Below, in pieces: positions 1-64,000 of a stretch of DNA of 64,000 nt; position 1 is the stretch's first letter, and each line of letters starts with the position of its first letter. The notes under the pieces were generated by a model that made no database searches, had not been told where the DNA came from, and was given only the letters and a program-made list of their open reading frames with translations. Position numbers and translations under genes: made by a program. This DNA comes from an uncultured Prevotella sp. GTDB lineage: Bacteria > Bacteroidota > Bacteroidia > Bacteroidales > Bacteroidaceae. The stretch covers positions 12,710 to 76,709 of the forward strand of contig CAJOIX010000004.1 in assembly GCA_905234815.1 (NCBI GenBank), read 5' to 3'.

Positions 1-999
1 CTGATAACGGGTGCAGCAGGTTCAATCGGTTCGGAGATTGTGCGCCAGATTGCTGAATTGAAGCCCGAAAAGATGATTCTCATCGATCAGGCTGAAACAC
101 CTTCGCACGATATTCGGCTCATGATGTCGAAGCAATATCCCGATGTAGATGCCTGCACGATTGTGGCTACCATCTGCGATGCAGAACGCATGGATCATAT
201 CTTTAAGGCTTATCGGCCCGACTACGTGTTCCATGCTGCAGCATATAAGCATGTGCCGATGATGGAAGATAATCCCAGCGAGGCTGTCCACAACAACGTA
301 TGGGGCACAAAGGTCATAGCTGATCTCAGCGTGAAATACGGCGTGAAGAAATTCGTGATGGTATCGACGGACAAGGCTGTGAACCCCACTAACGTGATGG
401 GATGCTCAAAGCGAATCTGCGAAATTTATGTGCAGAGCCTCAGCCGCCACCAGAAAACGACACAATTCGTGACCACCCGATTCGGAAATGTTCTGGGTTC
501 GAATGGTTCTGTGATACCACTCTTCCGCGAACAGATCAAGAACGGCGGACCGGTTACGGTGACCGACGAACGCATCGTGCGCTTCTTTATGCTCATTCCT
601 GAAGCCTGCAAACTCGTGCTCGAAGCCGGAACGCGCGGCAACGGAGGTGAAATCTTCGTATTCGACATGGGCAATCCCGTGAAAATAGCCGACTTGGCTC
701 GCCGAATGATACAACTATCCGGCGTTCCCAACATTGAGATTGTATTCACGGGACTCCGCGCTGGAGAGAAGCTTTACGAAGAGGTGCTCAGCGAAATGGA
801 AGGTACCAAGCCCTCGTTCCACGAGAAAATACGTATCGCCACTGTGCGCGAATACGACTACGAGCAAGTATGCCGCGACATTGAGCGCCTGCTGCAAGTA
901 GCAAGACAGTTTGACAACATGAATACGGTAAAGGAAATGAAGTCCATTGTGCCGGAATTTATCAGCAACAACTCAGTCTATGAGCAGCTCGACAAATAA
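1..999 (+). CDS. CapD/FlaA1-like polysaccharide biosynthesis NAD-dependent epimerase/dehydratase, 5' truncated by window edge
   Basis: Frame 1 is open from base 1 (LITGAAGSIGSEIVRQI, Rossmann GxxGxxG) through YKHVPMMEDNP and VSTDKAVNPTNVMGCSKR motifs to the stop at 999. Confidence 0.92.
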   Translation: MITGAAGSIGSEIVRQIAELKPEKMILIDQAETPSHDIRLMMSKQYPDVDACTIVATICDAERMDHIFKAYRPDYVFHAAAYKHVPMMEDNPSEAVHNNVWGTKVIADLSVKYGVKKFVMVSTDKAVNPTNVMGCSKRICEIYVQSLSRHQKTTQFVTTRFGNVLGSNGSVIPLFREQIKNGGPVTVTDERIVRFFMLIPEACKLVLEAGTRGNGGEIFVFDMGNPVKIADLARRMIQLSGVPNIEIVFTGLRAGEKLYEEVLSEMEGTKPSFHEKIRIATVREYDYEQVCRDIERLLQVARQFDNMNTVKEMKSIVPEFISNNSVYEQLDK

Positions 1000-1033
1000 G
1001 CAACGAACCGATCTTTACATATCCTCACACTAC

Positions 1034-1062
1034 AAGCCAAGCCTCCGGGTTTGGCTTTTTGT
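1034..1062. terminator. Hairpin terminator AAGCCAAgcctccgggTTTGGCTTTTTG
   Basis: Inverted repeat followed by a T-run, downstream of the epimerase gene. Confidence 0.75.
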
Positions 1063-1147
1063 TTTCTGAAATCTAAAAAAATGCAAAACAATAGCCTCAG
1101 AATGTTGTTAAAACTAAAAAAAGATTGGACGTATAATATTTTTTTTG

Positions 1148-1156
1148 TAGCTTTGC
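1148..1156 (+). promoter_or_regulatory. Bacteroidetes -7 promoter motif TAGCTTTGC
   Basis: Matches TAnnTTTG, about 65 nt upstream of the CDS at 1221. Confidence 0.5.
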
Positions 1157-1220
1157 AATTGTTTAGTTTGGGTAAATAGGCATTCTATTGAAGCCTTAAC
1201 CAAGTGAAAAGGTTATCAAG

Positions 1221-2015
1221 ATGAAAAAAATTTTGTACATCAGTCAGGAGATTGCTCCCTATGTTGCTGAAAGTGAAATATCTGTAGTAGCACGTGATTT
1301 GACACAGGAACTGTTCAATCTCGGTAATGAAATTCGTATGTTCATGCCCAAGTGGGGCACCATCAACGAGCGCCGCGGACAGTTGCATGAAGTGATTCGC
1401 CTGTCGGGTATGAACCTGATTGTAAACGATACAGACCACCCCCTGATAATCAAGGTGGCCAGTCTGCCGCAATCGCGTCTGCAAGTTTATTTCATAGACA
1501 ACGATGAGTATTTCCAAAAGCGCCGAATGGCTACTGACGAACAGGGCGACGACTATGCCGACAATGGCGAACGTGCCATTTTCTTTGCTCGCGGCGTGCT
1601 CGAAACCATGAAGAAACTCCGTTGGACACCTGACGTGATTCACTGCCTTGGCTGGATGTCCAGCATTGTACCCTACTATCTCAAAACAGCCTATAAGAAT
1701 GAACCCATCTTCAAAAATGCAAAAATCGTCACTTCACTGTACGAAAAAACTCTGCAGAAAGATTTTGGGGAGAACTTCAAACAACTGATTGACTTCAAGT
1801 CAAAGAATCCAAAACTGCTGAAAGCATACGATTCGCCATTCGACAGTTTCCAGTTGGGCAAGCTGGCTATTGACTATTCCGACGCTATCATCATTGCCAA
1901 TAAGCAAGCCAATGCCGACCTCATTGCCCATGCCAAGGAAAACGGCAAGCCCGTGCTCAACTTCGTAAAAGAAGGCAAGCCTGAAAAATACTTGAAGTTC
2001 TACGATACTCTTTAA
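1221..2015 (+). CDS. Glycogen/starch synthase N-terminal (GT5-type) domain protein, short stand-alone form
   Basis: MKKILYISQEIAPYVAESEISVVARDLTQEL...MPKWGTINERR resembles the GT5 N-terminal fold; only 264 aa. Confidence 0.8.
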   Translation: MKKILYISQEIAPYVAESEISVVARDLTQELFNLGNEIRMFMPKWGTINERRGQLHEVIRLSGMNLIVNDTDHPLIIKVASLPQSRLQVYFIDNDEYFQKRRMATDEQGDDYADNGERAIFFARGVLETMKKLRWTPDVIHCLGWMSSIVPYYLKTAYKNEPIFKNAKIVTSLYEKTLQKDFGENFKQLIDFKSKNPKLLKAYDSPFDSFQLGKLAIDYSDAIIIANKQANADLIAHAKENGKPVLNFVKEGKPEKYLKFYDTL

Positions 2016-2031
2016 TCCACAAAAGTCACCA

Positions 2032-3465
2032 ATGAAACGCTATATTTATCTACACGCTCTATTATTTATCAGTTTTTCAGCACTCCTCCTCACCAGCTGC
2101 GATGATACGACAGGCAGCCTGGGACTTAGCATGAGTGAAGAGTCTGACCAGTTGAACGTAACGGCCCAGACCTTCAATCTCACCTCCAAATCAGTAATTA
2201 CCGGTGCTGTTGTATCAACCAGCACCACGGCATACGTCGGCAAAGTACGCGATCCAGAAACCGGCGCATACATCACTGCCAGCAGCATGATGCAATTTGC
2301 GGCGCTGGAAAGTTACGTACCATTCCCCGAGGCAAGCAAGATTGCGAATACAGAGAACAACTTGCCCGTTGCTGACTCTTGCGAGATACGTTTTTATTAC
2401 AACAAATTCTACGGCGACGGCCTGGCTCCGATGAAGTTCAAAGTAACGGAGCTGAGCAAACCCATGGAAGAGACCAGCAAGTATTATACCGACTTCGATC
2501 CTGAAGCAAACGGCTACCTGCGCACCAATGGATTTGCCGAAGAGCGCGTATTCACGCTCAACAATCAGAACCTGACCGAAGAAGAGCTGGAAGAGAGCGG
2601 CAGCGAGCAGTTCCTCCGCATCCGACTGAACAGCCCATACACCGACAAAGACGGCAATACCTACAACAATTTCGGCACCTATCTGATGCGCACCTACTAC
2701 GAGCATCCGGAGTATTTCAAGTCGAACTACAAATTTCTGCACAATGTGATGCCCGGCATCTATGTGAAAACCTCGTCCGGACTGGGCGCCATGGCATACA
2801 TCGAACTGGCCCAGCTGCGTGTCTATTTCACAAAGACCGACAGCGAGGTAGCGCAATTAGCCTCATGGGGCAGCACCGAAGAAGTGCTCCAAACCTCAAC
2901 GGTTGAGAATGACGAAAACACGCTCACAACACTGGCCGCAGCAACCGATTGCTCCTACCTGAAATCGCCTGCCGGCATATTTACCGAAATCACACTGCCC
3001 GTTGACGAAATCATGAACGGACACTCGGGCGAAACGCTCAACAGCGCCAAGATTGTACTCTCGCGAGAAAACAATGAAGTAAGCAGCGATTATCATCTCA
3101 ACATACCTGGTGCTGTGCTGCTTGTGCCGGTAGATCAATATAAAGAATTCTTCGAACAAGGCAAGCTGCCCGACAGCAAGCAGACGTTCATCAGCCAATA
3201 CAGCTCGCAGCAGGGCACATATACGTTCAGCAACATTTCAACCCTCATTACCGAGATGTATAAGGGCGACCGCACATCGGCCAACTGGAACAAGGTCTAT
3301 ATTGTTCCCGTAACGCTCAACACCGTGACACAAACGGTGAACAACTCGACGGTTGAGAAAGTGATCGGCGTGAATCACAACATGACTCCAAGCAGTGCGA
3401 AACTGAAGGGTGGAGCCAATGCCACAAGTGATTTGCAAATCAGCGTGATCTATTCCAAGTTCTAA
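2032..3465 (+). CDS. DUF4270-type lipoprotein
   Basis: Lipobox LLLTSCDD; DUF4270-like sequence pattern; follows the GT5-like gene, an arrangement recalled from other Bacteroidales. Confidence 0.75.
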   Translation: MKRYIYLHALLFISFSALLLTSCDDTTGSLGLSMSEESDQLNVTAQTFNLTSKSVITGAVVSTSTTAYVGKVRDPETGAYITASSMMQFAALESYVPFPEASKIANTENNLPVADSCEIRFYYNKFYGDGLAPMKFKVTELSKPMEETSKYYTDFDPEANGYLRTNGFAEERVFTLNNQNLTEEELEESGSEQFLRIRLNSPYTDKDGNTYNNFGTYLMRTYYEHPEYFKSNYKFLHNVMPGIYVKTSSGLGAMAYIELAQLRVYFTKTDSEVAQLASWGSTEEVLQTSTVENDENTLTTLAAATDCSYLKSPAGIFTEITLPVDEIMNGHSGETLNSAKIVLSRENNEVSSDYHLNIPGAVLLVPVDQYKEFFEQGKLPDSKQTFISQYSSQQGTYTFSNISTLITEMYKGDRTSANWNKVYIVPVTLNTVTQTVNNSTVEKVIGVNHNMTPSSAKLKGGANATSDLQISVIYSKF

Positions 3466-3496
3466 CGCTCACCCGCCAGCATACGCAATACCGCCT

Positions 3497-3631
3497 ATGG
3501 CCGACAACTATTTAGAGAAACAGCGCGCCGACTATGAACTGCGGAAGCGCCAGATGTTACAGCAAAAGCGAAAGCGACTGTCTGCAAAAAGGCAACTCAC
3601 AATAGAACGCCCGGAAGACGAGGCACTTTAA
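3497..3631 (+). CDS. Small basic protein (44 aa)
   Basis: Read directly: MADNYLEKQRADYELRKRQMLQQKRKRLSAKRQLTIERPEDEAL*; resembles small conserved Bacteroidales proteins; below the ORF-track length cutoff. Confidence 0.6.
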   Translation: MADNYLEKQRADYELRKRQMLQQKRKRLSAKRQLTIERPEDEAL

Positions 3632-3639
3632 CCATAGAG

Positions 3640-3672
3640 ATGCTCCTTGAAACCATTCAAGGGGCATTTTTA
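3640..3672 (+). terminator. Intrinsic terminator TGCTCCTTGAA...TTCAAGGGGCATTTTT
   Basis: 11-bp stem plus T-run. Confidence 0.8.
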
Positions 3673-3766
3673 TTTTTGCCCAATCGAAAGCACCAATCTT
3701 CTGAAATTCAGTTGCTTAAGAAGCAACAGCGGCTATACCGATTCTGCGCGCTGCAATCCACTTTTT

Positions 3767-3854
3767 CAAAAGCATAGGTTTTGACGTCCAAAAGGATAGC
3801 TTTTGCCGGCCAAAAGCATAGCTTTCGGAGCCCCAAAGCATAGGTTTTGAAAAC
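3767..3854. repeat. 88-nt element, 4 x 22-nt units (locus A)
   Basis: Units CAAAAGCATAGGTTTTGACGTC / CAAAAGGATAGCTTTTGCCGGC / CAAAAGCATAGCTTTCGGAGCC / CCAAAGCATAGGTTTTGAAAAC. Confidence 0.95.
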
Positions 3855-3878
3855 AGGTATTTTAAGAGCCATAAAAAA

Positions 3879-3909
3879 GGGATGGATTTTCGCTTGGAAA
3901 CTCCATCCC
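3879..3909 (-). terminator. Hairpin terminator for the minus-strand gene (GGGATGGA...TCCATCCC)
   Basis: 8-bp stem; A-run at 3873-3878 gives a U-tract on the minus strand. Confidence 0.7.
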
Positions 3910-3956
3910 GAATGTGTTATAATTGCGTTGCACCGGCGTTGCCGTGCAGCGATTGT

Positions 3957-4340
3957 CTATCGGCGCATGAGAATCGCCTTGGCCTGGTCGAAAGCCTTGG
4001 GGCCGCGAGCTTGGAAAGCCACATTGACCAGACAGTTGGCGGCGAGCTCCTGATCGGAAAGATCAACACCCTTCTCGCGTACTACCTGCTTGCCGAGACA
4101 TACTTCCCACGTGGTGTGGAAATTGGCATCGTCGGCGCCCATGTACGAGATATCGTCGTCAGCATCGTGAAGCAATTTGTAGCGTATGTTCTTTTTCGAT
4201 TCCACGGGATTCATGCCCAGCAAGAGGTCGTAGGCTTGCTGCAACTGCGGACGATACTGAGCCGTTCCGGGGAACATGGCATTCACCGTAGCCATGATTT
4301 CATCGAAATCGTATGCCTGTAGCAACTGAAAGAGTGTCAT
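3957..4340 (-). CDS. Conserved hypothetical protein (127 aa)
   Basis: Intact ORF MTLFQLLQAYDFDEIMATVNAMFP...; terminator downstream. Confidence 0.7.
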   Translation of the reverse strand: MTLFQLLQAYDFDEIMATVNAMFPGTAQYRPQLQQAYDLLLGMNPVESKKNIRYKLLHDADDDISYMGADDANFHTTWEVCLGKQVVREKGVDLSDQELAANCLVNVAFQARGPKAFDQAKAILMRR

Positions 4341-4386
4341 GTAAAATTTATAATATAAAAATGTAAAAAATTACACCGCCGGTAAG

Positions 4387-4863
4387 TTAAAATTTAGCCA
4401 TTTTGATGGCATCAATGGCACATTCGTCCCCTTTGTTGCCCAAACTACCGCCACAGCGGTCGAGTGCTTGCTGATGGTTCAGCGTGGTGAGCAAGCCGTA
4501 AATCACGGGCACTTCGCTCTTTGCATTCAGCCGCGCGATGCCGTAGGTTACGCCCTGGCAGATATAATCGAAGTGAGGCGTGTCGCCTTTGATCACGCAT
4601 CCGAGTACAATCACCGCATCGTAGCCTCCGTTCAAACACATCTGGTGAGCGCCGTAAATCAGTTCAAAACTGCCTGGAACGGTTTTCACGTGAATGTTTT
4701 CGGGCAACGTGCCATGCTTCTCCAGCGTTCTCACACAGCCTTCAAGCAGTGCATTGGTGATTTCCGGATTCCACTCAGCCACCACGATGCCAAAACACAT
4801 ATTGCTGGCATCGGGCACTTTCGAGAGATCGTAGTCGGAGAGGTTGTGAAGTATGGTAGCCAT
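4387..4863 (-). CDS. ribH: 6,7-dimethyl-8-ribityllumazine synthase
   Basis: [49 protein letters not shown] motifs. Confidence 0.97.
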
Positions 4864-5561
4864 TATTTCAGAGAGCAGCGCTCAATGTATTCGTCGATTT
4901 CCTGAGTCTGAACCAAAGCAGAAGCTACATATTTCTCTTTGATTTCCTGATAAATCTCCAGGGCGTCATCTTTCTTGCCCTGCGATTCAAGGATCTTGGC
5001 AGCTTGCAGACGGAAGGTGGGAGCGAGCGAATTGTTCACGCCTTCGTTTCCTTTCTTGTCAGCATCGTCGGCAGCCTTGATCAGCGTGCTGACGGCCTTG
5101 TCGAGTTTACCTATATGAGCGTAGGCATTACCCAGAGCCGAGATGCCAGCGGGCGAAATCATGGCATCGTCCTGAGGGTCAAACTCCTCGAGATACTTCA
5201 CTGCCTCATCCCATTTCTCCAGACCGGCATAGCAGAGACCGGCGTAGAGATTGGCCAGATTGCCAGCATCTGTGCCGCTGTATTCACTGGCCACTTTCAA
5301 GAAGCCTGCCACACCTGTGCTGTCGCCTTTGAGAGCAAGTTCATACTGCTCGTTCTGGAAGAGTTCCTGAGCGGCGCCCAATTGAGTACTTGCCTTGTCC
5401 TCACGCGGATTGGCAATAAAAGTAAAATAGCAGATAATACCTGCCACTACGATTACGAATAACGCGATGCAACAGAGGATAGCCCCCTTATGCTTCATAA
5501 AAAATGTTTCCGACTGGTTGAGTGTCTCTGACAATTGCGATTGTTCTTGTTTTTTTACCAT
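4863..5561 (-). CDS. Tetratricopeptide-repeat membrane-anchored protein (YfgM-like)
   Basis: N-terminal TM segment and TPR-like repeats ([40 protein letters not shown]). Confidence 0.85.
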
Positions 5562-5616
5562 GATATTTTTTGTTTTAAATTTACGAAGTGAAAATCTGCG
5601 ATTTTAAATGAATCGT

Positions 5617-5625
5617 GCAAAAGTA
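5617..5625 (-). promoter_or_regulatory. Bacteroidetes -7 motif (GCAAAAGTA on +, TACTTTTGC on -)
   Basis: Upstream of the TPR/ribH operon. Confidence 0.5.
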
Positions 5626-5687
5626 CATTTTTTATCTCACACCGTGAAATTTCCTCATTACTTTTTCGCTTTTTCTCGCAAATAAGG

Positions 5688-5696
5688 TAATTTTGC
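5688..5696 (+). promoter_or_regulatory. Bacteroidetes -7 motif TAATTTTGC
   Basis: 30 nt upstream of the recF ATG. Confidence 0.5.
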
Positions 5697-5725
5697 ATAC
5701 ACTCGAAACGTAGATAGAGCGAATC

Positions 5726-6841
5726 ATGATTCTCGAAAAACTGACCATCCTGAATTATAAAAACATTGCAGAGAGCACCTTGGAGTTCTCGGCCAAGTTC
5801 AACTGTATGCTGGGCAACAACGGCGCCGGCAAGACCAATCTGCTCGATGCTATCCACTATCTCTCGTTCTGCCGAAGCGCATCCAATCCTATCGACTCGC
5901 AAGTGATGCAGCACGGCAAGGACTTCTTCATGCTCGAAGGTCAATACATCAACGAGCAGGGCAGTCAGGAGATTATCGCGTGCAGCATGAAACGCGGCTC
6001 GGCCAAGCAGTTTAAGCGCAACGACAAGAAATACAAACGCCTGTCGGAACACATCGGTTTGATCCCGCTCATCTACGTGTCGCCTGCCGACACCACGCTC
6101 ATCGAGGGCAGCAGCGACATCCGTCGCCACCTGCTCGACATGGTGATTGCCCAATTCGACTATACTTACATCGACGCGCTGAACAGATACAACCGCGCTC
6201 TGCTACAGCGGAATGCGCTACTCAAAGACGAGCACGCCGCCGAACAGATGGAACTGCTGGAAATTCTGGAAATGGAAATGGCTCAGCAGGGTGAAAACAT
6301 TTATCAGAAACGTGCGGCCTTTGTCGATGAATTGATACCAGTGTTTCAAAACATTTATACCCAGATATCCGGCCAAAGCGAAACAGTATCGCTACAATAC
6401 CTCTCCCACTGCACCCGTGGGCCGCTGCTCGAAGTGATCCAGCGCGACCGGATGAAGGATATGGCTGTGGGCTATTCGCTCCATGGCATTCACCGCGACG
6501 ACCTGGAAATGCTCATCGACGGATTCCAAATGAAGCGCGAAGGCAGTCAGGGACAGAACAAAACCTACGCGCTGGCACTGAAACTGGCGCAATTTGAATT
6601 TCTCAAGCGCACCTCATCGGCCACTACCCCACTGCTGCTGCTCGACGATATTTTCGACAAGTTAGATGCCCACCGCGTGGAGCAAATCGTTGAACTCGTT
6701 GCCGGAGAGCAATTCGGACAGATATTTATCACCGATACCAATCGCGAACACCTGGATCAAATTCTATCCAGAAGCCACTCCGATCACAAACTCTTCACAG
6801 TGGAAGCAGGAAACATCACTGAAAGGACAGCCCATGTTTAA
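5726..6841 (+). CDS. recF: DNA replication/repair protein RecF
   Basis: Walker A GNNGAGKTNLLDAIHYLS, SQGQNKTYALALKLAQ signature, LLLLDDIFDKLD Walker B. Confidence 0.97.
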   Translation: MILEKLTILNYKNIAESTLEFSAKFNCMLGNNGAGKTNLLDAIHYLSFCRSASNPIDSQVMQHGKDFFMLEGQYINEQGSQEIIACSMKRGSAKQFKRNDKKYKRLSEHIGLIPLIYVSPADTTLIEGSSDIRRHLLDMVIAQFDYTYIDALNRYNRALLQRNALLKDEHAAEQMELLEILEMEMAQQGENIYQKRAAFVDELIPVFQNIYTQISGQSETVSLQYLSHCTRGPLLEVIQRDRMKDMAVGYSLHGIHRDDLEMLIDGFQMKREGSQGQNKTYALALKLAQFEFLKRTSSATTPLLLLDDIFDKLDAHRVEQIVELVAGEQFGQIFITDTNREHLDQILSRSHSDHKLFTVEAGNITERTAHV

Positions 6842-7124
6842 CAAGAAAGCACGCTCCTTCAGCGACCTTGTACGAGAACATTTACGCGAACAAGGATTGG
6901 AGACGCCCCTCCTGCAGCGGCGCCTCATTGAAGCATGGGAAACCGTGCTCGGCCCAACCATCAACGAATATACGGGCGAGCGGTTCATAAAGAACCAGAC
7001 ACTCTTCGTGAAAATCACCAATCCGGCACTGCGGCAGGACCTCACCATGATGCGTACGCAACTTGTGCAACGGCTGAACAGTGCCGTCGGCTCACAAGTA
7101 ATTGCCGAAGTAAAAATCTATTAG
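6834..7124 (+). CDS. DUF721 domain protein
   Basis: MFNKKARSFSDLVREHLREQGLETPLLQRRLIEAWETVLG; overlaps the recF stop; recF-DUF721 order is common in Bacteroidetes. Confidence 0.85.
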   Translation: MFNKKARSFSDLVREHLREQGLETPLLQRRLIEAWETVLGPTINEYTGERFIKNQTLFVKITNPALRQDLTMMRTQLVQRLNSAVGSQVIAEVKIY

Positions 7125-7135
7125 ACCGCCACACC

Positions 7136-8002
7136 ATGAAACTCTCTGTGATAATTCCTATCTACAACACTGCATCCACACTGCGCCAATGTGTGGAAAG
7201 TGTGACGCGGCAAAGTGTTGAGAACATGGAAATCATCCTCGTCGATGATGCTTCACCCGACGGTGCAGGCCGGCTGGCCGAGGAATTGGCCCAAACAGAC
7301 AAGCGCATCCGTGTGCTCAGCATCCCCCACAGCGGTCTCAGCGAGGCCCGTAATGCCGGAATCAGAGAGGCAACTGGCGAGCTTATCACCTTTGTGGATA
7401 GCGACGATGAGATAGCCGACCAGCAATTTGATTTCTTCCTATCGCTCTTCGACAGCCACAAACAGCATATCGACATATTGGAATATCCAGCCAAAAGAGA
7501 TTGCGGCTGGGGCTATTTACCAAAGAAAACTGCAGCCTACTTTACTACCCCGGCGCAATACTGGCTGCAAACGCGAGGCTGGGAACACTGCTATGCTTGT
7601 AACAAGATATTCCGACGCGAGATTTTCGACCAAGAAAAGTTTCTGGCAAACATCCATTTTGAAGATGTAGAATTCATGAGCCGATTGCTGACGAAGCCCC
7701 TAAACATTTTCGTATCTCAGCGCGGGCAATACCTCTATCATGACAACCCAAACGGCATTACACATCGGGCCGACGCAAACGACTTGAAACAACTCTACGA
7801 GTGGAACCTCCGGGCCTACAATATCATCCCTACGGCTGCACATTTTGAACAGATACTCAATATCGCTCTCGACATTTTCCGTGCCTCTGGCGAACTGATT
7901 GAGCTACCCGAAAAGAGATACTGCAGAACAATTAAACAACTTTTGCTTAACGCATTGGGCTTTAAGCGTTTATGCAAACTACACAAAGCCATTATAAAAT
8001 GA
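7136..8002 (+). CDS. Glycosyltransferase family 2
   Basis: MKLSVIIPIYNTASTLRQCVESVTRQS...LVDDASPDG...FVDSDDE. Confidence 0.93.
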   Translation: MKLSVIIPIYNTASTLRQCVESVTRQSVENMEIILVDDASPDGAGRLAEELAQTDKRIRVLSIPHSGLSEARNAGIREATGELITFVDSDDEIADQQFDFFLSLFDSHKQHIDILEYPAKRDCGWGYLPKKTAAYFTTPAQYWLQTRGWEHCYACNKIFRREIFDQEKFLANIHFEDVEFMSRLLTKPLNIFVSQRGQYLYHDNPNGITHRADANDLKQLYEWNLRAYNIIPTAAHFEQILNIALDIFRASGELIELPEKRYCRTIKQLLLNALGFKRLCKLHKAIIK

Positions 8003-8880
8003 TATTTATCTCGTTCATCATACCTGTTTACAACACGCCAAAGGAATTGTTGGAACGCTGCTTGCAAAGCATTCGCGCCCTACCGTTGGAACCCAATCAG
8101 CGCGAGATAATCATCGTTGACGACGGGTCGGATGCCCCATACAATGTGAGTGATGCCAAAGTGATTCGACAAGAACACCAAGGGGTGAGCCAAGCACGCA
8201 ATGAAGGTATGAAACACGCACAGGGAACTTACATCCAATTCATTGATGCCGACGACGAACTCGCACTCAACCACTATCGTGCCGTGCTCATCACATTGTG
8301 GAAAAAGCAACCAGATATACTGGCATTTGCTTTCAATACTGCTCATCGCCGGCCAAGACCTTGGGGTATCAGTAGCGGAACACACTATCTCCGACATTAC
8401 AACATTTTCGGTTCAGTTTGTGCATACACCTTTCAGCGGCAACTCATCCAAAATTACACCTTTAATCCACAACTCTCATACGGCGAAGACGAAGAGTTCA
8501 CGGCCAAGGTCCTGCTTGATTCTAAGCGACTGATAGTCATGGACCGCCCTGCCTATTTCTACCACAAAACAAAGTCTTCTGTCACAGCCCAACATAATGC
8601 CGAGGCCATTCAGCAACGACTCAACGACACCTTTGCAGTGATTCGCAATCTTGATTGGTATCTCTACCACCTCGAAGGTGCGCAATATAAAGCCCTGCAG
8701 CGGCGCATCCGGTGCTTGGCCTGCGACTATCTGCACAACACGAAACGACTCATTGCAAATAAAAAAGAGCGCAAAGCTGCCCTGGAACAGGCAAGAGAAC
8801 AGCTCCGCAGCCTAAGTCTCTATCCCCTGCCTCTCAAGTTTTACTCGCTGAGATACCTGCTCACGGCCCTCCGCGGCTAA
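7999..8880 (+). CDS. Glycosyltransferase family 2
   Basis: MIFISFIIPVYNTPKELLERCLQSI...IVDDGSDAP...FIDADDE; ATGA overlap with the upstream gene. Confidence 0.93.
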   Translation: MIFISFIIPVYNTPKELLERCLQSIRALPLEPNQREIIIVDDGSDAPYNVSDAKVIRQEHQGVSQARNEGMKHAQGTYIQFIDADDELALNHYRAVLITLWKKQPDILAFAFNTAHRRPRPWGISSGTHYLRHYNIFGSVCAYTFQRQLIQNYTFNPQLSYGEDEEFTAKVLLDSKRLIVMDRPAYFYHKTKSSVTAQHNAEAIQQRLNDTFAVIRNLDWYLYHLEGAQYKALQRRIRCLACDYLHNTKRLIANKKERKAALEQAREQLRSLSLYPLPLKFYSLRYLLTALRG

Positions 8881-8911
8881 AATCCCCACCTCATTCTTCA
8901 ATCCAATATAT

Positions 8912-9997
8912 ATGAAAATACTCCTTCTTGGCGAATACAGCAACGTGCATTGGACACTGGCCGAAGGGCTTCGGGCTCGCGGACACGAAGTGCTCGTGGT
9001 GTCGAATGGCGACTTCTGGAAAAATTATCCACGCGATATTGATGTTTCGCGCACACCAGGCAAACTGGGCGGGGCTATGCTTTTTCTAAAAATCCTGTAT
9101 CTTTTGCCACGCCTGCGAGGATTCGATATTGTGCAGCTAATCAATCCAATGTTCTTTGAATTGAATGCTGAACGCCTGTTTTTTATCTATCGGTATCTAA
9201 AGAAACACAACCGACGTGTTGTGCTTGGCGCCTTGGGCATGGACACATTTTGGGTGAAAGCCTGCGTGGAAAAAAAATTTATGGAGTACAGCGATTTCAA
9301 CATTGGTTCAGAACTGCGCCAAGATCCGATAGCCATAATTGAGCGAAACGACTGGATTGACACAGAGAAGGAAAGACTCAACACGCTGATTGCCCAAGAG
9401 GCTGACGCCATAATAGCTGGTATCTACGAAAACTACAAGGCCTACGAGTTCTATTTTCCCAAACGGCTGCACTTCGTTCCCTACCCTATTCACATACCTG
9501 AAAGCACGGCCGCGAAGATGCACCGGAAAGTGAAAGTGATGATTGGCATCAACAAAACACGCTCCGTCTATAAAGGCACAGATATCATGTTGCGTGCTGC
9601 GCAGAAGGTTAACCAACAATATGCCGACCTGATGGAACTGCAGGTGGTAACAAATGTACCTTTTGCACAGTATCAACAAATGGTGGCCGACTGTGACATT
9701 TTGCTCGATCAGCTCTATAGTTACACTCCAGCCATGAATGCGCTAATGGCCATGAGCAAAGGTGTGGTTGTGGTAGGCGGTGGCGAAGAGGAGCATTATG
9801 CACTCATGAACGAGCCCACGCTGCGGCCTATAGCGAATGTGAAGCCCACAGAGGAAAGCGTCAGCGAAGTGCTCACCGACCTGATTCTGTCGCCAGCCAA
9901 GCTGCTGAAGATGAAGACCGAGAGCATAGAATACATAAAGCGCCACCACGATTACCTACACGTGGCAGCGCTATATGAGCAGATTTATAAAGAATAA
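8912..9997 (+). CDS. Glycosyltransferase (GT-B type, family 1/4-like)
   Basis: MKILLLGEYSNVHWTLAEGLRARGHEVLVVSNG; overall GT-B appearance. Confidence 0.85.
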   Translation: MKILLLGEYSNVHWTLAEGLRARGHEVLVVSNGDFWKNYPRDIDVSRTPGKLGGAMLFLKILYLLPRLRGFDIVQLINPMFFELNAERLFFIYRYLKKHNRRVVLGALGMDTFWVKACVEKKFMEYSDFNIGSELRQDPIAIIERNDWIDTEKERLNTLIAQEADAIIAGIYENYKAYEFYFPKRLHFVPYPIHIPESTAAKMHRKVKVMIGINKTRSVYKGTDIMLRAAQKVNQQYADLMELQVVTNVPFAQYQQMVADCDILLDQLYSYTPAMNALMAMSKGVVVVGGGEEEHYALMNEPTLRPIANVKPTEESVSEVLTDLILSPAKLLKMKTESIEYIKRHHDYLHVAALYEQIYKE

Positions 9998-10717
9998 TTA
10001 CTTTACTTCGCGGTCTTGAATGGCTTTACCTGAGCCCCACGCTGTACCAACTTTTTCGCCAACTACGCGATAAGCATTTTCCGAAGAATCGAAAACAACG
10101 GGCTGCAACTTGCTGAGGTCGATTTTTCCCTCTTCGTTCAAGATGCTTTCATCAGCACTCATGTTGACAACTTCTCCCACAACGCGGGTTTCTTTCAGGC
10201 TTGTTTCTTCAATTTCCACCACCTTACACTCCAGCGTGAGTTTGTATTCATTGATGATAGGAGCATCAACATTTGGACTCTTGGTAATGGTGAAACCTGC
10301 TTTCTTCACTTTGTCGGGCGCATCGTTGGCCGAAACGATTCCGAAATAATCGCTTTGAGCCACATCATCTTTTGTGGCGAAGCTCACGGTGAACGCTTTT
10401 TTCAGCCGGATGTTTTCAGTTGTTTTATGCTCAGACAGGTTGAAGCAGATATGCTTAGGTCCACATTGGCCGCCCCATGCAGCCATCATCACGTCGGGGT
10501 TTTCGTCTTTATCCCAAGTGGCAATCATGATGGCAGGCAGCGGTGTAATCACTGCTTCACCTGCAAAATTCTTGCGGCCTTCAACTTGTTTCACTTCTAT
10601 GGTTTCTTTTTGTGGGTTTTCGTTCACATTTTCGTTGCCCTGCTCTTTGTTTCCACAGGCAACAACCAGCAAAGTGCATGTTAAAAGCAAGCTGATTTTC
10701 TGAATACTTTTCTTCAT
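9998..10717 (-). CDS. Flavin reductase-like (FMN-binding split barrel) lipoprotein
   Basis: Start taken at MKKSIQKISLLLTCTLLVVACGNKE (lipobox); PLPAIMIATWDKDENPDVMMAAWGGQCGP is flavin-reductase-like. Confidence 0.8.
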   Translation of the reverse strand: MKKSIQKISLLLTCTLLVVACGNKEQGNENVNENPQKETIEVKQVEGRKNFAGEAVITPLPAIMIATWDKDENPDVMMAAWGGQCGPKHICFNLSEHKTTENIRLKKAFTVSFATKDDVAQSDYFGIVSANDAPDKVKKAGFTITKSPNVDAPIINEYKLTLECKVVEIEETSLKETRVVGEVVNMSADESILNEEGKIDLSKLQPVVFDSSENAYRVVGEKVGTAWGSGKAIQDREVK

Positions 10718-10748
10718 GAATTTAATATCTATATTACGGTTATTTGCA

Positions 10749-11237
10749 TTATTGTTTTTCCATGGCCTCCTCAGCAAAGGAGAGCGGCATCAAGTCGCGC
10801 ACGGTATCAATCAAATAAACGCCACGCTTGCCATAGAGCAGCACACGCATGGGTTTCTTATAGCGGTCTTCCATTTCGAGCATTACTTGCCGGCAGGAGC
10901 CACACGGCGTCACGGGGTCGAGCGTAAGTTCGCCCTGCGGATTCTTGGCCGAGATGGCTATCACATCTATCGACAACTCTGGATGAGCCACTTGTGCGGC
11001 AAAGATGGCAGTGCGCTCGGCACAAAGGCCCACTGGGAACACTGCATTCTCCTGATTGGCTCCCAGCACAATTTCGCCGTTCTGCAAACGGATGGCAGCC
11101 CCTACGGAGAAATGGCTATACTTGGAATAAGACCGTGAGGTTGAGTCGATGGCGCATTGCACCAATTCGCGATCTTCTGGCGAAAGTTCGTCCATCTGAG
11201 CGAACTTCATCTTGATTTGAAGGTTAATGTCTTTCAT
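10749..11237 (-). CDS. cdd: Cytidine deaminase
   Basis: CAERTAIFAA and PCGSCRQVMLE zinc motifs. Confidence 0.97.
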   Translation of the reverse strand: MKDINLQIKMKFAQMDELSPEDRELVQCAIDSTSRSYSKYSHFSVGAAIRLQNGEIVLGANQENAVFPVGLCAERTAIFAAQVAHPELSIDVIAISAKNPQGELTLDPVTPCGSCRQVMLEMEDRYKKPMRVLLYGKRGVYLIDTVRDLMPLSFAEEAMEKQ

Positions 11238-11249
11238 ATAGAGCTAGGT

Positions 11250-12740
11250 TTATTCTTCTTTTGGAACATACTGAAAAGCACCGAGATCGGGAGCATCTCC
11301 GCGCGCAAGTCCTGTACGGTCAATGGCGGGACAGGTTTCTATATTTGCCTTACCGCGTGCCGTACTGTTCTCTGCCAACGAGAAATCGTAGATCAGATTT
11401 TCAGTATCGAACTCGAGGAAATGGTGGTAAGAGCCAAAATCTGCATCGGTGATATCTTCCAGTTCCGTATCGACAAAGTTTGCCTGTTCGCTCTCGGCTG
11501 GCGCCACGGTACGCAGCAGGCAGTTTTCAAAGCGATAGTTGAAATCGTTGCCGTTGTCCTGGCGGTTGCCCATCACCACATCGTCGGCATAGCCTGTGAT
11601 GAGCGAGTTCTGACAAAGCATCTGGACGAGAGCGTTGTTGCCATTGGAGAACCGCAGCGCTGCGCCCCGATTGGCGTCGAGCGGATAGAACTGAGCCAGT
11701 GTGGAGCCATTCACCGTGGCGCTGCCGCCATCGACAAAGAGACAATCGTTCAGCGTATTGCTGATTTGTGTGTTCACCAAAGATATGTTCGCACCAACGG
11801 AGAGGAGCCCATAGCCCTGACAGTTGTGAATGGTCACCTGTTCGAGCGCAAGATGCTGCGCCTGGGTATCGGTGGGCTGATCGACAATGATGCCGTCGAA
11901 GGTACTGTGAATGTCGGTATAGGTCAGGCGGTTGCCGACTGATGAATCCGAGAAATGCAGCCCCCGCCATTGTCCTGGCACGCGATCGTAAGGCAGATAG
12001 TCGAACATATTGTCGATTCGCTGACCGCGCAGGATTACATTCTGTTCGGCCGTACCCTCGCATATAAGCGTTCCGTTGACATTGATGCCGGCATCGCTAT
12101 CGAAGTAGAGCGTGGTACCAGCGGCGATGGTGAGCGTTGTATTTTCTGCCACGGTAATGTTTTCTTTCACAAGCATCGGTTTCTCCGAACTGATGGTGGT
12201 GTTGGCCGTTATATTATACGACGGCACTTCCACGGCATCCCACACGCTGGCAGTCAGCGGCAATCGCTGCGTGGTGCCACCAGAAAGCGAGAAAATCAGG
12301 TCGTCGGTAATGGCCACGGGCTCATCGCTGCCGGAGGGATAACTGGTCAGTTCCACAAACACACGGATGCTGTCGCCCGAAGCAATTTCCACATCCTGCA
12401 CGCGGTAGCCACTGGTTGGACCGAGATACCAACCGTCAACATTCACGCGGAAACCGGTTTGATTGCCTTGGGCCAAGCGAATCTCGCTGCATACGATGCC
12501 TTCGTCTGTAGGGTTATAGATCCAAATATCTTTGCGAGCCGAAGGAACGCCGGCGAAAACTGTGCCTAAATCAACTTGCTCTACGCCAAAAACGAGTGTT
12601 CTATTGCCGGCTGGCCCATACGAATCGGTGGATGAGCAGGCCGTCAGCATGGAACAAACGACAAACAAAACAAGCGGCAGGCGCTTCAGCACACAGGGGC
12701 GGAAGCGTGAGGCAAGCAGAGATATATTATTTTTCAACAT
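11250..12740 (-). CDS. Putative lipoprotein with right-handed beta-helix-like repeats
   Basis: Lipobox SMLTACSS; 'ENTTLTIAAGTTLYFDSDAGINVNGTLICEGTAEQNVILRG' parallel beta-helix pattern. Confidence 0.75.
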   Translation of the reverse strand: MLKNNISLLASRFRPCVLKRLPLVLFVVCSMLTACSSTDSYGPAGNRTLVFGVEQVDLGTVFAGVPSARKDIWIYNPTDEGIVCSEIRLAQGNQTGFRVNVDGWYLGPTSGYRVQDVEIASGDSIRVFVELTSYPSGSDEPVAITDDLIFSLSGGTTQRLPLTASVWDAVEVPSYNITANTTISSEKPMLVKENITVAENTTLTIAAGTTLYFDSDAGINVNGTLICEGTAEQNVILRGQRIDNMFDYLPYDRVPGQWRGLHFSDSSVGNRLTYTDIHSTFDGIIVDQPTDTQAQHLALEQVTIHNCQGYGLLSVGANISLVNTQISNTLNDCLFVDGGSATVNGSTLAQFYPLDANRGAALRFSNGNNALVQMLCQNSLITGYADDVVMGNRQDNGNDFNYRFENCLLRTVAPAESEQANFVDTELEDITDADFGSYHHFLEFDTENLIYDFSLAENSTARGKANIETCPAIDRTGLARGDAPDLGAFQYVPKEE

Positions 12741-12839
12741 TCTTGAGCGGTAATTATCTTATAAGATAAACGCGGCAAAATTGTTTTTATTGCATCGCTT
12801 GAAATGATTCCATTGAAGCGGACTTTTCGGGGTGAATTT

Positions 12840-12927
12840 CAAAAGCATAGCTTTTAGGTGGCAAAAGCATAGCTTTCAGGCCGCAAAAGCATAGCTTTCG
12901 GAGGATAAAAGCATAGCTTTTGGAAAA
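12840..12927. repeat. 88-nt element, 4 x 22-nt units (locus B)
   Basis: CAAAAGCATAGCTTTTAGGTGG / CAAAAGCATAGCTTTCAGGCCG / CAAAAGCATAGCTTTCGGAGGA / TAAAAGCATAGCTTTTGGAAAA. Confidence 0.95.
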
Positions 12928-12934
12928 CGCGAGT

Positions 12935-13591
12935 TCAGTGTTTTGTAATCATCAGAGTTTCAACGAGTTGTGCAAGGTCGATATTTTTGAAGTTCGGACA
13001 CGTCAGATGGCATCGGTCTTTAATCACTTCGGCGGGCAGCGAAGTGGTCAGTCCGACCACGTGTGTGCCGGCATCCCACGCCGATTTCAGGCCGTTCAGA
13101 CTGTCTTCGAAAGCAATACACTGTTCAGGTTTCAGCCCCAAGCGCGCCGCACCGACCAGATAGCACTCGGGGGCAGGCTTGCTCTCGTGGAAATCTTCCG
13201 ACGAAAGCACAAAATCCACCAACGAGCGCAATTCGGGATGCTGTCGATAGACGCTCTGCATCTTGGGCTGATTGCTGCTGGTGACCACACACGACTGGTA
13301 TCCAGCGCGGCGGATGCTTTCGGCAAATTCAACAAATCCTTCCACCCAAGGCATTGGCATATCGCGCTCAAAGGCATTCAGCTCAGCCGTGATGCGCTCT
13401 TGCACGGAAGGATCGGGGAAGAAACGATTATATATCTCAGTAAGCGTCTGGCCCTTTATCTTCCGAAAAAGCTCAGGCTCTGAAGGGAAGGCGCGACGCA
13501 TCTGGTCGCCCCAAAACTGATCGTAGCCGGATTCTGTATCGATTATAACCCCGTCAAGATCAAAAAGAAATCCTACTGTTTGATGTTCCAT
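12935..13591 (-). CDS. HAD-superfamily phosphatase, beta-phosphoglucomutase-like
   Basis: FLFDLDGVIIDTE, VVTSSNQ, ESKPAPECYLVGAARLG, CIAFEDSLNGLKSAWDAG. Confidence 0.93.
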   Translation of the reverse strand: MEHQTVGFLFDLDGVIIDTESGYDQFWGDQMRRAFPSEPELFRKIKGQTLTEIYNRFFPDPSVQERITAELNAFERDMPMPWVEGFVEFAESIRRAGYQSCVVTSSNQPKMQSVYRQHPELRSLVDFVLSSEDFHESKPAPECYLVGAARLGLKPEQCIAFEDSLNGLKSAWDAGTHVVGLTTSLPAEVIKDRCHLTCPNFKNIDLAQLVETLMITKH

Positions 13592-13750
13592 ATCTCGGCA
13601 AAATTACGAATACTCAGGCGAAATGCCAAGAATAACGGCCGTTTCTTCTAAAAAAAACAGAAACCAAGCCCTCATCGCCCATCGAAAGAAAAACTTAAAA
13701 AGCGTTTTTTCTTGCCTGTGGCTTCTTGCTTCTTTTCACAAAATTTTGTT

Positions 13751-13759
13751 TACCTTTGC
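13751..13759 (+). promoter_or_regulatory. Bacteroidetes -7 motif TACCTTTGC
   Basis: Directly upstream of the rsmG ATG (13766). Confidence 0.5.
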
Positions 13760-13765
13760 AACCAA

Positions 13766-14386
13766 ATGGACGAAATACTAAAATACTTCCCGCATCTGAC
13801 TGCAGAGCAGCAAGAACGCTTTGCTGCACTGGATGCGCTCTATCGCGACTGGAATGCGAAGATCAACCTGATTTCGCGCAAGGACATTGACGCGCTGTAC
13901 ACCCACCACGTGCTCCACTCGTTGGCCATCGCTAGGCAGATCCAATTCAAGGCAGGTAGCCGGATACTTGACTTGGGCACCGGCGGCGGATTTCCGGGCA
14001 TTCCCCTGGCCATTCTCTTCCCCGAATGCCAATTCCGACTGATCGACGGTACGGGTAAGAAAATCCGCGTAGTGCAAGATGTGGCCGAAAAGCTGCAACT
14101 AAACAACGTGGAAGCCATTCATCGGCGCGGCGAGGAAGAAAAAGACCTGTTCCACTTTGTCGTATCGCGCGCCGTGATGCCATTGCCCGACTTGGTGAAA
14201 CTGGTACGCAAAAACATCAGTCGCGAACAAATCAACCCACTGCCCAACGGCATCATCTGCCTGAAAGGCGGCGACCTGCAAGCCGAATTGCAACCATTCC
14301 GCAAAAATGCCGAAGCATTGGAAATTCACCAATGGTTCAAAGATACATGGTTCAAGCAGAAATACGTGATTTATCTCCCGCTATAG
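13766..14386 (+). CDS. rsmG: 16S rRNA (guanine(527)-N7)-methyltransferase
   Basis: MDEILKYFPHLTAEQQERFAALDALYRDWNAKINLISRKD...HSLAIA...ILDLGTGGGFPGIPLAI. Confidence 0.96.
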   Translation: MDEILKYFPHLTAEQQERFAALDALYRDWNAKINLISRKDIDALYTHHVLHSLAIARQIQFKAGSRILDLGTGGGFPGIPLAILFPECQFRLIDGTGKKIRVVQDVAEKLQLNNVEAIHRRGEEEKDLFHFVVSRAVMPLPDLVKLVRKNISREQINPLPNGIICLKGGDLQAELQPFRKNAEALEIHQWFKDTWFKQKYVIYLPL

Positions 14387-14411
14387 TCTCAAGCATCAAG
14401 TCATCAAACCA

Positions 14412-15056
14412 ATGCTTAAAATACAATCATTTACTTTCAATCCACTCAGCGAAAACACCTATGTCGTAAGCGACGAGACCAAGCAATGTGCCATCATCGA
14501 CTGCGGCGCATATAACTCCGAAGAGCAGGACATACTCTACAACTATGTTAAGGACGAGCAGCTGAACCCCGTTGCCCTCCTTTCCACACACGGTCACTTC
14601 GACCATAATCTCGGCACCGCCTTCGCTGCAGAGCAATACAACCTCACTTTGCAACTGCACAGCCGCGACCAGGCTCTCTACGAACAGATGGACGAACAGC
14701 TGCGACAGCTGGGTTCCACGAGTTGGATTACGCTTAAGAAAGTCACTCCGGCATATTTCGACGACGATTTCAAAATCAGCATAGGCAATCACTTGTTTGA
14801 AATCATCCCAACACCTGGCCACACAAAGGGGAGCGTCTGCTTCTATTGTCACGAAGAAAAAGCGCTTTTCTCAGGCGACACACTTTTCCAAGGCACTATC
14901 GGCCGCACCGACCTGCCTTTCGGTTCTATGTTTCAGATGACCAACTCGCTGCGCCGGCTCTGCCAACTGCCCGACGAAGTGCAAGTCTATCCCGGACACG
15001 GCCCGCAAACAAGCATCGCACTTGAATTGTCGTCCAATCCCTTCCTCGACAGATAA
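14412..15056 (+). CDS. MBL-fold metallo-hydrolase (glyoxalase II-like)
   Basis: LLSTHGHFDHNLG, PTPGHTKGSVCFY, LFSGDTLFQGTIGRTDLPFG. Confidence 0.94.
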   Translation: MLKIQSFTFNPLSENTYVVSDETKQCAIIDCGAYNSEEQDILYNYVKDEQLNPVALLSTHGHFDHNLGTAFAAEQYNLTLQLHSRDQALYEQMDEQLRQLGSTSWITLKKVTPAYFDDDFKISIGNHLFEIIPTPGHTKGSVCFYCHEEKALFSGDTLFQGTIGRTDLPFGSMFQMTNSLRRLCQLPDEVQVYPGHGPQTSIALELSSNPFLDR

Positions 15057-15078
15057 GTGCGAAAAATGAAATCAGCAA

Positions 15079-15660
15079 ATGGTTAAATCGACAAATCGAG
15101 ACATCAGCAACTTGCCAGAGCGCATCATTCTGGGCATCGACCCGGGCACCAATGTGATGGGTTATGGCGTGCTGCGCACTATAGGAAACAAAGCCGAAAT
15201 GGTGTGCATGGGAGTGATTGACCTCAGAAAGACCGGCGATATGTACTTTCGGCTGGGCCATATCTTCGAGCGCATCACGGGCATCATCGAGGCTTATAAG
15301 CCAGACTATATGGCCATCGAAGCCCCTTTCTTTGGAAAGAACGTGCAGTCAATGCTCAAACTCGGACGCTCGCAGGGCGTAGCCATCGCTGCTGCCATAC
15401 AGCGTCAAGTGCCCATCCACGAATATGCGCCTCTGAAAATCAAGTTGGCCATCACTGGCAATGGCGCCGCAGCAAAGGAACAAGTGGCCGATATGCTACG
15501 GCGGATGCTACACCTCGAGAAAGAGGAGATGCCAAAATTTCTTGATGCCACCGATGCACTGGCAGCTGCCTATTGCCATTTCCTTCAGTTGGGCCGACCC
15601 GAGACCACTGCAAGTCACCTGTCGTGGAAAGACTTGGCACGCAAACAAGGTAAACTTTAG
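15079..15660 (+). CDS. ruvC: Crossover junction endodeoxyribonuclease RuvC
   Basis: IILGIDPGTNVMGYGVL, MAIEAPFFGKNVQSMLKLGRSQGVAIAAA, DATDALAAAYCH. Confidence 0.96.
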   Translation: MVKSTNRDISNLPERIILGIDPGTNVMGYGVLRTIGNKAEMVCMGVIDLRKTGDMYFRLGHIFERITGIIEAYKPDYMAIEAPFFGKNVQSMLKLGRSQGVAIAAAIQRQVPIHEYAPLKIKLAITGNGAAAKEQVADMLRRMLHLEKEEMPKFLDATDALAAAYCHFLQLGRPETTASHLSWKDLARKQGKL

Positions 15661-15737
15661 CACCACCCGACCACGATCCACAAAGCGAGAATTCGAGAAC
15701 ACCAAACGAATCATACAACAAACGAATAATTACTATA

Positions 15738-16217
15738 ATGAAAAAGTTCATCTTACTGATTATCACCGCACTATGTTTGGCGCAAACAATCAGTGCGCAA
15801 GAGATTTTTCAAGAAGTAACGACCATCATGGAAAAGAACAAGACGGCCAAATTCGACACTAAAAAATCGCTGCAGGAACGTAAATTGGCCACGTTCAAAT
15901 ACGATGCCATCTACTATCTCATCATGAAAGCAGCCGAGGCCGACTCGTTCACCGAGCGTCAACTGGGCGAACAGGTAAGCGCCATGATTGACTATGTGAA
16001 TTTATTTATTGGCAGGCTCAGTCAGGAAACAAAGAAATCGCGCCGTGAAGTAGTCGTTGCACTATTCAAGAAATACACACTTGAGAACGCGCTCTTCCAC
16101 GACATGGACAAAGAAGTGGTCTATGGATACGTGGACAATGAAAATTTCCTTACTCAATTTTCGCTCGACACCAATTGGGTGAAAGCACTCGAAGAAGTGC
16201 AAAAAGTATATAAATGA
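15738..16217 (+). CDS. Conserved hypothetical secreted protein
   Basis: Signal peptide MKKFILLIITALCLAQTISAQ; intact ORF. Confidence 0.7.
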   Translation: MKKFILLIITALCLAQTISAQEIFQEVTTIMEKNKTAKFDTKKSLQERKLATFKYDAIYYLIMKAAEADSFTERQLGEQVSAMIDYVNLFIGRLSQETKKSRREVVVALFKKYTLENALFHDMDKEVVYGYVDNENFLTQFSLDTNWVKALEEVQKVYK

Positions 16218-16218
16218 T

Positions 16219-16695
16219 TCAGAGCGAGGCAAGCAGACGGTCGCAAGCGGCCTCTACCAATTGCACCACGCTAAAGAAATCCTCGCGCGAACCATAGTAA
16301 GGATCAGGAATATCAGGTCTGGCCAGTTCCTTGGGAAGGAAACTGGCCAGCTTTTTTATTTTATCTCGGTCAGCATCTGTACGGGCTTGCGCCGATACAT
16401 CAGAGAAGTTTTCATCATCCATGACAAAGATAAGGTCGAAGCGCTGAAAGTCTTGCGGAGAGAACTGGCGCGCACGAGAGGTTAGCTGATAGCCTCGCCG
16501 GGCAGCAACCTCACGCATACGATGATCGGGCAGCTGACCAACATGCCAACCGCCTATGCCGGCCGAGTCGATATAGAATTCTGATGCCCTACCCTGTTCG
16601 GCCGCTTTCTGCTGCAGCACACCTTCGGCCAAGGGGCTTCGGCAGATATTGCCCAGGCAGACAAATAAAATTTTTATGGGTTGCTTGCTACTCAT
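16219..16695 (-). CDS. Low-molecular-weight protein-tyrosine-phosphatase
   Basis: ILFVCLGNICRSPLAEGV P-loop; DIPDPYYGSREDF. Confidence 0.96.
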   Translation of the reverse strand: MSSKQPIKILFVCLGNICRSPLAEGVLQQKAAEQGRASEFYIDSAGIGGWHVGQLPDHRMREVAARRGYQLTSRARQFSPQDFQRFDLIFVMDDENFSDVSAQARTDADRDKIKKLASFLPKELARPDIPDPYYGSREDFFSVVQLVEAACDRLLASL

Positions 16696-16707
16696 GAGGC
16701 TACTCGG

Positions 16708-17979
16708 TTATTCGTTTTCGGTGGCATCGGCAGTGAGTTCATCTATCGACAAGTTGGCATCGGGCAAGGGATATTTTGCATTTTCCTTAACGCCCAAGTC
16801 CTTCAACTGCAACGCTTTCTGCGTGATACTCTGCCGACCCGTATAAGCCTTGTTGGCCACATCGTCGTACGAACGGCGCAAGGCATTGATCTGATCGTCC
16901 ATCTTCTGGAATTTCGCATAGAAATCGCCTACGCGTTTGAGCAACTCTTCGGCCAGTTCATAGACTTTCTTTTGGTTTTGCGTCTGCTGATACTGCCGCC
17001 ACGCCATCTGAATCATCTTCAGAATGGCCATGAGGTTCTGCTGGCCCGTGATGAATACCCGCTTGTCGAAAGCCTCAGCCCAGAGATATTTATCGGTTTG
17101 CAGCGCCAACTGCAGAGCACCATCGTTCGGCACGAACATAATGACGAAGTCAATAGTTTGCCGCGGCGGGGCTACATAATCGTTGTAGTTCTTCTTTGCC
17201 AGTATATTCACATTGCTGCGTATGCTCTTCACCAGTTCGTCGGCATATCGCTTGCGCAAGTCTTCCTGTGTCGTATTGACATATTTATAATAAGCATCTA
17301 TCGACATTTTCGAGTCGATAATCACATCTTCATTGTTCGGATAGTGGACAATCACATCAGGCTTCATCTGCTGACCGGTATCAACGTTATGCAGAGGCTG
17401 CCCACTTTCATCGCGAAGAATCTGCTGCACATCGTAATCAATCGTCTCGCGCAAGCCGGCCATCTGCAATATATCGGTAAGCATCCGTTCGCCCCACAAG
17501 CCCTGAGCCTGATTGCCGCCGCGCATCACATTGGTCAGGCGCGTGGCCGTATCGTCAATTTTCTGTGTTTGTTCGGCCATCGATTTCAGTTGCTGCGACA
17601 GCGAGGCGGTGCTCTGTGCCGTGGAGGTATTGGTCTTGTCGATAGCATCCTGCAATTTACCGAGATGTTCTTTCAGGGGTGCAGTAATCACGGAGATTGA
17701 CTCAACATTCTCCGACTTCAACCGCTGCTGCGTCTTTTCCAGCACCGTGCCGGCAAGGTTGACAAATTGTTCTTGCACCGTGCGCAACTGCTCCTGGAAG
17801 CGCTCCTCACGCTGTTGCTCCATCAGTGCAGCCTTCTCGCGTTCGTTTTCAACTTGCACTGACAGAATATCGCTCTTCGACCGCAAAGCCACTATCTTGC
17901 GCATCAATACGATATAAGCGGCAGCGCCCCCCAAGAGGAAGCCCACCAGAAAAATTAAAATCATGCTTATTGTTTCCAT
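16708..17979 (-). CDS. rmuC: DNA recombination protein RmuC
   Basis: GNQAQGLWGERMLTDILQMAGL, KPDVIVHYPNNEDVIIDSKMSIDAY. Confidence 0.95.
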   Translation of the reverse strand: METISMILIFLVGFLLGGAAAYIVLMRKIVALRSKSDILSVQVENEREKAALMEQQREERFQEQLRTVQEQFVNLAGTVLEKTQQRLKSENVESISVITAPLKEHLGKLQDAIDKTNTSTAQSTASLSQQLKSMAEQTQKIDDTATRLTNVMRGGNQAQGLWGERMLTDILQMAGLRETIDYDVQQILRDESGQPLHNVDTGQQMKPDVIVHYPNNEDVIIDSKMSIDAYYKYVNTTQEDLRKRYADELVKSIRSNVNILAKKNYNDYVAPPRQTIDFVIMFVPNDGALQLALQTDKYLWAEAFDKRVFITGQQNLMAILKMIQMAWRQYQQTQNQKKVYELAEELLKRVGDFYAKFQKMDDQINALRRSYDDVANKAYTGRQSITQKALQLKDLGVKENAKYPLPDANLSIDELTADATENE

Positions 17980-18054
17980 CTCGACAAATGTACGCAGTTT
18001 TTTTGTGAAAACGAGATTTTCTATCTTCTTTTTTGATTATTCCAAAAAATATCT

Positions 18055-18063
18055 TACTTTTGC
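18055..18063 (+). promoter_or_regulatory. Bacteroidetes -7 motif TACTTTTGC
   Basis: Upstream of tRNA-Ser. Confidence 0.5.
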
Positions 18064-18099
18064 ATCCGCTATCTGAAAAGGAAAGCATTTTATTGATTA

Positions 18100-18187
18100 G
18101 GAGAGGTGCTCGAGTGGTTGAAGAGGCACGCCTGGAAAGCGTGTAACCGGCAAAACCGGTTCGCAGGTTCGAATCCTGTTCTCTCCG
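18100..18187 (+). tRNA. tRNA-Ser(GGA)
   Basis: Acceptor GGAGAGG/TCTCTCC, anticodon loop CTGGAAA, long variable arm, GGTTCGAATCC T-arm. Confidence 0.95.
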
Positions 18188-18306
18188 CAAAGCGACAGAA
18201 GAGGATTCAAAGCTTTGAGGAAAAAAGCGAATCCTGTTCTCTCCGCAAAGCGACAGAAGAGGATTCAAAGCTTTGAGGAAAAAAGCGAATCCTGTTCTCT
18301 CCGCAA
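18170..18306 (+). repeat. 58-nt tandem repeat that reiterates the tRNA-Ser 3' end
   Basis: GAATCCTGTTCTCTCCGCA at 18171, 18229 and 18287; the intervening AAGCGACAGAAGAGGATTCAAAGCTTTGAGGAAAAAAG is duplicated. Confidence 0.95.
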
Positions 18307-18337
18307 CTCGGGGCTTTTTGCGTGTTTTGCAGTCAAC

Positions 18338-18967
18338 TCAAAACTTCTTGCCAAAGACGATGAAGACAAAAGTCTTGACAAGGATTTTCAAATCGAACCA
18401 CAGCGACTGATGTTCCAGATAATAAAGGTCAAGCTCCAAGCGCCGGAGCATCTTCTCCATCGTGTCGGTATAGCCATTGTAGAGCGTGGCATAAGACGTC
18501 ACACCAGGCCGCAACTGATAAAGCAATTCGTAACGTCCATCACGCTCCATGATTTTATCAATAAAATATTTTCTCTCCGGCCGCGGACCAATAAAAGCCA
18601 TATCCCCCTTCACCACATTCCACAACTGCGGCAGCTCGTCCAGATGATGTTTACGCAAAAAATTCCCTACTCGTGTCATCCGAGTCTCGTTTTCATGTTT
18701 ATAGAGTTCTGGACCATTCTTTTCAGCATCAACTACCATGCTGCGAAATTTATATATATGAAATGGTTTTCCACGAAATCCGATGCGTTCTTGGCTAAAA
18801 ATGACAGGCTGCCCGTCTTCCAGCAGGACGAGAACAGCGATGATGAGAAATAACGGAGAGAATATAATCAAACAAACGACAGAAATGAAAAAGTCAACAA
18901 AACGCTTGATACAGCGTTCAAACTTATTCATCCCGTCAACAATGTATTCGTCTTCCAGTTCTGTCAT
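18338..18967 (-). CDS. Bacterial sugar transferase (undecaprenyl-phosphate glycosyl-1-P transferase)
   Basis: RFVDFFISVVCLIIFSPLFL, FSQERIGFRGKPFHIYKFRSM, LDELPQLWNVVKGDMAFIGPRPE. Confidence 0.96.
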   Translation of the reverse strand: MTELEDEYIVDGMNKFERCIKRFVDFFISVVCLIIFSPLFLIIAVLVLLEDGQPVIFSQERIGFRGKPFHIYKFRSMVVDAEKNGPELYKHENETRMTRVGNFLRKHHLDELPQLWNVVKGDMAFIGPRPERKYFIDKIMERDGRYELLYQLRPGVTSYATLYNGYTDTMEKMLRRLELDLYYLEHQSLWFDLKILVKTFVFIVFGKKF

Positions 18968-19091
18968 TATAGATTTTCTTTGTTTTTTTAAGAAATAAGT
19001 TGATTATGCTCCTAAATAACGGCAGAATGTTGATTTTATTATAAAGCGTAAATATTTTTATTGAAGATGGCCCGACTTTCGCTGAGATTGC

Positions 19092-19877
19092 TTATATCCA
19101 TAATTTCCAAAGGGCACGGATTGCATAACTGACGTAGCAGAAACAGGAATAGGGCAATGATAGGTGTTCTATGTTGCGATAGATGTTCCACTGCCATGAA
19201 AGGATGGATATCTTCTTTGATGTCACTGATGACTCATGCAAACGATAAAAGGCAGTGACGGAATCTGTATTTCGAGCCAGATAACCTCGTTTGAGTATTT
19301 GGAGCCACATGGCATAGTCCTCATGGTGAATATCGAGAATTTTCACTGTTCCTACTTTCTGCCGGTCGTAGATTCCTGTAAGATTCCCTATAACGTTACC
19401 ATAGAGCAATCGCCGATAATCGCACGTATGAGGTGCCCGCACCACACGTCCCCTTCTTTCTCCCGTCGATGAAATCTTCTCATAGTCAGAATACACCACT
19501 GCGACATTGGAATGGTTAAACAATGGTAATTGCTCACTCAGTTTTTCGGGCTGCCATACATCGTCGCTATCAAGAAAGGCGATGTATCTTCCTCGTGCCT
19601 GTTGAAGCGCATAGTTGCGGGGCGACGAGGGCATGCCTGTACGACATTCGTTGAAAAAGAGGTGTATGCGCGAATCGTGCCTACCGAATTCTCTTACAAT
19701 ATCGGGTGTATTGTCTGTGGAGCCGTCGTCAACAACGAGCAGTTCCCAGTCGGTATAGGTCTGGTGTATGACTGATATAATTGCTTCGCCTATATATGCA
19801 GCGGAGTTATATGTAGGCATTATGATGGATACCAATCCATCGGTGAAAGTTTTTCCCGTATCAACGTTATTATTCAC
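19092..19877 (-). CDS. Glycosyltransferase family 2
   Basis: VSIIMPTYNSAAYIGEAIISVIHQT...VVDDGSTDNT...FLDSDDVWQPEKL. Confidence 0.95.
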   Translation of the reverse strand: MNNNVDTGKTFTDGLVSIIMPTYNSAAYIGEAIISVIHQTYTDWELLVVDDGSTDNTPDIVREFGRHDSRIHLFFNECRTGMPSSPRNYALQQARGRYIAFLDSDDVWQPEKLSEQLPLFNHSNVAVVYSDYEKISSTGERRGRVVRAPHTCDYRRLLYGNVIGNLTGIYDRQKVGTVKILDIHHEDYAMWLQILKRGYLARNTDSVTAFYRLHESSVTSKKISILSWQWNIYRNIEHLSLPYSCFCYVSYAIRALWKLWI

Positions 19878-19940
19878 TATTCAAATCTTTATTTTATGGG
19901 AGTGAGTGTTAATTCATTTAGTACAAACTACATAGCAACT

Positions 19941-20861
19941 TTACTCTGCGTTCCGCCTCATGCTAAGGCTGTAATACAGATCAGGTGCTATGATGTTAAG
20001 GCAACGGGCAAAGATAACAAAAAAGAATTTCATGCGGTTATAGCGACTCATGAATATCAGGATGTCGCGTATGGAGTGCAAGGGTGATGAAAAGTAAGCC
20101 CACCTCTGCCTTATCGTCATGGCAACAATTTTTTTATGTTCCTGCTCCTCATTGTCGTGGTCGTTGTCGCATCTTCCGCATATCTTACCTGTGACAAGTA
20201 CAGGGAATCCTTTGCGAGCAGCATCGATGCCATAAGCCCAGTCAGCACAACTGTGATGGTATCTGTCGCATAAAATACCAATCTTGTTGACTACATTCTG
20301 ACTAACGAGCAAGATGTTTGCGTTTGTCATAAGACATTCCTGAGGGTTGCCGGTAGGAAGAATACTTGTCGATTTTCCGAAAATTCCGCGGGCATAACGC
20401 TTGCCGCCGTATGTAATTTCGCGACCATCCATACTGCTCACTATACCTGCATAGACACCACCTTTGCCGTATGTGTGCAGGGCGTAATAGTGGGTGCGCA
20501 GAAGTTCAATGAGTGAATCCTCGAGGAACACCGTGTCGTCGTTGATGAGCAGATAGAAATCCCAAATTGAGTTGTCACTCATGGCCGAGTGCCACGCAAG
20601 TCGCATGCCTCCTGCCCAGAACAGGTTGCCGTTGCCTGGCACAATGCGCATATCCCGATTGGAGAAGTTGGCCAACACATCGGCAGCAGTGCCGTCGGTG
20701 CAGTTGTCGTCAGTCAGGTACAGACGTACCACCACCTTTCTGCTTTCACTATCATTATAATTGTCAACAGCAGTGAAAAGTGTGCGTAGAGCAGCAAGAG
20801 TCTTTTCCTTGCGATTGTGACATGTGACGAGGACTGCAATATTATAAGGTTGATTATCCAT
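19941..20861 (-). CDS. Glycosyltransferase family 2 (rhamnosyltransferase-like)
   Basis: VLVTCHNRKEKTLAAL...LTDDNCTDGTA...GNLFWAGGMRLAW...LLINDDT. Confidence 0.92.
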   Translation of the reverse strand: MDNQPYNIAVLVTCHNRKEKTLAALRTLFTAVDNYNDSESRKVVVRLYLTDDNCTDGTAADVLANFSNRDMRIVPGNGNLFWAGGMRLAWHSAMSDNSIWDFYLLINDDTVFLEDSLIELLRTHYYALHTYGKGGVYAGIVSSMDGREITYGGKRYARGIFGKSTSILPTGNPQECLMTNANILLVSQNVVNKIGILCDRYHHSCADWAYGIDAARKGFPVLVTGKICGRCDNDHDNEEQEHKKIVAMTIRQRWAYFSSPLHSIRDILIFMSRYNRMKFFFVIFARCLNIIAPDLYYSLSMRRNAE

Positions 20862-20877
20862 GTTTTGTCGTTATAGT

Positions 20878-21936
20878 TTAGGCGAAGAGTTGGTCTAACT
20901 TACCGAGGGTGTTACCTTCGGAAAAGGCATTCTTCGCAAACTCGTATGCTGCGTCGGTGTATTGTTGTCTCAGGGAAGGGTCTTTCAGCCGTTGCAGCCC
21001 CTTGAGTATTGCATCACTGTCGGCTGGCGGAATAACGATACCCGATACACCATCGTGTATGGTCTCGGTATTTCCGCCCACACTGGTGACCAGTGCAGCA
21101 CAACGCATGTTGACTGCTTCAAGCAACGCCATCGAGTGATTCTCGTTGAGCGTGGCAAAGAGAAAAATGTCGGCATCGCGCAGCAACTCACACACGTCAT
21201 CGCGATTTCCCAGCAAGTACAGCCGCTCATTTACGATTGCTCCGGCACATTGCTTGCGATATTCTTCCAGGTAGTCGCCATCGCCAATAATAACAAATAC
21301 AAGACTGTCATCACAGCATTTGTTGATGGCATCTATAATATAGGCATGGCCTTTCCGATCGGTCACGCGCCCAACTGTTGTCACGATGGTTTTATCGGAT
21401 GGTATGTTCAGCATGTCGCGCAATTTCCCCTTTGATATGCCCTGCTCATCAATATTGGGGAAGGTGTTGTAAATAACTCCACTATTGGCTCCTTTGCGAC
21501 AGCACTTCAGAGCGCCCACGATATTTTGTTCCGACAGGCACACCGTGAATACTTTATCGGCAAGGAAAACTTCAATAGGCTCTATCACGTATTTCAGAAT
21601 TGTGCGGCGAAGTGTGCGTTCGGGCACATCCCAGTCGGAACCATGTACAGAAAGAACGATGCGTTTGACATTGGAAAACTTTGCCGCAAGGGTCATGAGA
21701 AACCCTACATACTGTAGTCCGCTAATATAGATACAATCTGCATGCTGGGCATTGATAAGTCTGGCATAATGGTGCACAAACCATATAGCCTTAATGGGAT
21801 TATATCCGCAACCGCCCTGTTGACTGATTCTCACAAATCTGTATTTTCTTGCAAGATAGGAGCGCTCTATGCGGTCTAGCACGGTGTTCGGTCCGCCAAT
21901 GTTGTATTGTATGTCGTGAAGCAATATCTTTCTCAT
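20878..21936 (-). CDS. Glycosyltransferase family 4
   Basis: TTVGRVTDRKGHAYIIDAI...IIGDGDYLEEY...NENHSMALLEAVNMRCAALVTSVGGNTE. Confidence 0.94.
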   Translation of the reverse strand: MRKILLHDIQYNIGGPNTVLDRIERSYLARKYRFVRISQQGGCGYNPIKAIWFVHHYARLINAQHADCIYISGLQYVGFLMTLAAKFSNVKRIVLSVHGSDWDVPERTLRRTILKYVIEPIEVFLADKVFTVCLSEQNIVGALKCCRKGANSGVIYNTFPNIDEQGISKGKLRDMLNIPSDKTIVTTVGRVTDRKGHAYIIDAINKCCDDSLVFVIIGDGDYLEEYRKQCAGAIVNERLYLLGNRDDVCELLRDADIFLFATLNENHSMALLEAVNMRCAALVTSVGGNTETIHDGVSGIVIPPADSDAILKGLQRLKDPSLRQQYTDAAYEFAKNAFSEGNTLGKLDQLFA

Positions 21937-23189
21937 TCCGTAATCTCCTCATTTGTTGTCAAACTTACCGTTTTCTTAGTCTGCTGCTCATAGTATGCCT
22001 CGCTGTGAGCTGCAACGAGCATGAAGAATGAAATAAGCCAGATAGCATTATAGAACACAAAGAAGAACCCATCAAGAGCATATAACAACCCAAAGGTGAA
22101 GAACGCGAAATACATCTTGTCCCCACTCTGCCGGTATCTTCGCCATTGTCTGATCGTAAACACGAGCATCAGCGAGGTATAGAGCAACATGCCGATAAGC
22201 CCCAAGTCGGCGAAAGCTTCAAGGTAAGAGTTGTGTGCAATTTCCCTTCGGTCAGAAACTCCTTGAAAGTTTGCGCTACCTATTCCAAGGGGGAAATGAT
22301 CCACACCCACCTCTATGGCATTTTCTATAAGGCCGAATCGAGTGTCTTCAGTAATGTTTATTTCAGCCCTCTGTTTGAGGAAACTGTCGTTATATGCCTT
22401 TTCTACTTGTCCAGATGCTGCTATCAAACAGATTAAGACAATGATGCAGAAAAGGACTTTACTTTTTACAGATACCCCCTTGATGAAGCGTATATAGATG
22501 AGCATGGCATAGAGGGGCAGCTGAATAATAAGTACTTGCCTAGAGGCTGTCAGTAGAGCAACACCGAATGACATAGGGAACATCACCCAGAATGCGATTG
22601 TCCACAAAAAACGCAACGTTTTGTGTTCCACTATTTCGCTGAGAACATAGCAAAGGAACGAGAAATAAAATGTGTAGTATGCAAGAGTGTTGGCATTGAG
22701 GTTCTCATCGTTCAGACGGTCGCTATTATCAGTCATGAACACGAGGATGTGGTGCGCCGCATAGTTCCATGCACTAATATACAGCAGTACCCATACAAAA
22801 TAGAGGTATGGCGCGTTACTCAGTTTCCGACCTTGTATGGAGACGACGTATGACAGCAGGTACGCTCCAAGCAGTGCATGCAACTCAAGACTCGCCAATT
22901 CTTTGTTGTCGGCCCATAGATAGGCTATGCAGTCCCATACAAACAGCAGGTATAGAATCTTTTCGTACACATTCATACGAAAGCCTTTGTTCGCCAGCGT
23001 GCTCAACAGGAATGCTATAGGTAGCGCTATATAGAGTCCGACCTTATTGGCCGTTTCTGAAAGCAAGCTGAACATGGCTGCAATCCACATCATGACAATG
23101 CTAATACCGCTGAACAGGTTGGGGGCGATGTATCTTATTCTCTTTATTCTCATTTTTATCAGGGGTATCTGATTACTGAGCCACGGCAT
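21933..23189 (-). CDS. O-antigen ligase/polymerase-like membrane protein (Wzy candidate)
   Basis: Multi-TM protein with ASRQVLIIQLPLYAML and AHNSYLEAFADLGLIGMLLY (Wzy_C-like). Confidence 0.85.
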   Translation of the reverse strand: MPWLSNQIPLIKMRIKRIRYIAPNLFSGISIVMMWIAAMFSLLSETANKVGLYIALPIAFLLSTLANKGFRMNVYEKILYLLFVWDCIAYLWADNKELASLELHALLGAYLLSYVVSIQGRKLSNAPYLYFVWVLLYISAWNYAAHHILVFMTDNSDRLNDENLNANTLAYYTFYFSFLCYVLSEIVEHKTLRFLWTIAFWVMFPMSFGVALLTASRQVLIIQLPLYAMLIYIRFIKGVSVKSKVLFCIIVLICLIAASGQVEKAYNDSFLKQRAEINITEDTRFGLIENAIEVGVDHFPLGIGSANFQGVSDRREIAHNSYLEAFADLGLIGMLLYTSLMLVFTIRQWRRYRQSGDKMYFAFFTFGLLYALDGFFFVFYNAIWLISFFMLVAAHSEAYYEQQTKKTVSLTTNEEITE

Positions 23190-23296
23190 AGGGATGCCTT
23201 ACATTAAAAAAGGTATGTAACGGTGCAAAGCATAACCTTATCATAAATGGGCGGTTCATCCTTACTGACTGGTAGCGCATCATTGTATATTTCACT

Positions 23297-24262
23297 TTAA
23301 GAATTTGTTGCATAATGCTTCTTCGTAGGGAGCACATGAAAAGCAACTAATATATACATCATTTTATAATATGTCGGTATTCTTCTACTTAATATAAATT
23401 TCAGTAAGGGCATCTCTTTACACACTTTATTCCATTCTTTTCTACATTCCTTCAAATACAATACGTTATATAAATGATATACACTTGCAAAACGTAAATA
23501 TGATTTTGCGAAGGCTTTATCTTTAACTACCAACTGCCCTGCATCTATAATCCCGATTAACCTATCAACATTCCCTTTCATTAGTTCATAATTCCGTTTA
23601 CATTTTGCTACTGTTTTTGCTTGGGTAATGGAGTCTTTGTTGTACCAATAATTGTAATAATCCTTAGGAATATAAGCTATATTTTTACAATGCGAGAATA
23701 ATTGAAAGAAAGTCAACATATCCTCACCCATGGTTCCTTCAGGAAATATTATTTTATTGTAGCAAGTATTTCTGAACATTTTGTTGCATAGAGACCAAGA
23801 ATCCCTTTGAAACAAGCAATTTTCTGTAAACTCTTTAATATCCGCAAAATGACATCCTATTACTATGGTTCTGTTATCCTCTGTGACTTTTGCAAAATCA
23901 CACACCACCACATCTGCATCTGCTTCCTTCGCCTTCTCATACATAGCACGATACATATCCTTATCCACCCAGTCGTCTGAGTCGCAATGTACCACATACT
24001 CGCCCGTGGCATTCAGCACTCCCCATTTTCTTACCGCAGGCAGTCCAGAGTTCTGCTCCATTCTATGAATCCTCACCTGCCTCTTCCGCTGCGGATATTC
24101 TTCCAAAACGGAGTATAGTATCTCCATGCTCATGTCTGTTGTGCAGTCGTCAACAAACAGATACTCAATGTTGTCCAGCGTCTGTTCGAACAAACTCCTC
24201 ACACAACGTTCAATATATTCCTCAACTCCATACACGGGGACTATAACACTAACTTTTGCCAT
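23297..24262 (-). CDS. Glycosyltransferase family 2
   Basis: VSVIVPVYGVEEYIERCVRSLFEQTLDNIEYLFVDDCTTD...HCDSDDWVD. Confidence 0.95.
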   Translation of the reverse strand: MAKVSVIVPVYGVEEYIERCVRSLFEQTLDNIEYLFVDDCTTDMSMEILYSVLEEYPQRKRQVRIHRMEQNSGLPAVRKWGVLNATGEYVVHCDSDDWVDKDMYRAMYEKAKEADADVVVCDFAKVTEDNRTIVIGCHFADIKEFTENCLFQRDSWSLCNKMFRNTCYNKIIFPEGTMGEDMLTFFQLFSHCKNIAYIPKDYYNYWYNKDSITQAKTVAKCKRNYELMKGNVDRLIGIIDAGQLVVKDKAFAKSYLRFASVYHLYNVLYLKECRKEWNKVCKEMPLLKFILSRRIPTYYKMMYILVAFHVLPTKKHYATNS

Positions 24263-24370
24263 TTTTGTTGAATCTATTAATCTGTGCTGAACATGTTTAT
24301 GCGAAAAAGGTTTTTATTGCACGTTGCAGGGTTACTGCACGGTTATATGCTACAGTGATAATGGAAATCT

Positions 24371-25918
24371 TCATGCTTTTGTGGAATTACGAATTGTCAG
24401 CTTACTACGAATAAATTGTAGAATCGTTTGCCGCTCACCATTATTGAGCAACACAAAAAAGAACAGTGGTATAGCCACAGCGCAATCAATGACACACAGG
24501 CATATCAATCTGATGAATGACTGTGGCAAGAGTGTTTTTACAGCCGCAGGAATTATGGGCATGATTATGGCCATGATAAGGCACGGCAATAATACGCCCA
24601 ACAGATATGCTCTGATATTGAACGGGAAATAATGATGTGTTATGATGAGACACGCTGACTGTAGGAGAATTGAAAATACTATGGTGATGACAAAAGAACT
24701 TATTGCATCGAAACCCATGTGCAGGAATATATAACAACATGGCAGCAAACAGACGTTGATGATAGTGCTCGCAATCTCATAATGTTTTATGCGTCCCGTG
24801 GCCATGGTGAGCTGTGTACATGGAGTGTTAAGAGTGCAGATTACAGCATCGATAATCATTAAAATGGAGAATATACCTGTATTGGACGGCACACTATCGC
24901 CGAGCCATAGATGCAGCACATTGTTCATCTCAAGACATAAGGGAACGGCTAAGGTCAGTAACAGTGCGAAACAAATCTTCGATTCTGTGAAGAACAACTG
25001 TTCGGCGCGACGCTTATTCTCAGCAGCCACGGCGTTAATAACCTGCGGCGCAAAAGCTACGCTGATATTGGTTGTGAAATTGGCAATGGCATTGGTCACC
25101 TGCATGGCCAGTCCCCGCGCGGCATTTACCACGGGGCCGAAGAAACTATTAAGCAGTAGGCTTAGACCCTGTCCCCGAAGCATGAAAGCAAACGTACCAA
25201 TTAGATTCCAACCAGTGAACGACAACAGCGACCTGACAATATCGATGTCAATGCGTCTTGACAGATGGAGAAAGCGCCATACTCGGAATGTATAGCCTGA
25301 GTATAGCAAGAAGTCTAACAGTGAAATTCCGCAAAGCATCATACCATAGGCCGACAGGTGGTCGTATGACAGTCTTGTCAAGGATAGAGTGGCAATAAAC
25401 TTGAGCAGTATGTCTATGATGCTCACAGCCGAGTAGTATCCCATGCGCTCTTGCGAGATAATAAGACCGACAAATGGTATCTGCATGATTTGAAATACCA
25501 TTGACACTACCGCCGTGTGAAATAAAAACAGTGTAACACTGAAACGAGAAGTGGGTACAACCAGTTGATTGTAGATATACCACAATCCACCAGTTTCGAG
25601 GAGTAGCAACACCACCAAGGCCAGTATGATGTGAATGTAGAAGCCGTTGGAGAACACCTGTTGAATACCGCGTTCTCCGTCCTTCGTTCCAGCATAGTTG
25701 TAATACCGTTGCAGCGTTGCTGACAGTGTGGTATTGAAGAAGCCGAACAGTGTTACGAATCCTATCACAATTGTATAAGTCCCGAAATCAATGTCGCCAA
25801 GGATGTGAATCAACACCCTTACCAAGCAAAGATTTACTACAAGAACGAAGAACATCCTTATATAGAGACTAAGGGTGTTCTTTGCAATACGACGATTATC
25901 TTGTAGTGATATAGGCAT
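24371..25918 (-). CDS. Oligosaccharide flippase (Wzx-like)
   Basis: Multi-TM MOP/PST-like protein; LCLVRVLIHILGDIDFGTYTIVIGFVTLFGFFNTTLS. Confidence 0.9.
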   Translation of the reverse strand: MPISLQDNRRIAKNTLSLYIRMFFVLVVNLCLVRVLIHILGDIDFGTYTIVIGFVTLFGFFNTTLSATLQRYYNYAGTKDGERGIQQVFSNGFYIHIILALVVLLLLETGGLWYIYNQLVVPTSRFSVTLFLFHTAVVSMVFQIMQIPFVGLIISQERMGYYSAVSIIDILLKFIATLSLTRLSYDHLSAYGMMLCGISLLDFLLYSGYTFRVWRFLHLSRRIDIDIVRSLLSFTGWNLIGTFAFMLRGQGLSLLLNSFFGPVVNAARGLAMQVTNAIANFTTNISVAFAPQVINAVAAENKRRAEQLFFTESKICFALLLTLAVPLCLEMNNVLHLWLGDSVPSNTGIFSILMIIDAVICTLNTPCTQLTMATGRIKHYEIASTIINVCLLPCCYIFLHMGFDAISSFVITIVFSILLQSACLIITHHYFPFNIRAYLLGVLLPCLIMAIIMPIIPAAVKTLLPQSFIRLICLCVIDCAVAIPLFFFVLLNNGERQTILQFIRSKLTIRNSTKA

Positions 25919-25920
25919 CT

Positions 25921-25953
25921 GTCAGAATATTGTCAGAATATTGTCAGAATATT
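25921..25953. repeat. 3 x 11-nt tandem repeat GTCAGAATATT
   Basis: Three perfect copies at 25921, 25932 and 25943. Confidence 0.98.
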
Positions 25954-26978
25954 ATGTCACGCGTGTAAATAATCAGGGCAACTAATAGCGAAATGAATGT
26001 TACTCCCAACACAAAGATCATGCGTTTGGGTCCAGCAGGCTTGATGGGAACGCTGGCCGATTTCAACACAGTGAAAGCGGGAGTGCGTTCTTGCAGTTTT
26101 GCCTCTGCCTGTTGCAGTTGGGTATTAAGCGTACTATAGGTATTGAACTTCAGTTGCATATCATTTTCCAGGTCTTCTTGTTTTGACCTGTAACTTTGAA
26201 GCATCACGTCAGTATTGGCATCAGCATAACTGCCATATAGACGCCGAGACTTCTCATAGACTTCTTTGGCCTTCTGCGTAAGTTTCTTGTAGTATTCCAC
26301 ATCGTTACTGGCTTTGCCTGTCCGGTATTCCGTTATGAACGATTGTAGCTGCTGCATGGCTCTCTCCGACATGGTAGCAGCAATAAGTGGGTCCTGATCT
26401 TTGATGGTTATTGTTATGACATTTGTCTTTTTGTCAACCGAGCACTTTATTCTATTCTTTATGGCATAAAATATGTCGTCCTCTTCTTTTGAGAGCCTGA
26501 AAGGGTCTATCTTGTGATTATCTTTCGCATCACTCGACTTCTTAGAAAAAAGCATTTTCAGCGGCCAGAGCATCTTTGCCCAAGGACTGGATTTCTGATG
26601 CTTGAGCAGATAATTGTAATAAGTGGTATCTATTTTCCCATCAATGCTTTTAACTGGGCTGTCAATAAGTGTCACGACGAAGTTGTTTGACTTCATCAAC
26701 TCGGGATACAATTCAGGCGATATAGCATCTATCGCAAGTTCACTACCGAGGTTAAAGCCCATCGATGATGCGATGCTGGCGAGACTGCCACTGGATCCGT
26801 TGGGGAGTCCCAACTCGGGCGCCAGCTCCACTGAGCAGGTATAGTATCTTGGCACGGGAAGAATGATTACAGACGAAACAACAACGGCAATCACAGCGAT
26901 AGTAAGAAGTTTCCATTTTATCTTGAATACCCTTTCAAGCAGGGCGCCCAGATTTATATCTTGTGAAGTATTATCCAT
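25944..26978 (-). CDS. Wzz/chain-length determinant family protein
   Basis: N-terminal LLERVFKIKWKLLTIAVIAVVVSSVIILPVPRYYTCSVELAPEL; C-terminal PIKPAGPKRMIFVLGVTFISLLVALII. Confidence 0.9.
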   Translation of the reverse strand: MDNTSQDINLGALLERVFKIKWKLLTIAVIAVVVSSVIILPVPRYYTCSVELAPELGLPNGSSGSLASIASSMGFNLGSELAIDAISPELYPELMKSNNFVVTLIDSPVKSIDGKIDTTYYNYLLKHQKSSPWAKMLWPLKMLFSKKSSDAKDNHKIDPFRLSKEEDDIFYAIKNRIKCSVDKKTNVITITIKDQDPLIAATMSERAMQQLQSFITEYRTGKASNDVEYYKKLTQKAKEVYEKSRRLYGSYADANTDVMLQSYRSKQEDLENDMQLKFNTYSTLNTQLQQAEAKLQERTPAFTVLKSASVPIKPAGPKRMIFVLGVTFISLLVALIIYTRDIIF

Positions 26979-27061
26979 AGTTTGTTTTTTATGATGCTTC
27001 TTTTTTATTTTAATAGGATTTCCAAATTAGGATTATCTTATTTAGAATAATTTATAGCTGT

Positions 27062-27079
27062 CCGCAAAAATTTTTGCGG
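27062..27079. other. Perfect 18-bp palindrome CCGCAAAAATTTTTGCGG
   Basis: Self-complementary; lies between the export-gene remnant and the wzz-like gene. Confidence 0.9.
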
Positions 27080-27098
27080 GCAGCAATCATTTCTTTCT

Positions 27099-27370
27099 TT
27101 ACTTTATCAGGTTGGCAATGGTGGCAATCATCGTGGCGATAGAGGCTGTTGAAGAGGAGATAGAGAGCCATTCGGCGAGTGAATGTAGATTCTTGGACTT
27201 GGAGGGCACTACAATCTCGCAGCCTGGGCGTATCTTGGCATTATGGCCCACCTTGGCCACCTTGCCGTTCATGTAGATGATGTAGGTTTGAATTCGTTTC
27301 CATGTCTCACCTTTCGCCTTCCTCGGTGTTTTCTCAATTATTATAACGCAAGAGTAAACATATTATTATG
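27099..27370 (-). pseudogene. C-terminal remnant of a polysaccharide export (Wza/SLBB) protein
   Basis: Minus strand reads ...CVIIIEKTPRKAKGETWKRIQTYIIYMNGKVAKVGHNAKIRPGCEIVVPSKSKNLHSLAEWLSISSSTASIATMIATIANLIK*; no N-terminal export domain found upstream; 5' boundary approximate. Confidence 0.75.
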
Positions 27371-27462
27371 CTGCTGTAGGATAAAGCCACAAAGCAAATG
27401 AAGAATCAAAAAATGTATAAACATTTTGTTTGGTTCGCAAATACTCCATGAATAAATTTCAT

Positions 27463-27471
27463 GCAAAGGTA
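27463..27471 (-). promoter_or_regulatory. Bacteroidetes -7 motif (TACCTTTGC on -)
   Basis: GCAAAGGTA on +; upstream of the minus-strand polysaccharide cluster. Confidence 0.5.
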
Positions 27472-27657
27472 TATTTTTTCGAGAAAATATGTCACAATTC
27501 ACATTTAAATTTTTCCATGATATTTATATTTTTTAAAAGGGTCTGTAATCATTCTTAACTATGACAAAGCACACAATAAACACATTTTCTGTGAAAATTC
27601 GCAAACCTCGGCATAAAAAAAAGAATGATTTCTTTTTGCGCTGCGCGCGATTTTTCG

Positions 27658-27666
27658 TAATTTTGC
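27658..27666 (+). promoter_or_regulatory. Bacteroidetes -7 motif TAATTTTGC
   Basis: About 60 nt upstream of nqrA. Confidence 0.5.
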
Positions 27667-27726
27667 CACATATTGTGAAGTAACCAATCGACACACACAT
27701 TAAACTAAATTATAAATTTTATTTCA

Positions 27727-29082
27727 ATGTCAAACATTATTAAACTGCGCAAGGGTTTGACTGTCAAGCTCAAGGGCGTTGCAAAGCCAGAAACAGGCCG
27801 ACTGGGTCCTGCCGAGGTATATGGCATCTGTCCTGGAGATTTTGAAGGCGTCAAGCCCAAGGTGGAAGTAAAAGAAGGGCAGTCGGTGAAAGCCGGCGAC
27901 GTGCTCTTCACAAACAAAGACTTCCCCGAGGTGAAATACTGTTCGCCCGTGAGTGGAACAGTTAAGGGCGTGGTGCGTGGAGAGCGCCGTCGGGTGCTCG
28001 CCATCGAGATTACGCCCAGTCAGGAAAATGAATATCGCGACTTCGGTGTGAAGGATATCAGCGCCCTCAGTGCCGAAGAGGCCAAAGCACTGCTGCTCGA
28101 AGGCGGTATGCTGGGCCAGTTCCGCCAACTGCCCTACGACGTATGCGCCACACCCGACGCACAGCCGAAGGGCATTTTCGTTTCTGCTTTCCGCGACATG
28201 CCGCTCGCTGCCGACTTCAACTATGAAATAGAAGGCAACGAAAAAGCTTTTGAAGCCGGACTGCAAGTGCTCGCCAAGATTGCTCCCACACACGTTTCGT
28301 TCCACAAAACGCAAACGGCGCTTATCAAGAAATTCAAGAGCAGCGAGTATCAACAGCACATTTTCGACGGCAAATGCCCGGCTGGTAACGCCTCTGTGCA
28401 GGTGAACAATATCGACCCTGTGAACAAGGGCGAAACCGTTTGGATGGTCGATCCAATGGTTGTGGTATTCATCGGCCGACTGGTGAACGAAGGTAAGTAC
28501 GATGTGCACCGCCGTATTGCCATCGCAGGTTCATGCGTAACAAGTGCTGGCTACATCGAGACCCTGCCCGGACAGACCATGCAGCACATGCTCGAAGGCA
28601 ATCTCGTGCGTACCGATCACATCCGTATCATCAACGGAAACCCGCTCGTAGGCACCAAGACGTCGTTCGAAGGCTACCTCTCGTCGGCTGTATCAGAAGT
28701 AACGGTGATACCCGAAGGCGACAACGTGGAAGAAGTGCTCGGATGGATTATGCCCCGTTCGAAGCAGATTTCCTTCTCGCGCACCTATTTGCCTTGGCTT
28801 CTCTCCCACTCTCGCAAATACGATGTTGACGCCCGCATAAAGGGCGGTCAGCGCCACATGATCATGAGTGGAGAATACGATCGCGTGTTCCCCATGGACA
28901 TTTACCCTGAACAACTCATCAAAGCCATCATTGCCGGCGACATTGACCGCCAAGAGCAACTTGGCATTTATGAAGTAACACCACAAGACTTCGCACTGGC
29001 CGAATTCCTCTGCTCATCAAAGATGGAGCTGCAGCGAATCGTGCGCGAAGGACTGGACAAGCTAAGAAAGGAGAACACGTAG
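27727..29082 (+). CDS. nqrA: Na+-translocating NADH:quinone reductase subunit A
   Basis: IKLRKGLTVKLKGVAKPE start; first gene of the canonical nqrABCDEF order. Confidence 0.96.
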   Translation: MSNIIKLRKGLTVKLKGVAKPETGRLGPAEVYGICPGDFEGVKPKVEVKEGQSVKAGDVLFTNKDFPEVKYCSPVSGTVKGVVRGERRRVLAIEITPSQENEYRDFGVKDISALSAEEAKALLLEGGMLGQFRQLPYDVCATPDAQPKGIFVSAFRDMPLAADFNYEIEGNEKAFEAGLQVLAKIAPTHVSFHKTQTALIKKFKSSEYQQHIFDGKCPAGNASVQVNNIDPVNKGETVWMVDPMVVVFIGRLVNEGKYDVHRRIAIAGSCVTSAGYIETLPGQTMQHMLEGNLVRTDHIRIINGNPLVGTKTSFEGYLSSAVSEVTVIPEGDNVEEVLGWIMPRSKQISFSRTYLPWLLSHSRKYDVDARIKGGQRHMIMSGEYDRVFPMDIYPEQLIKAIIAGDIDRQEQLGIYEVTPQDFALAEFLCSSKMELQRIVREGLDKLRKENT

Positions 29083-29083
29083 T

Positions 29084-30241
29084 ATGAGCCTCAGAAAACA
29101 AATCGACAAGATAAAGCCTTACTTTGAAGAAGGTGGACGACTGCACGCTTTCCGCAGCGTGTTTGAAGGCTTTGAAACCTTCCTGCTCGTGCCCAACGAC
29201 ACAGCGAAGAGCGGCGTACACATTCACGACTGCATCGACTCGAAGCGCATCATGAGTTTCGTGGTAATTGCACTCATGCCCGCCATGCTCTTCGGTATGT
29301 ATAACGTAGGCTATCAGAATTATCTGGCAGCTGGCACACTGGAAACTGCTGCATGGTACGAACTCTTCCTCTATGGCTTCCTGGCCGTACTGCCAAAAAT
29401 ACTTGTGAGCTACATCGTAGGTCTCGGTATTGAATTTGCATGGGCACAATGGAAGCACGAAGAGATACAAGAAGGTTTCCTCGTGAGCGGAATCATCATC
29501 CCGTTGATCATTCCCGTTACCTGCCCTCTGTGGATGCTCGCACTGGCCGTAGCCTTTGCAGTCATCTTCGCAAAAGAAATCTTTGGCGGCACAGGCATGA
29601 ATATCTTCAACGTGGCCATCGCTGCGCGTATGTTTCTCTTCCTCTCTTACCCCGCTAAGATGTCAGGTGACACCGTTTGGGTGGCCCAACACCAGATTTT
29701 CGGACTCGGCAACGACCTGCCCGATGCCACAACCGTGGCTACTCCGCTGGCACAGATTGGCCAGGGACTGCCCGTTGACGCATCGCTGTGGGATATGATC
29801 TACGGTTTCATTCCTGGTTCTATTGGTGAAACCAGCGTGATTGCTATCGCCCTTGGTGCCTTCCTGCTGCTCTGGACAGGCATCGCATCGTGGAAGACCA
29901 TGCTAAGCGTATTCCTCGGTGGCGGCGCCATGGCAGCCATCTTCTCATGGCTCGGCATGACCAGCATCGCATGGTACGAGCACATTCTGCTCGGCGGTTT
30001 CTGCTTCGGTGCAGTGTTTATGGCTACTGACCCTGTGACCAGCGCACGAACAGAAACTGGTAAGTGGTTCTACGGATGCCTCATCGGCATAATTGCCGTT
30101 GTGGTACGTGTCATGAACCCCGGTTATCCCGAAGGTATGATGCTCGCCATCTTCTTTGGCAATATGTTCGCACCGCTCATCGACTACTGTGTTGTGCAGC
30201 GAAACGTAGTGCACAGAGCAAACCGTTCAAAACAAAAGTAA
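29084..30241 (+). CDS. nqrB: Na+-NQR subunit B
   Basis: Membrane protein; operon position; FGGTGMNIFNVAIAARMFLF, ATDPVTSARTETGKW. Confidence 0.96.
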   Translation: MSLRKQIDKIKPYFEEGGRLHAFRSVFEGFETFLLVPNDTAKSGVHIHDCIDSKRIMSFVVIALMPAMLFGMYNVGYQNYLAAGTLETAAWYELFLYGFLAVLPKILVSYIVGLGIEFAWAQWKHEEIQEGFLVSGIIIPLIIPVTCPLWMLALAVAFAVIFAKEIFGGTGMNIFNVAIAARMFLFLSYPAKMSGDTVWVAQHQIFGLGNDLPDATTVATPLAQIGQGLPVDASLWDMIYGFIPGSIGETSVIAIALGAFLLLWTGIASWKTMLSVFLGGGAMAAIFSWLGMTSIAWYEHILLGGFCFGAVFMATDPVTSARTETGKWFYGCLIGIIAVVVRVMNPGYPEGMMLAIFFGNMFAPLIDYCVVQRNVVHRANRSKQK

Positions 30242-30253
30242 GGAGGACTGACA

Positions 30254-30871
30254 ATGAAACTCAACACAAACAGCAATATCTACACCATTGTGTACGCATC
30301 TGTACTCGTGGTTATTGTGGCCTTCCTGTTAGCTTTTGTTTACCAATCGCTCAAAGACAAACAGGACGCCAACGTGAAACTTGACACAAAGAAGCAAATT
30401 CTATACTCGCTCAACATCCGCGGACTGGCCGACGAAGAAGCCGAAGCCCGCTACGATGAAGTAGTGAAAGAAGAAAAAGAAATCAACGGCAAACAACTCT
30501 ATATCTGCGAGATCGACGGACAGCCCAAGTATGTGCTCACGCTGAAAGGTATGGGCCTCTGGGGCGGCATCAGCGGTTTCCTGTCTGTAAACGCAGACAA
30601 GAAGACCGTTTACGGTGCCTACTTCAACCACGAAGGCGAGACAGCCGGACTCGGTGCCGAGATTAAGGACTCGCAAGAGTGGCAAGAAAAATTCCAAGGA
30701 AAGCAACTTTTTGCAGAAGACGGCACAATAGCCATCGCTGTGAAGAAGAAAGTGCAACATCCGGAATCAGAAGTAGATGCCGTCACTGGAGCCACGCTTA
30801 CATCCGACGGTGTGAGCCTCATGCTCCAGAAAGGTATAGAAGAGTATCAATCTTTCTTAACGGAGGAATAG
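30254..30871 (+). CDS. nqrC: Na+-NQR subunit C
   Basis: FMN-attachment motif VDAVTGATLTSDGV; operon position. Confidence 0.96.
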   Translation: MKLNTNSNIYTIVYASVLVVIVAFLLAFVYQSLKDKQDANVKLDTKKQILYSLNIRGLADEEAEARYDEVVKEEKEINGKQLYICEIDGQPKYVLTLKGMGLWGGISGFLSVNADKKTVYGAYFNHEGETAGLGAEIKDSQEWQEKFQGKQLFAEDGTIAIAVKKKVQHPESEVDAVTGATLTSDGVSLMLQKGIEEYQSFLTEE

Positions 30872-30875
30872 CCTT

Positions 30876-31502
30876 ATGTCATTATTCAACAAACAAAACA
30901 AAGCCGCATTGAGCAATCCGCTCAATCTGGATCACCCCATATTGGTGCAGGTGCTCGGCATCTGTTCGGCACTGGCTGTTACCTCGCAACTGAAACCAGC
31001 CATCGTGATGGGTTTGGCAGTGACCATCATCACCGCCTTCTCAAACGTAATCATCTCCATCATCCGCAACACAATCCCCAACCGCATCCGTATCGTGGTG
31101 CAGCTGGTAGTGGTGGCTGCGCTGGTGACCATCGTTTCGCAGATACTTAAAGCATTTGCCTACGATGTATCAGTGCAACTCTCTGTGTATGTTGGTCTGA
31201 TCATTACCAACTGTATCCTCATGGGTCGCCTCGAAGCTTTCGCCATGACAAACAAGCCGTGGCCTTCATTCCTCGACGGAATAGGCAACGGACTCGGCTA
31301 TGCCTACATTCTGGTGATTGTGGGTGCTGTACGCGAATTGCTTGGCCGCGGAACCCTCTTAGGTTTCCAAATCATTCCCGACTTCTGCTACACAGCAGGA
31401 TATATGAACAATAGCATGATGACAATGCCCGCCATGGCACTCATCATCCTTGGATGTGTAATCTGGGTGCATCGCGCCTACTTTTATAAGGAGGAGAAAT
31501 AA
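30876..31502 (+). CDS. nqrD: Na+-NQR subunit D
   Basis: LNLDHPILVQVLGICSALAVT; operon position. Confidence 0.96.
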   Translation: MSLFNKQNKAALSNPLNLDHPILVQVLGICSALAVTSQLKPAIVMGLAVTIITAFSNVIISIIRNTIPNRIRIVVQLVVVAALVTIVSQILKAFAYDVSVQLSVYVGLIITNCILMGRLEAFAMTNKPWPSFLDGIGNGLGYAYILVIVGAVRELLGRGTLLGFQIIPDFCYTAGYMNNSMMTMPAMALIILGCVIWVHRAYFYKEEK

Positions 31503-31505
31503 AGT

Positions 31506-32132
31506 ATGGAACACATGATTAGTTTGTTTTTCCGCTCTATTTTTGTGGACAACATGATCTTTGCTTTCTTCCTCGGCATGTGCTCGTTCCTTGCCGTATC
31601 GAAGAATGTCAAGACCTCGTTCGGACTCGGACTGGCCGTTACCTTTGTGCTGGTGGTCACCGTCCCTGTTGACTATCTACTCCAAACACGCGTACTCGGC
31701 CCAGATTGCTTAGTGCCTGGCGTAGATTTGTCGTACCTCAGTTTCATCCTCTTCATTGCCGTGATTGCAGGTATCGTGCAGCTCGTTGAGATGATTGTGG
31801 AGAAATACTCTCCCTCACTCTACGCAGCATTAGGCATCTTCCTGCCTCTGATTGCAGTGAACTGCGCCATCATGGGTGCTTCGCTCTTCATGCAGCAGCG
31901 CATACTCCTCGACCCTGCCAATACACAGGCCATCACTTCTGTGTGGGATAGCATCGTCTATGCACTGGGTTCGGGCCTTGGCTGGCTTTTAGCCATCACT
32001 GCCATGGGTGCCATCAGAGAAAAAATGCAATACAGCGATGTGCCGAAGCCACTCCGTGGACTGGGCATCACCTTCATCACCGTTGGTCTGATGGCTATGG
32101 CCATGATGTGCTTCAGTGGACTTAATATATAA
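31506..32132 (+). CDS. nqrE: Na+-NQR subunit E
   Basis: [21 protein letters not shown]; operon position. Confidence 0.96.
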
Positions 32133-32146
32133 TAAGGTATAAGACT

Positions 32147-33415
32147 ATGGGACAATTTATTCTATATAGCATCTGCGTATTCCTCATCACCATTCTTCTC
32201 TTGGTGGTGATACTGCTCACGGCGAAGAAATACCTCTCGCCCAGCGGCAATGTGAATATCGAAATCAATGGCGACAAGACCATCTCCGTGGGCCAAGGCT
32301 CCAGCCTGATGGCCACACTCAACGAGAACGGAATTTTCCTGCCATCAGCCTGTGGTGGTAAAGCATCGTGCGGCCAATGCAAGGTGCAAGTGCTCGAAGG
32401 CGGCGGTGAGATACTTGATTCTGAGCGCCCGCACTTCACTCGCAAAGAGATAAAAGACCATTGGCGTCTGGGATGTCAATGCAAAGTGAAGGGCGACTTG
32501 AAGATCAAAGTACCCGAAAGCGTGCTCGGCGTGAAGGAATGGGAATGTACCGTTATCAGCAACAAGAACGTCAGCTCGTTCATCAAAGAGTTTATTGTGG
32601 CTCTGCCTCCTGGCGAACACATGGACTTTGTGCCCGGCTCGTATGCTCAAATCAAGATTCCTGCCTACGATTGCATAGACTACGATAAAGACTTCGACAA
32701 AGAAGCCATCGGACCGGACTATCTGCCAATGTGGGAGAAATTCAACATCTTCTCGCTCAAGGCACACAATCCTGAGGATACCATTCGTGCATACTCAATG
32801 GCCAACTATCCTGCCGAGGGTGACCGTATCACACTGACCGTGCGCATAGCCACCACACCATTCAAACCGCGCCCACAGGTAGGCTTCCAAGATGTGCCGA
32901 CAGGTATCGCCTCGAGTTATATCTTCTCGCGGAAGCCTGGCGACAAGGTAATCATGAGCGGACCTTATGGAGACTTCCACCCCATTTTCGACTCGAAGAA
33001 AGAAATGATCTGGGTAGGTGGCGGTGCTGGTATGGCTCCTCTGCGTGCGCAAATCATGCACATGACAAAGACGCTGAAGACCACCGATCGCGAAATGCAC
33101 TTCTTCTATGGTGCTCGTGCGTTGGTTGAGGCATTCTTTGTCGAGGATTTCCTGCAACTGGAAAAGGAATTCCCCAATTTCCACTTCCACCTTGCCTTAG
33201 ACCGTCCTGACCCTGAAGCCGACAAGCAGGGAGTGAAGTACACTGCAGGATTTGTTCATCAGGTGATGTACGATACATACCTGAAAGACCACGAAGCGCC
33301 TGAAGACATCGAATACTATATGTGCGGTCCTGGTCCAATGGCAAAAGCCGTTATTGGAATGCTCGACTCGCTCGGTGTTGACCCCGAAAGTATCATGTTC
33401 GACAATTTCGGCTAA
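32147..33415 (+). CDS. nqrF: Na+-NQR subunit F
   Basis: 2Fe-2S SACGGKASCGQCKVQV; FAD/NAD-binding YSMANYPAE, WVGGGAGMAPLRAQI. Confidence 0.97.
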   Translation: MGQFILYSICVFLITILLLVVILLTAKKYLSPSGNVNIEINGDKTISVGQGSSLMATLNENGIFLPSACGGKASCGQCKVQVLEGGGEILDSERPHFTRKEIKDHWRLGCQCKVKGDLKIKVPESVLGVKEWECTVISNKNVSSFIKEFIVALPPGEHMDFVPGSYAQIKIPAYDCIDYDKDFDKEAIGPDYLPMWEKFNIFSLKAHNPEDTIRAYSMANYPAEGDRITLTVRIATTPFKPRPQVGFQDVPTGIASSYIFSRKPGDKVIMSGPYGDFHPIFDSKKEMIWVGGGAGMAPLRAQIMHMTKTLKTTDREMHFFYGARALVEAFFVEDFLQLEKEFPNFHFHLALDRPDPEADKQGVKYTAGFVHQVMYDTYLKDHEAPEDIEYYMCGPGPMAKAVIGMLDSLGVDPESIMFDNFG

Positions 33416-33440
33416 CAGCCAATCTTCAAATAAGCAACCA

Positions 33441-33483
33441 AAGCAGCCACAGGTTTACCCAACGCCTGTGGCTGCTTTTTTTA
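33441..33483 (+). terminator. Intrinsic terminator of the nqr operon
   Basis: 13-bp stem AAGCAGCCACAGG/CCTGTGGCTGCTT followed by a T-run. Confidence 0.9.
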
Positions 33484-33597
33484 TATAATTCAAAGCCAAT
33501 TATCTTTGTTCTTTATAAAAAATCTCTCGTTTAGTTAAAAATGGTAAAAAATTATACAAAATTTGTATGGATAATAAAGATTTTAAAATAAATCATT

Positions 33598-33606
33598 TAT
33601 CTTTGC
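33598..33606 (+). promoter_or_regulatory. Bacteroidetes -7 motif TATCTTTGC
   Basis: Upstream of the structured leader and acyl-CoA ligase. Confidence 0.5.
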
Positions 33607-33640
33607 AAAGTGTTTTTCATAGTATTAGATTTAAGGTTAA

Positions 33641-33708
33641 CAAAGGCTTACAGTGGTAGGCCGCAAAAGAAACGGAGATAGCCTTTGGGGGTTGTTTCCG
33701 CTTTTTTT
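33641..33708 (+). promoter_or_regulatory. Candidate structured 5' leader / attenuator with T-run
   Basis: CAAAGGCT(33641)/AGCCTTTG(33680) 8-bp stem plus GAAACGG(33669)/TTGTTTC(33692) crossing it, then CGCTTTTTTT. Confidence 0.5.
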
Positions 33709-33752
33709 ACCAACAGGCAAGAATATAAACCACTTTATCAAACAACAGACAT

Positions 33753-35465
33753 ATGATTGAGCGTTTTCTGAAACAGACAGAGTTCTCATCGTACGAAGAT
33801 TTCATGAAGAATTATCAGATAACCATCCCTGAACATTTCAATTTTGGTTACGATGTTGTTGACGCATATGCCGAAACTGAACCCACAAAGGAAGCACTGG
33901 TTTGGCTCAACGATCGCGGAGACATAAAACATATCAACTATGGTGAATATAAAGAACTGTCGGACAAGGCAGCCAGTTATTTTCTCACCTTAGGTATTCG
34001 CCGCGGCGACAGCGTTATGCTGATTTTGAAACGCCGCGTAGAATGGTGGATCATCATGGTGGCACTGCATAAGATTGGCGCAGTGGCGATACCTGCAACA
34101 CACTTGCTCACGGACAAGGACATCATCTACCGTTGCCATGAGGCCGACATTAAAGCCATTGTTGCTGTCGGCAACGATGAAGTGCTTCGCAACATTTATG
34201 CTGCCCGTGGTTTCTGTTCATCGCTCAAACATTGCATTTCCATCGGTCCAGAGGTGCCCCACGGCTGGCAAAACTTTTGGCAAGGACTCATGATGGCGCC
34301 CGCATTTAAGAGCCAGAAGGGGTTGAACAACAATGAAGATAATTTCCTGCTGTACTTCACTTCGGGAACATCTGGAGAGCCCAAAATGGTGATGCACGAC
34401 TATACTTATCCGTTGGCGCATATTCTTACGGCCGGTTATTGGCACAATCTACATGAAGATTCAGTCCACCTCACTGTTGCAGATACTGGATGGGGAAAGG
34501 CCGTATGGGGTAAGTTCTACGGACAAATGATTTGCGGAGCAACCGTCTTCATCTATGACTTCAGGGGAAAGTTCTCACCACAAAACCTGCTGCGAGTAAT
34601 ACAAGACAACAAGATTACATCTTTCTGTGCTCCGCCCACGGTCTATCGCTACATGATCCGCGAAGACTTAAGCAAATATAATCTTTCACACCTGAAATAC
34701 TGCACAACGGCAGGAGAACCTCTCAATCCAACTGTCTTTGTTGATTGGAAACAGAAAACGGGTATTGATATTTACGAGGCTTACGGACAGACGGAAACAA
34801 CGCTGGTCCTTGGCACATATCCTTATGTCAATCCCAAGCCTGGAGCTATGGGTCTGCCAAATCCGCAGTATGTCGTTGATGTATTGAACGAAAAGGGCGA
34901 GCGCTGTAAACCCGGAGAGCATGGCCAGTTAGTCATCCGATACGGAATAGCAGGCCAAGAAGGCATCACGCCCCCGGGTATTCCGCCGCGCAAATCGACG
35001 GCAGAAAAGCCTTTGGGACTGTTTAAAGGATACTATCGCTATCCCGATCTTACGAAGGAAGTCCATCACAACGGACTCTATTATACTAAGGATGTGGTGT
35101 ATTATGACGAGCAAGGCTACTTCTGGTTTGTATCGCGCGCCGACGATGTTATCAAGAGTTCGGGCTATCGCGTCGGTCCCTTTGAAGTAGAATCGGCTCT
35201 TATGGGTCACCCGGCAGTGGTAGAATGTGCCATAACCGGAGTGCCAGACCCCATTCGCGGACAGGTGGTGAAAGCAACGATCGTGTTGGGAAAAGGCTGG
35301 AAAGAGAAAGCAGGTCCTGCACTGATAAGCGAATTGCAAGATTATGTGAAGAAACAAACCGCCCCCTACAAATATCCGCGCGTTATCGAATTTGTTGACG
35401 AATTGCCCAAAACCATCTCCGGAAAGATTCGCCGTGTAGAAATTCGCGATGCAGACAAGGAATAA
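33753..35465 (+). CDS. AMP-forming acyl-CoA synthetase (acetyl-CoA synthetase-like)
   Basis: LLYFTSGTSGEPKMVMHDYTY, YEAYGQTETT, RADDVIKSSGYRVGPFEVES, PKTISGKIRR. Confidence 0.95.
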   Translation: MIERFLKQTEFSSYEDFMKNYQITIPEHFNFGYDVVDAYAETEPTKEALVWLNDRGDIKHINYGEYKELSDKAASYFLTLGIRRGDSVMLILKRRVEWWIIMVALHKIGAVAIPATHLLTDKDIIYRCHEADIKAIVAVGNDEVLRNIYAARGFCSSLKHCISIGPEVPHGWQNFWQGLMMAPAFKSQKGLNNNEDNFLLYFTSGTSGEPKMVMHDYTYPLAHILTAGYWHNLHEDSVHLTVADTGWGKAVWGKFYGQMICGATVFIYDFRGKFSPQNLLRVIQDNKITSFCAPPTVYRYMIREDLSKYNLSHLKYCTTAGEPLNPTVFVDWKQKTGIDIYEAYGQTETTLVLGTYPYVNPKPGAMGLPNPQYVVDVLNEKGERCKPGEHGQLVIRYGIAGQEGITPPGIPPRKSTAEKPLGLFKGYYRYPDLTKEVHHNGLYYTKDVVYYDEQGYFWFVSRADDVIKSSGYRVGPFEVESALMGHPAVVECAITGVPDPIRGQVVKATIVLGKGWKEKAGPALISELQDYVKKQTAPYKYPRVIEFVDELPKTISGKIRRVEIRDADKE

Positions 35466-35505
35466 CCCAACCTTCTCTGACTGCGCTACTGCTTACAATA
35501 ACGAT

Positions 35506-35533
35506 TGAGCCGCTGAATCTCTTCAGCGGCTCA
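35506..35533. terminator. 12-bp perfect stem TGAGCCGCTGAA-TCTC-TTCAGCGGCTCA between convergent genes
   Basis: Perfect inverted repeat; no strong T-run. Confidence 0.55.
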
Positions 35534-35549
35534 GTCAATTCACAACAAT

Positions 35550-35798
35550 CTATTTACGTTTTTTGAAAACACGATACAGTTTCCAGGCCAACAACGCACC
35601 GTCGATAAATCCGGCGCTATTATGAATCAGCCGTGTAAATCGGCGCGTGGGCGACAATGCACTCAGCGGCTCTTCCTCGTGAAACAGCGAATTCCACTTT
35701 TCACGAATCTGACTGTCGCTGTTGCGCAACAGCGTACGGATTTCCTCCTTGCGGTCGTCAATATCCTCGAGCGTACGGTAGAGATGCGTATCTTCCAT
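35550..35798 (-). CDS. Hypothetical protein (82 aa)
   Basis: Part of a compact operon with the holin-like and YtxH-like genes. Confidence 0.65.
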   Translation of the reverse strand: MEDTHLYRTLEDIDDRKEEIRTLLRNSDSQIREKWNSLFHEEEPLSALSPTRRFTRLIHNSAGFIDGALLAWKLYRVFKKRK

Positions 35799-35803
35799 AG
35801 TTT

Positions 35804-36160
35804 TTATTCATTATTTTCCATGAGCAATCCTGCGAGGAAACGAACCAATGGACGCTCAATCCACCGACGGCGGAAGACAATGGCCAAGAGAAAAAGCAGC
35901 AGGTAGCACAAGGCCACAATAAGATATGCCAAGGCCGGACCCGTCCATGAGGCCAGCAACTGAGCCAAAGAAAGCGACAGAAAGATGACCAGCAGCAGTA
36001 CGAGCAGCGAGAGAACGGCAGCCATAACAAGCGCTGAAACCAAGCGCACAATCTTTTCAACAGCACCCAGCTTCAAGTATTCGGCCTGCAGACCGGCATA
36101 CTCCTTCAACTGCTCCACCAACGAAGCAATAGTCTCTACATTCTTATCGGTCGAAAGCAT
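35804..36160 (-). CDS. Phage-holin-family/DUF1469-like membrane protein
   Basis: LVEQLKEYAGLQAEYLKLGAVEKIVRLVSALVMAAVLSLLVLLLVIFLSLSLAQLLASW. Confidence 0.8.
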   Translation of the reverse strand: MLSTDKNVETIASLVEQLKEYAGLQAEYLKLGAVEKIVRLVSALVMAAVLSLLVLLLVIFLSLSLAQLLASWTGPALAYLIVALCYLLLFLLAIVFRRRWIERPLVRFLAGLLMENNE

Positions 36161-36175
36161 ATCGGCAGCGATTGG

Positions 36176-36391
36176 TTAGTCCTCGGCAGCGTCTTTGATA
36201 TCGTCAACCAAATCGGAAACGTCTTTGCGACTGAGACTGAGATTGTGTTTCTTGCAAAAGTCTTCCACAGCTTCAGTCAGTTTTGCACGAGTGTTTTCAC
36301 CCTTTTCGGGAGCCAAAAGCAGGCCAGCCAAGCCACCTGCAAGAGCGCCTGTCAGGAAAGCGCCAAGATATCCAAGTGATTTCATAAACAA
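36176..36391 (-). CDS. YtxH domain protein
   Basis: LGAFLTGALAGGLAGLLLAPEKGENTRAKL. Confidence 0.9.
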   Translation of the reverse strand: MFMKSLGYLGAFLTGALAGGLAGLLLAPEKGENTRAKLTEAVEDFCKKHNLSLSRKDVSDLVDDIKDAAED

Positions 36392-36416
36392 ATATTTTTA
36401 TAGGGTTTTATTTGAT

Positions 36417-36425
36417 GCAAATGTA
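36417..36425 (-). promoter_or_regulatory. Bacteroidetes -7 motif (TACATTTGC on -)
   Basis: Upstream of ytxH-like gene. Confidence 0.45.
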
Positions 36426-36541
36426 GCGTTTTATCTTCTGATAGAAGTATTTTTTTATCTTTTTTTAGACGAAAGGGAATAAAAACGCGATTTTTAACAA
36501 ACTTTTTCATACCAAATAAGTAGTATATAGTGAGAATTGTG

Positions 36542-36550
36542 TAAATTTGC
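36542..36550 (+). promoter_or_regulatory. Bacteroidetes -7 motif TAAATTTGC
   Basis: Upstream of SPOR-domain gene. Confidence 0.5.
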
Positions 36551-36597
36551 GCAATAAAAAATAGGCAGATTTAATCATTCATAATTAAAAAAATAAC

Positions 36598-37077
36598 ATG
36601 AAAAAAGTTTTTTTCTACAGCATTGCCCTCTGCATGGCAGTAGCTCTTACAAGTTGTAAAACCACCAAGGACAGCGCCTACAAGAAGGCCTATGAGAAAG
36701 CCAAAGCAGCCGAGCAGGCTCAACCTGTGCAGCAAGAAGTAGCAACCGTTGCCCCTGTTCAGACTCAGCCCGTTCAGCCCCAAACCGTTGACACCGAAAA
36801 CGTATCTGTACGTCAGGAAGACGGTCTGACCGTAGTGAGCGGAAGAGGCCTGAGCAACTACAGTGTTGTGGTAGGTTCTTTCTCTATGAAGGCTAATGCT
36901 GAAGGTCTGCAGCAGACCCTAAAAGCCGCAGGCTACGAAGCTCAGATTGCTTACAATGCTGCTCGCAACATGTACCGTGTAGTGGCCAGCACCTTCGTTG
37001 ACAAGGCTTCGGCTGTTGCTTCGCGCAACCAGTTCCGCGACAAATATCCCGACGCCTGGTTGCTCTATCAGAAGTAA
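36598..37077 (+). CDS. SPOR-domain lipoprotein
   Basis: Lipobox ALTSCKT; C-terminal YSVVVGSFSMKANAEGLQQTLKAAGYEAQIAYNAARNMYRVVASTF. Confidence 0.9.
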   Translation: MKKVFFYSIALCMAVALTSCKTTKDSAYKKAYEKAKAAEQAQPVQQEVATVAPVQTQPVQPQTVDTENVSVRQEDGLTVVSGRGLSNYSVVVGSFSMKANAEGLQQTLKAAGYEAQIAYNAARNMYRVVASTFVDKASAVASRNQFRDKYPDAWLLYQK

Positions 37078-37087
37078 TCAGCACTGC

Positions 37088-37501
37088 GTGGCAAGAATAC
37101 TCTCTGTCGATTACGGACAGAAACGTACAGGATTAGCAGTCACCGACCCATTGCAGATTATAGCCAATGGGTTGGCGACTGTTCCTACATCCACCCTTTT
37201 CGATTTTCTGACCGACTATACTGCTCGTGAAGAGGTAGAGCGGATTGTCATCGGCGAGCCGCGCCAGCCTAACGGCCAGCCCAGCGAGAACCTCCCGCGG
37301 GTGCAAGCGTTTGTCAACCGCTGGCGAAAGGCGCATCCCGAACTACCCATTGAATACTACGACGAGCGGTTCACTTCCGTCTTGGCCCATCAGGCTATGA
37401 TAGACGGTGGACTAAAAAAGAAGGCTCGGCAAAACAAAGCGTTGGTGGATGAAATCAGTGCCACCATCATTCTGCAGAGTTATCTCGCATCGCGGCGCTG
37501 A
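37088..37501 (+). CDS. ruvX: Holliday junction resolvase RuvX/YqgF (GTG start proposed)
   Basis: VARILSVDYGQKRTGLAVTDPLQIIA...VIGEPRQPNGQPSE...YDERFTS; GTG at 37088. Confidence 0.92.
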   Translation: MARILSVDYGQKRTGLAVTDPLQIIANGLATVPTSTLFDFLTDYTAREEVERIVIGEPRQPNGQPSENLPRVQAFVNRWRKAHPELPIEYYDERFTSVLAHQAMIDGGLKKKARQNKALVDEISATIILQSYLASRR

Positions 37502-37565
37502 ACGTGTTTTCATCCGAAAGCTTTCATGCGGCGATGCTCATCTTTTCCCCATTCATCTCAAGAAA

Positions 37566-38120
37566 ATGATACTCCCTATTTATACGCTCGGACAACCCGT
37601 ACTCCGCAAGGTGGCCGAAGATATTCCCACCGATTATCCCAATCTGCAGCAACTCGTGGCCGATATGTATGAGACCATGGCAGCCAGCGACGGCATTGGT
37701 CTGGCGGCTCCTCAGATTGGAAAATCCATCCGTGTGGTGGTAATCGACCTTGACCCGCTGAGCGAAGACTTCCCTGAATACAAGGGATTCCACCATGCCT
37801 ATATCAATCCGCACATCATAGAAGTGGACGAAAGCGCTCCTATGGCCACCATGGCCGAGGGCTGTCTATCGCTGCCAGGCATTCACGAGAAGGTGACCCG
37901 ACCCACACGCATACACGTCAAATACCTTGACGAAGAACTGCAACCGCACGACGAATGGGTGGAGGGCTATCTCGCCCGTGTCATGCAGCACGAGTTCGAC
38001 CACTTGGAAGGTCACGTGTTCACTGATCGTATCACTCCCTTCCGCCGCCAACTCATCAAGAATAAGCTCAAGGCAGTGAGCGAAGGTCGGTTCCGCTGCG
38101 GCTACAAAACGAAATCTTAA
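37566..38120 (+). CDS. def: Peptide deformylase
   Basis: GIGLAAPQIG, EGCLSLPG, QHEFDHLEGHVF. Confidence 0.97.
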   Translation: MILPIYTLGQPVLRKVAEDIPTDYPNLQQLVADMYETMAASDGIGLAAPQIGKSIRVVVIDLDPLSEDFPEYKGFHHAYINPHIIEVDESAPMATMAEGCLSLPGIHEKVTRPTRIHVKYLDEELQPHDEWVEGYLARVMQHEFDHLEGHVFTDRITPFRRQLIKNKLKAVSEGRFRCGYKTKS

Positions 38121-40132
38121 TGCTCAGGCGCACAATAGTCTTCTTTTTTTTCACCCTGCTCGCGCTTCAAGCGAGCGCGCAGTATAAGGTTGACCGGCTG
38201 GTTCGCAGTGGAGAAGTAGCCCTCCACTATGAAGACTATGTGCTCAGCATACAATACTTCAATCAAGCCATCCAACTGAAGCCATACCTCTATCGCCCCT
38301 GGCAGATGCGCGGTGTGGCTAAATTTTACCTTGACGACTTTGTGGGTGCCGAGGCCGATGCCACGGAAGCATTGCGACTGAATCCGTATATCGACATGTT
38401 GTACGATTTGCGGGCCATCAGCCGCATACGCCAGAAAAACTACACCGCCGCCATTGACGATTACACCAAGGCCTTGACATTGAACCCAGGCCAGCAGAAC
38501 TATTGGTTTAACCGTGCGCTCTGCCGGCTGAACAATAAGGACTACGATCAAGCCCTGCTCGATGTAGATACCATCATTCGAAAATGGCAGAACTACTCCA
38601 ATGCCTATTCGCTCAAGGCCGAGCTCTATCTCCACAAGAAGGACACCATTGAGGCGGCCCGTTGGATAACCGCCAGTCTGAAAATCAATCCCTACGATGC
38701 TGATGCCTGGACCACCCGCGCCTACATCGCACTGGCCAGAAAGGAATGGAAAGATGCCGAGCGATTTCTCTCGGAAGTGATTCGCCTGAAGCCTAAAACG
38801 GTGAGTGCCTATGTCAACCGCGCCTTGGCGCGCTACAACTTCAACCAACTGCGGGGCTCCATGGCCGACTACGATATGGCCATCGACCTCGACCCCAACA
38901 ATTTCCTGGCCCACTACAACCGCGGACAGCTCCGTATGCAACTCGGCGACGACAATCGCGCCATCGACGACTTCAACTTCGTGATTGGTCTCGAGCCCGA
39001 CAATGTAACCGCCATTTTCAATCGCGCCCTCCTACTCGACCGCACAGGCGACCTCGCAGCAGCCATTCGCGACTACACAACGGTGATTGACCAGTTTCCT
39101 AACTTCTGGACCGGTCTGCACTACCGCGCCCGTTGCTACCGCCGACTCGGACAGACCGCCAAGGCCGAACTGGACGAGTTTCGCATCCTGAAAGCCCAGA
39201 TGAACAAACACCTCGGCGTGCAACAACGCTGGAGCAAAGGTAAAACCGAAGAAGTGCGCAAACGCAGCGAGATAGACCCGGAGAAATACAATCAGCTGGT
39301 GGTGAACGATGAGGAAACCGTTGACCACGACTACAAGAGCGAATATCGCGGGCGCATACAGAATCGCTCCATCGAATCCACCTTCCTGCCCATGTTCTCG
39401 CTCTCGTACCTGCCCTATCGAGGCGGTGTGAACAGCATCCAGCTTTACGATTCAGCAGTCGATGCATTCAACCACCAGATCAAAGCCGCAGGTGCGGCGG
39501 CGCCGCTCTATATCGTGACCAGCAACGACGCGCTGACCGAGAGCCAGTCGGCCACCTATTTCCAGCGCATTGAACAAATCACGACAGCCATCGAGAAACA
39601 ACCCGCCGTTGCCGAACTTGTAACGCAACTGCTGGAGCGCGCCGTGCTCTATAATATGCTCCACGACTACGACGCCGCCCTGAACGATCTGACCGTCTGC
39701 CTGCAGACCGACTCCACCTCCGTGCTTGCCTGCTGGCAAATCAGCGTAGTGGAAGCCGCGCTGGCCAATCTGCCCGCACTCGCCTCGCTGCCGCAGTCAT
39801 CGGCGCTCGACAACATCGGCAACTCCACGGCCAGTTCCATCTATTCGGCACGCGCCATGGAACATACAAAGCGCGCACTGAAGCAACAGCCCAACAATCC
39901 GCTTCTGCTCTACAACCGCGGCAACCTGCTCGCAGCCGACCGACGCTTCGACGATGCCATTGACACCTACACCCAGGCGCTCGCACTCAACCCGATGCTG
40001 GCCGAAGCCTACTACAATCGCGCACTGGCACATCTTGCCGCAGGCAACAACCAGGCTGCAAAACAAGACCTCAGCCGCGCCGGAGAACTGGGCCTCTACA
40101 ACGCCTACAGTCTGATGAAGCAAATCAAGTAG
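38120..40132 (+). CDS. Tetratricopeptide-repeat protein (670 aa)
   Basis: Signal peptide and many TPRs (NPLLLYNRGNLLAADRRFDDAIDTYTQALALNPMLAEAYYNRALAHL). Confidence 0.93.
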   Translation: MLRRTIVFFFFTLLALQASAQYKVDRLVRSGEVALHYEDYVLSIQYFNQAIQLKPYLYRPWQMRGVAKFYLDDFVGAEADATEALRLNPYIDMLYDLRAISRIRQKNYTAAIDDYTKALTLNPGQQNYWFNRALCRLNNKDYDQALLDVDTIIRKWQNYSNAYSLKAELYLHKKDTIEAARWITASLKINPYDADAWTTRAYIALARKEWKDAERFLSEVIRLKPKTVSAYVNRALARYNFNQLRGSMADYDMAIDLDPNNFLAHYNRGQLRMQLGDDNRAIDDFNFVIGLEPDNVTAIFNRALLLDRTGDLAAAIRDYTTVIDQFPNFWTGLHYRARCYRRLGQTAKAELDEFRILKAQMNKHLGVQQRWSKGKTEEVRKRSEIDPEKYNQLVVNDEETVDHDYKSEYRGRIQNRSIESTFLPMFSLSYLPYRGGVNSIQLYDSAVDAFNHQIKAAGAAAPLYIVTSNDALTESQSATYFQRIEQITTAIEKQPAVAELVTQLLERAVLYNMLHDYDAALNDLTVCLQTDSTSVLACWQISVVEAALANLPALASLPQSSALDNIGNSTASSIYSARAMEHTKRALKQQPNNPLLLYNRGNLLAADRRFDDAIDTYTQALALNPMLAEAYYNRALAHLAAGNNQAAKQDLSRAGELGLYNAYSLMKQIK

Positions 40133-40202
40133 AGACACGGCAGTCGCACTCTTTCTTCGCGCCGCCATATCGCTGAAAATCAACCCTTTACGAAACACAT
40201 TT

Positions 40203-40290
40203 CAAAAGCTATGCTTTTGCCTTCCGAAAGCATAGCTTTTACACGCCAAAAGCATAGGTTTGGGAGCCCAAAACCTATGCTTTTGTAATT
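40203..40290. repeat. 88-nt element, 4 x 22-nt units (locus C)
   Basis: CAAAAGCTATGCTTTTGCCTTC / CGAAAGCATAGCTTTTACACGC / CAAAAGCATAGGTTTGGGAGCC / CAAAACCTATGCTTTTGTAATT. Confidence 0.95.
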
Positions 40291-40360
40291 TAATAGTTTT
40301 CATCGCGCGCGCAAGCGTACTTTTTTAAAGTAATAAGAAGGCTAATTGAAAAGTTTTTTA

Positions 40361-40369
40361 TAATTTTGC
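40361..40369 (+). promoter_or_regulatory. Bacteroidetes -7 motif TAATTTTGC
   Basis: Upstream of the nuo operon. Confidence 0.5.
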
Positions 40370-40430
40370 GCGCGAATTATACATACCACGAAACAACAAA
40401 ACCAAAATAATTATAATTTCTTAAACGTTT

Positions 40431-40778
40431 ATGAATTTTTTATTAATCACCGTATTGTTGACGGCTGCTACCTTGGTGCTCGGCGCTTACGTCGTGGCCA
40501 AGCTGATCGGTCCCCGTTCGTACAATCCGTTGAAGGGTGAACCCTACGAGTGCGGTATCCCCACGCGCGGCAGCTCTTGGCTACCGCTGAGCGTGGGCTA
40601 CTACTTGTTCGCCATCCTCTTCCTGATGTTCGACATTGAGACCGTATTGCTCTATCCCTGGGCAGTCGTTGTGAAACAGTTTGGCCCAATGGCTCTGGTG
40701 AGCATTGGTTTCTTCCTGGCAGTACTTGTTTTAGGCCTGGCTTATGCTTGGCGGAAAGGAGCATTAGAATGGAAGTAA
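40431..40778 (+). CDS. nuoA: NADH-quinone oxidoreductase subunit A
   Basis: YECGIPTRGSSWLPLSVGYYLFAILFLMFDIETVLLYPWA. Confidence 0.96.
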   Translation: MNFLLITVLLTAATLVLGAYVVAKLIGPRSYNPLKGEPYECGIPTRGSSWLPLSVGYYLFAILFLMFDIETVLLYPWAVVVKQFGPMALVSIGFFLAVLVLGLAYAWRKGALEWK

Positions 40779-41485
40779 GAAAGCCCAGTATCAAAAACAT
40801 TCCTTACGATGAGTTTAAGGATAACGCCGGCCTGCAGCAAATCATCGATGAGCTGCACGAAGGCGGTGTCAACCTTGTAGTCGGCTCATTAGACCAAGCC
40901 ATCAACTGGGGCCGCGCCAACTCGCTCTGGTCGCTCACCTTCGCCACCTCTTGCTGCGGCATTGAGTTCATGGCAGTAGGTTGCGCCCGCTACGACTTCT
41001 CGCGCTTCGGATTTGAAGTAACCCGAAATTCTCCCCGTCAGGCCGACCTCATCATGTGCGCCGGCACCATCACCCACAAGATGGCCCCCGCACTGAAGCG
41101 TCTCTACGACGAAATGGCCGAGCCCAAATACGTCATCGCCGTGGGCGGTTGCGCCATCTCGGGCGGACCCTTCAAGTCGAGCTATCACGTAGTGAAAGGC
41201 ATTGAAGAAATCGTGCCCGTCGATGTATTCATCCCAGGATGCCCTCCCCGCCCCGAAGCCATTCTCTACGGCATGATGCAACTGCAGAGAAAAGTGAAAG
41301 TTGAGAAATTCTTCGGTGGTGCCAACCACAAGCAAACCAAGGCAGAGCGCGAGCTCGGCGTGAGCAACGAAGAGCTCACCTACGGCCGCAAGAAGCCCAT
41401 CGTGGTGACCGACGTGCCCGAAGAATTCGTACAAGAAATGCAAAAAAGCAGCCAGGAGCAAGCAGGAAAGGAGGAAGCAAAATGA
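40769..41485 (+). CDS. nuoB: NADH-quinone oxidoreductase subunit B
   Basis: TSCCGIEFMA, VMCAGTITHKMAP-type, VGGCAISGGPF, PGCPPRPEAILYG. Confidence 0.97.
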   Translation: MEVRKPSIKNIPYDEFKDNAGLQQIIDELHEGGVNLVVGSLDQAINWGRANSLWSLTFATSCCGIEFMAVGCARYDFSRFGFEVTRNSPRQADLIMCAGTITHKMAPALKRLYDEMAEPKYVIAVGGCAISGGPFKSSYHVVKGIEEIVPVDVFIPGCPPRPEAILYGMMQLQRKVKVEKFFGGANHKQTKAERELGVSNEELTYGRKKPIVVTDVPEEFVQEMQKSSQEQAGKEEAK

Positions 41486-43047
41486 AACTCAATCCAACCC
41501 TATTAGCATTTGATCAGTTTGCCGCAGAAATGGCCAAGCTGAAAAACGAGAAAGGTTTCGATTTCCTCGTGACCATTATTGGCGAAGACTTTGGTGCAGA
41601 AGAAGGTCTCGGATGTATCTATATCCTTGAGAACACCCAGACCCAAGAGCGCACCAGCGTGAAAACCCTTGCCAAGCAACTCGGCGAAGACTATCTCATA
41701 CCCTCAGTCATAAACATCTGGGCAGGCGCCAATCTGCTGGAACGCGAAGTCTATGACTTCTATGGAATAAAATTCCTCGGCCACCCCGATATGCGCCGCC
41801 TGTTCCTGCGCAGCGATTTCAAGGGATACCCCTTCAGAAAAGACTGGCAGTTCAACGATGAATATACACTGCAAGACGACGACGAGCCCAACTACGGCTA
41901 CGAATTCTCGCTCACCAAAGACGGCAAGCTGCAGACCAAGCAGAACCAGCTCTTTACCGACGACGAATACGTGGTGAACATTGGCCCGCAGCACCCATCC
42001 ACCCACGGTGTGCTCCGCCTGCAAACCGTGCTCGACGGCGAAAAAGTGAAGCGCATCTATCCCCACCTGGGCTATATCCATCGCGGCATTGAAAAGATGT
42101 GCGAAGCATACACCTACCCTCAAACACTCGCACTGACCGACCGTCTGAACTACCTCTCGGCCATGATGCACCGCCACGCTCTCGTGGGAGTGATTGAAGA
42201 AGCCCTGGAAGTTGAGCTTACCGATCGCATCAAATACATCCGCACCATCATGGATGAACTGCAGCGACTCGACTCACACTTGCTGTACTGCGGATGCTGC
42301 GCACAAGACCTTGGCGCACTCACAGCATTCCTCTACTGTATGCGCGACCGCGAACACGTGCTCAATGTGATGGAAGAAACCACTGGTGGACGCCTCATTC
42401 AGAACTACTACCGCATCGGCGGACTGCAGGACGATATTGACGAGAACTTCGTCAAGAACGTGAAAGACCTCTGCAAATATCTCCGTCCAATGATTCAGGA
42501 ATACATGGATGTGTTCGGCGATAACGTGATCACCCACAATCGTTTTGAAGGCGTTGGCCCAATGAACCAGGCAGACTGCATCGCCTACGGCGTGACAGGC
42601 CCTGCCGGGCGTGCAGCAGGTTGGGGTAACGATGTTCGCAAGAACCATCCCTACGATATGTACGACAAAGTGGAATGGCGCCAAATCACGCTCACAGGAG
42701 CCGATTCGATGGACCGTTACCTCGTGCACATTGAGGAAATGTATCAGAGCCTCGACATTATCGAACAGCTCATCGACAACATTCCCGAAGGCGACTTCTA
42801 CGTAAAGCAGAAGCCCATCATCAAGGTGCCCGAAGGACAATGGTACTTCTCCGTCGAAGGAGCCAGCGGCGAATTCGGTGTGTACCTCGACTCGCGTGGC
42901 GACAAGAGCCCCTACCGACTCAAGCTGCGCCCCATGGGCCTGTCGCTCGTAGGAGCACTCGACCCCATGCTGCGCGGACAGAAAGTGGCCGACCTTGTTG
43001 CTGCCGGAGCAGCCATCGACTTCGTCATACCTGACATCGACAGATAA
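41482..43047 (+). CDS. nuoCD: NADH-quinone oxidoreductase subunit C/D fusion
   Basis: NuoC-like EREVYDFYGIKFLGHPDMRRLFL then NuoD NIGPQHPSTHGVLRL in one ORF. Confidence 0.96.
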   Translation: MKLNPTLLAFDQFAAEMAKLKNEKGFDFLVTIIGEDFGAEEGLGCIYILENTQTQERTSVKTLAKQLGEDYLIPSVINIWAGANLLEREVYDFYGIKFLGHPDMRRLFLRSDFKGYPFRKDWQFNDEYTLQDDDEPNYGYEFSLTKDGKLQTKQNQLFTDDEYVVNIGPQHPSTHGVLRLQTVLDGEKVKRIYPHLGYIHRGIEKMCEAYTYPQTLALTDRLNYLSAMMHRHALVGVIEEALEVELTDRIKYIRTIMDELQRLDSHLLYCGCCAQDLGALTAFLYCMRDREHVLNVMEETTGGRLIQNYYRIGGLQDDIDENFVKNVKDLCKYLRPMIQEYMDVFGDNVITHNRFEGVGPMNQADCIAYGVTGPAGRAAGWGNDVRKNHPYDMYDKVEWRQITLTGADSMDRYLVHIEEMYQSLDIIEQLIDNIPEGDFYVKQKPIIKVPEGQWYFSVEGASGEFGVYLDSRGDKSPYRLKLRPMGLSLVGALDPMLRGQKVADLVAAGAAIDFVIPDIDR

Positions 43048-43149
43048 AATAATTGAACAATTTGACAATTTGACTATTTCGCCGTTCGACCATCAGAAAT
43101 CGGGAAAATAGAAAAATCGTAAAATTAAAAGAATCGTAAAATACACATC

Positions 43150-44235
43150 ATGTTTGATTTCTCAATAGTAACACAATGGATCCACAGTCTGCTGACAGTC
43201 ACCCTCGGGTTGGCTACAGGCTGGGCTGTGTTCATTGAGTGTGTGCTCGTGGGAGTAGTCATCCTGACTGCCTATGCCCTGATTGCCATGCTCATGATCT
43301 ATATGGAACGTAAGGTCTGTGCCTTCTTCCAGTGCCGCCTCGGTCCTACCCGCGTAGGTCCATGGGGCGTGTTCCAAATCATTGCCGACGTGCTGAAAAT
43401 GCTCATCAAGGAGATTTTCATCGTCGATCGCGCTGATAAACTGCTCTATTGCCTGGCTCCCTTCCTCGTAGTCATCGCCTCGGTGGGCACCTTCTCATTC
43501 CTCCCTTGGAACAAAGGTGCCGAGGTGCTCGACTTCAATGTTGGAGTATTCCTCATCACCGCCATCTCTTCCATCGGCGTTGTGGGCATCTTCCTCGCAG
43601 GTTGGGCCAGTAACAACAAGTATTCAGTGGTGTCGGCCATGCGCGGAGCCGTGCAAATGATCTCCTACGAGATGTCGCTCGGACTCACACTCATAGCCAT
43701 GGTCATTCTCACAGGCACGATGCAAGTCAGCACCATTGTTGACCAGCAAACAGGTCCATGGAACTGGCTGATCATCCAAGGACATATTCCAGCCGTGATT
43801 GCCTTCTTCACCTTCCTCATTGCAGGAAATGCAGAGGCCAACCGTGGTCCGTTCGACTTGGCAGAAGCCGAGAGCGAGCTCACCGCCGGTTACCACACTG
43901 AATATTCCGGTATGGGCTTTGGCTACTATTATCTGGCCGAGTTCATGAACCTCTTCGTAATCTCCGGTCTTGCCGTTACCATCTTCCTGGGCGGCTGGGC
44001 TCCAGTGAACATTGGCATCGAAGCGTTCGACCAAGTGATGAACTACATCCCGGGCATTGTATGGTTCATGGGCAAGACCCTGGCCATTGTCTGGCTGCTC
44101 ATGTGGGTTCGCTGGACATATCCCCGTCTGCGCATTGACCAAATTCTGAAACTTGAATGGAAATACCTCATGCCACTGGCACTCATCAACATTGTACTGA
44201 TGACCGTGTGCGTAGCCATGGGTTGGACCCTCTAA
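43150..44235 (+). CDS. nuoH: NADH-quinone oxidoreductase subunit H
   Basis: MERKVCAFFQCRLGPTRVGPWGVFQIIADVLKMLIKE; FDLAEAESELTAGYHTEYSGM. Confidence 0.97.
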   Translation: MFDFSIVTQWIHSLLTVTLGLATGWAVFIECVLVGVVILTAYALIAMLMIYMERKVCAFFQCRLGPTRVGPWGVFQIIADVLKMLIKEIFIVDRADKLLYCLAPFLVVIASVGTFSFLPWNKGAEVLDFNVGVFLITAISSIGVVGIFLAGWASNNKYSVVSAMRGAVQMISYEMSLGLTLIAMVILTGTMQVSTIVDQQTGPWNWLIIQGHIPAVIAFFTFLIAGNAEANRGPFDLAEAESELTAGYHTEYSGMGFGYYYLAEFMNLFVISGLAVTIFLGGWAPVNIGIEAFDQVMNYIPGIVWFMGKTLAIVWLLMWVRWTYPRLRIDQILKLEWKYLMPLALINIVLMTVCVAMGWTL

Positions 44236-44252
44236 AAGGAAAGGATACGAAA

Positions 44253-44783
44253 ATGAAAAATAACACATATTTCTCAGAATTGGGCAGTGCCGTAAAAACA
44301 CTTGCCACGGGATTGAAGGTGACACTCATCGAGTTCTTCACCAAGAAATCGACCGAACAGTATCCCGAAAATCGTAAGACAACACTCCACATCTCAAAGC
44401 GCCACCGCGGACGCCTGGTCTTCACTCGCAACGAGGACGGCTCGTACAACTGTACTGCCTGCACCCTGTGCGAAAAAGCCTGTCCCAATGGCACCATCAA
44501 GATCACATCGGAGATGCGCGAAGACCCCGAAACAGGCAAAAAGAAACGCGTGCTGCTCGACTATCAGTACGACCTTGGCGACTGTATGTTCTGCCAACTC
44601 TGTACCAACGCCTGCAACTTCAACGCCATCCACTTTGTCAACGATTTTGAAAACAGCGTATTCAAGCGCGACAGCCTTGTGCTGCATCTTGATAAGGAAA
44701 CCTATGATGGAGGCTCACTGCCTAATCTCCTCAACGGCGGAGCAGACTTAACCATCGGTCAGTTCAACACTAAAATAAAATAA
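44253..44783 (+). CDS. nuoI: NADH-quinone oxidoreductase subunit I
   Basis: Two 4Fe-4S motifs CTACTLCEKACP and CMFCQLCTNAC. Confidence 0.97.
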   Translation: MKNNTYFSELGSAVKTLATGLKVTLIEFFTKKSTEQYPENRKTTLHISKRHRGRLVFTRNEDGSYNCTACTLCEKACPNGTIKITSEMREDPETGKKKRVLLDYQYDLGDCMFCQLCTNACNFNAIHFVNDFENSVFKRDSLVLHLDKETYDGGSLPNLLNGGADLTIGQFNTKIK

Positions 44784-44788
44784 TCGAT

Positions 44789-45310
44789 ATGACAGATATA
44801 ATTGTTTTTGGCATGTTGGCCGTAGTCATCATCGGCTCAGCCATCATGTGCGTCGCCACAACACGCATCATGCGAGCAGCAACATTCCTGCTGTTTGTGC
44901 TGTTTGGCGTGGCTGGCATATATTTCCTGTTAGACTACACCTTCCTCGGTGCAGCGCAGGTGAGCATCTACGCAGGTGGCATCACCATGCTCTATGTGTT
45001 TGCCATACAACTCGTTAGCAAGAAAACGCTGCAAGGTGCCACTGAAAAGATTCAGCTGAAGCGCTTCATCCCGGGAGCCGTCATCGCGCTCGTGGGACTG
45101 GCCACCGTATTGTATGTACTCGTTAAAAGTGAAATGTTCCATCTGCTGACCTCCATGAAAGGTGGAGAAGTAAGCATGAACTTAATTGGTAACGCCCTTG
45201 TTGGTGCCGACAAGTACCAATATGTGCTGCCATTTGAGTTCATCTCGCTCTTCCTCTTGGCCTGCATCATTGGTGGCATTATGGTAGCAAGAAAGGAGGA
45301 CAACGCATGA
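44789..45310 (+). CDS. nuoJ: NADH-quinone oxidoreductase subunit J
   Basis: FLGAAQVSIYAGGITMLYVFAIQLV; operon position. Confidence 0.95.
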   Translation: MTDIIVFGMLAVVIIGSAIMCVATTRIMRAATFLLFVLFGVAGIYFLLDYTFLGAAQVSIYAGGITMLYVFAIQLVSKKTLQGATEKIQLKRFIPGAVIALVGLATVLYVLVKSEMFHLLTSMKGGEVSMNLIGNALVGADKYQYVLPFEFISLFLLACIIGGIMVARKEDNA

Positions 45311-45621
45311 TACCCGTAGGATGTTATCTCGCTTTCAGCGCAGTGCTGTTCTTCATCGGCGTGTTCGGTTTTGTCACTCGCCGCAACCTGCTTGCCATGC
45401 TCATCTCGGTGGAACTCATACTCAATGCGGTTGACATGAATTTTGCCATCTTCAACCGCTTCATTTTCCCCCAGCATCAGGCATTGGACGGTTTCTTCTT
45501 CACTCTCTTCTCCATTGGTGTGAGCGCCGCAGAAACCGCTGTGGCCATCGCCATTATTCTGAATGTTTACCGCAATTTCAAGAGCGATCAAGTTGATCGA
45601 ATTCAAGAAATGAAGAATTAA
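45307..45621 (+). CDS. nuoK: NADH-quinone oxidoreductase subunit K
   Basis: RRNLLAMLISVELILNAVDMNF; SAAETAVAIAIILNVYR. Confidence 0.96.
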   Translation: MIPVGCYLAFSAVLFFIGVFGFVTRRNLLAMLISVELILNAVDMNFAIFNRFIFPQHQALDGFFFTLFSIGVSAAETAVAIAIILNVYRNFKSDQVDRIQEMKN

Positions 45622-45639
45622 TAAAACCTAACAGTAAAA

Positions 45640-47595
45640 ATGGATTATTCATTCACATTATTGATCCTTCTTCTTCCCGCTCTTTCGTTCCTGTTCATTG
45701 GATTGGCGGATTCGAAGATTTCGCATAAGACAGCTGGTCTGATTGGCACTTCGGTGCTTGCTCTGGTCACGCTCATCTCTTATGCCACTGCATTTACTTA
45801 TTTCTCGGCCGGTCGTGGAGCCGACGGGACCTTCACTACACTGGTCCCCTATAACTTCACATGGCTGCCGCTGGGCAATCTTCACTTCGACTTGGGTATC
45901 CTCCTGGATCCAATCTCCGTGATGATGCTCATTGTAATCTCTACAGTTTCGCTCATGGTGCATATCTATTCGTTTGGATATATGCACGGCGAAAAAGGCT
46001 TCCAGCGTTACTACGCTTTCCTGTCGCTGTTCACCATGTCTATGCTCGGTCTGGTATTGGCCACCAACATTTTCCAGATGTATCTCTTCTGGGAACTTGT
46101 GGGTGTGAGCTCCTATCTGCTCATCGGCTTCTACTATCCGCTCCAAGCAGCCGTACATGCAGCCAAGAAAGCATTCATCGTGACGCGCTTTGCCGATATG
46201 TTCTTCCTCATCGGTATCCTCATTTTCGGCTATTACACCGACTCGTTCAGTTTCTCGTTTGCCGGCAATGTGGAACTCATGGAAGGTGCCACTCCTTTCA
46301 TAACTGGCAGTGCAGCCAAGGCAGTTGCTGCCGGCGAATTTATCCTGCCCACAGCCTTGACCCTGATGTTCATTGGCGGTGCAGGTAAGAGTGCCATGTT
46401 CCCGCTGCACATCTGGTTGCCCGATGCCATGGAAGGCCCCACACCAGTCAGCGCGTTGATTCACGCTGCCACAATGGTTGTGGCTGGTGTGTTCCAGGTG
46501 GCTCGTATGTTCCCGCTGTGGATAGAGTACGCTCCCCAAGCTATGTCCATCATCGTATGGGTGGGTGTGTTCACCGCATTCTATGCTGCCGCAGTGGCTT
46601 GCGCCCAGAGCGATATCAAGCGTGTACTGGCCTTCTCCACCATTTCGCAGATTGCCTTCATGATGGTGGCACTGGGTGTTTGTCTGCCTGGCCATGAAGC
46701 CGTGCTCGACAATCATGCCCAACTGGGCTACATGGCTGGTATGTTCCACCTCTTCACCCACGCCATGTTCAAGGCGTGTCTGTTCCTTGGAGCCGGCTGC
46801 ATTATCCACGCCGTACACTCCAACGAGATGGCACTCATGGGCGGACTGCGCAAATATATGCCCATCACCCACATCACGTTCCTGATTTCCTGTCTGGCCA
46901 TTGCAGGTATTCCTCCATTCTCGGGATTCTTCTCGAAGGATGAAATCCTGACCGCCGCCATGCAGTACAGCCCCGTGGTGGGTTGGATTATGACGGGCGT
47001 TGCAGCCATGACGGCTTTCTATATGTTCCGCCTGTACTACGGCATCTTCTGGGGCACAGAGAACAAAGAGGCCCACGCGCATCACACTCCGCACGAAGCG
47101 CCTTGGACAATGACCTTCCCGCTGATATTCCTCTCGCTGGTTACCATCTTCGCGGGCTTCATTCCTTTTGGCCATTTCGTGAGCGCCAGCGGTCAGCTCT
47201 ACGACATTCATCTCGACTGGACCGTGGCCGGCACCTCGATTGTGGTGGCTATTCTGAGCATTGCGCTTGCCACCTATATATATAAAGGTGAGCGTCAGCC
47301 CGTGGCCGATCGGCTGTATAAGACTTTCCCACGCCTGCACCGTGCTGCCTACAAGCGTTTCTATCAAGACGAGCTGTGGCAGTTCATGACCCACAAGGTG
47401 ATATTCCGCTGTGTTTCAATGCCCATTGCTTGGTTCGACCGCCACATCATCGACGGCACGTTCAATTTTGCCGCTTGGTGTGCCAACGAGGCCGGCGAGA
47501 GCATTCGTCCCTGGCAGAGTGGCGATGTGCGCAAGTATGCCATCTGGTTCATCACCGGCGCCGTGGCACTGACACTGATTTTGTTAAGCATTTAA
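45640..47595 (+). CDS. nuoL: NADH-quinone oxidoreductase subunit L
   Basis: FWELVGVSSYLLIGFYY, GKSAMFPLHIWLPDAMEGPTPVSALIHAATMV. Confidence 0.97.
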   Translation: MDYSFTLLILLLPALSFLFIGLADSKISHKTAGLIGTSVLALVTLISYATAFTYFSAGRGADGTFTTLVPYNFTWLPLGNLHFDLGILLDPISVMMLIVISTVSLMVHIYSFGYMHGEKGFQRYYAFLSLFTMSMLGLVLATNIFQMYLFWELVGVSSYLLIGFYYPLQAAVHAAKKAFIVTRFADMFFLIGILIFGYYTDSFSFSFAGNVELMEGATPFITGSAAKAVAAGEFILPTALTLMFIGGAGKSAMFPLHIWLPDAMEGPTPVSALIHAATMVVAGVFQVARMFPLWIEYAPQAMSIIVWVGVFTAFYAAAVACAQSDIKRVLAFSTISQIAFMMVALGVCLPGHEAVLDNHAQLGYMAGMFHLFTHAMFKACLFLGAGCIIHAVHSNEMALMGGLRKYMPITHITFLISCLAIAGIPPFSGFFSKDEILTAAMQYSPVVGWIMTGVAAMTAFYMFRLYYGIFWGTENKEAHAHHTPHEAPWTMTFPLIFLSLVTIFAGFIPFGHFVSASGQLYDIHLDWTVAGTSIVVAILSIALATYIYKGERQPVADRLYKTFPRLHRAAYKRFYQDELWQFMTHKVIFRCVSMPIAWFDRHIIDGTFNFAAWCANEAGESIRPWQSGDVRKYAIWFITGAVALTLILLSI

Positions 47596-47613
47596 ATGAA
47601 GGAGGACTAAGAT

Positions 47614-49095
47614 ATGAATATACTCACATTGTTTGTTGTCATTCCTGTAGTGATGCTTTTGTGCCTTTGGCTGTCGCGCAACTTGAATCAAGTGCGTGCA
47701 GTCATGGTGGCAGGTTCGTCCTGCCTGCTGGCCCTGAGCATCTGGCTGACAATTTATTTTGTTCAACAGCGCAATGCCGGCAATACCGACGTGATGCTGT
47801 TGCAGTATAGTGTTGATTGGTTCAAGCCTTTGCATATAGCCTATGCCATCGGTGTTGACGGCATCTCGGTGGTGATGTTGCTACTTTCGAGCATCATTGT
47901 CTTCACCGGCACGTTTGCCTCGTGGCAGCTGAAGCCGCTCACGAAGGAGTATTTCCTTTGGTTCACCCTGCTCTCCACGGGTGTGTATGGCTTCTTCATC
48001 TCCATCGACCTGTTCACCATGTTCATGTTCTACGAGGTGGCACTCATCCCTATGTACCTGCTGATTGGTGTATGGGGCAGCGGTGCCAAGGAGTATTCTG
48101 CCATGAAGCTCACACTGATGCTCATGGGTGGTTCGGCTCTCTTGATACTCGGCATCTTGGGCATCTATTTCTTCAGCGGTGCCCAGACCATGAATGTGCT
48201 TGAGATTGCTGCCCTGCACAATATCGACCCCGATATTCAGAAGGTGTTCTTCCCCTTCATTTTCATTGGCTTTGGTGTGCTGGGAGCCATGTTCCCGTTC
48301 CACACATGGAGCCCCGACGGTCATGCTTCGGCGCCTACGGCTGTGTCGATGCTTCATGCTGGTGTGCTGATGAAGTTGGGAGGTTACGGCTGCTTCCGCG
48401 TGGCCATGTACCTGCTGCCTGAGGCTGCCCACGATTTGGCATGGATTTTCCTCATCCTGACCACCATCTCCGTGGTCTATGGTGCGCTCTCTGCCTGCGT
48501 GCAGACCGACCTGAAGTATATCAATGCCTACTCGTCGGTGAGCCACTGCGGCCTGGTGCTCTTTGCCCTGCTCATGATGACCCAGACAGCTTGCTCGGGT
48601 GCCATCCTGCAGATGCTGTCACACGGTCTGATGACGGCCCTCTTCTTCGCCCTGATTGGTATGATCTATGGTCGTACCCACACCCGCGATGTGCGCCGTT
48701 TGGGCGGACTGATGAAGATCATGCCGTTCCTGGCTGTCGGCTATCTGATTGCCGGTCTGGCCAATCTCGGCTTGCCAGGATTCTCTGGTTTCACCGCTGA
48801 GATGACCATCTTCGTTGGTTCGTTCGAAAACAACGATGTGTTTCACCGTGTGTGCACCATCATTGCTTGTACCTCTATCGTGGTAACGGCTGTTTACATC
48901 CTGCGTGTGGCTGGTAAGATATTGATGGGCAAGGTGGCCGATCCTCACTACGAGGAGCTCACCGATGCTACTTGGGACGAGCGTGTGGCTGTGGCCTGCC
49001 TCATTTTCTGCGTAGCCGGTTTAGGTGCCACTCCGTTCATCTTCAAGCCTATCATCGACAATGCAGTTGCACCGATCCTCGTAAGCTTAATGTAA
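47614..49095 (+). CDS. nuoM: NADH-quinone oxidoreductase subunit M
   Basis: FYEVALIPMYLLIGVWG; MFPFHTWSPDGHASAPTAVSMLHAGVLMKLGGYG. Confidence 0.97.
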   Translation: MNILTLFVVIPVVMLLCLWLSRNLNQVRAVMVAGSSCLLALSIWLTIYFVQQRNAGNTDVMLLQYSVDWFKPLHIAYAIGVDGISVVMLLLSSIIVFTGTFASWQLKPLTKEYFLWFTLLSTGVYGFFISIDLFTMFMFYEVALIPMYLLIGVWGSGAKEYSAMKLTLMLMGGSALLILGILGIYFFSGAQTMNVLEIAALHNIDPDIQKVFFPFIFIGFGVLGAMFPFHTWSPDGHASAPTAVSMLHAGVLMKLGGYGCFRVAMYLLPEAAHDLAWIFLILTTISVVYGALSACVQTDLKYINAYSSVSHCGLVLFALLMMTQTACSGAILQMLSHGLMTALFFALIGMIYGRTHTRDVRRLGGLMKIMPFLAVGYLIAGLANLGLPGFSGFTAEMTIFVGSFENNDVFHRVCTIIACTSIVVTAVYILRVAGKILMGKVADPHYEELTDATWDERVAVACLIFCVAGLGATPFIFKPIIDNAVAPILVSLM

Positions 49096-49156
49096 AATGT
49101 AAAAATTTAAAGAATTAAAGATTTTAAATTCTTAAATTCCTAAATTAGAATACACA

Positions 49157-50587
49157 ATGAACTATTCACAGTTTTTAAATATGATTCCAGAGGCAACGCT
49201 TGTTGCCGTGCTGCTCATCGTGTTCTTCGCCGATTTGTTTTCGTCGAAGGATAGCGAGCGCCGCTGGCTCAATCCGCTGGTTTGCGCGTTGCTGGCACTG
49301 CAGATTGTACCCTGTGCGCTGGCCGAACCGGCAAGTGCCTTCGCCGGAATGTACGTCGCTACGGCAGCAGCCAACGTGATGAAAGTGATTCTCACCGCAG
49401 GCACACTCATTGTGCTGATTATGTCGCGTTCGTGGCTGAACGATTCGCGTGCAGCCCGTAACGAAGGTGAATTCTACGCACTCATCTGCTCTACCCTCTT
49501 GGGTATGTACATGATGATGTCGAGCGGTCATTTCCTGCTGTTCTTCCTCGGTCTGGAAATGGCTTCAGTGCCGATGGCCTGCCTCGTGGCAATGGACAAA
49601 TGGAAGAAGATCTCGGCCGAGGCCGGCGCCAAATATGTGCTCATGGCTGTGTTCTCCTCGGGTGTGATGCTCTTCGGCCTGTCGTATATCTACGGCAGCA
49701 CCGGTACGCTCTACTTTGAGGATGTGGCCAACGCCCTGCCACTTTCCCCCGTGACCATCTTGGGTCTCGTATTCTTCTTTGCCGGCATGGGCTTCAAACT
49801 CTCGCTGGTTCCCTTCCATTTCTGGACAGCCGACACCTATCAGGGTGCCCCCACTCCGGTGACGGGCTATCTCTCGGTCATCTCCAAGGGAGCTGCCGCT
49901 TTCGCCCTGTGCACCATCTTCGTGCACGTGTTCGGCTCAATGGTACACCAGTGGGAAGGCCTGCTCTATATCACCATCGTGCTCTCCATCACCGTGGGTA
50001 ACCTTTTCGCCATGCGTCAGTCGGAGCTGAAGCGCTTCATGGCCTTCTCCTCTATCTCGCAGGCTGGTTACATCATGCTGGCCGTGGTGGGCAACTCAGC
50101 CGCTGGCCTCACCGCACTGATGTACTACACGCTCATCTACGTGGTGGCCAACATGGCCGTGTTCACCGTGATCAGCGCAGTGGAAGAGAACAACCAGGGC
50201 AAGACCGAAATAGACGACTACAACGGATTCTACCAGACCAACCCGCGCCTGTCGTTTCTGATGACATTGGCCCTCTTCTCGCTGGCCGGTATCCCGCCGT
50301 TTGCTGGTATGTTCTCCAAGTTCTTCGTGTTCATGGCAGCCGCCGAGCATGGTTCGGTATGGGCCTACGCCGTGGTGTTCATCGCACTGCTCAACACCGT
50401 GGTGTCGCTCTACTACTATCTGCTCATTGTCAAAGCCATGTATATCAAGAAGAGCGACAGCCCGCTGCCCTACTTCCGCAGCAACTGCAACACACGCCTG
50501 GCGCTCGCCCTCTGCACCGTAGGCATCGCGCTGTTCGGCATCGGCTCGTGCATCTACGAGTGGCTCTCGCAGTCCGCAAGTCTTTAA
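49157..50587 (+). CDS. nuoN: NADH-quinone oxidoreductase subunit N
   Basis: FKLSLVPFHFWTADTYQGAPTPVTGYLSVISKGAA. Confidence 0.97.
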   Translation: MNYSQFLNMIPEATLVAVLLIVFFADLFSSKDSERRWLNPLVCALLALQIVPCALAEPASAFAGMYVATAAANVMKVILTAGTLIVLIMSRSWLNDSRAARNEGEFYALICSTLLGMYMMMSSGHFLLFFLGLEMASVPMACLVAMDKWKKISAEAGAKYVLMAVFSSGVMLFGLSYIYGSTGTLYFEDVANALPLSPVTILGLVFFFAGMGFKLSLVPFHFWTADTYQGAPTPVTGYLSVISKGAAAFALCTIFVHVFGSMVHQWEGLLYITIVLSITVGNLFAMRQSELKRFMAFSSISQAGYIMLAVVGNSAAGLTALMYYTLIYVVANMAVFTVISAVEENNQGKTEIDDYNGFYQTNPRLSFLMTLALFSLAGIPPFAGMFSKFFVFMAAAEHGSVWAYAVVFIALLNTVVSLYYYLLIVKAMYIKKSDSPLPYFRSNCNTRLALALCTVGIALFGIGSCIYEWLSQSASL

Positions 50588-50624
50588 AGACCAGACTAAT
50601 AGCATACGTTTGCTCTACAAAAAT

Positions 50625-50661
50625 AAAGAGTTGTCCATGCAATTTGGACAACTCTTTTTTT
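50625..50661 (+). terminator. Intrinsic terminator of the nuo operon
   Basis: 12-bp stem AAAGAGTTGTCC/GGACAACTCTTT plus T-run. Confidence 0.92.
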
Positions 50662-50673
50662 CTACCCGTTTTT

Positions 50674-50761
50674 CAAAAGCATAGCTTTCGGGTTGTAAAA
50701 GCATAGCTTTTGCACGCTAAAAGCATAGCTATTGGAAGGCAAAAGCATAGCTTTTGGAAAA
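50674..50761. repeat. 88-nt element, 4 x 22-nt units (locus D)
   Basis: CAAAAGCATAGCTTTCGGGTTG / TAAAAGCATAGCTTTTGCACGC / TAAAAGCATAGCTATTGGAAGG / CAAAAGCATAGCTTTTGGAAAA. Confidence 0.95.
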
Positions 50762-50797
50762 CCGCTGTTTTGCACTCCTGAAAGGAGGACAAAAATT

Positions 50798-51048
50798 AAC
50801 ATCGAAAGACACGAAAGAAAACGAATGATTTATTCTCATAGAAAATTCATGTTTTTAGCGTTTTTCGATGTTGAAAAAATATAAATCGGCTATCGGTTGT
50901 TTGATTGAACATCGAAAGAAACGAAAGAAACAAATGATTTATTCTCATAGAAAATTCGTGTTTTTAGTGTTTTTCGATGTTAGAAAAAATATAAACCTGC
51001 TATCGGTTGTTTGATTTAACATCGAAAGAAACGAAAGAAACGAATGAT
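50798..51048 (+). repeat. ~110-nt palindromic repeat array 1 (two full units and one truncated)
   Basis: AACATCGAAAG... starts at 50798, 50908 and 51018; each full unit contains AACATCGAAA...TTTTTCGATGTT arms. Confidence 0.93.
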
Positions 51049-51113
51049 ACCCCAGTTCGGGATAATAACTTATAGGTAGAGGGGGCGCTTTTGCATATGT
51101 GGAAGGTACTAAA

Positions 51114-51148
51114 TGTTACATGTTACAATTGTTACAAATGTTACAAAA
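51114..51148 (+). repeat. Four copies of heptamer TGTTACA
   Basis: aaaTGTTACATGTTACAatTGTTACAaaTGTTACAaaa. Confidence 0.9.
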
Positions 51149-51466
51149 ATTCGCCAAAGGCCATCAATGACGTTGTCAAAGCTGCGAGTTAGTGAGAGAA
51201 GAGTTGAATTCCATTCGGGCTATCCCGGACGTGAGCAATTTCGCCGAAGGCAAAGTTATGCAAAGAGGCGGTCAAAAGCCACAAATGACGAAGCCATATT
51301 TATGCAATGAGTTGTTTCGCAGAAGGCCAAGATCGTCTTTGAGGAATGCTGGATGTTGTTTTTACGTATCAATCAAACAAAATTGTAGGTCAATTTGACA
51401 AAATGTGAGGGGTGACACGTAGGTCTTCGTGTTTTTTTCTCATATTTGCAAAATAAATTTGGTTTT

Positions 51467-52513
51467 ATGGAAGAGATTGCACTGTCGATGTTTTTGAGTG
51501 GTTTCGCCACGGCCTACTTCGCCCTGCACGCCTACCAGTTGTTTCGCCGCGAGGACTGTTTGCGGATGCAACGGGTGATGGCCTGCATCTTCGTGCAGTG
51601 GGCGCTCTTCAACCTGAAAGATTTCCTGCTGACCATACACGATTACAACGACCCGAATATACAGAATATCCTCGTCTTGATTGACGGGACTTCGCTCATT
51701 GGATACACTTGCCTGGTGTATGAGCTGATAAGTCCCGGATGGGCCACGTTGCGCAAGGTGCTGTGGATGCTGGCAGCGTATGTCCCCTTCTTTGCTGCTT
51801 ATGCCCTATGGCGCCATGAGGGGGTGATACGTTGTTATATGGTGTGTTTGTTCTTGGCTGGCGCTATCATCTTTGTGTTGTGGCTGCGCAAGGCGAGATA
51901 TTACGCTCGATACATTCGTGAGAGTTTCTCGAATATCGATGAGATAGACATTTCGTGGCTTCGTGCTGTGGCGTGGTTGTTCGTCATCTGCCAGTTGCTG
52001 TGGGTGGGTATTTCCATCGTGCGCCACCCGCTCACGGATTGCCTCTACTATGTGATGTCCATCGTCTTGTGGCAGATTACGTTGGATCACGTGATGCGCC
52101 AGAAGCCGATAACGGTGGAGGTGGCCGAAACTGAGCCAATGGTGGAGGATGCGGAGCCTATGCCCCCGCGCGAATATGGATTCGCCCAGCTATTACCTTC
52201 GGTGGTCGAAGGCGAGGAACTCTATCTGAACCCCACGCTTTCGATCAAGGATCTGACTTTGCGCATCGGTACCAACCGCACCTATCTGAGCGACTATTTT
52301 GTGAACGTGCTCCACACGACCTTCTACGACTATATCAACGGCCTGCGCATCGTGAAGAAGTGCATTCCGCTCTTGGAGGAACACCCTGAGTACACGCTCG
52401 AACGCATTGCCAACGAGAGTGGTTTCCAATCGATTTCCACCTTCCGACGCGCATTTCAGAAAATCAAGGGTTTAACGCCCAGTGAGTATCGAAAACGACA
52501 TAATAATTCATAA
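51467..52513 (+). CDS. Membrane-anchored AraC-family transcriptional regulator
   Basis: Several TM segments, then C-terminal AraC HTH: LSIKDLTLRIGTNRTYLSDYFVNVLHTTFYDYINGLRI...ERIANESGFQSISTFRRAFQKIKGLTPSEYRKRH; start could also be 51446. Confidence 0.9.
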   Translation: MEEIALSMFLSGFATAYFALHAYQLFRREDCLRMQRVMACIFVQWALFNLKDFLLTIHDYNDPNIQNILVLIDGTSLIGYTCLVYELISPGWATLRKVLWMLAAYVPFFAAYALWRHEGVIRCYMVCLFLAGAIIFVLWLRKARYYARYIRESFSNIDEIDISWLRAVAWLFVICQLLWVGISIVRHPLTDCLYYVMSIVLWQITLDHVMRQKPITVEVAETEPMVEDAEPMPPREYGFAQLLPSVVEGEELYLNPTLSIKDLTLRIGTNRTYLSDYFVNVLHTTFYDYINGLRIVKKCIPLLEEHPEYTLERIANESGFQSISTFRRAFQKIKGLTPSEYRKRHNNS

Positions 52514-52576
52514 CAATCATTTAATCAAAAACTATTAAACTATGACTATCGGAAATTTGTACATCAGACCTATGGG

Positions 52577-53209
52577 GTGCTCATGATGCTTGTACCCTTT
52601 GTTCTTGCCATCTTGGCGATATGGCTTCGTTCGGTGAAGCCGAATGCTCGCACTGCTGGCTATGTCTCGAATGCAAGTCGCTTTGCCTACTGGCTGTTCA
52701 TCATCACCGTGCTGAGTTTGGTGGTGACCATCATTGCGGGGTGGATTGACCCTCATCTGGGTTTCTTCGGCAATAACGGGTTGTGGTTCTTGGTGGTGCT
52801 TTCGTTCTTGTTCTTCTTCTGCTATTACGTGATTGCCTTCAAACCTGTGGATGCCGACCAGTTGGAAGAGGCGCAAGATCAGAATGCTGTGCTCTTCGAG
52901 ACGGCGGGCCTTGCGGCTGCTGGCATAGGAACTGGATTGTCGGCTACCATCAGCTGGACAATGAAGATGCTGGCGAGGGCTCCGATAGACATCGTGCGCC
53001 GTTCGGGCAACACCATTTGGTACAGAAACGCGAACGTGGGCGGCTTTTTGGGAAGCGTAGGGGGCACCCTGCTCATTTTGGTTGCTGCTTCGGTCATCTT
53101 GGCATTCGCCGCCATGTATTTTCTACTCTTCGTGGTTGTGCTCACGTGGCTGCTGGTGGTGTATAAGTTCGTTAAGAATTTAATATACCTGGGGGGACCG
53201 AGAGGCTAA
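52577..53209 (+). CDS. Hypothetical membrane protein (GTG start or frameshifted 5' end)
   Basis: Multi-TM ORF; N-terminus ambiguous (see findings). Confidence 0.7.
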   Translation: MLMMLVPFVLAILAIWLRSVKPNARTAGYVSNASRFAYWLFIITVLSLVVTIIAGWIDPHLGFFGNNGLWFLVVLSFLFFFCYYVIAFKPVDADQLEEAQDQNAVLFETAGLAAAGIGTGLSATISWTMKMLARAPIDIVRRSGNTIWYRNANVGGFLGSVGGTLLILVAASVILAFAAMYFLLFVVVLTWLLVVYKFVKNLIYLGGPRG

Positions 53210-53281
53210 AGCATTTTTTCAATTTACGATTTAGAAATTAATAACTCAAAAACTTATAAACTCAAAAACTTATTTAAACCT

Positions 53282-53926
53282 ATGAAGAAGAATCTTTTCA
53301 AATCGATTGCCTTTTTGGCAGTGGGAGCCCTCTCGGGCATGGTGTTCAACAGTTGCAAAGGCGGTGCTTCGGGCGGCGGAATCGTGGAGGAGGCCATCAA
53401 ACAGGCTGAACAGACGATAACGGCTGAAGAGTCGCCGATATTCGGCAATCTGCCTTTGCTGTACGAGCAGAAGTTGGAGGCCGGTACCATCGTGGGCAAG
53501 CATTTCAGGGAACTGAAGACGGAGGACATGGATGAGGCTGTGAAGAACAAGTCGTTGCGCGACGAGGCTGAGAAAAAGCTGGAGGAATACTACAAAGCGA
53601 AGATCAGTGAGGCTGCTACTGCCCTGGATGGGAAGGACATCAAGGTGGAGTATGACAAGAACCAGTTCTCTGATGGCAAAGTAACGCTGAAGGTGACAAA
53701 TGCTGAACGCGGTTATTTCAATTTGGCCTTCGATGTGACTATGGCAAAGCCTGTCAACAAGGAGGTTGCATTCAAATGGGTGTTCATGGATGCCGAGGGC
53801 AACGAATTGGAGACCAACAGCGACTATATCACGCCTGGCGAGAAGATCAACAAAGAATGGATGGTGACGGCTGACAAGGATTTCAGTAAGAAGTTTGACC
53901 ACCTTTACATAGAATTTTTAAATTAA
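53282..53926 (+). CDS. Hypothetical lipoprotein
   Basis: MKKNLFKSIAFLAVGALSGMVFNSCKGG lipobox. Confidence 0.75.
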   Translation: MKKNLFKSIAFLAVGALSGMVFNSCKGGASGGGIVEEAIKQAEQTITAEESPIFGNLPLLYEQKLEAGTIVGKHFRELKTEDMDEAVKNKSLRDEAEKKLEEYYKAKISEAATALDGKDIKVEYDKNQFSDGKVTLKVTNAERGYFNLAFDVTMAKPVNKEVAFKWVFMDAEGNELETNSDYITPGEKINKEWMVTADKDFSKKFDHLYIEFLN

Positions 53927-53942
53927 AAAATTAAAGAATTAA

Positions 53943-53982
53943 AAAGGCCACCGACTCGGGAGAGTTTGGCGGTCTTTTTTTT
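53943..53982 (+). terminator. Putative terminator with T8 run
   Basis: ACCGACTC...GAGTTTGGCGGT imperfect stem followed by TCTTTTTTTT. Confidence 0.6.
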
Positions 53983-54056
53983 ATGTTTTATTACGAAAAG
54001 TGCGTAATTCGATGGTTGACAACGGGAAATTTTGAACGATTAAGATTGTTTGAGTT

Positions 54057-54347
54057 AACATCCAAAGACACGAAAGAAACGAATGATTCATTCTCATAGA
54101 GGATTCGTGCTTTTAGCGTTTTGCGATGTTGAAAAAAATATAAATCTGCTGTCGGTTGTTTGATTTAGCATCGAAAGAAACGAAAGAAACGAATGATTTA
54201 TACTCATAGAAAATTCGTGTTTTTTAGCGTTTTCGATGTCGAAAAAAATTATATATGCTATCGTTGTTTGATTTAACATCGAAAGAAACGAAAGAAACGA
54301 ATGACCTATTCTCATGGAGAATTCGTGTTTTTAGCGTTTTTCGATGT
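54057..54347 (+). repeat. ~110-nt palindromic repeat array 2 (three units)
   Basis: Unit starts at 54057, 54167 and 54275; same sequence family as 50798-51048. Confidence 0.93.
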
Positions 54348-54356
54348 AAGCATAAA

Positions 54357-54399
54357 CAAAAAGTTGAGGAAGCAAACGCTCCCTCAACTTCTATTTTTT
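54357..54399. terminator. Bidirectional terminator hairpin AAGTTGAGG...CCTCAACTT
   Basis: 9-bp stem flanked by A-run and T-run; downstream of minus-strand ROK gene. Confidence 0.8.
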
Positions 54400-54414
54400 C
54401 CGATGGAAAGGCTC

Positions 54415-55392
54415 TTAGATTTCCCAGCCCACGGCCGAAGCGCCGAGCACTGCAGCCGAAGCGCCATTCAGTCCGCTCACCAGGAACTTTGCCTTGCCGC
54501 GGAAGATGGGCAGTACATGCTCATCGTACGAGCGCTTGATGGGATCCATGATGAGGTCGCCAGCCTTGGTCAGTCCGCCGAAGAAGATGAACGCCTCGGG
54601 CGAAGCGAAGGCAGCAAAGTCGGCGCAAGCCTCACCCAGCAGCGAGCCGGTGAATTCGTAAATCTCCTTGGCCAGCGCATCGCCCTTGCCGGCAGCGATA
54701 GACACTTCGAGCGAGGTGATGTCCTCAGGGTTGTATTCGCGCAGGAGCGAGCGGTCTTTTCGAGTCTGTAGCAGTTCGCGGGCAGTGCGAGCCACACCCG
54801 TGGCCGAGCAGTAGGCCTCCAGACAGCCGTGACGGCCGCAACCGCAGAGGCGACCATTTTCGCGACGAATGATGGTATGACCCAGTTCGCCGGCAAAGCC
54901 GTCGCAACCATACACCACCTGACCGTTGATGACGATACCCGAACCAACGCCCGTGCCGAGGGTGATCACAATGAAATTCTTCATGCCGCGGGCCACGCCG
55001 TAGATCATCTCACCAATGGCGGCAGCGTTGGCATCGTTGGTCAGCGCCACAGGCACGCCCAGCGCTTCGCTGAACAGTTTGGCCAGAGGCACAACCGTAT
55101 TGTGGCCCCACTCCAGATTGGGTGCAAACTCAATGGTGCCCTGATAATAATTACCGTTGGGAGCACCAATGCCCATAGCCTGGATGGTTTCTATGCCACC
55201 CACTTCTTCAATAATCACCTCAAGCGCATCAACCGATGCCTTCACATAATCTTTCACATCGGAATAGCCCTGAGTCTTAATAGCCGTTGTAGCCTTGATT
55301 TCGCCTCGACTGTCAACAATTCCGAACACCGAATTCGTACCGCCAAGGTCTAAGCCAATCACATAAGGCTTTTTTGGTCCTTCTGTCACCAT
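54415..55392 (-). CDS. ROK-family glucokinase-like protein
   Basis: YVIGLDLGGTNSVFGIVD; GCGRHGCLEAYCSATG (ROK zinc motif). Confidence 0.94.
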   Translation of the reverse strand: MVTEGPKKPYVIGLDLGGTNSVFGIVDSRGEIKATTAIKTQGYSDVKDYVKASVDALEVIIEEVGGIETIQAMGIGAPNGNYYQGTIEFAPNLEWGHNTVVPLAKLFSEALGVPVALTNDANAAAIGEMIYGVARGMKNFIVITLGTGVGSGIVINGQVVYGCDGFAGELGHTIIRRENGRLCGCGRHGCLEAYCSATGVARTARELLQTRKDRSLLREYNPEDITSLEVSIAAGKGDALAKEIYEFTGSLLGEACADFAAFASPEAFIFFGGLTKAGDLIMDPIKRSYDEHVLPIFRGKAKFLVSGLNGASAAVLGASAVGWEI

Positions 55393-55617
55393 AATAGAGT
55401 AGTTTTTATAATAAATTTAGTTGATTATAGGCTTCAACAATTTCGATAAGGCAAAAATAAGAAATAATACCGATGCTGCAAACATTTTGCGGTGATTAAA
55501 TACATTTATAACTAAAAAAATTAGAATATAATGTTCACGCGCGCAAGGATGAGGGGCGAAAAAAATAGTTAGTTGAAAAAATAATCAAAAAAAATTTGGC
55601 GGTTTAAGAAAAAGCAT

Positions 55618-55626
55618 TACCTTTGC
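55618..55626 (+). promoter_or_regulatory. Bacteroidetes -7 motif TACCTTTGC
   Basis: Upstream of the tRNA array. Confidence 0.5.
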
Positions 55627-55671
55627 ATTCGCGTTTAGAGAAACGCCTTTGAAAATAAAGGCTAAAGTCCC

Positions 55672-55835
55672 AAAGAAAATGCGGACTTTTTGCGCAAGCC
55701 GAACACAGAAAGTTTACTTTATGTTGAGGCGCCGCCAAAAATGCCAAGTTTTCGAAGAAAACGCGGAAATAGCTCAGTTGGTAGAGCACAACCTTGCCAA
55801 GGTTGGGGTCGCGGGTCCGAGTCCCGTTTTCCGCT
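55672..55835 (+). repeat. 164-nt tRNA-Gly leader+gene duplication, copy 1
   Basis: Colinear, offset exactly 414 nt from copy 2, no indels seen. Confidence 0.95.
55763..55835 (+). tRNA. tRNA-Gly(GCC)
   Basis: GCGGAAATAGCTCAGTTGGTAGAGCACAACCTTGCCAAGGTTGGGGTCGCGGGTCCGAGTCCCGTTTTCCGCT. Confidence 0.97.
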
Positions 55836-55879
55836 CATCGGTTCTGAACAATTTAGCTCGCAAGAGTTAAAGTAAAAAT

Positions 55880-55964
55880 GCCCAGGTGGCGGAATTGGTA
55901 GACGCGCACGTTTCAGGTGCGTGTGCCGCGAGGTGTGCAGGTTCGAGTCCTGTTCTGGGCACCA
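55880..55964 (+). tRNA. tRNA-Leu(CAG), 3' CCA encoded
   Basis: GCCCAGGTGGCGGAATTGGTAGACGCGCACGTTTCAGGTGCGTG...GTTCGAGTCCTGTTCTGGGCACCA. Confidence 0.95.
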
Positions 55965-55989
55965 CAGTTTGGAACCACCCTATTTTGTT

Positions 55990-56073
55990 GGAGAGGTGGC
56001 GGAATTGGTAGACGCGCTACTTTGAGGGGGTAGTGTCAAGTGCGACGTGGGAGTTCGAGTCTCCTCCTCTTCA
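55990..56073 (+). tRNA. tRNA-Leu(GAG)
   Basis: GGAGAGGTGGCGGAATTGGTAGACGCGCTACTTTGAGGGGGTAGTG...GTTCGAGTCTCCTCCTCTTCA. Confidence 0.95.
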
Positions 56074-56085
56074 CAAATAGAAAAG

Positions 56086-56249
56086 AAAGAAAATGCGGAT
56101 TTTTTGCGCAAGCCGAACACAGAAAGTTTACTTTATGTTGAGGCGCCGCCAAAAATGCCAAGTTTACAAAGTAAACGCGGAAATAGCTCAGTTGGTAGAG
56201 CACAACCTTGCCAAGGTTGGGGTCGCGGGTCCGAGTCCCGTTTTCCGCT
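56086..56249 (+). repeat. 164-nt tRNA-Gly leader+gene duplication, copy 2
   Basis: Matches 55672-55835 except for about four substitutions. Confidence 0.95.
56177..56249 (+). tRNA. tRNA-Gly(GCC), second copy
   Basis: Identical to 55763-55835. Confidence 0.97.
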
Positions 56250-56356
56250 CTTTTTTCAGTAGTTGAGAGTTGACAAATTAACAGGTTTACACAGAGCAGT
56301 TGTTAATTTTTCAACTTTTTTTATTTCCCATATTTCTCCTATTGGATTTGAATTTC

Positions 56357-56365
56357 TATCTTTGC
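56357..56365 (+). promoter_or_regulatory. Bacteroidetes -7 motif TATCTTTGC
   Basis: Upstream of DUF4494 gene. Confidence 0.5.
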
Positions 56366-56393
56366 ATTATAAAATTATAAAATTGTAAAATTA

Positions 56394-56936
56394 ATGAATC
56401 TTTACCTTCGCTATTTTAACGACGAGATATTGGTACAGAATGTAGATGAAGCACTCGACTTCTTGCGTTCCATTCCCGAAATCAATGTAGATGCCAAACT
56501 GGAGCGCGACATTCGGGAATACGCAGCCAGCGAGGTTTCGTTTCCCAAGCGCTACAAGGTGCGCTCGCGCGTGTACTTCATTATGATTAAGACCATGGCA
56601 GCCACCATGCTCGATTTCAAACAGAAGAAAGCCCTCCGTTCGGCCGAGCAGGCACTCGAAGGCAAGCAGAAAGCAGCCAGCGAGGAGCAGCTGAACGACG
56701 AGCGTATTGGATGGTATGAAGGCGAATTGGACTTCAAGCGTGTGGTGGTGAACCCGATGAACGGAAAATGCGAGTATCGCGACACCCACTTCGTGGCGCG
56801 CTGCAAGGCCACCTCGCCCATCCACTGCTACGAGCGCATTGTGGAATATCTGCGCGAACGTGTTGACAGCCGCAGCCAGTTCCCCTCGTACAAAGGCAAA
56901 TACTACCACTGCCAGTATCTCGGTATGTGGAAGTAA
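56394..56936 (+). CDS. DUF4494-type protein
   Basis: RYKVRSRVYFIMIKTMAATMLDFKQKK...; typical of Bacteroidetes; family name from memory. Confidence 0.75.
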   Translation: MNLYLRYFNDEILVQNVDEALDFLRSIPEINVDAKLERDIREYAASEVSFPKRYKVRSRVYFIMIKTMAATMLDFKQKKALRSAEQALEGKQKAASEEQLNDERIGWYEGELDFKRVVVNPMNGKCEYRDTHFVARCKATSPIHCYERIVEYLRERVDSRSQFPSYKGKYYHCQYLGMWK

Positions 56937-56984
56937 GAAAAGTATTCAAGTATTGAAATTTCACGCGTTAACTTCAAAGACTCC

Positions 56985-57359
56985 ATGAATAAGGTAATGC
57001 TCATAGGCAACGTGGGCCAGAAGCCCGACGTTCATTACTACAACGCCGACGAAGCAGTGGCGCAGGTACGACTGGCCACGACCGAGCGCGGCTATAAGTT
57101 GCCCAACGGCACCCAAGTGCCAGAACGCACGGAGTGGCATAATCTTGTGTTCTTCCGCCAACTGGCAAAAATCGTGGATCAATATGTCAACAAGGGTGAC
57201 AAACTCTATGTGGAAGGCCGAATCCGTTACCGTTCCTACGATGACAAGCAAGGCATACGCCGCACCATTGCCGAAATCAACGTAGATAGCATGGAGCTGC
57301 TCACGCCTCGACCTACACAAGAAGCTGGCGCACAGCAGCAAACAACCAATATAGAATGA
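56985..57359 (+). CDS. ssb: Single-stranded DNA-binding protein
   Basis: MNKVMLIGNVGQKPDVHYYNADEAVAQVRLATTERG...TEWHNLVFFRQLAKIVDQYVNKGDKLYVEGRIRYRSYDD. Confidence 0.96.
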   Translation: MNKVMLIGNVGQKPDVHYYNADEAVAQVRLATTERGYKLPNGTQVPERTEWHNLVFFRQLAKIVDQYVNKGDKLYVEGRIRYRSYDDKQGIRRTIAEINVDSMELLTPRPTQEAGAQQQTTNIE

Positions 57360-58651
57360 TATTCACCGCACCTACGCCAGAAGTAATCATCGTATTTCTT
57401 CTGGCTTTCGCTTTATTACTCGTGTCAGGTTTCGTGAGCGGTTCGGAGATTGCGTTCTTCAGCCTCTCGCCCACCGACCAAGCCGCCTTAGACGCTGACC
57501 ACTCCACCACCGACCGAAACATTCAACAGCTGCGCGAGGACTCAGACCGCACACTGGCCACCATACTGATAACCAACAACTTGGTGAACGTGACCATCAT
57601 CATGCTCCTGAACTGGGCCATGGCACAGGTGATACAGTATGGCGACGGAGCCTTTTGGCCGCAGATTCTGGTCAACACCGTGATTCTGACCTTCCTGCTG
57701 CTGCTCTTCGGCGAGATTATTCCGAAGATTTACAGCCGGCAGCACGCACTCACTTTCTGCCGGCAAGCTGCCGGCGGCATCATGTTCCTGCGCAAGATTT
57801 TCTACCAGCCGGCCTCGCTGCTGATGAAAAGCAGCGGCTTGGCAGAGCGCATGGTGGGCAACCACAATCACGTGCTCAGCGTAGATGAACTGGAACAGGC
57901 GCTCGAACTGACCGACAACGAAGAAATCAAAGACGAGAAATCAATGCTCGAAGGCATTATCCGCTTTGGCGACGAGACGGCCAAGGAAGTGATGACCTCG
58001 CGCCAAGACATTGTAGATATCGACATTACGGCCACTTACGACGAGGTGCTCCGCTGTATTCTGGAAAACAACTACAGCCGCATACCCGTCTATCAGAACT
58101 CCAGCGACAATATTCGCGGATTCCTCTACATCAAAGACCTGCTCCCCCACCTGTCGCGCCCAGCCTCCTTCCGCTGGCAGACACTGGTGCGTGCACCCTA
58201 CTTCGTGCCGGAGACAAAGAAAATTGACGACATCCTGCGCGAATTTCAGGAAAACAAAATCCACATGGCCATCGTGGTCGATGAATTTGGCGGCACAAGC
58301 GGCCTCATCACCATGGAAGATATCCTGGAAGAAATAGTCGGAGAAATCAACGACGAATACGACGAAGACAACAAGTCGTACTCGAAGGTGAACAACAACA
58401 CCTACATCTTTGAAGGCAAGACACTGCTCACCGACGTGATCAAGGTGCTGGGCATTGACGACGAGGAGTTCCAAGACATTGAAGGCGAGGCAGAAACGCT
58501 GGCGGGACTGTTACTCGAACTGAAAGGAGACTTCCCCACCCTGCACGAAACTTTCAACTATAAAAACTACACTTTCGAGATATTGGAACTCGAAAACCGA
58601 CGCATAGCCAAAGTGAAGCTCGTGATGCACAAAACTGAGCAAAAGGGTTAA
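57356..58651 (+). CDS. gldE: Gliding motility-associated protein GldE / hemolysin C-like CBS-domain membrane protein
   Basis: DUF21-like N-terminus, CBS region, CorC_HlyC C-terminus (VVDEFGGTSGLITMEDILEEIVGEI); ssb-gldE adjacency. Confidence 0.88.
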   Translation: MIFTAPTPEVIIVFLLAFALLLVSGFVSGSEIAFFSLSPTDQAALDADHSTTDRNIQQLREDSDRTLATILITNNLVNVTIIMLLNWAMAQVIQYGDGAFWPQILVNTVILTFLLLLFGEIIPKIYSRQHALTFCRQAAGGIMFLRKIFYQPASLLMKSSGLAERMVGNHNHVLSVDELEQALELTDNEEIKDEKSMLEGIIRFGDETAKEVMTSRQDIVDIDITATYDEVLRCILENNYSRIPVYQNSSDNIRGFLYIKDLLPHLSRPASFRWQTLVRAPYFVPETKKIDDILREFQENKIHMAIVVDEFGGTSGLITMEDILEEIVGEINDEYDEDNKSYSKVNNNTYIFEGKTLLTDVIKVLGIDDEEFQDIEGEAETLAGLLLELKGDFPTLHETFNYKNYTFEILELENRRIAKVKLVMHKTEQKG

Positions 58652-58866
58652 AAATGAAAAATCTGTTTAAGAAATTAGCAAAATTCTCTCATTTGTAAAT
58701 TTTGATAGAGTTGCTATAGACTTAACCCAGAGTTAGCATACAGGAAACAGGCAGTTTTGGGGCAGTTTTGAGACACTTTTAAGGCTGTATTTGTTAAATA
58801 GTTTTAAAGAAGTTTAAAATTTTAAACACTTGGCTCAACATAGTTGACAGCTAAGCTGGAAAAGTG

Positions 58867-58875
58867 TACCTTTGC
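58867..58875 (+). promoter_or_regulatory. Bacteroidetes -7 motif TACCTTTGC
   Basis: About 60 nt upstream of rpsP. Confidence 0.55.
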
Positions 58876-58936
58876 AGCCGCTATCACGTGTTGGTAGCAT
58901 GAAATTCTAACCATAATTCAATAACTTAACAACGCA

Positions 58937-59482
58937 ATGGCAACAAAAATCAGATTGCAACGCGGCGGCCGCAAAGGATATGCAGTATATCGTGTGGTTG
59001 TTGCAGACGAAAGAGCACCACGTGATGGTCGCTTCATTGAAAAGCTGGGAACCTATAATCCCAACACAGTTCCCGCCGGTATCGACTTGAATTTCGAACG
59101 TGCACTCCATTGGGTAGAGTGTGGCGCACAGCCCACCGACACTGCTCGTATGCTGCTGAAGCACGAGGGTGTGTACCTGATGAAACACCTCCGCGGTGGT
59201 GTACGCAAAGGCGCCTTCGACGAAGCTACAGCTCAGGCTCGTTTCGACGAATGGAAAGCCGGAAAAGACAAAGAAACGAATGGACTCATTGAGAACGAGA
59301 AACTCAACAAGAAGAATGCTGCTGAGGCTCGTCTGAAAGATGAGAAAGCCAAGAACGAGGCCAAAGCCAAGGCCGTAGCTGAAAAGCAAGCTGCTGCTGC
59401 AGCTGCTGAGGCTCCCGCTGAAGAGGCTGAGGTTGAAGCTCCCGCAACAGAGGAAGCTCCCGTAGAGGCTGCTGCAGAATAA
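58937..59482 (+). CDS. rpsP: 30S ribosomal protein S16 with long C-terminal extension
   Basis: [42 protein letters not shown]. Confidence 0.97.
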
Positions 59483-59507
59483 TTTCTGGCTCCATCAAAC
59501 AAAAAAG

Positions 59508-59541
59508 AAAGGGTGTATCTCGATGATACATCCTTTTTTTT
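59508..59541 (+). terminator. Intrinsic terminator of rpsP
   Basis: AAAGGGTGTATC...GATACATCCTTT stem plus T-run. Confidence 0.88.
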
Positions 59542-59565
59542 ATGTCCTTACGAAAGTAGAGCAAT

Positions 59566-61599
59566 TTATTTTCCTGACAAGATGATGGCCTGATTTGAGG
59601 GAATCTCGGCCTTGAACAATCCGCGGCGATCAAGTTTCACCTTGCGCACACCGCTCTTGTCATCAATCCAATTCATCTCTTTGCCAGCAAGCATGGGCAG
59701 TTGAACATTGATTTTCAACACCTCCTCGCGGGCATTCATGGCCACGACATACCATGTGTCGGCACTACGGCGTGCCAAGACGATGAATTGCCCGGGATAA
59801 CCATCGATGAAACAGGTCTCATCCCAAGTGGTGGGCACCTGCCGCATGAAATCAACTGCGAATGTTGGAGTAACAGCAGGATCCAACGTCATGGGCGTCA
59901 GCGCAAAGTTTTGACCGCTCGACTGGAATGCAACCGCAGTGGCCAGTTCAAAGACATCGCTGGTGCGACGATATGTTCCGCTCTGATTGTCGCGGCTCAA
60001 ACGCTTTTGCAGCACTGTACCGCCAAACTCCATGGAGGCAACGGCATTGCGGCAGAAGGGATGAAGCGTAGCATTCCGCGCTTCCATATCGCAAAAATGC
60101 TGATTAAACACCAGGTTCTCGGAAGCCAAGACAGCCTCGCTCGAGCAATAGTTGGGGTACATTCTTTCCCAACCGCGCGGCAAAGTGCAACCGTGGAAGA
60201 TGACTTGTAGCGAATAGTCGTTGGCATCGCTGAGAATCTGTTCGTAGAGTCGAAGCGTTTCTTGCTTGTCGCCGGCAAAGAAATCGACCTTGATACCAGC
60301 CACTCCATGCTCCTTGAGCCAGCGCATCTCCTGCTTGCGAACAATGGGATTATGCATAGCCTGACGTGCACACTGCGGCGCATCGTTCCATGCTCCGTTT
60401 GAATTGTACCACACCCAGGGGCGGATACCCTTCTCTTTGCAATAGGCGAAGAGGCGTTCCATGCCTTCGCGACCGATATTCTGATACCAGCCACCATCAA
60501 TCAGGCAGCCCTCCCAGCCGAGCTCGGCTGCCAAATCGATGAAGGCAATCTGGTCATCATAGACAATGCTGGGGTCTTGCCAGATAATCCACGACCATGT
60601 ATTGCGCATCCCCTGGTAATCAATAGACGGCTCGTAGAGCTGTTCCACCACATCCCAGGGTATGGTTGTCTCCACTATTGGTTTCAAAGACGGGCTCAGG
60701 GTGATGGTGCGATACGGGGTGCAACCAGTCTGTGCGGCATTGGGTGACACTTCAGTACCAGCCAAACCCATCTGAGCGCCAGTGCTGCCGAATCCATTAT
60801 TCTCCTCCGGCATAGGGAAAGCGATAGTCATCAGTCCCTCGGGAGTAGCATCGGAGAGATGGCTTCCGCAGTAGTTGGAACTCAAACCCGTCTCGGATAT
60901 GAGCAGCCAGCCGCGCTCACCTTCGTGGAAAAGACAGGGAAAGGTCCAGCCGTGACCATACTGCGAGGGTGTGGCGGCGGGAGCATCCCAGATATATTCT
61001 TCTTCGTATGACGGCTTGGTGCGCTTCCAACCAATCATGGCATCGCTCTGGGGACTGATAAATGCGGTGGTACCCTCGGGCAAATCAAATCCCGATGCTT
61101 CGCCAGTGACGATAAGTGCCGATGTCTCACCTCCCTGAATCAGGCGGTAATTATAAGCGATATTGTTGTTGAACACACGGAAATTCACTTCCATCGAGAT
61201 GCCATGTTGCTGCGCTTCAGCGTTGGTAACAATCAGGCTGAAGGCATTTTCCTCGGCGGTGATATTGCGCTGCTTGCCTTGACGCAGCTGATACTGCTGG
61301 CGGTGGAAGCCACGATTGATGGTCTTTTTCAGTTCAAGATTGCGCGAAAGGTCGGCCACATTGGTCATCAAGCCCAGCGGCGAGGGGTCGAGCATCGGCA
61401 CATCGAGTGTATCGGGCTGAGCGTTTTTGCGGGCAGTAACCACCCGTCGGTAGCCAGCCGTGTAGATCAGTTTTCCACGATTGAGCGAAATGTCAACATA
61501 TGTGAGCCTGTCGGGGCTCAACACGCGAATGGTTTCGGCGTGAGCGGGCAAAGCAAGCCAGCAGCAGAATGCCACGGCGAAAAGGAGGATTTTTTTCAT
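59566..61599 (-). CDS. Glycoside hydrolase family 97 protein
   Basis: Signal peptide; GH97 features YTAGYRRVVTARK, WEGCLIDGGWYQNIG, HGVAGIKVDFFAGDKQE, FHGCTLPRGWERMYPN. Confidence 0.93.
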   Translation of the reverse strand: MKKILLFAVAFCCWLALPAHAETIRVLSPDRLTYVDISLNRGKLIYTAGYRRVVTARKNAQPDTLDVPMLDPSPLGLMTNVADLSRNLELKKTINRGFHRQQYQLRQGKQRNITAEENAFSLIVTNAEAQQHGISMEVNFRVFNNNIAYNYRLIQGGETSALIVTGEASGFDLPEGTTAFISPQSDAMIGWKRTKPSYEEEYIWDAPAATPSQYGHGWTFPCLFHEGERGWLLISETGLSSNYCGSHLSDATPEGLMTIAFPMPEENNGFGSTGAQMGLAGTEVSPNAAQTGCTPYRTITLSPSLKPIVETTIPWDVVEQLYEPSIDYQGMRNTWSWIIWQDPSIVYDDQIAFIDLAAELGWEGCLIDGGWYQNIGREGMERLFAYCKEKGIRPWVWYNSNGAWNDAPQCARQAMHNPIVRKQEMRWLKEHGVAGIKVDFFAGDKQETLRLYEQILSDANDYSLQVIFHGCTLPRGWERMYPNYCSSEAVLASENLVFNQHFCDMEARNATLHPFCRNAVASMEFGGTVLQKRLSRDNQSGTYRRTSDVFELATAVAFQSSGQNFALTPMTLDPAVTPTFAVDFMRQVPTTWDETCFIDGYPGQFIVLARRSADTWYVVAMNAREEVLKINVQLPMLAGKEMNWIDDKSGVRKVKLDRRGLFKAEIPSNQAIILSGK

Positions 61600-61624
61600 A
61601 GCGTTAGTTTATTAGAATCGCCGA

Positions 61625-63829
61625 CTACCAGCGATCCACTTCTTTCACACCACGAATGGTGCGCAGTTTCTTAATGAGTGCGTTCAAATGAGAGGTATCG
61701 TCGAGCATGATAACCACAAATCCACTGAACATACCATCGTGGGAATCCACTTTAATGTTTCTGATGGTCAGTCGTTCTTCTTTTGAAATGACGTTGGTAA
61801 TGTTGTTCAGAATGCCAATATCATCTTGTCCCACGATGCGCAAGGTGATGTTGTAGCGCGACGTGCCTTTGCCGCTCCATTGCGCTTTCACAATGCGGTA
61901 AGGGTGGTGCAAGCGCATGTCTGCGGCATTGGGACAGGTCATACGGTGAATTTTTATTCCGTTGTTCACCGTGACAAATCCGAATATCTTGTCGCCGTAG
62001 ATGGGCTGACAGCATTTGGCCAGCGAATAGTCCACGCCCTTAAGATTTTGATCGATCACGAGCACATCGTCGTTGTCTCGTGCACGCTGCTCTTCCGGAC
62101 TATTGTAAAAGAATTCCTCAGCCGATTGTGTGTCAGCTTTCTTGCTCTTGGCCTCTTGCTTCTCTTCGCGTATTTCGAGGTAACGGTCAATGATATCGTT
62201 TACGTTCAGCCGCTCCTCGGCTATTTGGCGGTAGAAGTCGGAAGTCTCCTTAAAACCCAATCGCTTGACCAGATGCGAGATGATTGATTCTTCCATCTCG
62301 ATTTTCCGGTTTTTAAACCGCCTATTCAAGAGTTCCTTGGCGTAGGCCGCATCTCTGACCTGGGTTTCCTTCAGGGCCAGTCGGATCTTTGCCTTGGCAC
62401 GAGGCGAGCGCACAATCTGCAGCCATCCGGCATTGGGCTTTTGTGTAGAGAGGGTGATAATTTCCACGGTCTCGCCCGAATGGAGTTCCTGCGAAATAGA
62501 CACATGGCGCCCGTTCACTTTTCCGCCGGTGCAATGGTTACCCACGTTCGAGTGGATGTGATAGGCAAAGTCGAGAATGGTGGCACCGGGCGATAATTTC
62601 ATCAGATCGCCTTTCGGTGTGAACACAAACACATCGTTCTGCATCTTGGCAGCAGCCGGCTCCAAGGTTGTGGGCTCGTCGCTGTCTTCCAAGTGTTCGC
62701 GCACCGCAGCGAGCCACTGGTCCATGCCCTGACTCTGCTTCACGCCTTTATAGCGCCAGTGGGCCGCCAGTCCGTGCTCGGCAATCTCGTCCATGCGTTC
62801 TGTGCGTATTTGTATCTCCACCCATTTGTCTTGCGGTCCGAGCACAGTGGTGTGAAGGCTTTCGTAGCCGTTGCTTTTCGGCACCGAGAGCCAGTCGCGC
62901 AGACGCTTGGGGTTAGGCTGATACATATCGGTCACAATGGAATAGGTCTGCCAGCAGAGGGCTTTCTCCTGTTCGCGCGGCGCATCGAGAATGATTCTAA
63001 TGGCAAAGAGATCGTAGATACCTTCAAAGCCGCAGCGCTGCTTCTTCATCTTCTGCCAGATGGAGTGAATCGACTTGGTGCGCCCCTTCATGTGGAACTT
63101 CAAGCCTGCGGCCTTCAGTTTTTCCTCGATAGGGCCGATGAACGCAGCAATATACTCATCGCGCGAGCGCTTGGTGGCATTCAGCTTCTCCTTAATTAAA
63201 TAGTAGGCATCGTGCTCCATGTATTTGAGCGAGAGGTCTTCCAGCTCGCTCTTCAACTGATACAAGCCAAGCTTATGAGCCAGCGGGGCATAGAGATAGG
63301 CCGCCTCCTCGCTCGATTGCTGTTTCTGTTCCTCGTCGGGATAGTCTTTCAAATGGCGCATCAGATTGACACTCTCGGCTATGAGCAACAGAATGACGCG
63401 CACATCGTCGGCCACAGTGAGCAGAAGATTACGGTAGTTGTCGCTTTCTCCTATATGGTTCTGCTGCAGCAGGGCGGAAATCTTGACCAGTCCCTGCACA
63501 ATCTTGTTCACATCAGCACCGAAATCGTCGGTGATTTCCTGTTCACTGAACAGCTGCGTGGCACCAGCATGAAAGATAAGGAGTGAGAGCAGCGAGTCGC
63601 GTTTCAGTCCAATGGAATGAACAGCGATTTCGGCTGCGTGGAGCGCGTGGAGCAGTGGGTGCTGACCGAGGTAATCGTCGGGCATCACACCCTCGCGCTG
63701 AGCCGCTGAGAGATAATACGCCAGGCGGTCTTCATCGGAAGGAGAAAGACTCACGCCATCGGCTTGCAACAATGCCTTGTAACTATCAGTGGCTTTTATG
63801 CGGATATTATCGGGAAGAAATTCAAACAT
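61625..63829 (-). CDS. relA/spoT: RelA/SpoT-family (p)ppGpp synthetase/hydrolase
   Basis: HD region, synthetase YDLFAIRIIL, TGS FTPKGDLMKLSPGATILDFAYHIHS, C-terminal ACT domain; HD sequence HPLLHALHAAEIAVHS looks non-canonical. Confidence 0.93.
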   Translation of the reverse strand: MFEFLPDNIRIKATDSYKALLQADGVSLSPSDEDRLAYYLSAAQREGVMPDDYLGQHPLLHALHAAEIAVHSIGLKRDSLLSLLIFHAGATQLFSEQEITDDFGADVNKIVQGLVKISALLQQNHIGESDNYRNLLLTVADDVRVILLLIAESVNLMRHLKDYPDEEQKQQSSEEAAYLYAPLAHKLGLYQLKSELEDLSLKYMEHDAYYLIKEKLNATKRSRDEYIAAFIGPIEEKLKAAGLKFHMKGRTKSIHSIWQKMKKQRCGFEGIYDLFAIRIILDAPREQEKALCWQTYSIVTDMYQPNPKRLRDWLSVPKSNGYESLHTTVLGPQDKWVEIQIRTERMDEIAEHGLAAHWRYKGVKQSQGMDQWLAAVREHLEDSDEPTTLEPAAAKMQNDVFVFTPKGDLMKLSPGATILDFAYHIHSNVGNHCTGGKVNGRHVSISQELHSGETVEIITLSTQKPNAGWLQIVRSPRAKAKIRLALKETQVRDAAYAKELLNRRFKNRKIEMEESIISHLVKRLGFKETSDFYRQIAEERLNVNDIIDRYLEIREEKQEAKSKKADTQSAEEFFYNSPEEQRARDNDDVLVIDQNLKGVDYSLAKCCQPIYGDKIFGFVTVNNGIKIHRMTCPNAADMRLHHPYRIVKAQWSGKGTSRYNITLRIVGQDDIGILNNITNVISKEERLTIRNIKVDSHDGMFSGFVVIMLDDTSHLNALIKKLRTIRGVKEVDRW

Positions 63830-63836
63830 ATTTCTT

Positions 63837-63845
63837 GCAAATGTA
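63837..63845 (-). promoter_or_regulatory. Bacteroidetes -7 motif (TACATTTGC on -)
   Basis: GCAAATGTA directly upstream of the relA/spoT start. Confidence 0.45.
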
Positions 63846-63951
63846 CGATTTATTCTTTACTTTTGGCAAATAAACACTAAATCTTTACCTTTATTAATAC
63901 TTTGCCTTGCGCTAATTTTCTTTGTTTCATTTTTTTCATAGTCCTACAATT

Positions 63952-64000
63952 ATGCTAACTCAACAAGACCTGCAACAGCTTGCTCAACGCGGAATCAGCG
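63952..64000 (+). CDS. Start of an ORF truncated by window edge (MLTQQDLQQLAQRGIS...), possibly DUF4301
   Basis: In-frame ATG to window end; family assignment from the N-terminal sequence only. Confidence 0.45.
   Translation, partial: MLTQQDLQQLAQRGIS

Follow-up and report, generated by a model that had tools for sequence, protein, structure and literature searches.

Dyad-symmetric elements with 22-bp pitch and strong predicted curvature in Prevotella-group bacteria: possible supercoil-domain sites

A dispersed element, typically of four 22-bp dyad units, is found four times in a 64-kb window (the whole stretch of DNA analysed) of an uncultured Prevotella sp. and is repeated at even distances in the rest of the genome that was scanned. 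It displays a global dyad, IHF-consensus flanks, extreme predicted curvature and a mostly intergenic placement, and related species carry it in dialects of their own. These structural findings are strong; from them we infer protein binding, a pinning of supercoils and a domain function. The reading favoured here, tentatively, is a bent nucleoprotein site that structures the nucleoid or its supercoil domains, rather than an RNA or a conventional MITE.

Anatomy, symmetry and predicted curvature

The window carries the following features.

3767..3854, no strand: element A, four 22-bp dyad units; intergenic, downstream of a DUF4270 gene
12840..12927, no strand: element B, four 22-bp dyad units; intergenic, 3′ of a HAD hydrolase gene (12935-13591, minus strand) and 5′ of a gene at 11250-12740 (minus strand)
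40178..40190, plus strand: IHF-consensus-like site AATCAACCCTTTA, flanking element C, 60 bp from the element centre, which is the position typical of the family
40203..40290, no strand: element C, four 22-bp dyad units, the first and last inverted; directly upstream of nuoA
40431..50587, plus strand: nuo (complex I) operon, complete, between elements C and D, which are 10.5 kb apart
50674..50761, no strand: element D (the focal element), four 22-bp dyad units; directly downstream of nuoN

Each of the four elements consists of four 17-nt cores at an exact 22-bp pitch, as the original prediction had located them. The sequence AAAAGCATAGCTTTT, with three or fewer mismatches allowed, gives 25 matches versus 2.8 expected from shuffling. 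The units had been described as head-to-tail, which is inaccurate. Single units are often inverted (ATA or TAT centre), and the first and fourth units tend to be opposite (U1 mostly TAT, U4 mostly ATA), resulting in a global dyad.

The window also contains other repeats. Tandem 110-bp repeats (AACATCGAAAGAAACGAAAGAAACGAATGATTTATTCTCATAG...TTTTCGATGTT, itself an inverted repeat) form two arrays at 50798-51048 and 54046-54347, which flank an AraC-type regulator and two unknown genes; all five copies in 700 kb of the genome sit here. Further tandem repeats, at 18170-18306 and 25920-25953, are 2.4 perfect copies of a 58-bp unit and three copies of the 11-bp TGTCAGAATAT.

The host genome (G000) is a 1.62-Mb assembly, 82% complete, of which 700 kb in large contigs was scanned. 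There are 57 elements in this 700 kb and 52 of them have exactly four 17-nt cores in perfect 22-bp register. In the others the units number 3, 5 or 6, or the register is degenerate. The claim of exactly four units holds for the host and for P. intermedia-type genomes but not for the family as a whole. Four is the number in the host and in P. falsenii, P. histicola has mostly 5, Hoylesella saccharolytica 5–7, the genome G179 5, and P. disiens 3–5. Variation in unit number, which had been named beforehand as a sign against the prediction, is seen between species and not within the host genome.

A gap-free alignment of the host elements gives the profile CCGNTTTY-[U1]-YYYTC-[U2]-CACGC-like-[U3]-GARRG-[U4]-RAAANCGG. 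Position-specific spacer information totals 8.13 bits, versus a maximum of 6.15 among 2000 within-element shuffles, thus the conservation of spacers by position is real. It had been taken to mark dispersal of the whole block as a unit, but it is largely a matter of the global dyad symmetry, and common descent is not its sole source. The profile of spacers and flanks correlates with its own reverse complement at r=0.92, and spacer 1 with the reverse complement of spacer 3 at r=0.94. Within single elements, spacers 1 and 3 show 1.88 complementary matches of 5 versus a population average of 2.25. Because complementarity within the element is not above average, the spacer symmetry looks like a binding-site preference and not like self-complementarity.

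The predicted extent of 88 nt proved too short. By flank conservation the host element has a length of about 165–185 bp, and beyond the core a symmetric motif, AAAANCGGTTTNTAANNNNYTGAWWWTCARNNNNTTNNAA, reaches ~81 bp from the centre. AT density is phased at ~11–12 bp, and the flank peaks lie half a turn off the register of the core tracts. Two elements, G000:C1:51411 and G000:C5:6097, form a diverged subfamily in which a similarity of 0.6–0.8 runs 100–200 bp past the core, unlike other pairs.

The flanks were scored with WATCARNNNNTTR, the IHF consensus of E. coli. AAAANCGGTTTNTAANNNNYTGAWWWTCARNNNNTTNNAA contains this consensus in both directions. With the strict consensus, 28 sites are found within 120 bp of the 57 centres and 0 in control stretches 280–400 bp away, and near the host elements it is ~15-fold enriched over the genome. 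The positions are symmetric, at ±60/±72 bp in the host and ±48 bp in P. falsenii and in G123, a genome of two replicons (2.67 Mb) with ~200 copies and a conserved block of ~185 bp. P. bivia and P. histicola show the same set of distances. The host genome encodes five HU/IHF-family domains. Two of these are adjacent at G000:C16:74329-74923, the second in a 340-aa frame, and are candidates for a flank-binding protein.

A4 or T4 tracts in the unit arms repeat at 11-bp intervals, and the proposal that a 22-bp phasing sets the dyads on one DNA face is supported. Curvature was predicted by the Bolshoy dinucleotide wedge model and, more simply, by an AA-wedge model. The median predicted bend per 84 bp is 123 degrees (Bolshoy) or 97 degrees (AA-wedge), at the 99.8–99.9th genome percentile; shuffled elements give 29 degrees versus the median of 123. 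Ranked by modelled curvature, the first 20 sites of the 700 kb include 17 elements and the first 40 include 33, and the elements of G123 and P. bivia show similar predicted curvature. A change of pitch beyond one or two bases removes the predicted bend. A 21-bp pitch bends relaxed DNA most in the model and 22 bp slightly less; 22 bp would be optimal at a presumed 11 bp per turn.

Distribution, dialects and the relation to PINSR

The family was searched with the pattern (AAAAGN5CTTTTN7)x3, by which divergent arms would be missed. Of the 299 genomes in the same genus-level group, 62 match it, among them 42 of the 131 good ones, and the reversed control is nearly empty. Named carriers are P. histicola, P. 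falsenii, P. disiens, P. bivia, P. brunnea, Hoylesella saccharolytica, Xylanibacter rarus, X. brevis and Segatella baroniae. With this arm pattern no element was detected in the relative G300 (99% complete). Outside the family, Odoribacter lunatus (L176, L187, L192) carries dyad arrays of 22-bp pitch. A stricter pattern applied outside the genus matched G490 as the sole member of the order, with centres such as GTCTAAC. These arrays from outside the Prevotellaceae are possibly convergent or transferred.

The unit centre differs between species. It is GCATAGC in the host, and GGTTACC, GGGCTGC, CGGCTC, GGGCATC and GACCGTC are found elsewhere. The arms, the pitch, the bend and often the IHF-like flanks persist while the centres change. 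Such a constant frame around a changing centre, homogenised within species, is to be expected from a co-evolving binding protein or from concerted copying. P. bivia (L209, L218) also shows weaker elements at C3:40846, 58587 and 223032, in which AAAAATAAATTATTTTT and then an AT-rich inverted repeat replaces the fourth unit; these fall at regular spacing.

The element had been thought to match no named family. This is in part incorrect, since PINSR appears to have the same architecture. PINSR is a 188-bp intergenic repeat of unknown function with 177–184 copies in P. intermedia (Naito et al., DNA Res 2015/16, PMC4755523). It is also reported from P. nigrescens, P. falsenii and P. disiens and was called distinct from MITEs (PMC4755523). 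The report gives one 188-bp consensus, for four related species, and says nothing of units within it, of a dyad or curvature, of spacing or of function (PMC4755523), and no mention of PINSR was found in further papers by literature search.

Two species that are positive by PINSR PCR, P. falsenii and P. disiens, as well as G123, carry 22-bp-pitch dyads with IHF-like flanks, in four units (3–5 in P. disiens), and P. falsenii has the centres of G123. The sizes are alike, ~188 bp for PINSR, ~185 bp in G123 and ~165–185 bp for the window's element. The window's GCATAGC centres differ from the CGGCTC/CCTACGC/CAATAGG of PINSR-type genomes, the same architecture in another dialect, and the window's element differs further in its heterogeneous units and even ~10-kb spacing. 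We regard PINSR as one of the family's dialects because P. falsenii and G123 share the architecture, a judgement based on likeness of architecture. As judged from the pattern matches, the family is far wider than published PINSR.

Spacing, copying and the competing explanations

Spacing was measured on long stretches of the host genome, G123 and P. bivia. The 47 distances between host elements have a median of 10.4 kb, a minimum of 5.2 kb and a CV of 0.49 versus 0.9 in simulation, and 32 of the 47 fall in the range 8–13 kb. Placement at random, either uniform or in intergenic slots, gave an expected 16–18 gaps below 5.2 kb, where 0 were observed, and was as regular in 0 of 5000 runs. Elements lie evenly along every host contig read. 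In P. bivia, 400 kb contain 15 elements with a mean gap of 26.6 kb (CV 0.33, P<0.0001); for the 12 strict elements, with three weak ones dropped, the CV is 0.59 (P=0.04) and the minimum gap remains significant (P=0.003). The PINSR-type G123 is near random (CV 0.84, minimum 1.7 kb). A 99-column weight matrix found no degenerate copies in the long gaps of the host genome. The long gap inside the window was considered as a mobile island and this was rejected, as ordinary core genes are found there (rmuC, the nqr operon, deformylase).

Elements are mostly intergenic. The 3′ sides of genes are favoured (239 vs 171, p=0.0009), and elements are depleted between divergent promoters (10/56 vs 31/91, p=0.04), although some do sit there. 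The neighbouring genes are diverse (DUF4270, HAD hydrolase, nuo genes), and no recurrent neighbour family stood out as a candidate for a binding protein. Genes similar to nuoA and to SecDF each adjoin an element in both the host and G123, a sharing within chance. In G123, the element at C2:53525 is upstream of the nuoA-like gene and may be a position shared with element C. None of 22 conserved adjacent gene pairs compared across species, a small and underpowered set, contains an element. At the 3′ site of nuoN the element is absent in 29 related loci, including those of the element-bearing G336 and G204; several of these loci, G179 among them, end at a contig edge there.

Pairs of elements with 96–100% identical cores are found between unrelated flanks, and homology stops near ±41 bp in the host and ~±95 bp in G123. 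Such near-identical cores at unrelated loci mean that the elements spread or convert, in agreement with the earlier suggestion that the whole block dispersed. The strongest rival is a selfish, non-autonomous, MITE-like repeat whose 22-bp sites are bound by an unknown transposase or recombinase, with target immunity producing even spacing without a host function. The 22-bp sites in multiples recall the ends of Tn7 and Mu. The arrest of homology at the element edge, the patchy distribution and the turnover of position at nuoN are consistent with such a repeat. So are the imperfect inverted-repeat ends, TGTAAAkATA...TATTTACA, which only the G123 copies show, and the PINSR positions, of which about three-quarters are common to two P. 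intermedia strains (PMC4755523). However, no target-site duplication is indicated, there being no excess of shared left and right k-mers at any offset pair for k 3–9 in 44 copies of G123 and 57 of the host, and no autonomous partner with the units was noticed in the 700 kb. Under immunity with saturation, gaps should crowd just over the minimum; they peak at 8–13 kb instead. Even spacing is seen in the heterogeneous host elements and not in the near-identical, young-looking copies of G123, the reverse of a simple expectation. We regard the selfish repeat as somewhat unlikely, and favour the supercoil-domain site over it. The two are not exclusive, since a repeat that became domesticated would be both copied and spaced.

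A search for a RAYT-like transposase had been suggested. No RAYT (Y1_Tnp) was found in the host genome (82% complete), the complete G123, G117 or G012, and RAYT mobility is unsupported; Y1_Tnp matches do occur in other carriers (G104, G052, G262 and P. bivia). A phage or plasmid origin was rejected on the near-absence from viral contigs, in which only 4 of 2.9 million gave matches, three of the 4 with PINSR-type units.

Gyrase or topo IV could load strongly at the element, as at E. coli BIME-2 or the Mu strong gyrase site, and the repeats would then even out supercoiling, a reading that is itself a variant of the supercoil-domain one. The gyrase motif extends symmetrically over ~130 bp, with its GC modulation phased at 10.75 bp, and BIME-2 behave like gyrase sites that act independently of transcription (PMC6379681). 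The element is likewise symmetric, with AT tracts phased at 11 bp and a preference for gene 3′ ends. But the gyrase motif has a distinct unphased centre, whereas the phasing here runs through the centre. Gyrase is also conserved, while the centres of the units vary between species. This explanation is improbable. Very improbable is an operator array for a local or global transcription factor: operator-sized dyads in intergenic DNA would fit a regulon, but the spacing is even, gene orientation is indifferent, the neighbours are diverse and the space between divergent promoters is depleted.

The least probable of the readings is a transcribed array of RNA hairpins acting as terminator, mRNA stabiliser or processing site, which the original prediction had offered beside a DNA-binding or nucleoid-type role. 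Neighbouring inverted units can pair and some copies fold well (element C, −42.8 kcal/mol, z −7.9; the focal element, z −4.0), and the 3′-of-gene bias is a mild one in its favour, but the fold of element A is hardly more stable than that of shuffled sequence (z −1.9), elements occur between divergent genes too, and centres such as GGCTG and CGGCT in other species are not self-complementary. The array is rejected by its lack of covariation. Core positions 7 and 11 form a pair in 161 of 208 units versus 163 expected under independence, with 47 one-sided breaks and 2 double changes, and the other within-unit pairs behave alike; one-sided changes are as common as independence predicts. Pairing within units does not appear to be under selection. 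The DNA-binding role is the better of the two.

Proposed function and comparison with known systems

The supercoil-domain reading would work as follows. Each of the four in-phase dyads is probably bound by a dimer of a putative species-specific DNA-binding protein, all four on one face of a predicted intrinsically curved segment with its A4/T4 tracts every 11 bp. An HU/IHF-family protein at the symmetric flanking sites would add bends. Such sites, every ~10 kb here and wider apart in P. bivia, may fix the tips of plectonemic loops, the action of topology enzymes, or both, and the chromosome would be partitioned into supercoil domains.

Even spacing, extreme predicted curvature, IHF-consensus flanks, the five HU/IHF-family domains of the host genome, dyad symmetry, the lack of RNA covariation, the preference for gene 3′ sides and the placement of C and D around the nuo operon argue for this reading. 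Against it are the uneven spacing in G123, the position at nuoN that is not conserved in relatives, and a 22-bp pitch that is one above the model optimum. In single-molecule work, plectoneme tips were pinned by intrinsic curvature over ~70 bp, for which a single 75-bp curved insert was enough (PMC6301789). The patchy distribution (62 of 299, none detected in G300, by a pattern that would miss divergent arms) also counts against the reading and means that the element is no essential universal organiser.

What determines the ~10-kb supercoil domains of bacteria is an old open question, and the boundaries known so far are mainly those made by transcription units and by diffuse binding of proteins. 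It is possible, though more doubtful than the reading of the element itself, that these evenly spaced, bent, dyad-symmetric nucleoprotein sites are a new class of chromosome-organising element, widespread in Prevotella-group bacteria, which sets supercoil-domain size with a co-evolving species-specific binder. If so, a discrete element every ~10 kb, with the strongest bend predicted in the genome, would make domain size testable by adding, moving or deleting sites, and PINSR, described in 2015 without a function, would gain a structure, a wide family and a hypothesis.

Among known elements, the BrickBuilt MITE of Porphyromonas gingivalis is also a dispersed Bacteroidales element with a short tandem minisatellite (23 nt) (PMC4596501). 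Its unit AGAYCATARTATCCTCTCRTRTG is not palindromic and its TIRs are common to IS elements (PMC4596501). The unit is unrelated to the one described here, and BrickBuilt was rejected as its identity. The E. coli BIME/RIB elements are similar in having clustered intergenic palindromes with an IHF-type site, a high copy number and a 3′-of-gene bias, and the element shares the RIB-type feature of a putative IHF-consensus site beside palindromes. What sets the present element apart is its sequence, a strict phasing of 22 bp, the dyad that spans it, the strong bend predicted for it and its regular spacing. The sites of matS/MatP, parS/ParB, KOPS and SlmA/Noc are short repeated sites of chromosome-organising proteins, which are single and largely confined to or polarised around ter or ori. 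In contrast, the elements described here are multi-site, of predicted bend, and even along every contig read.
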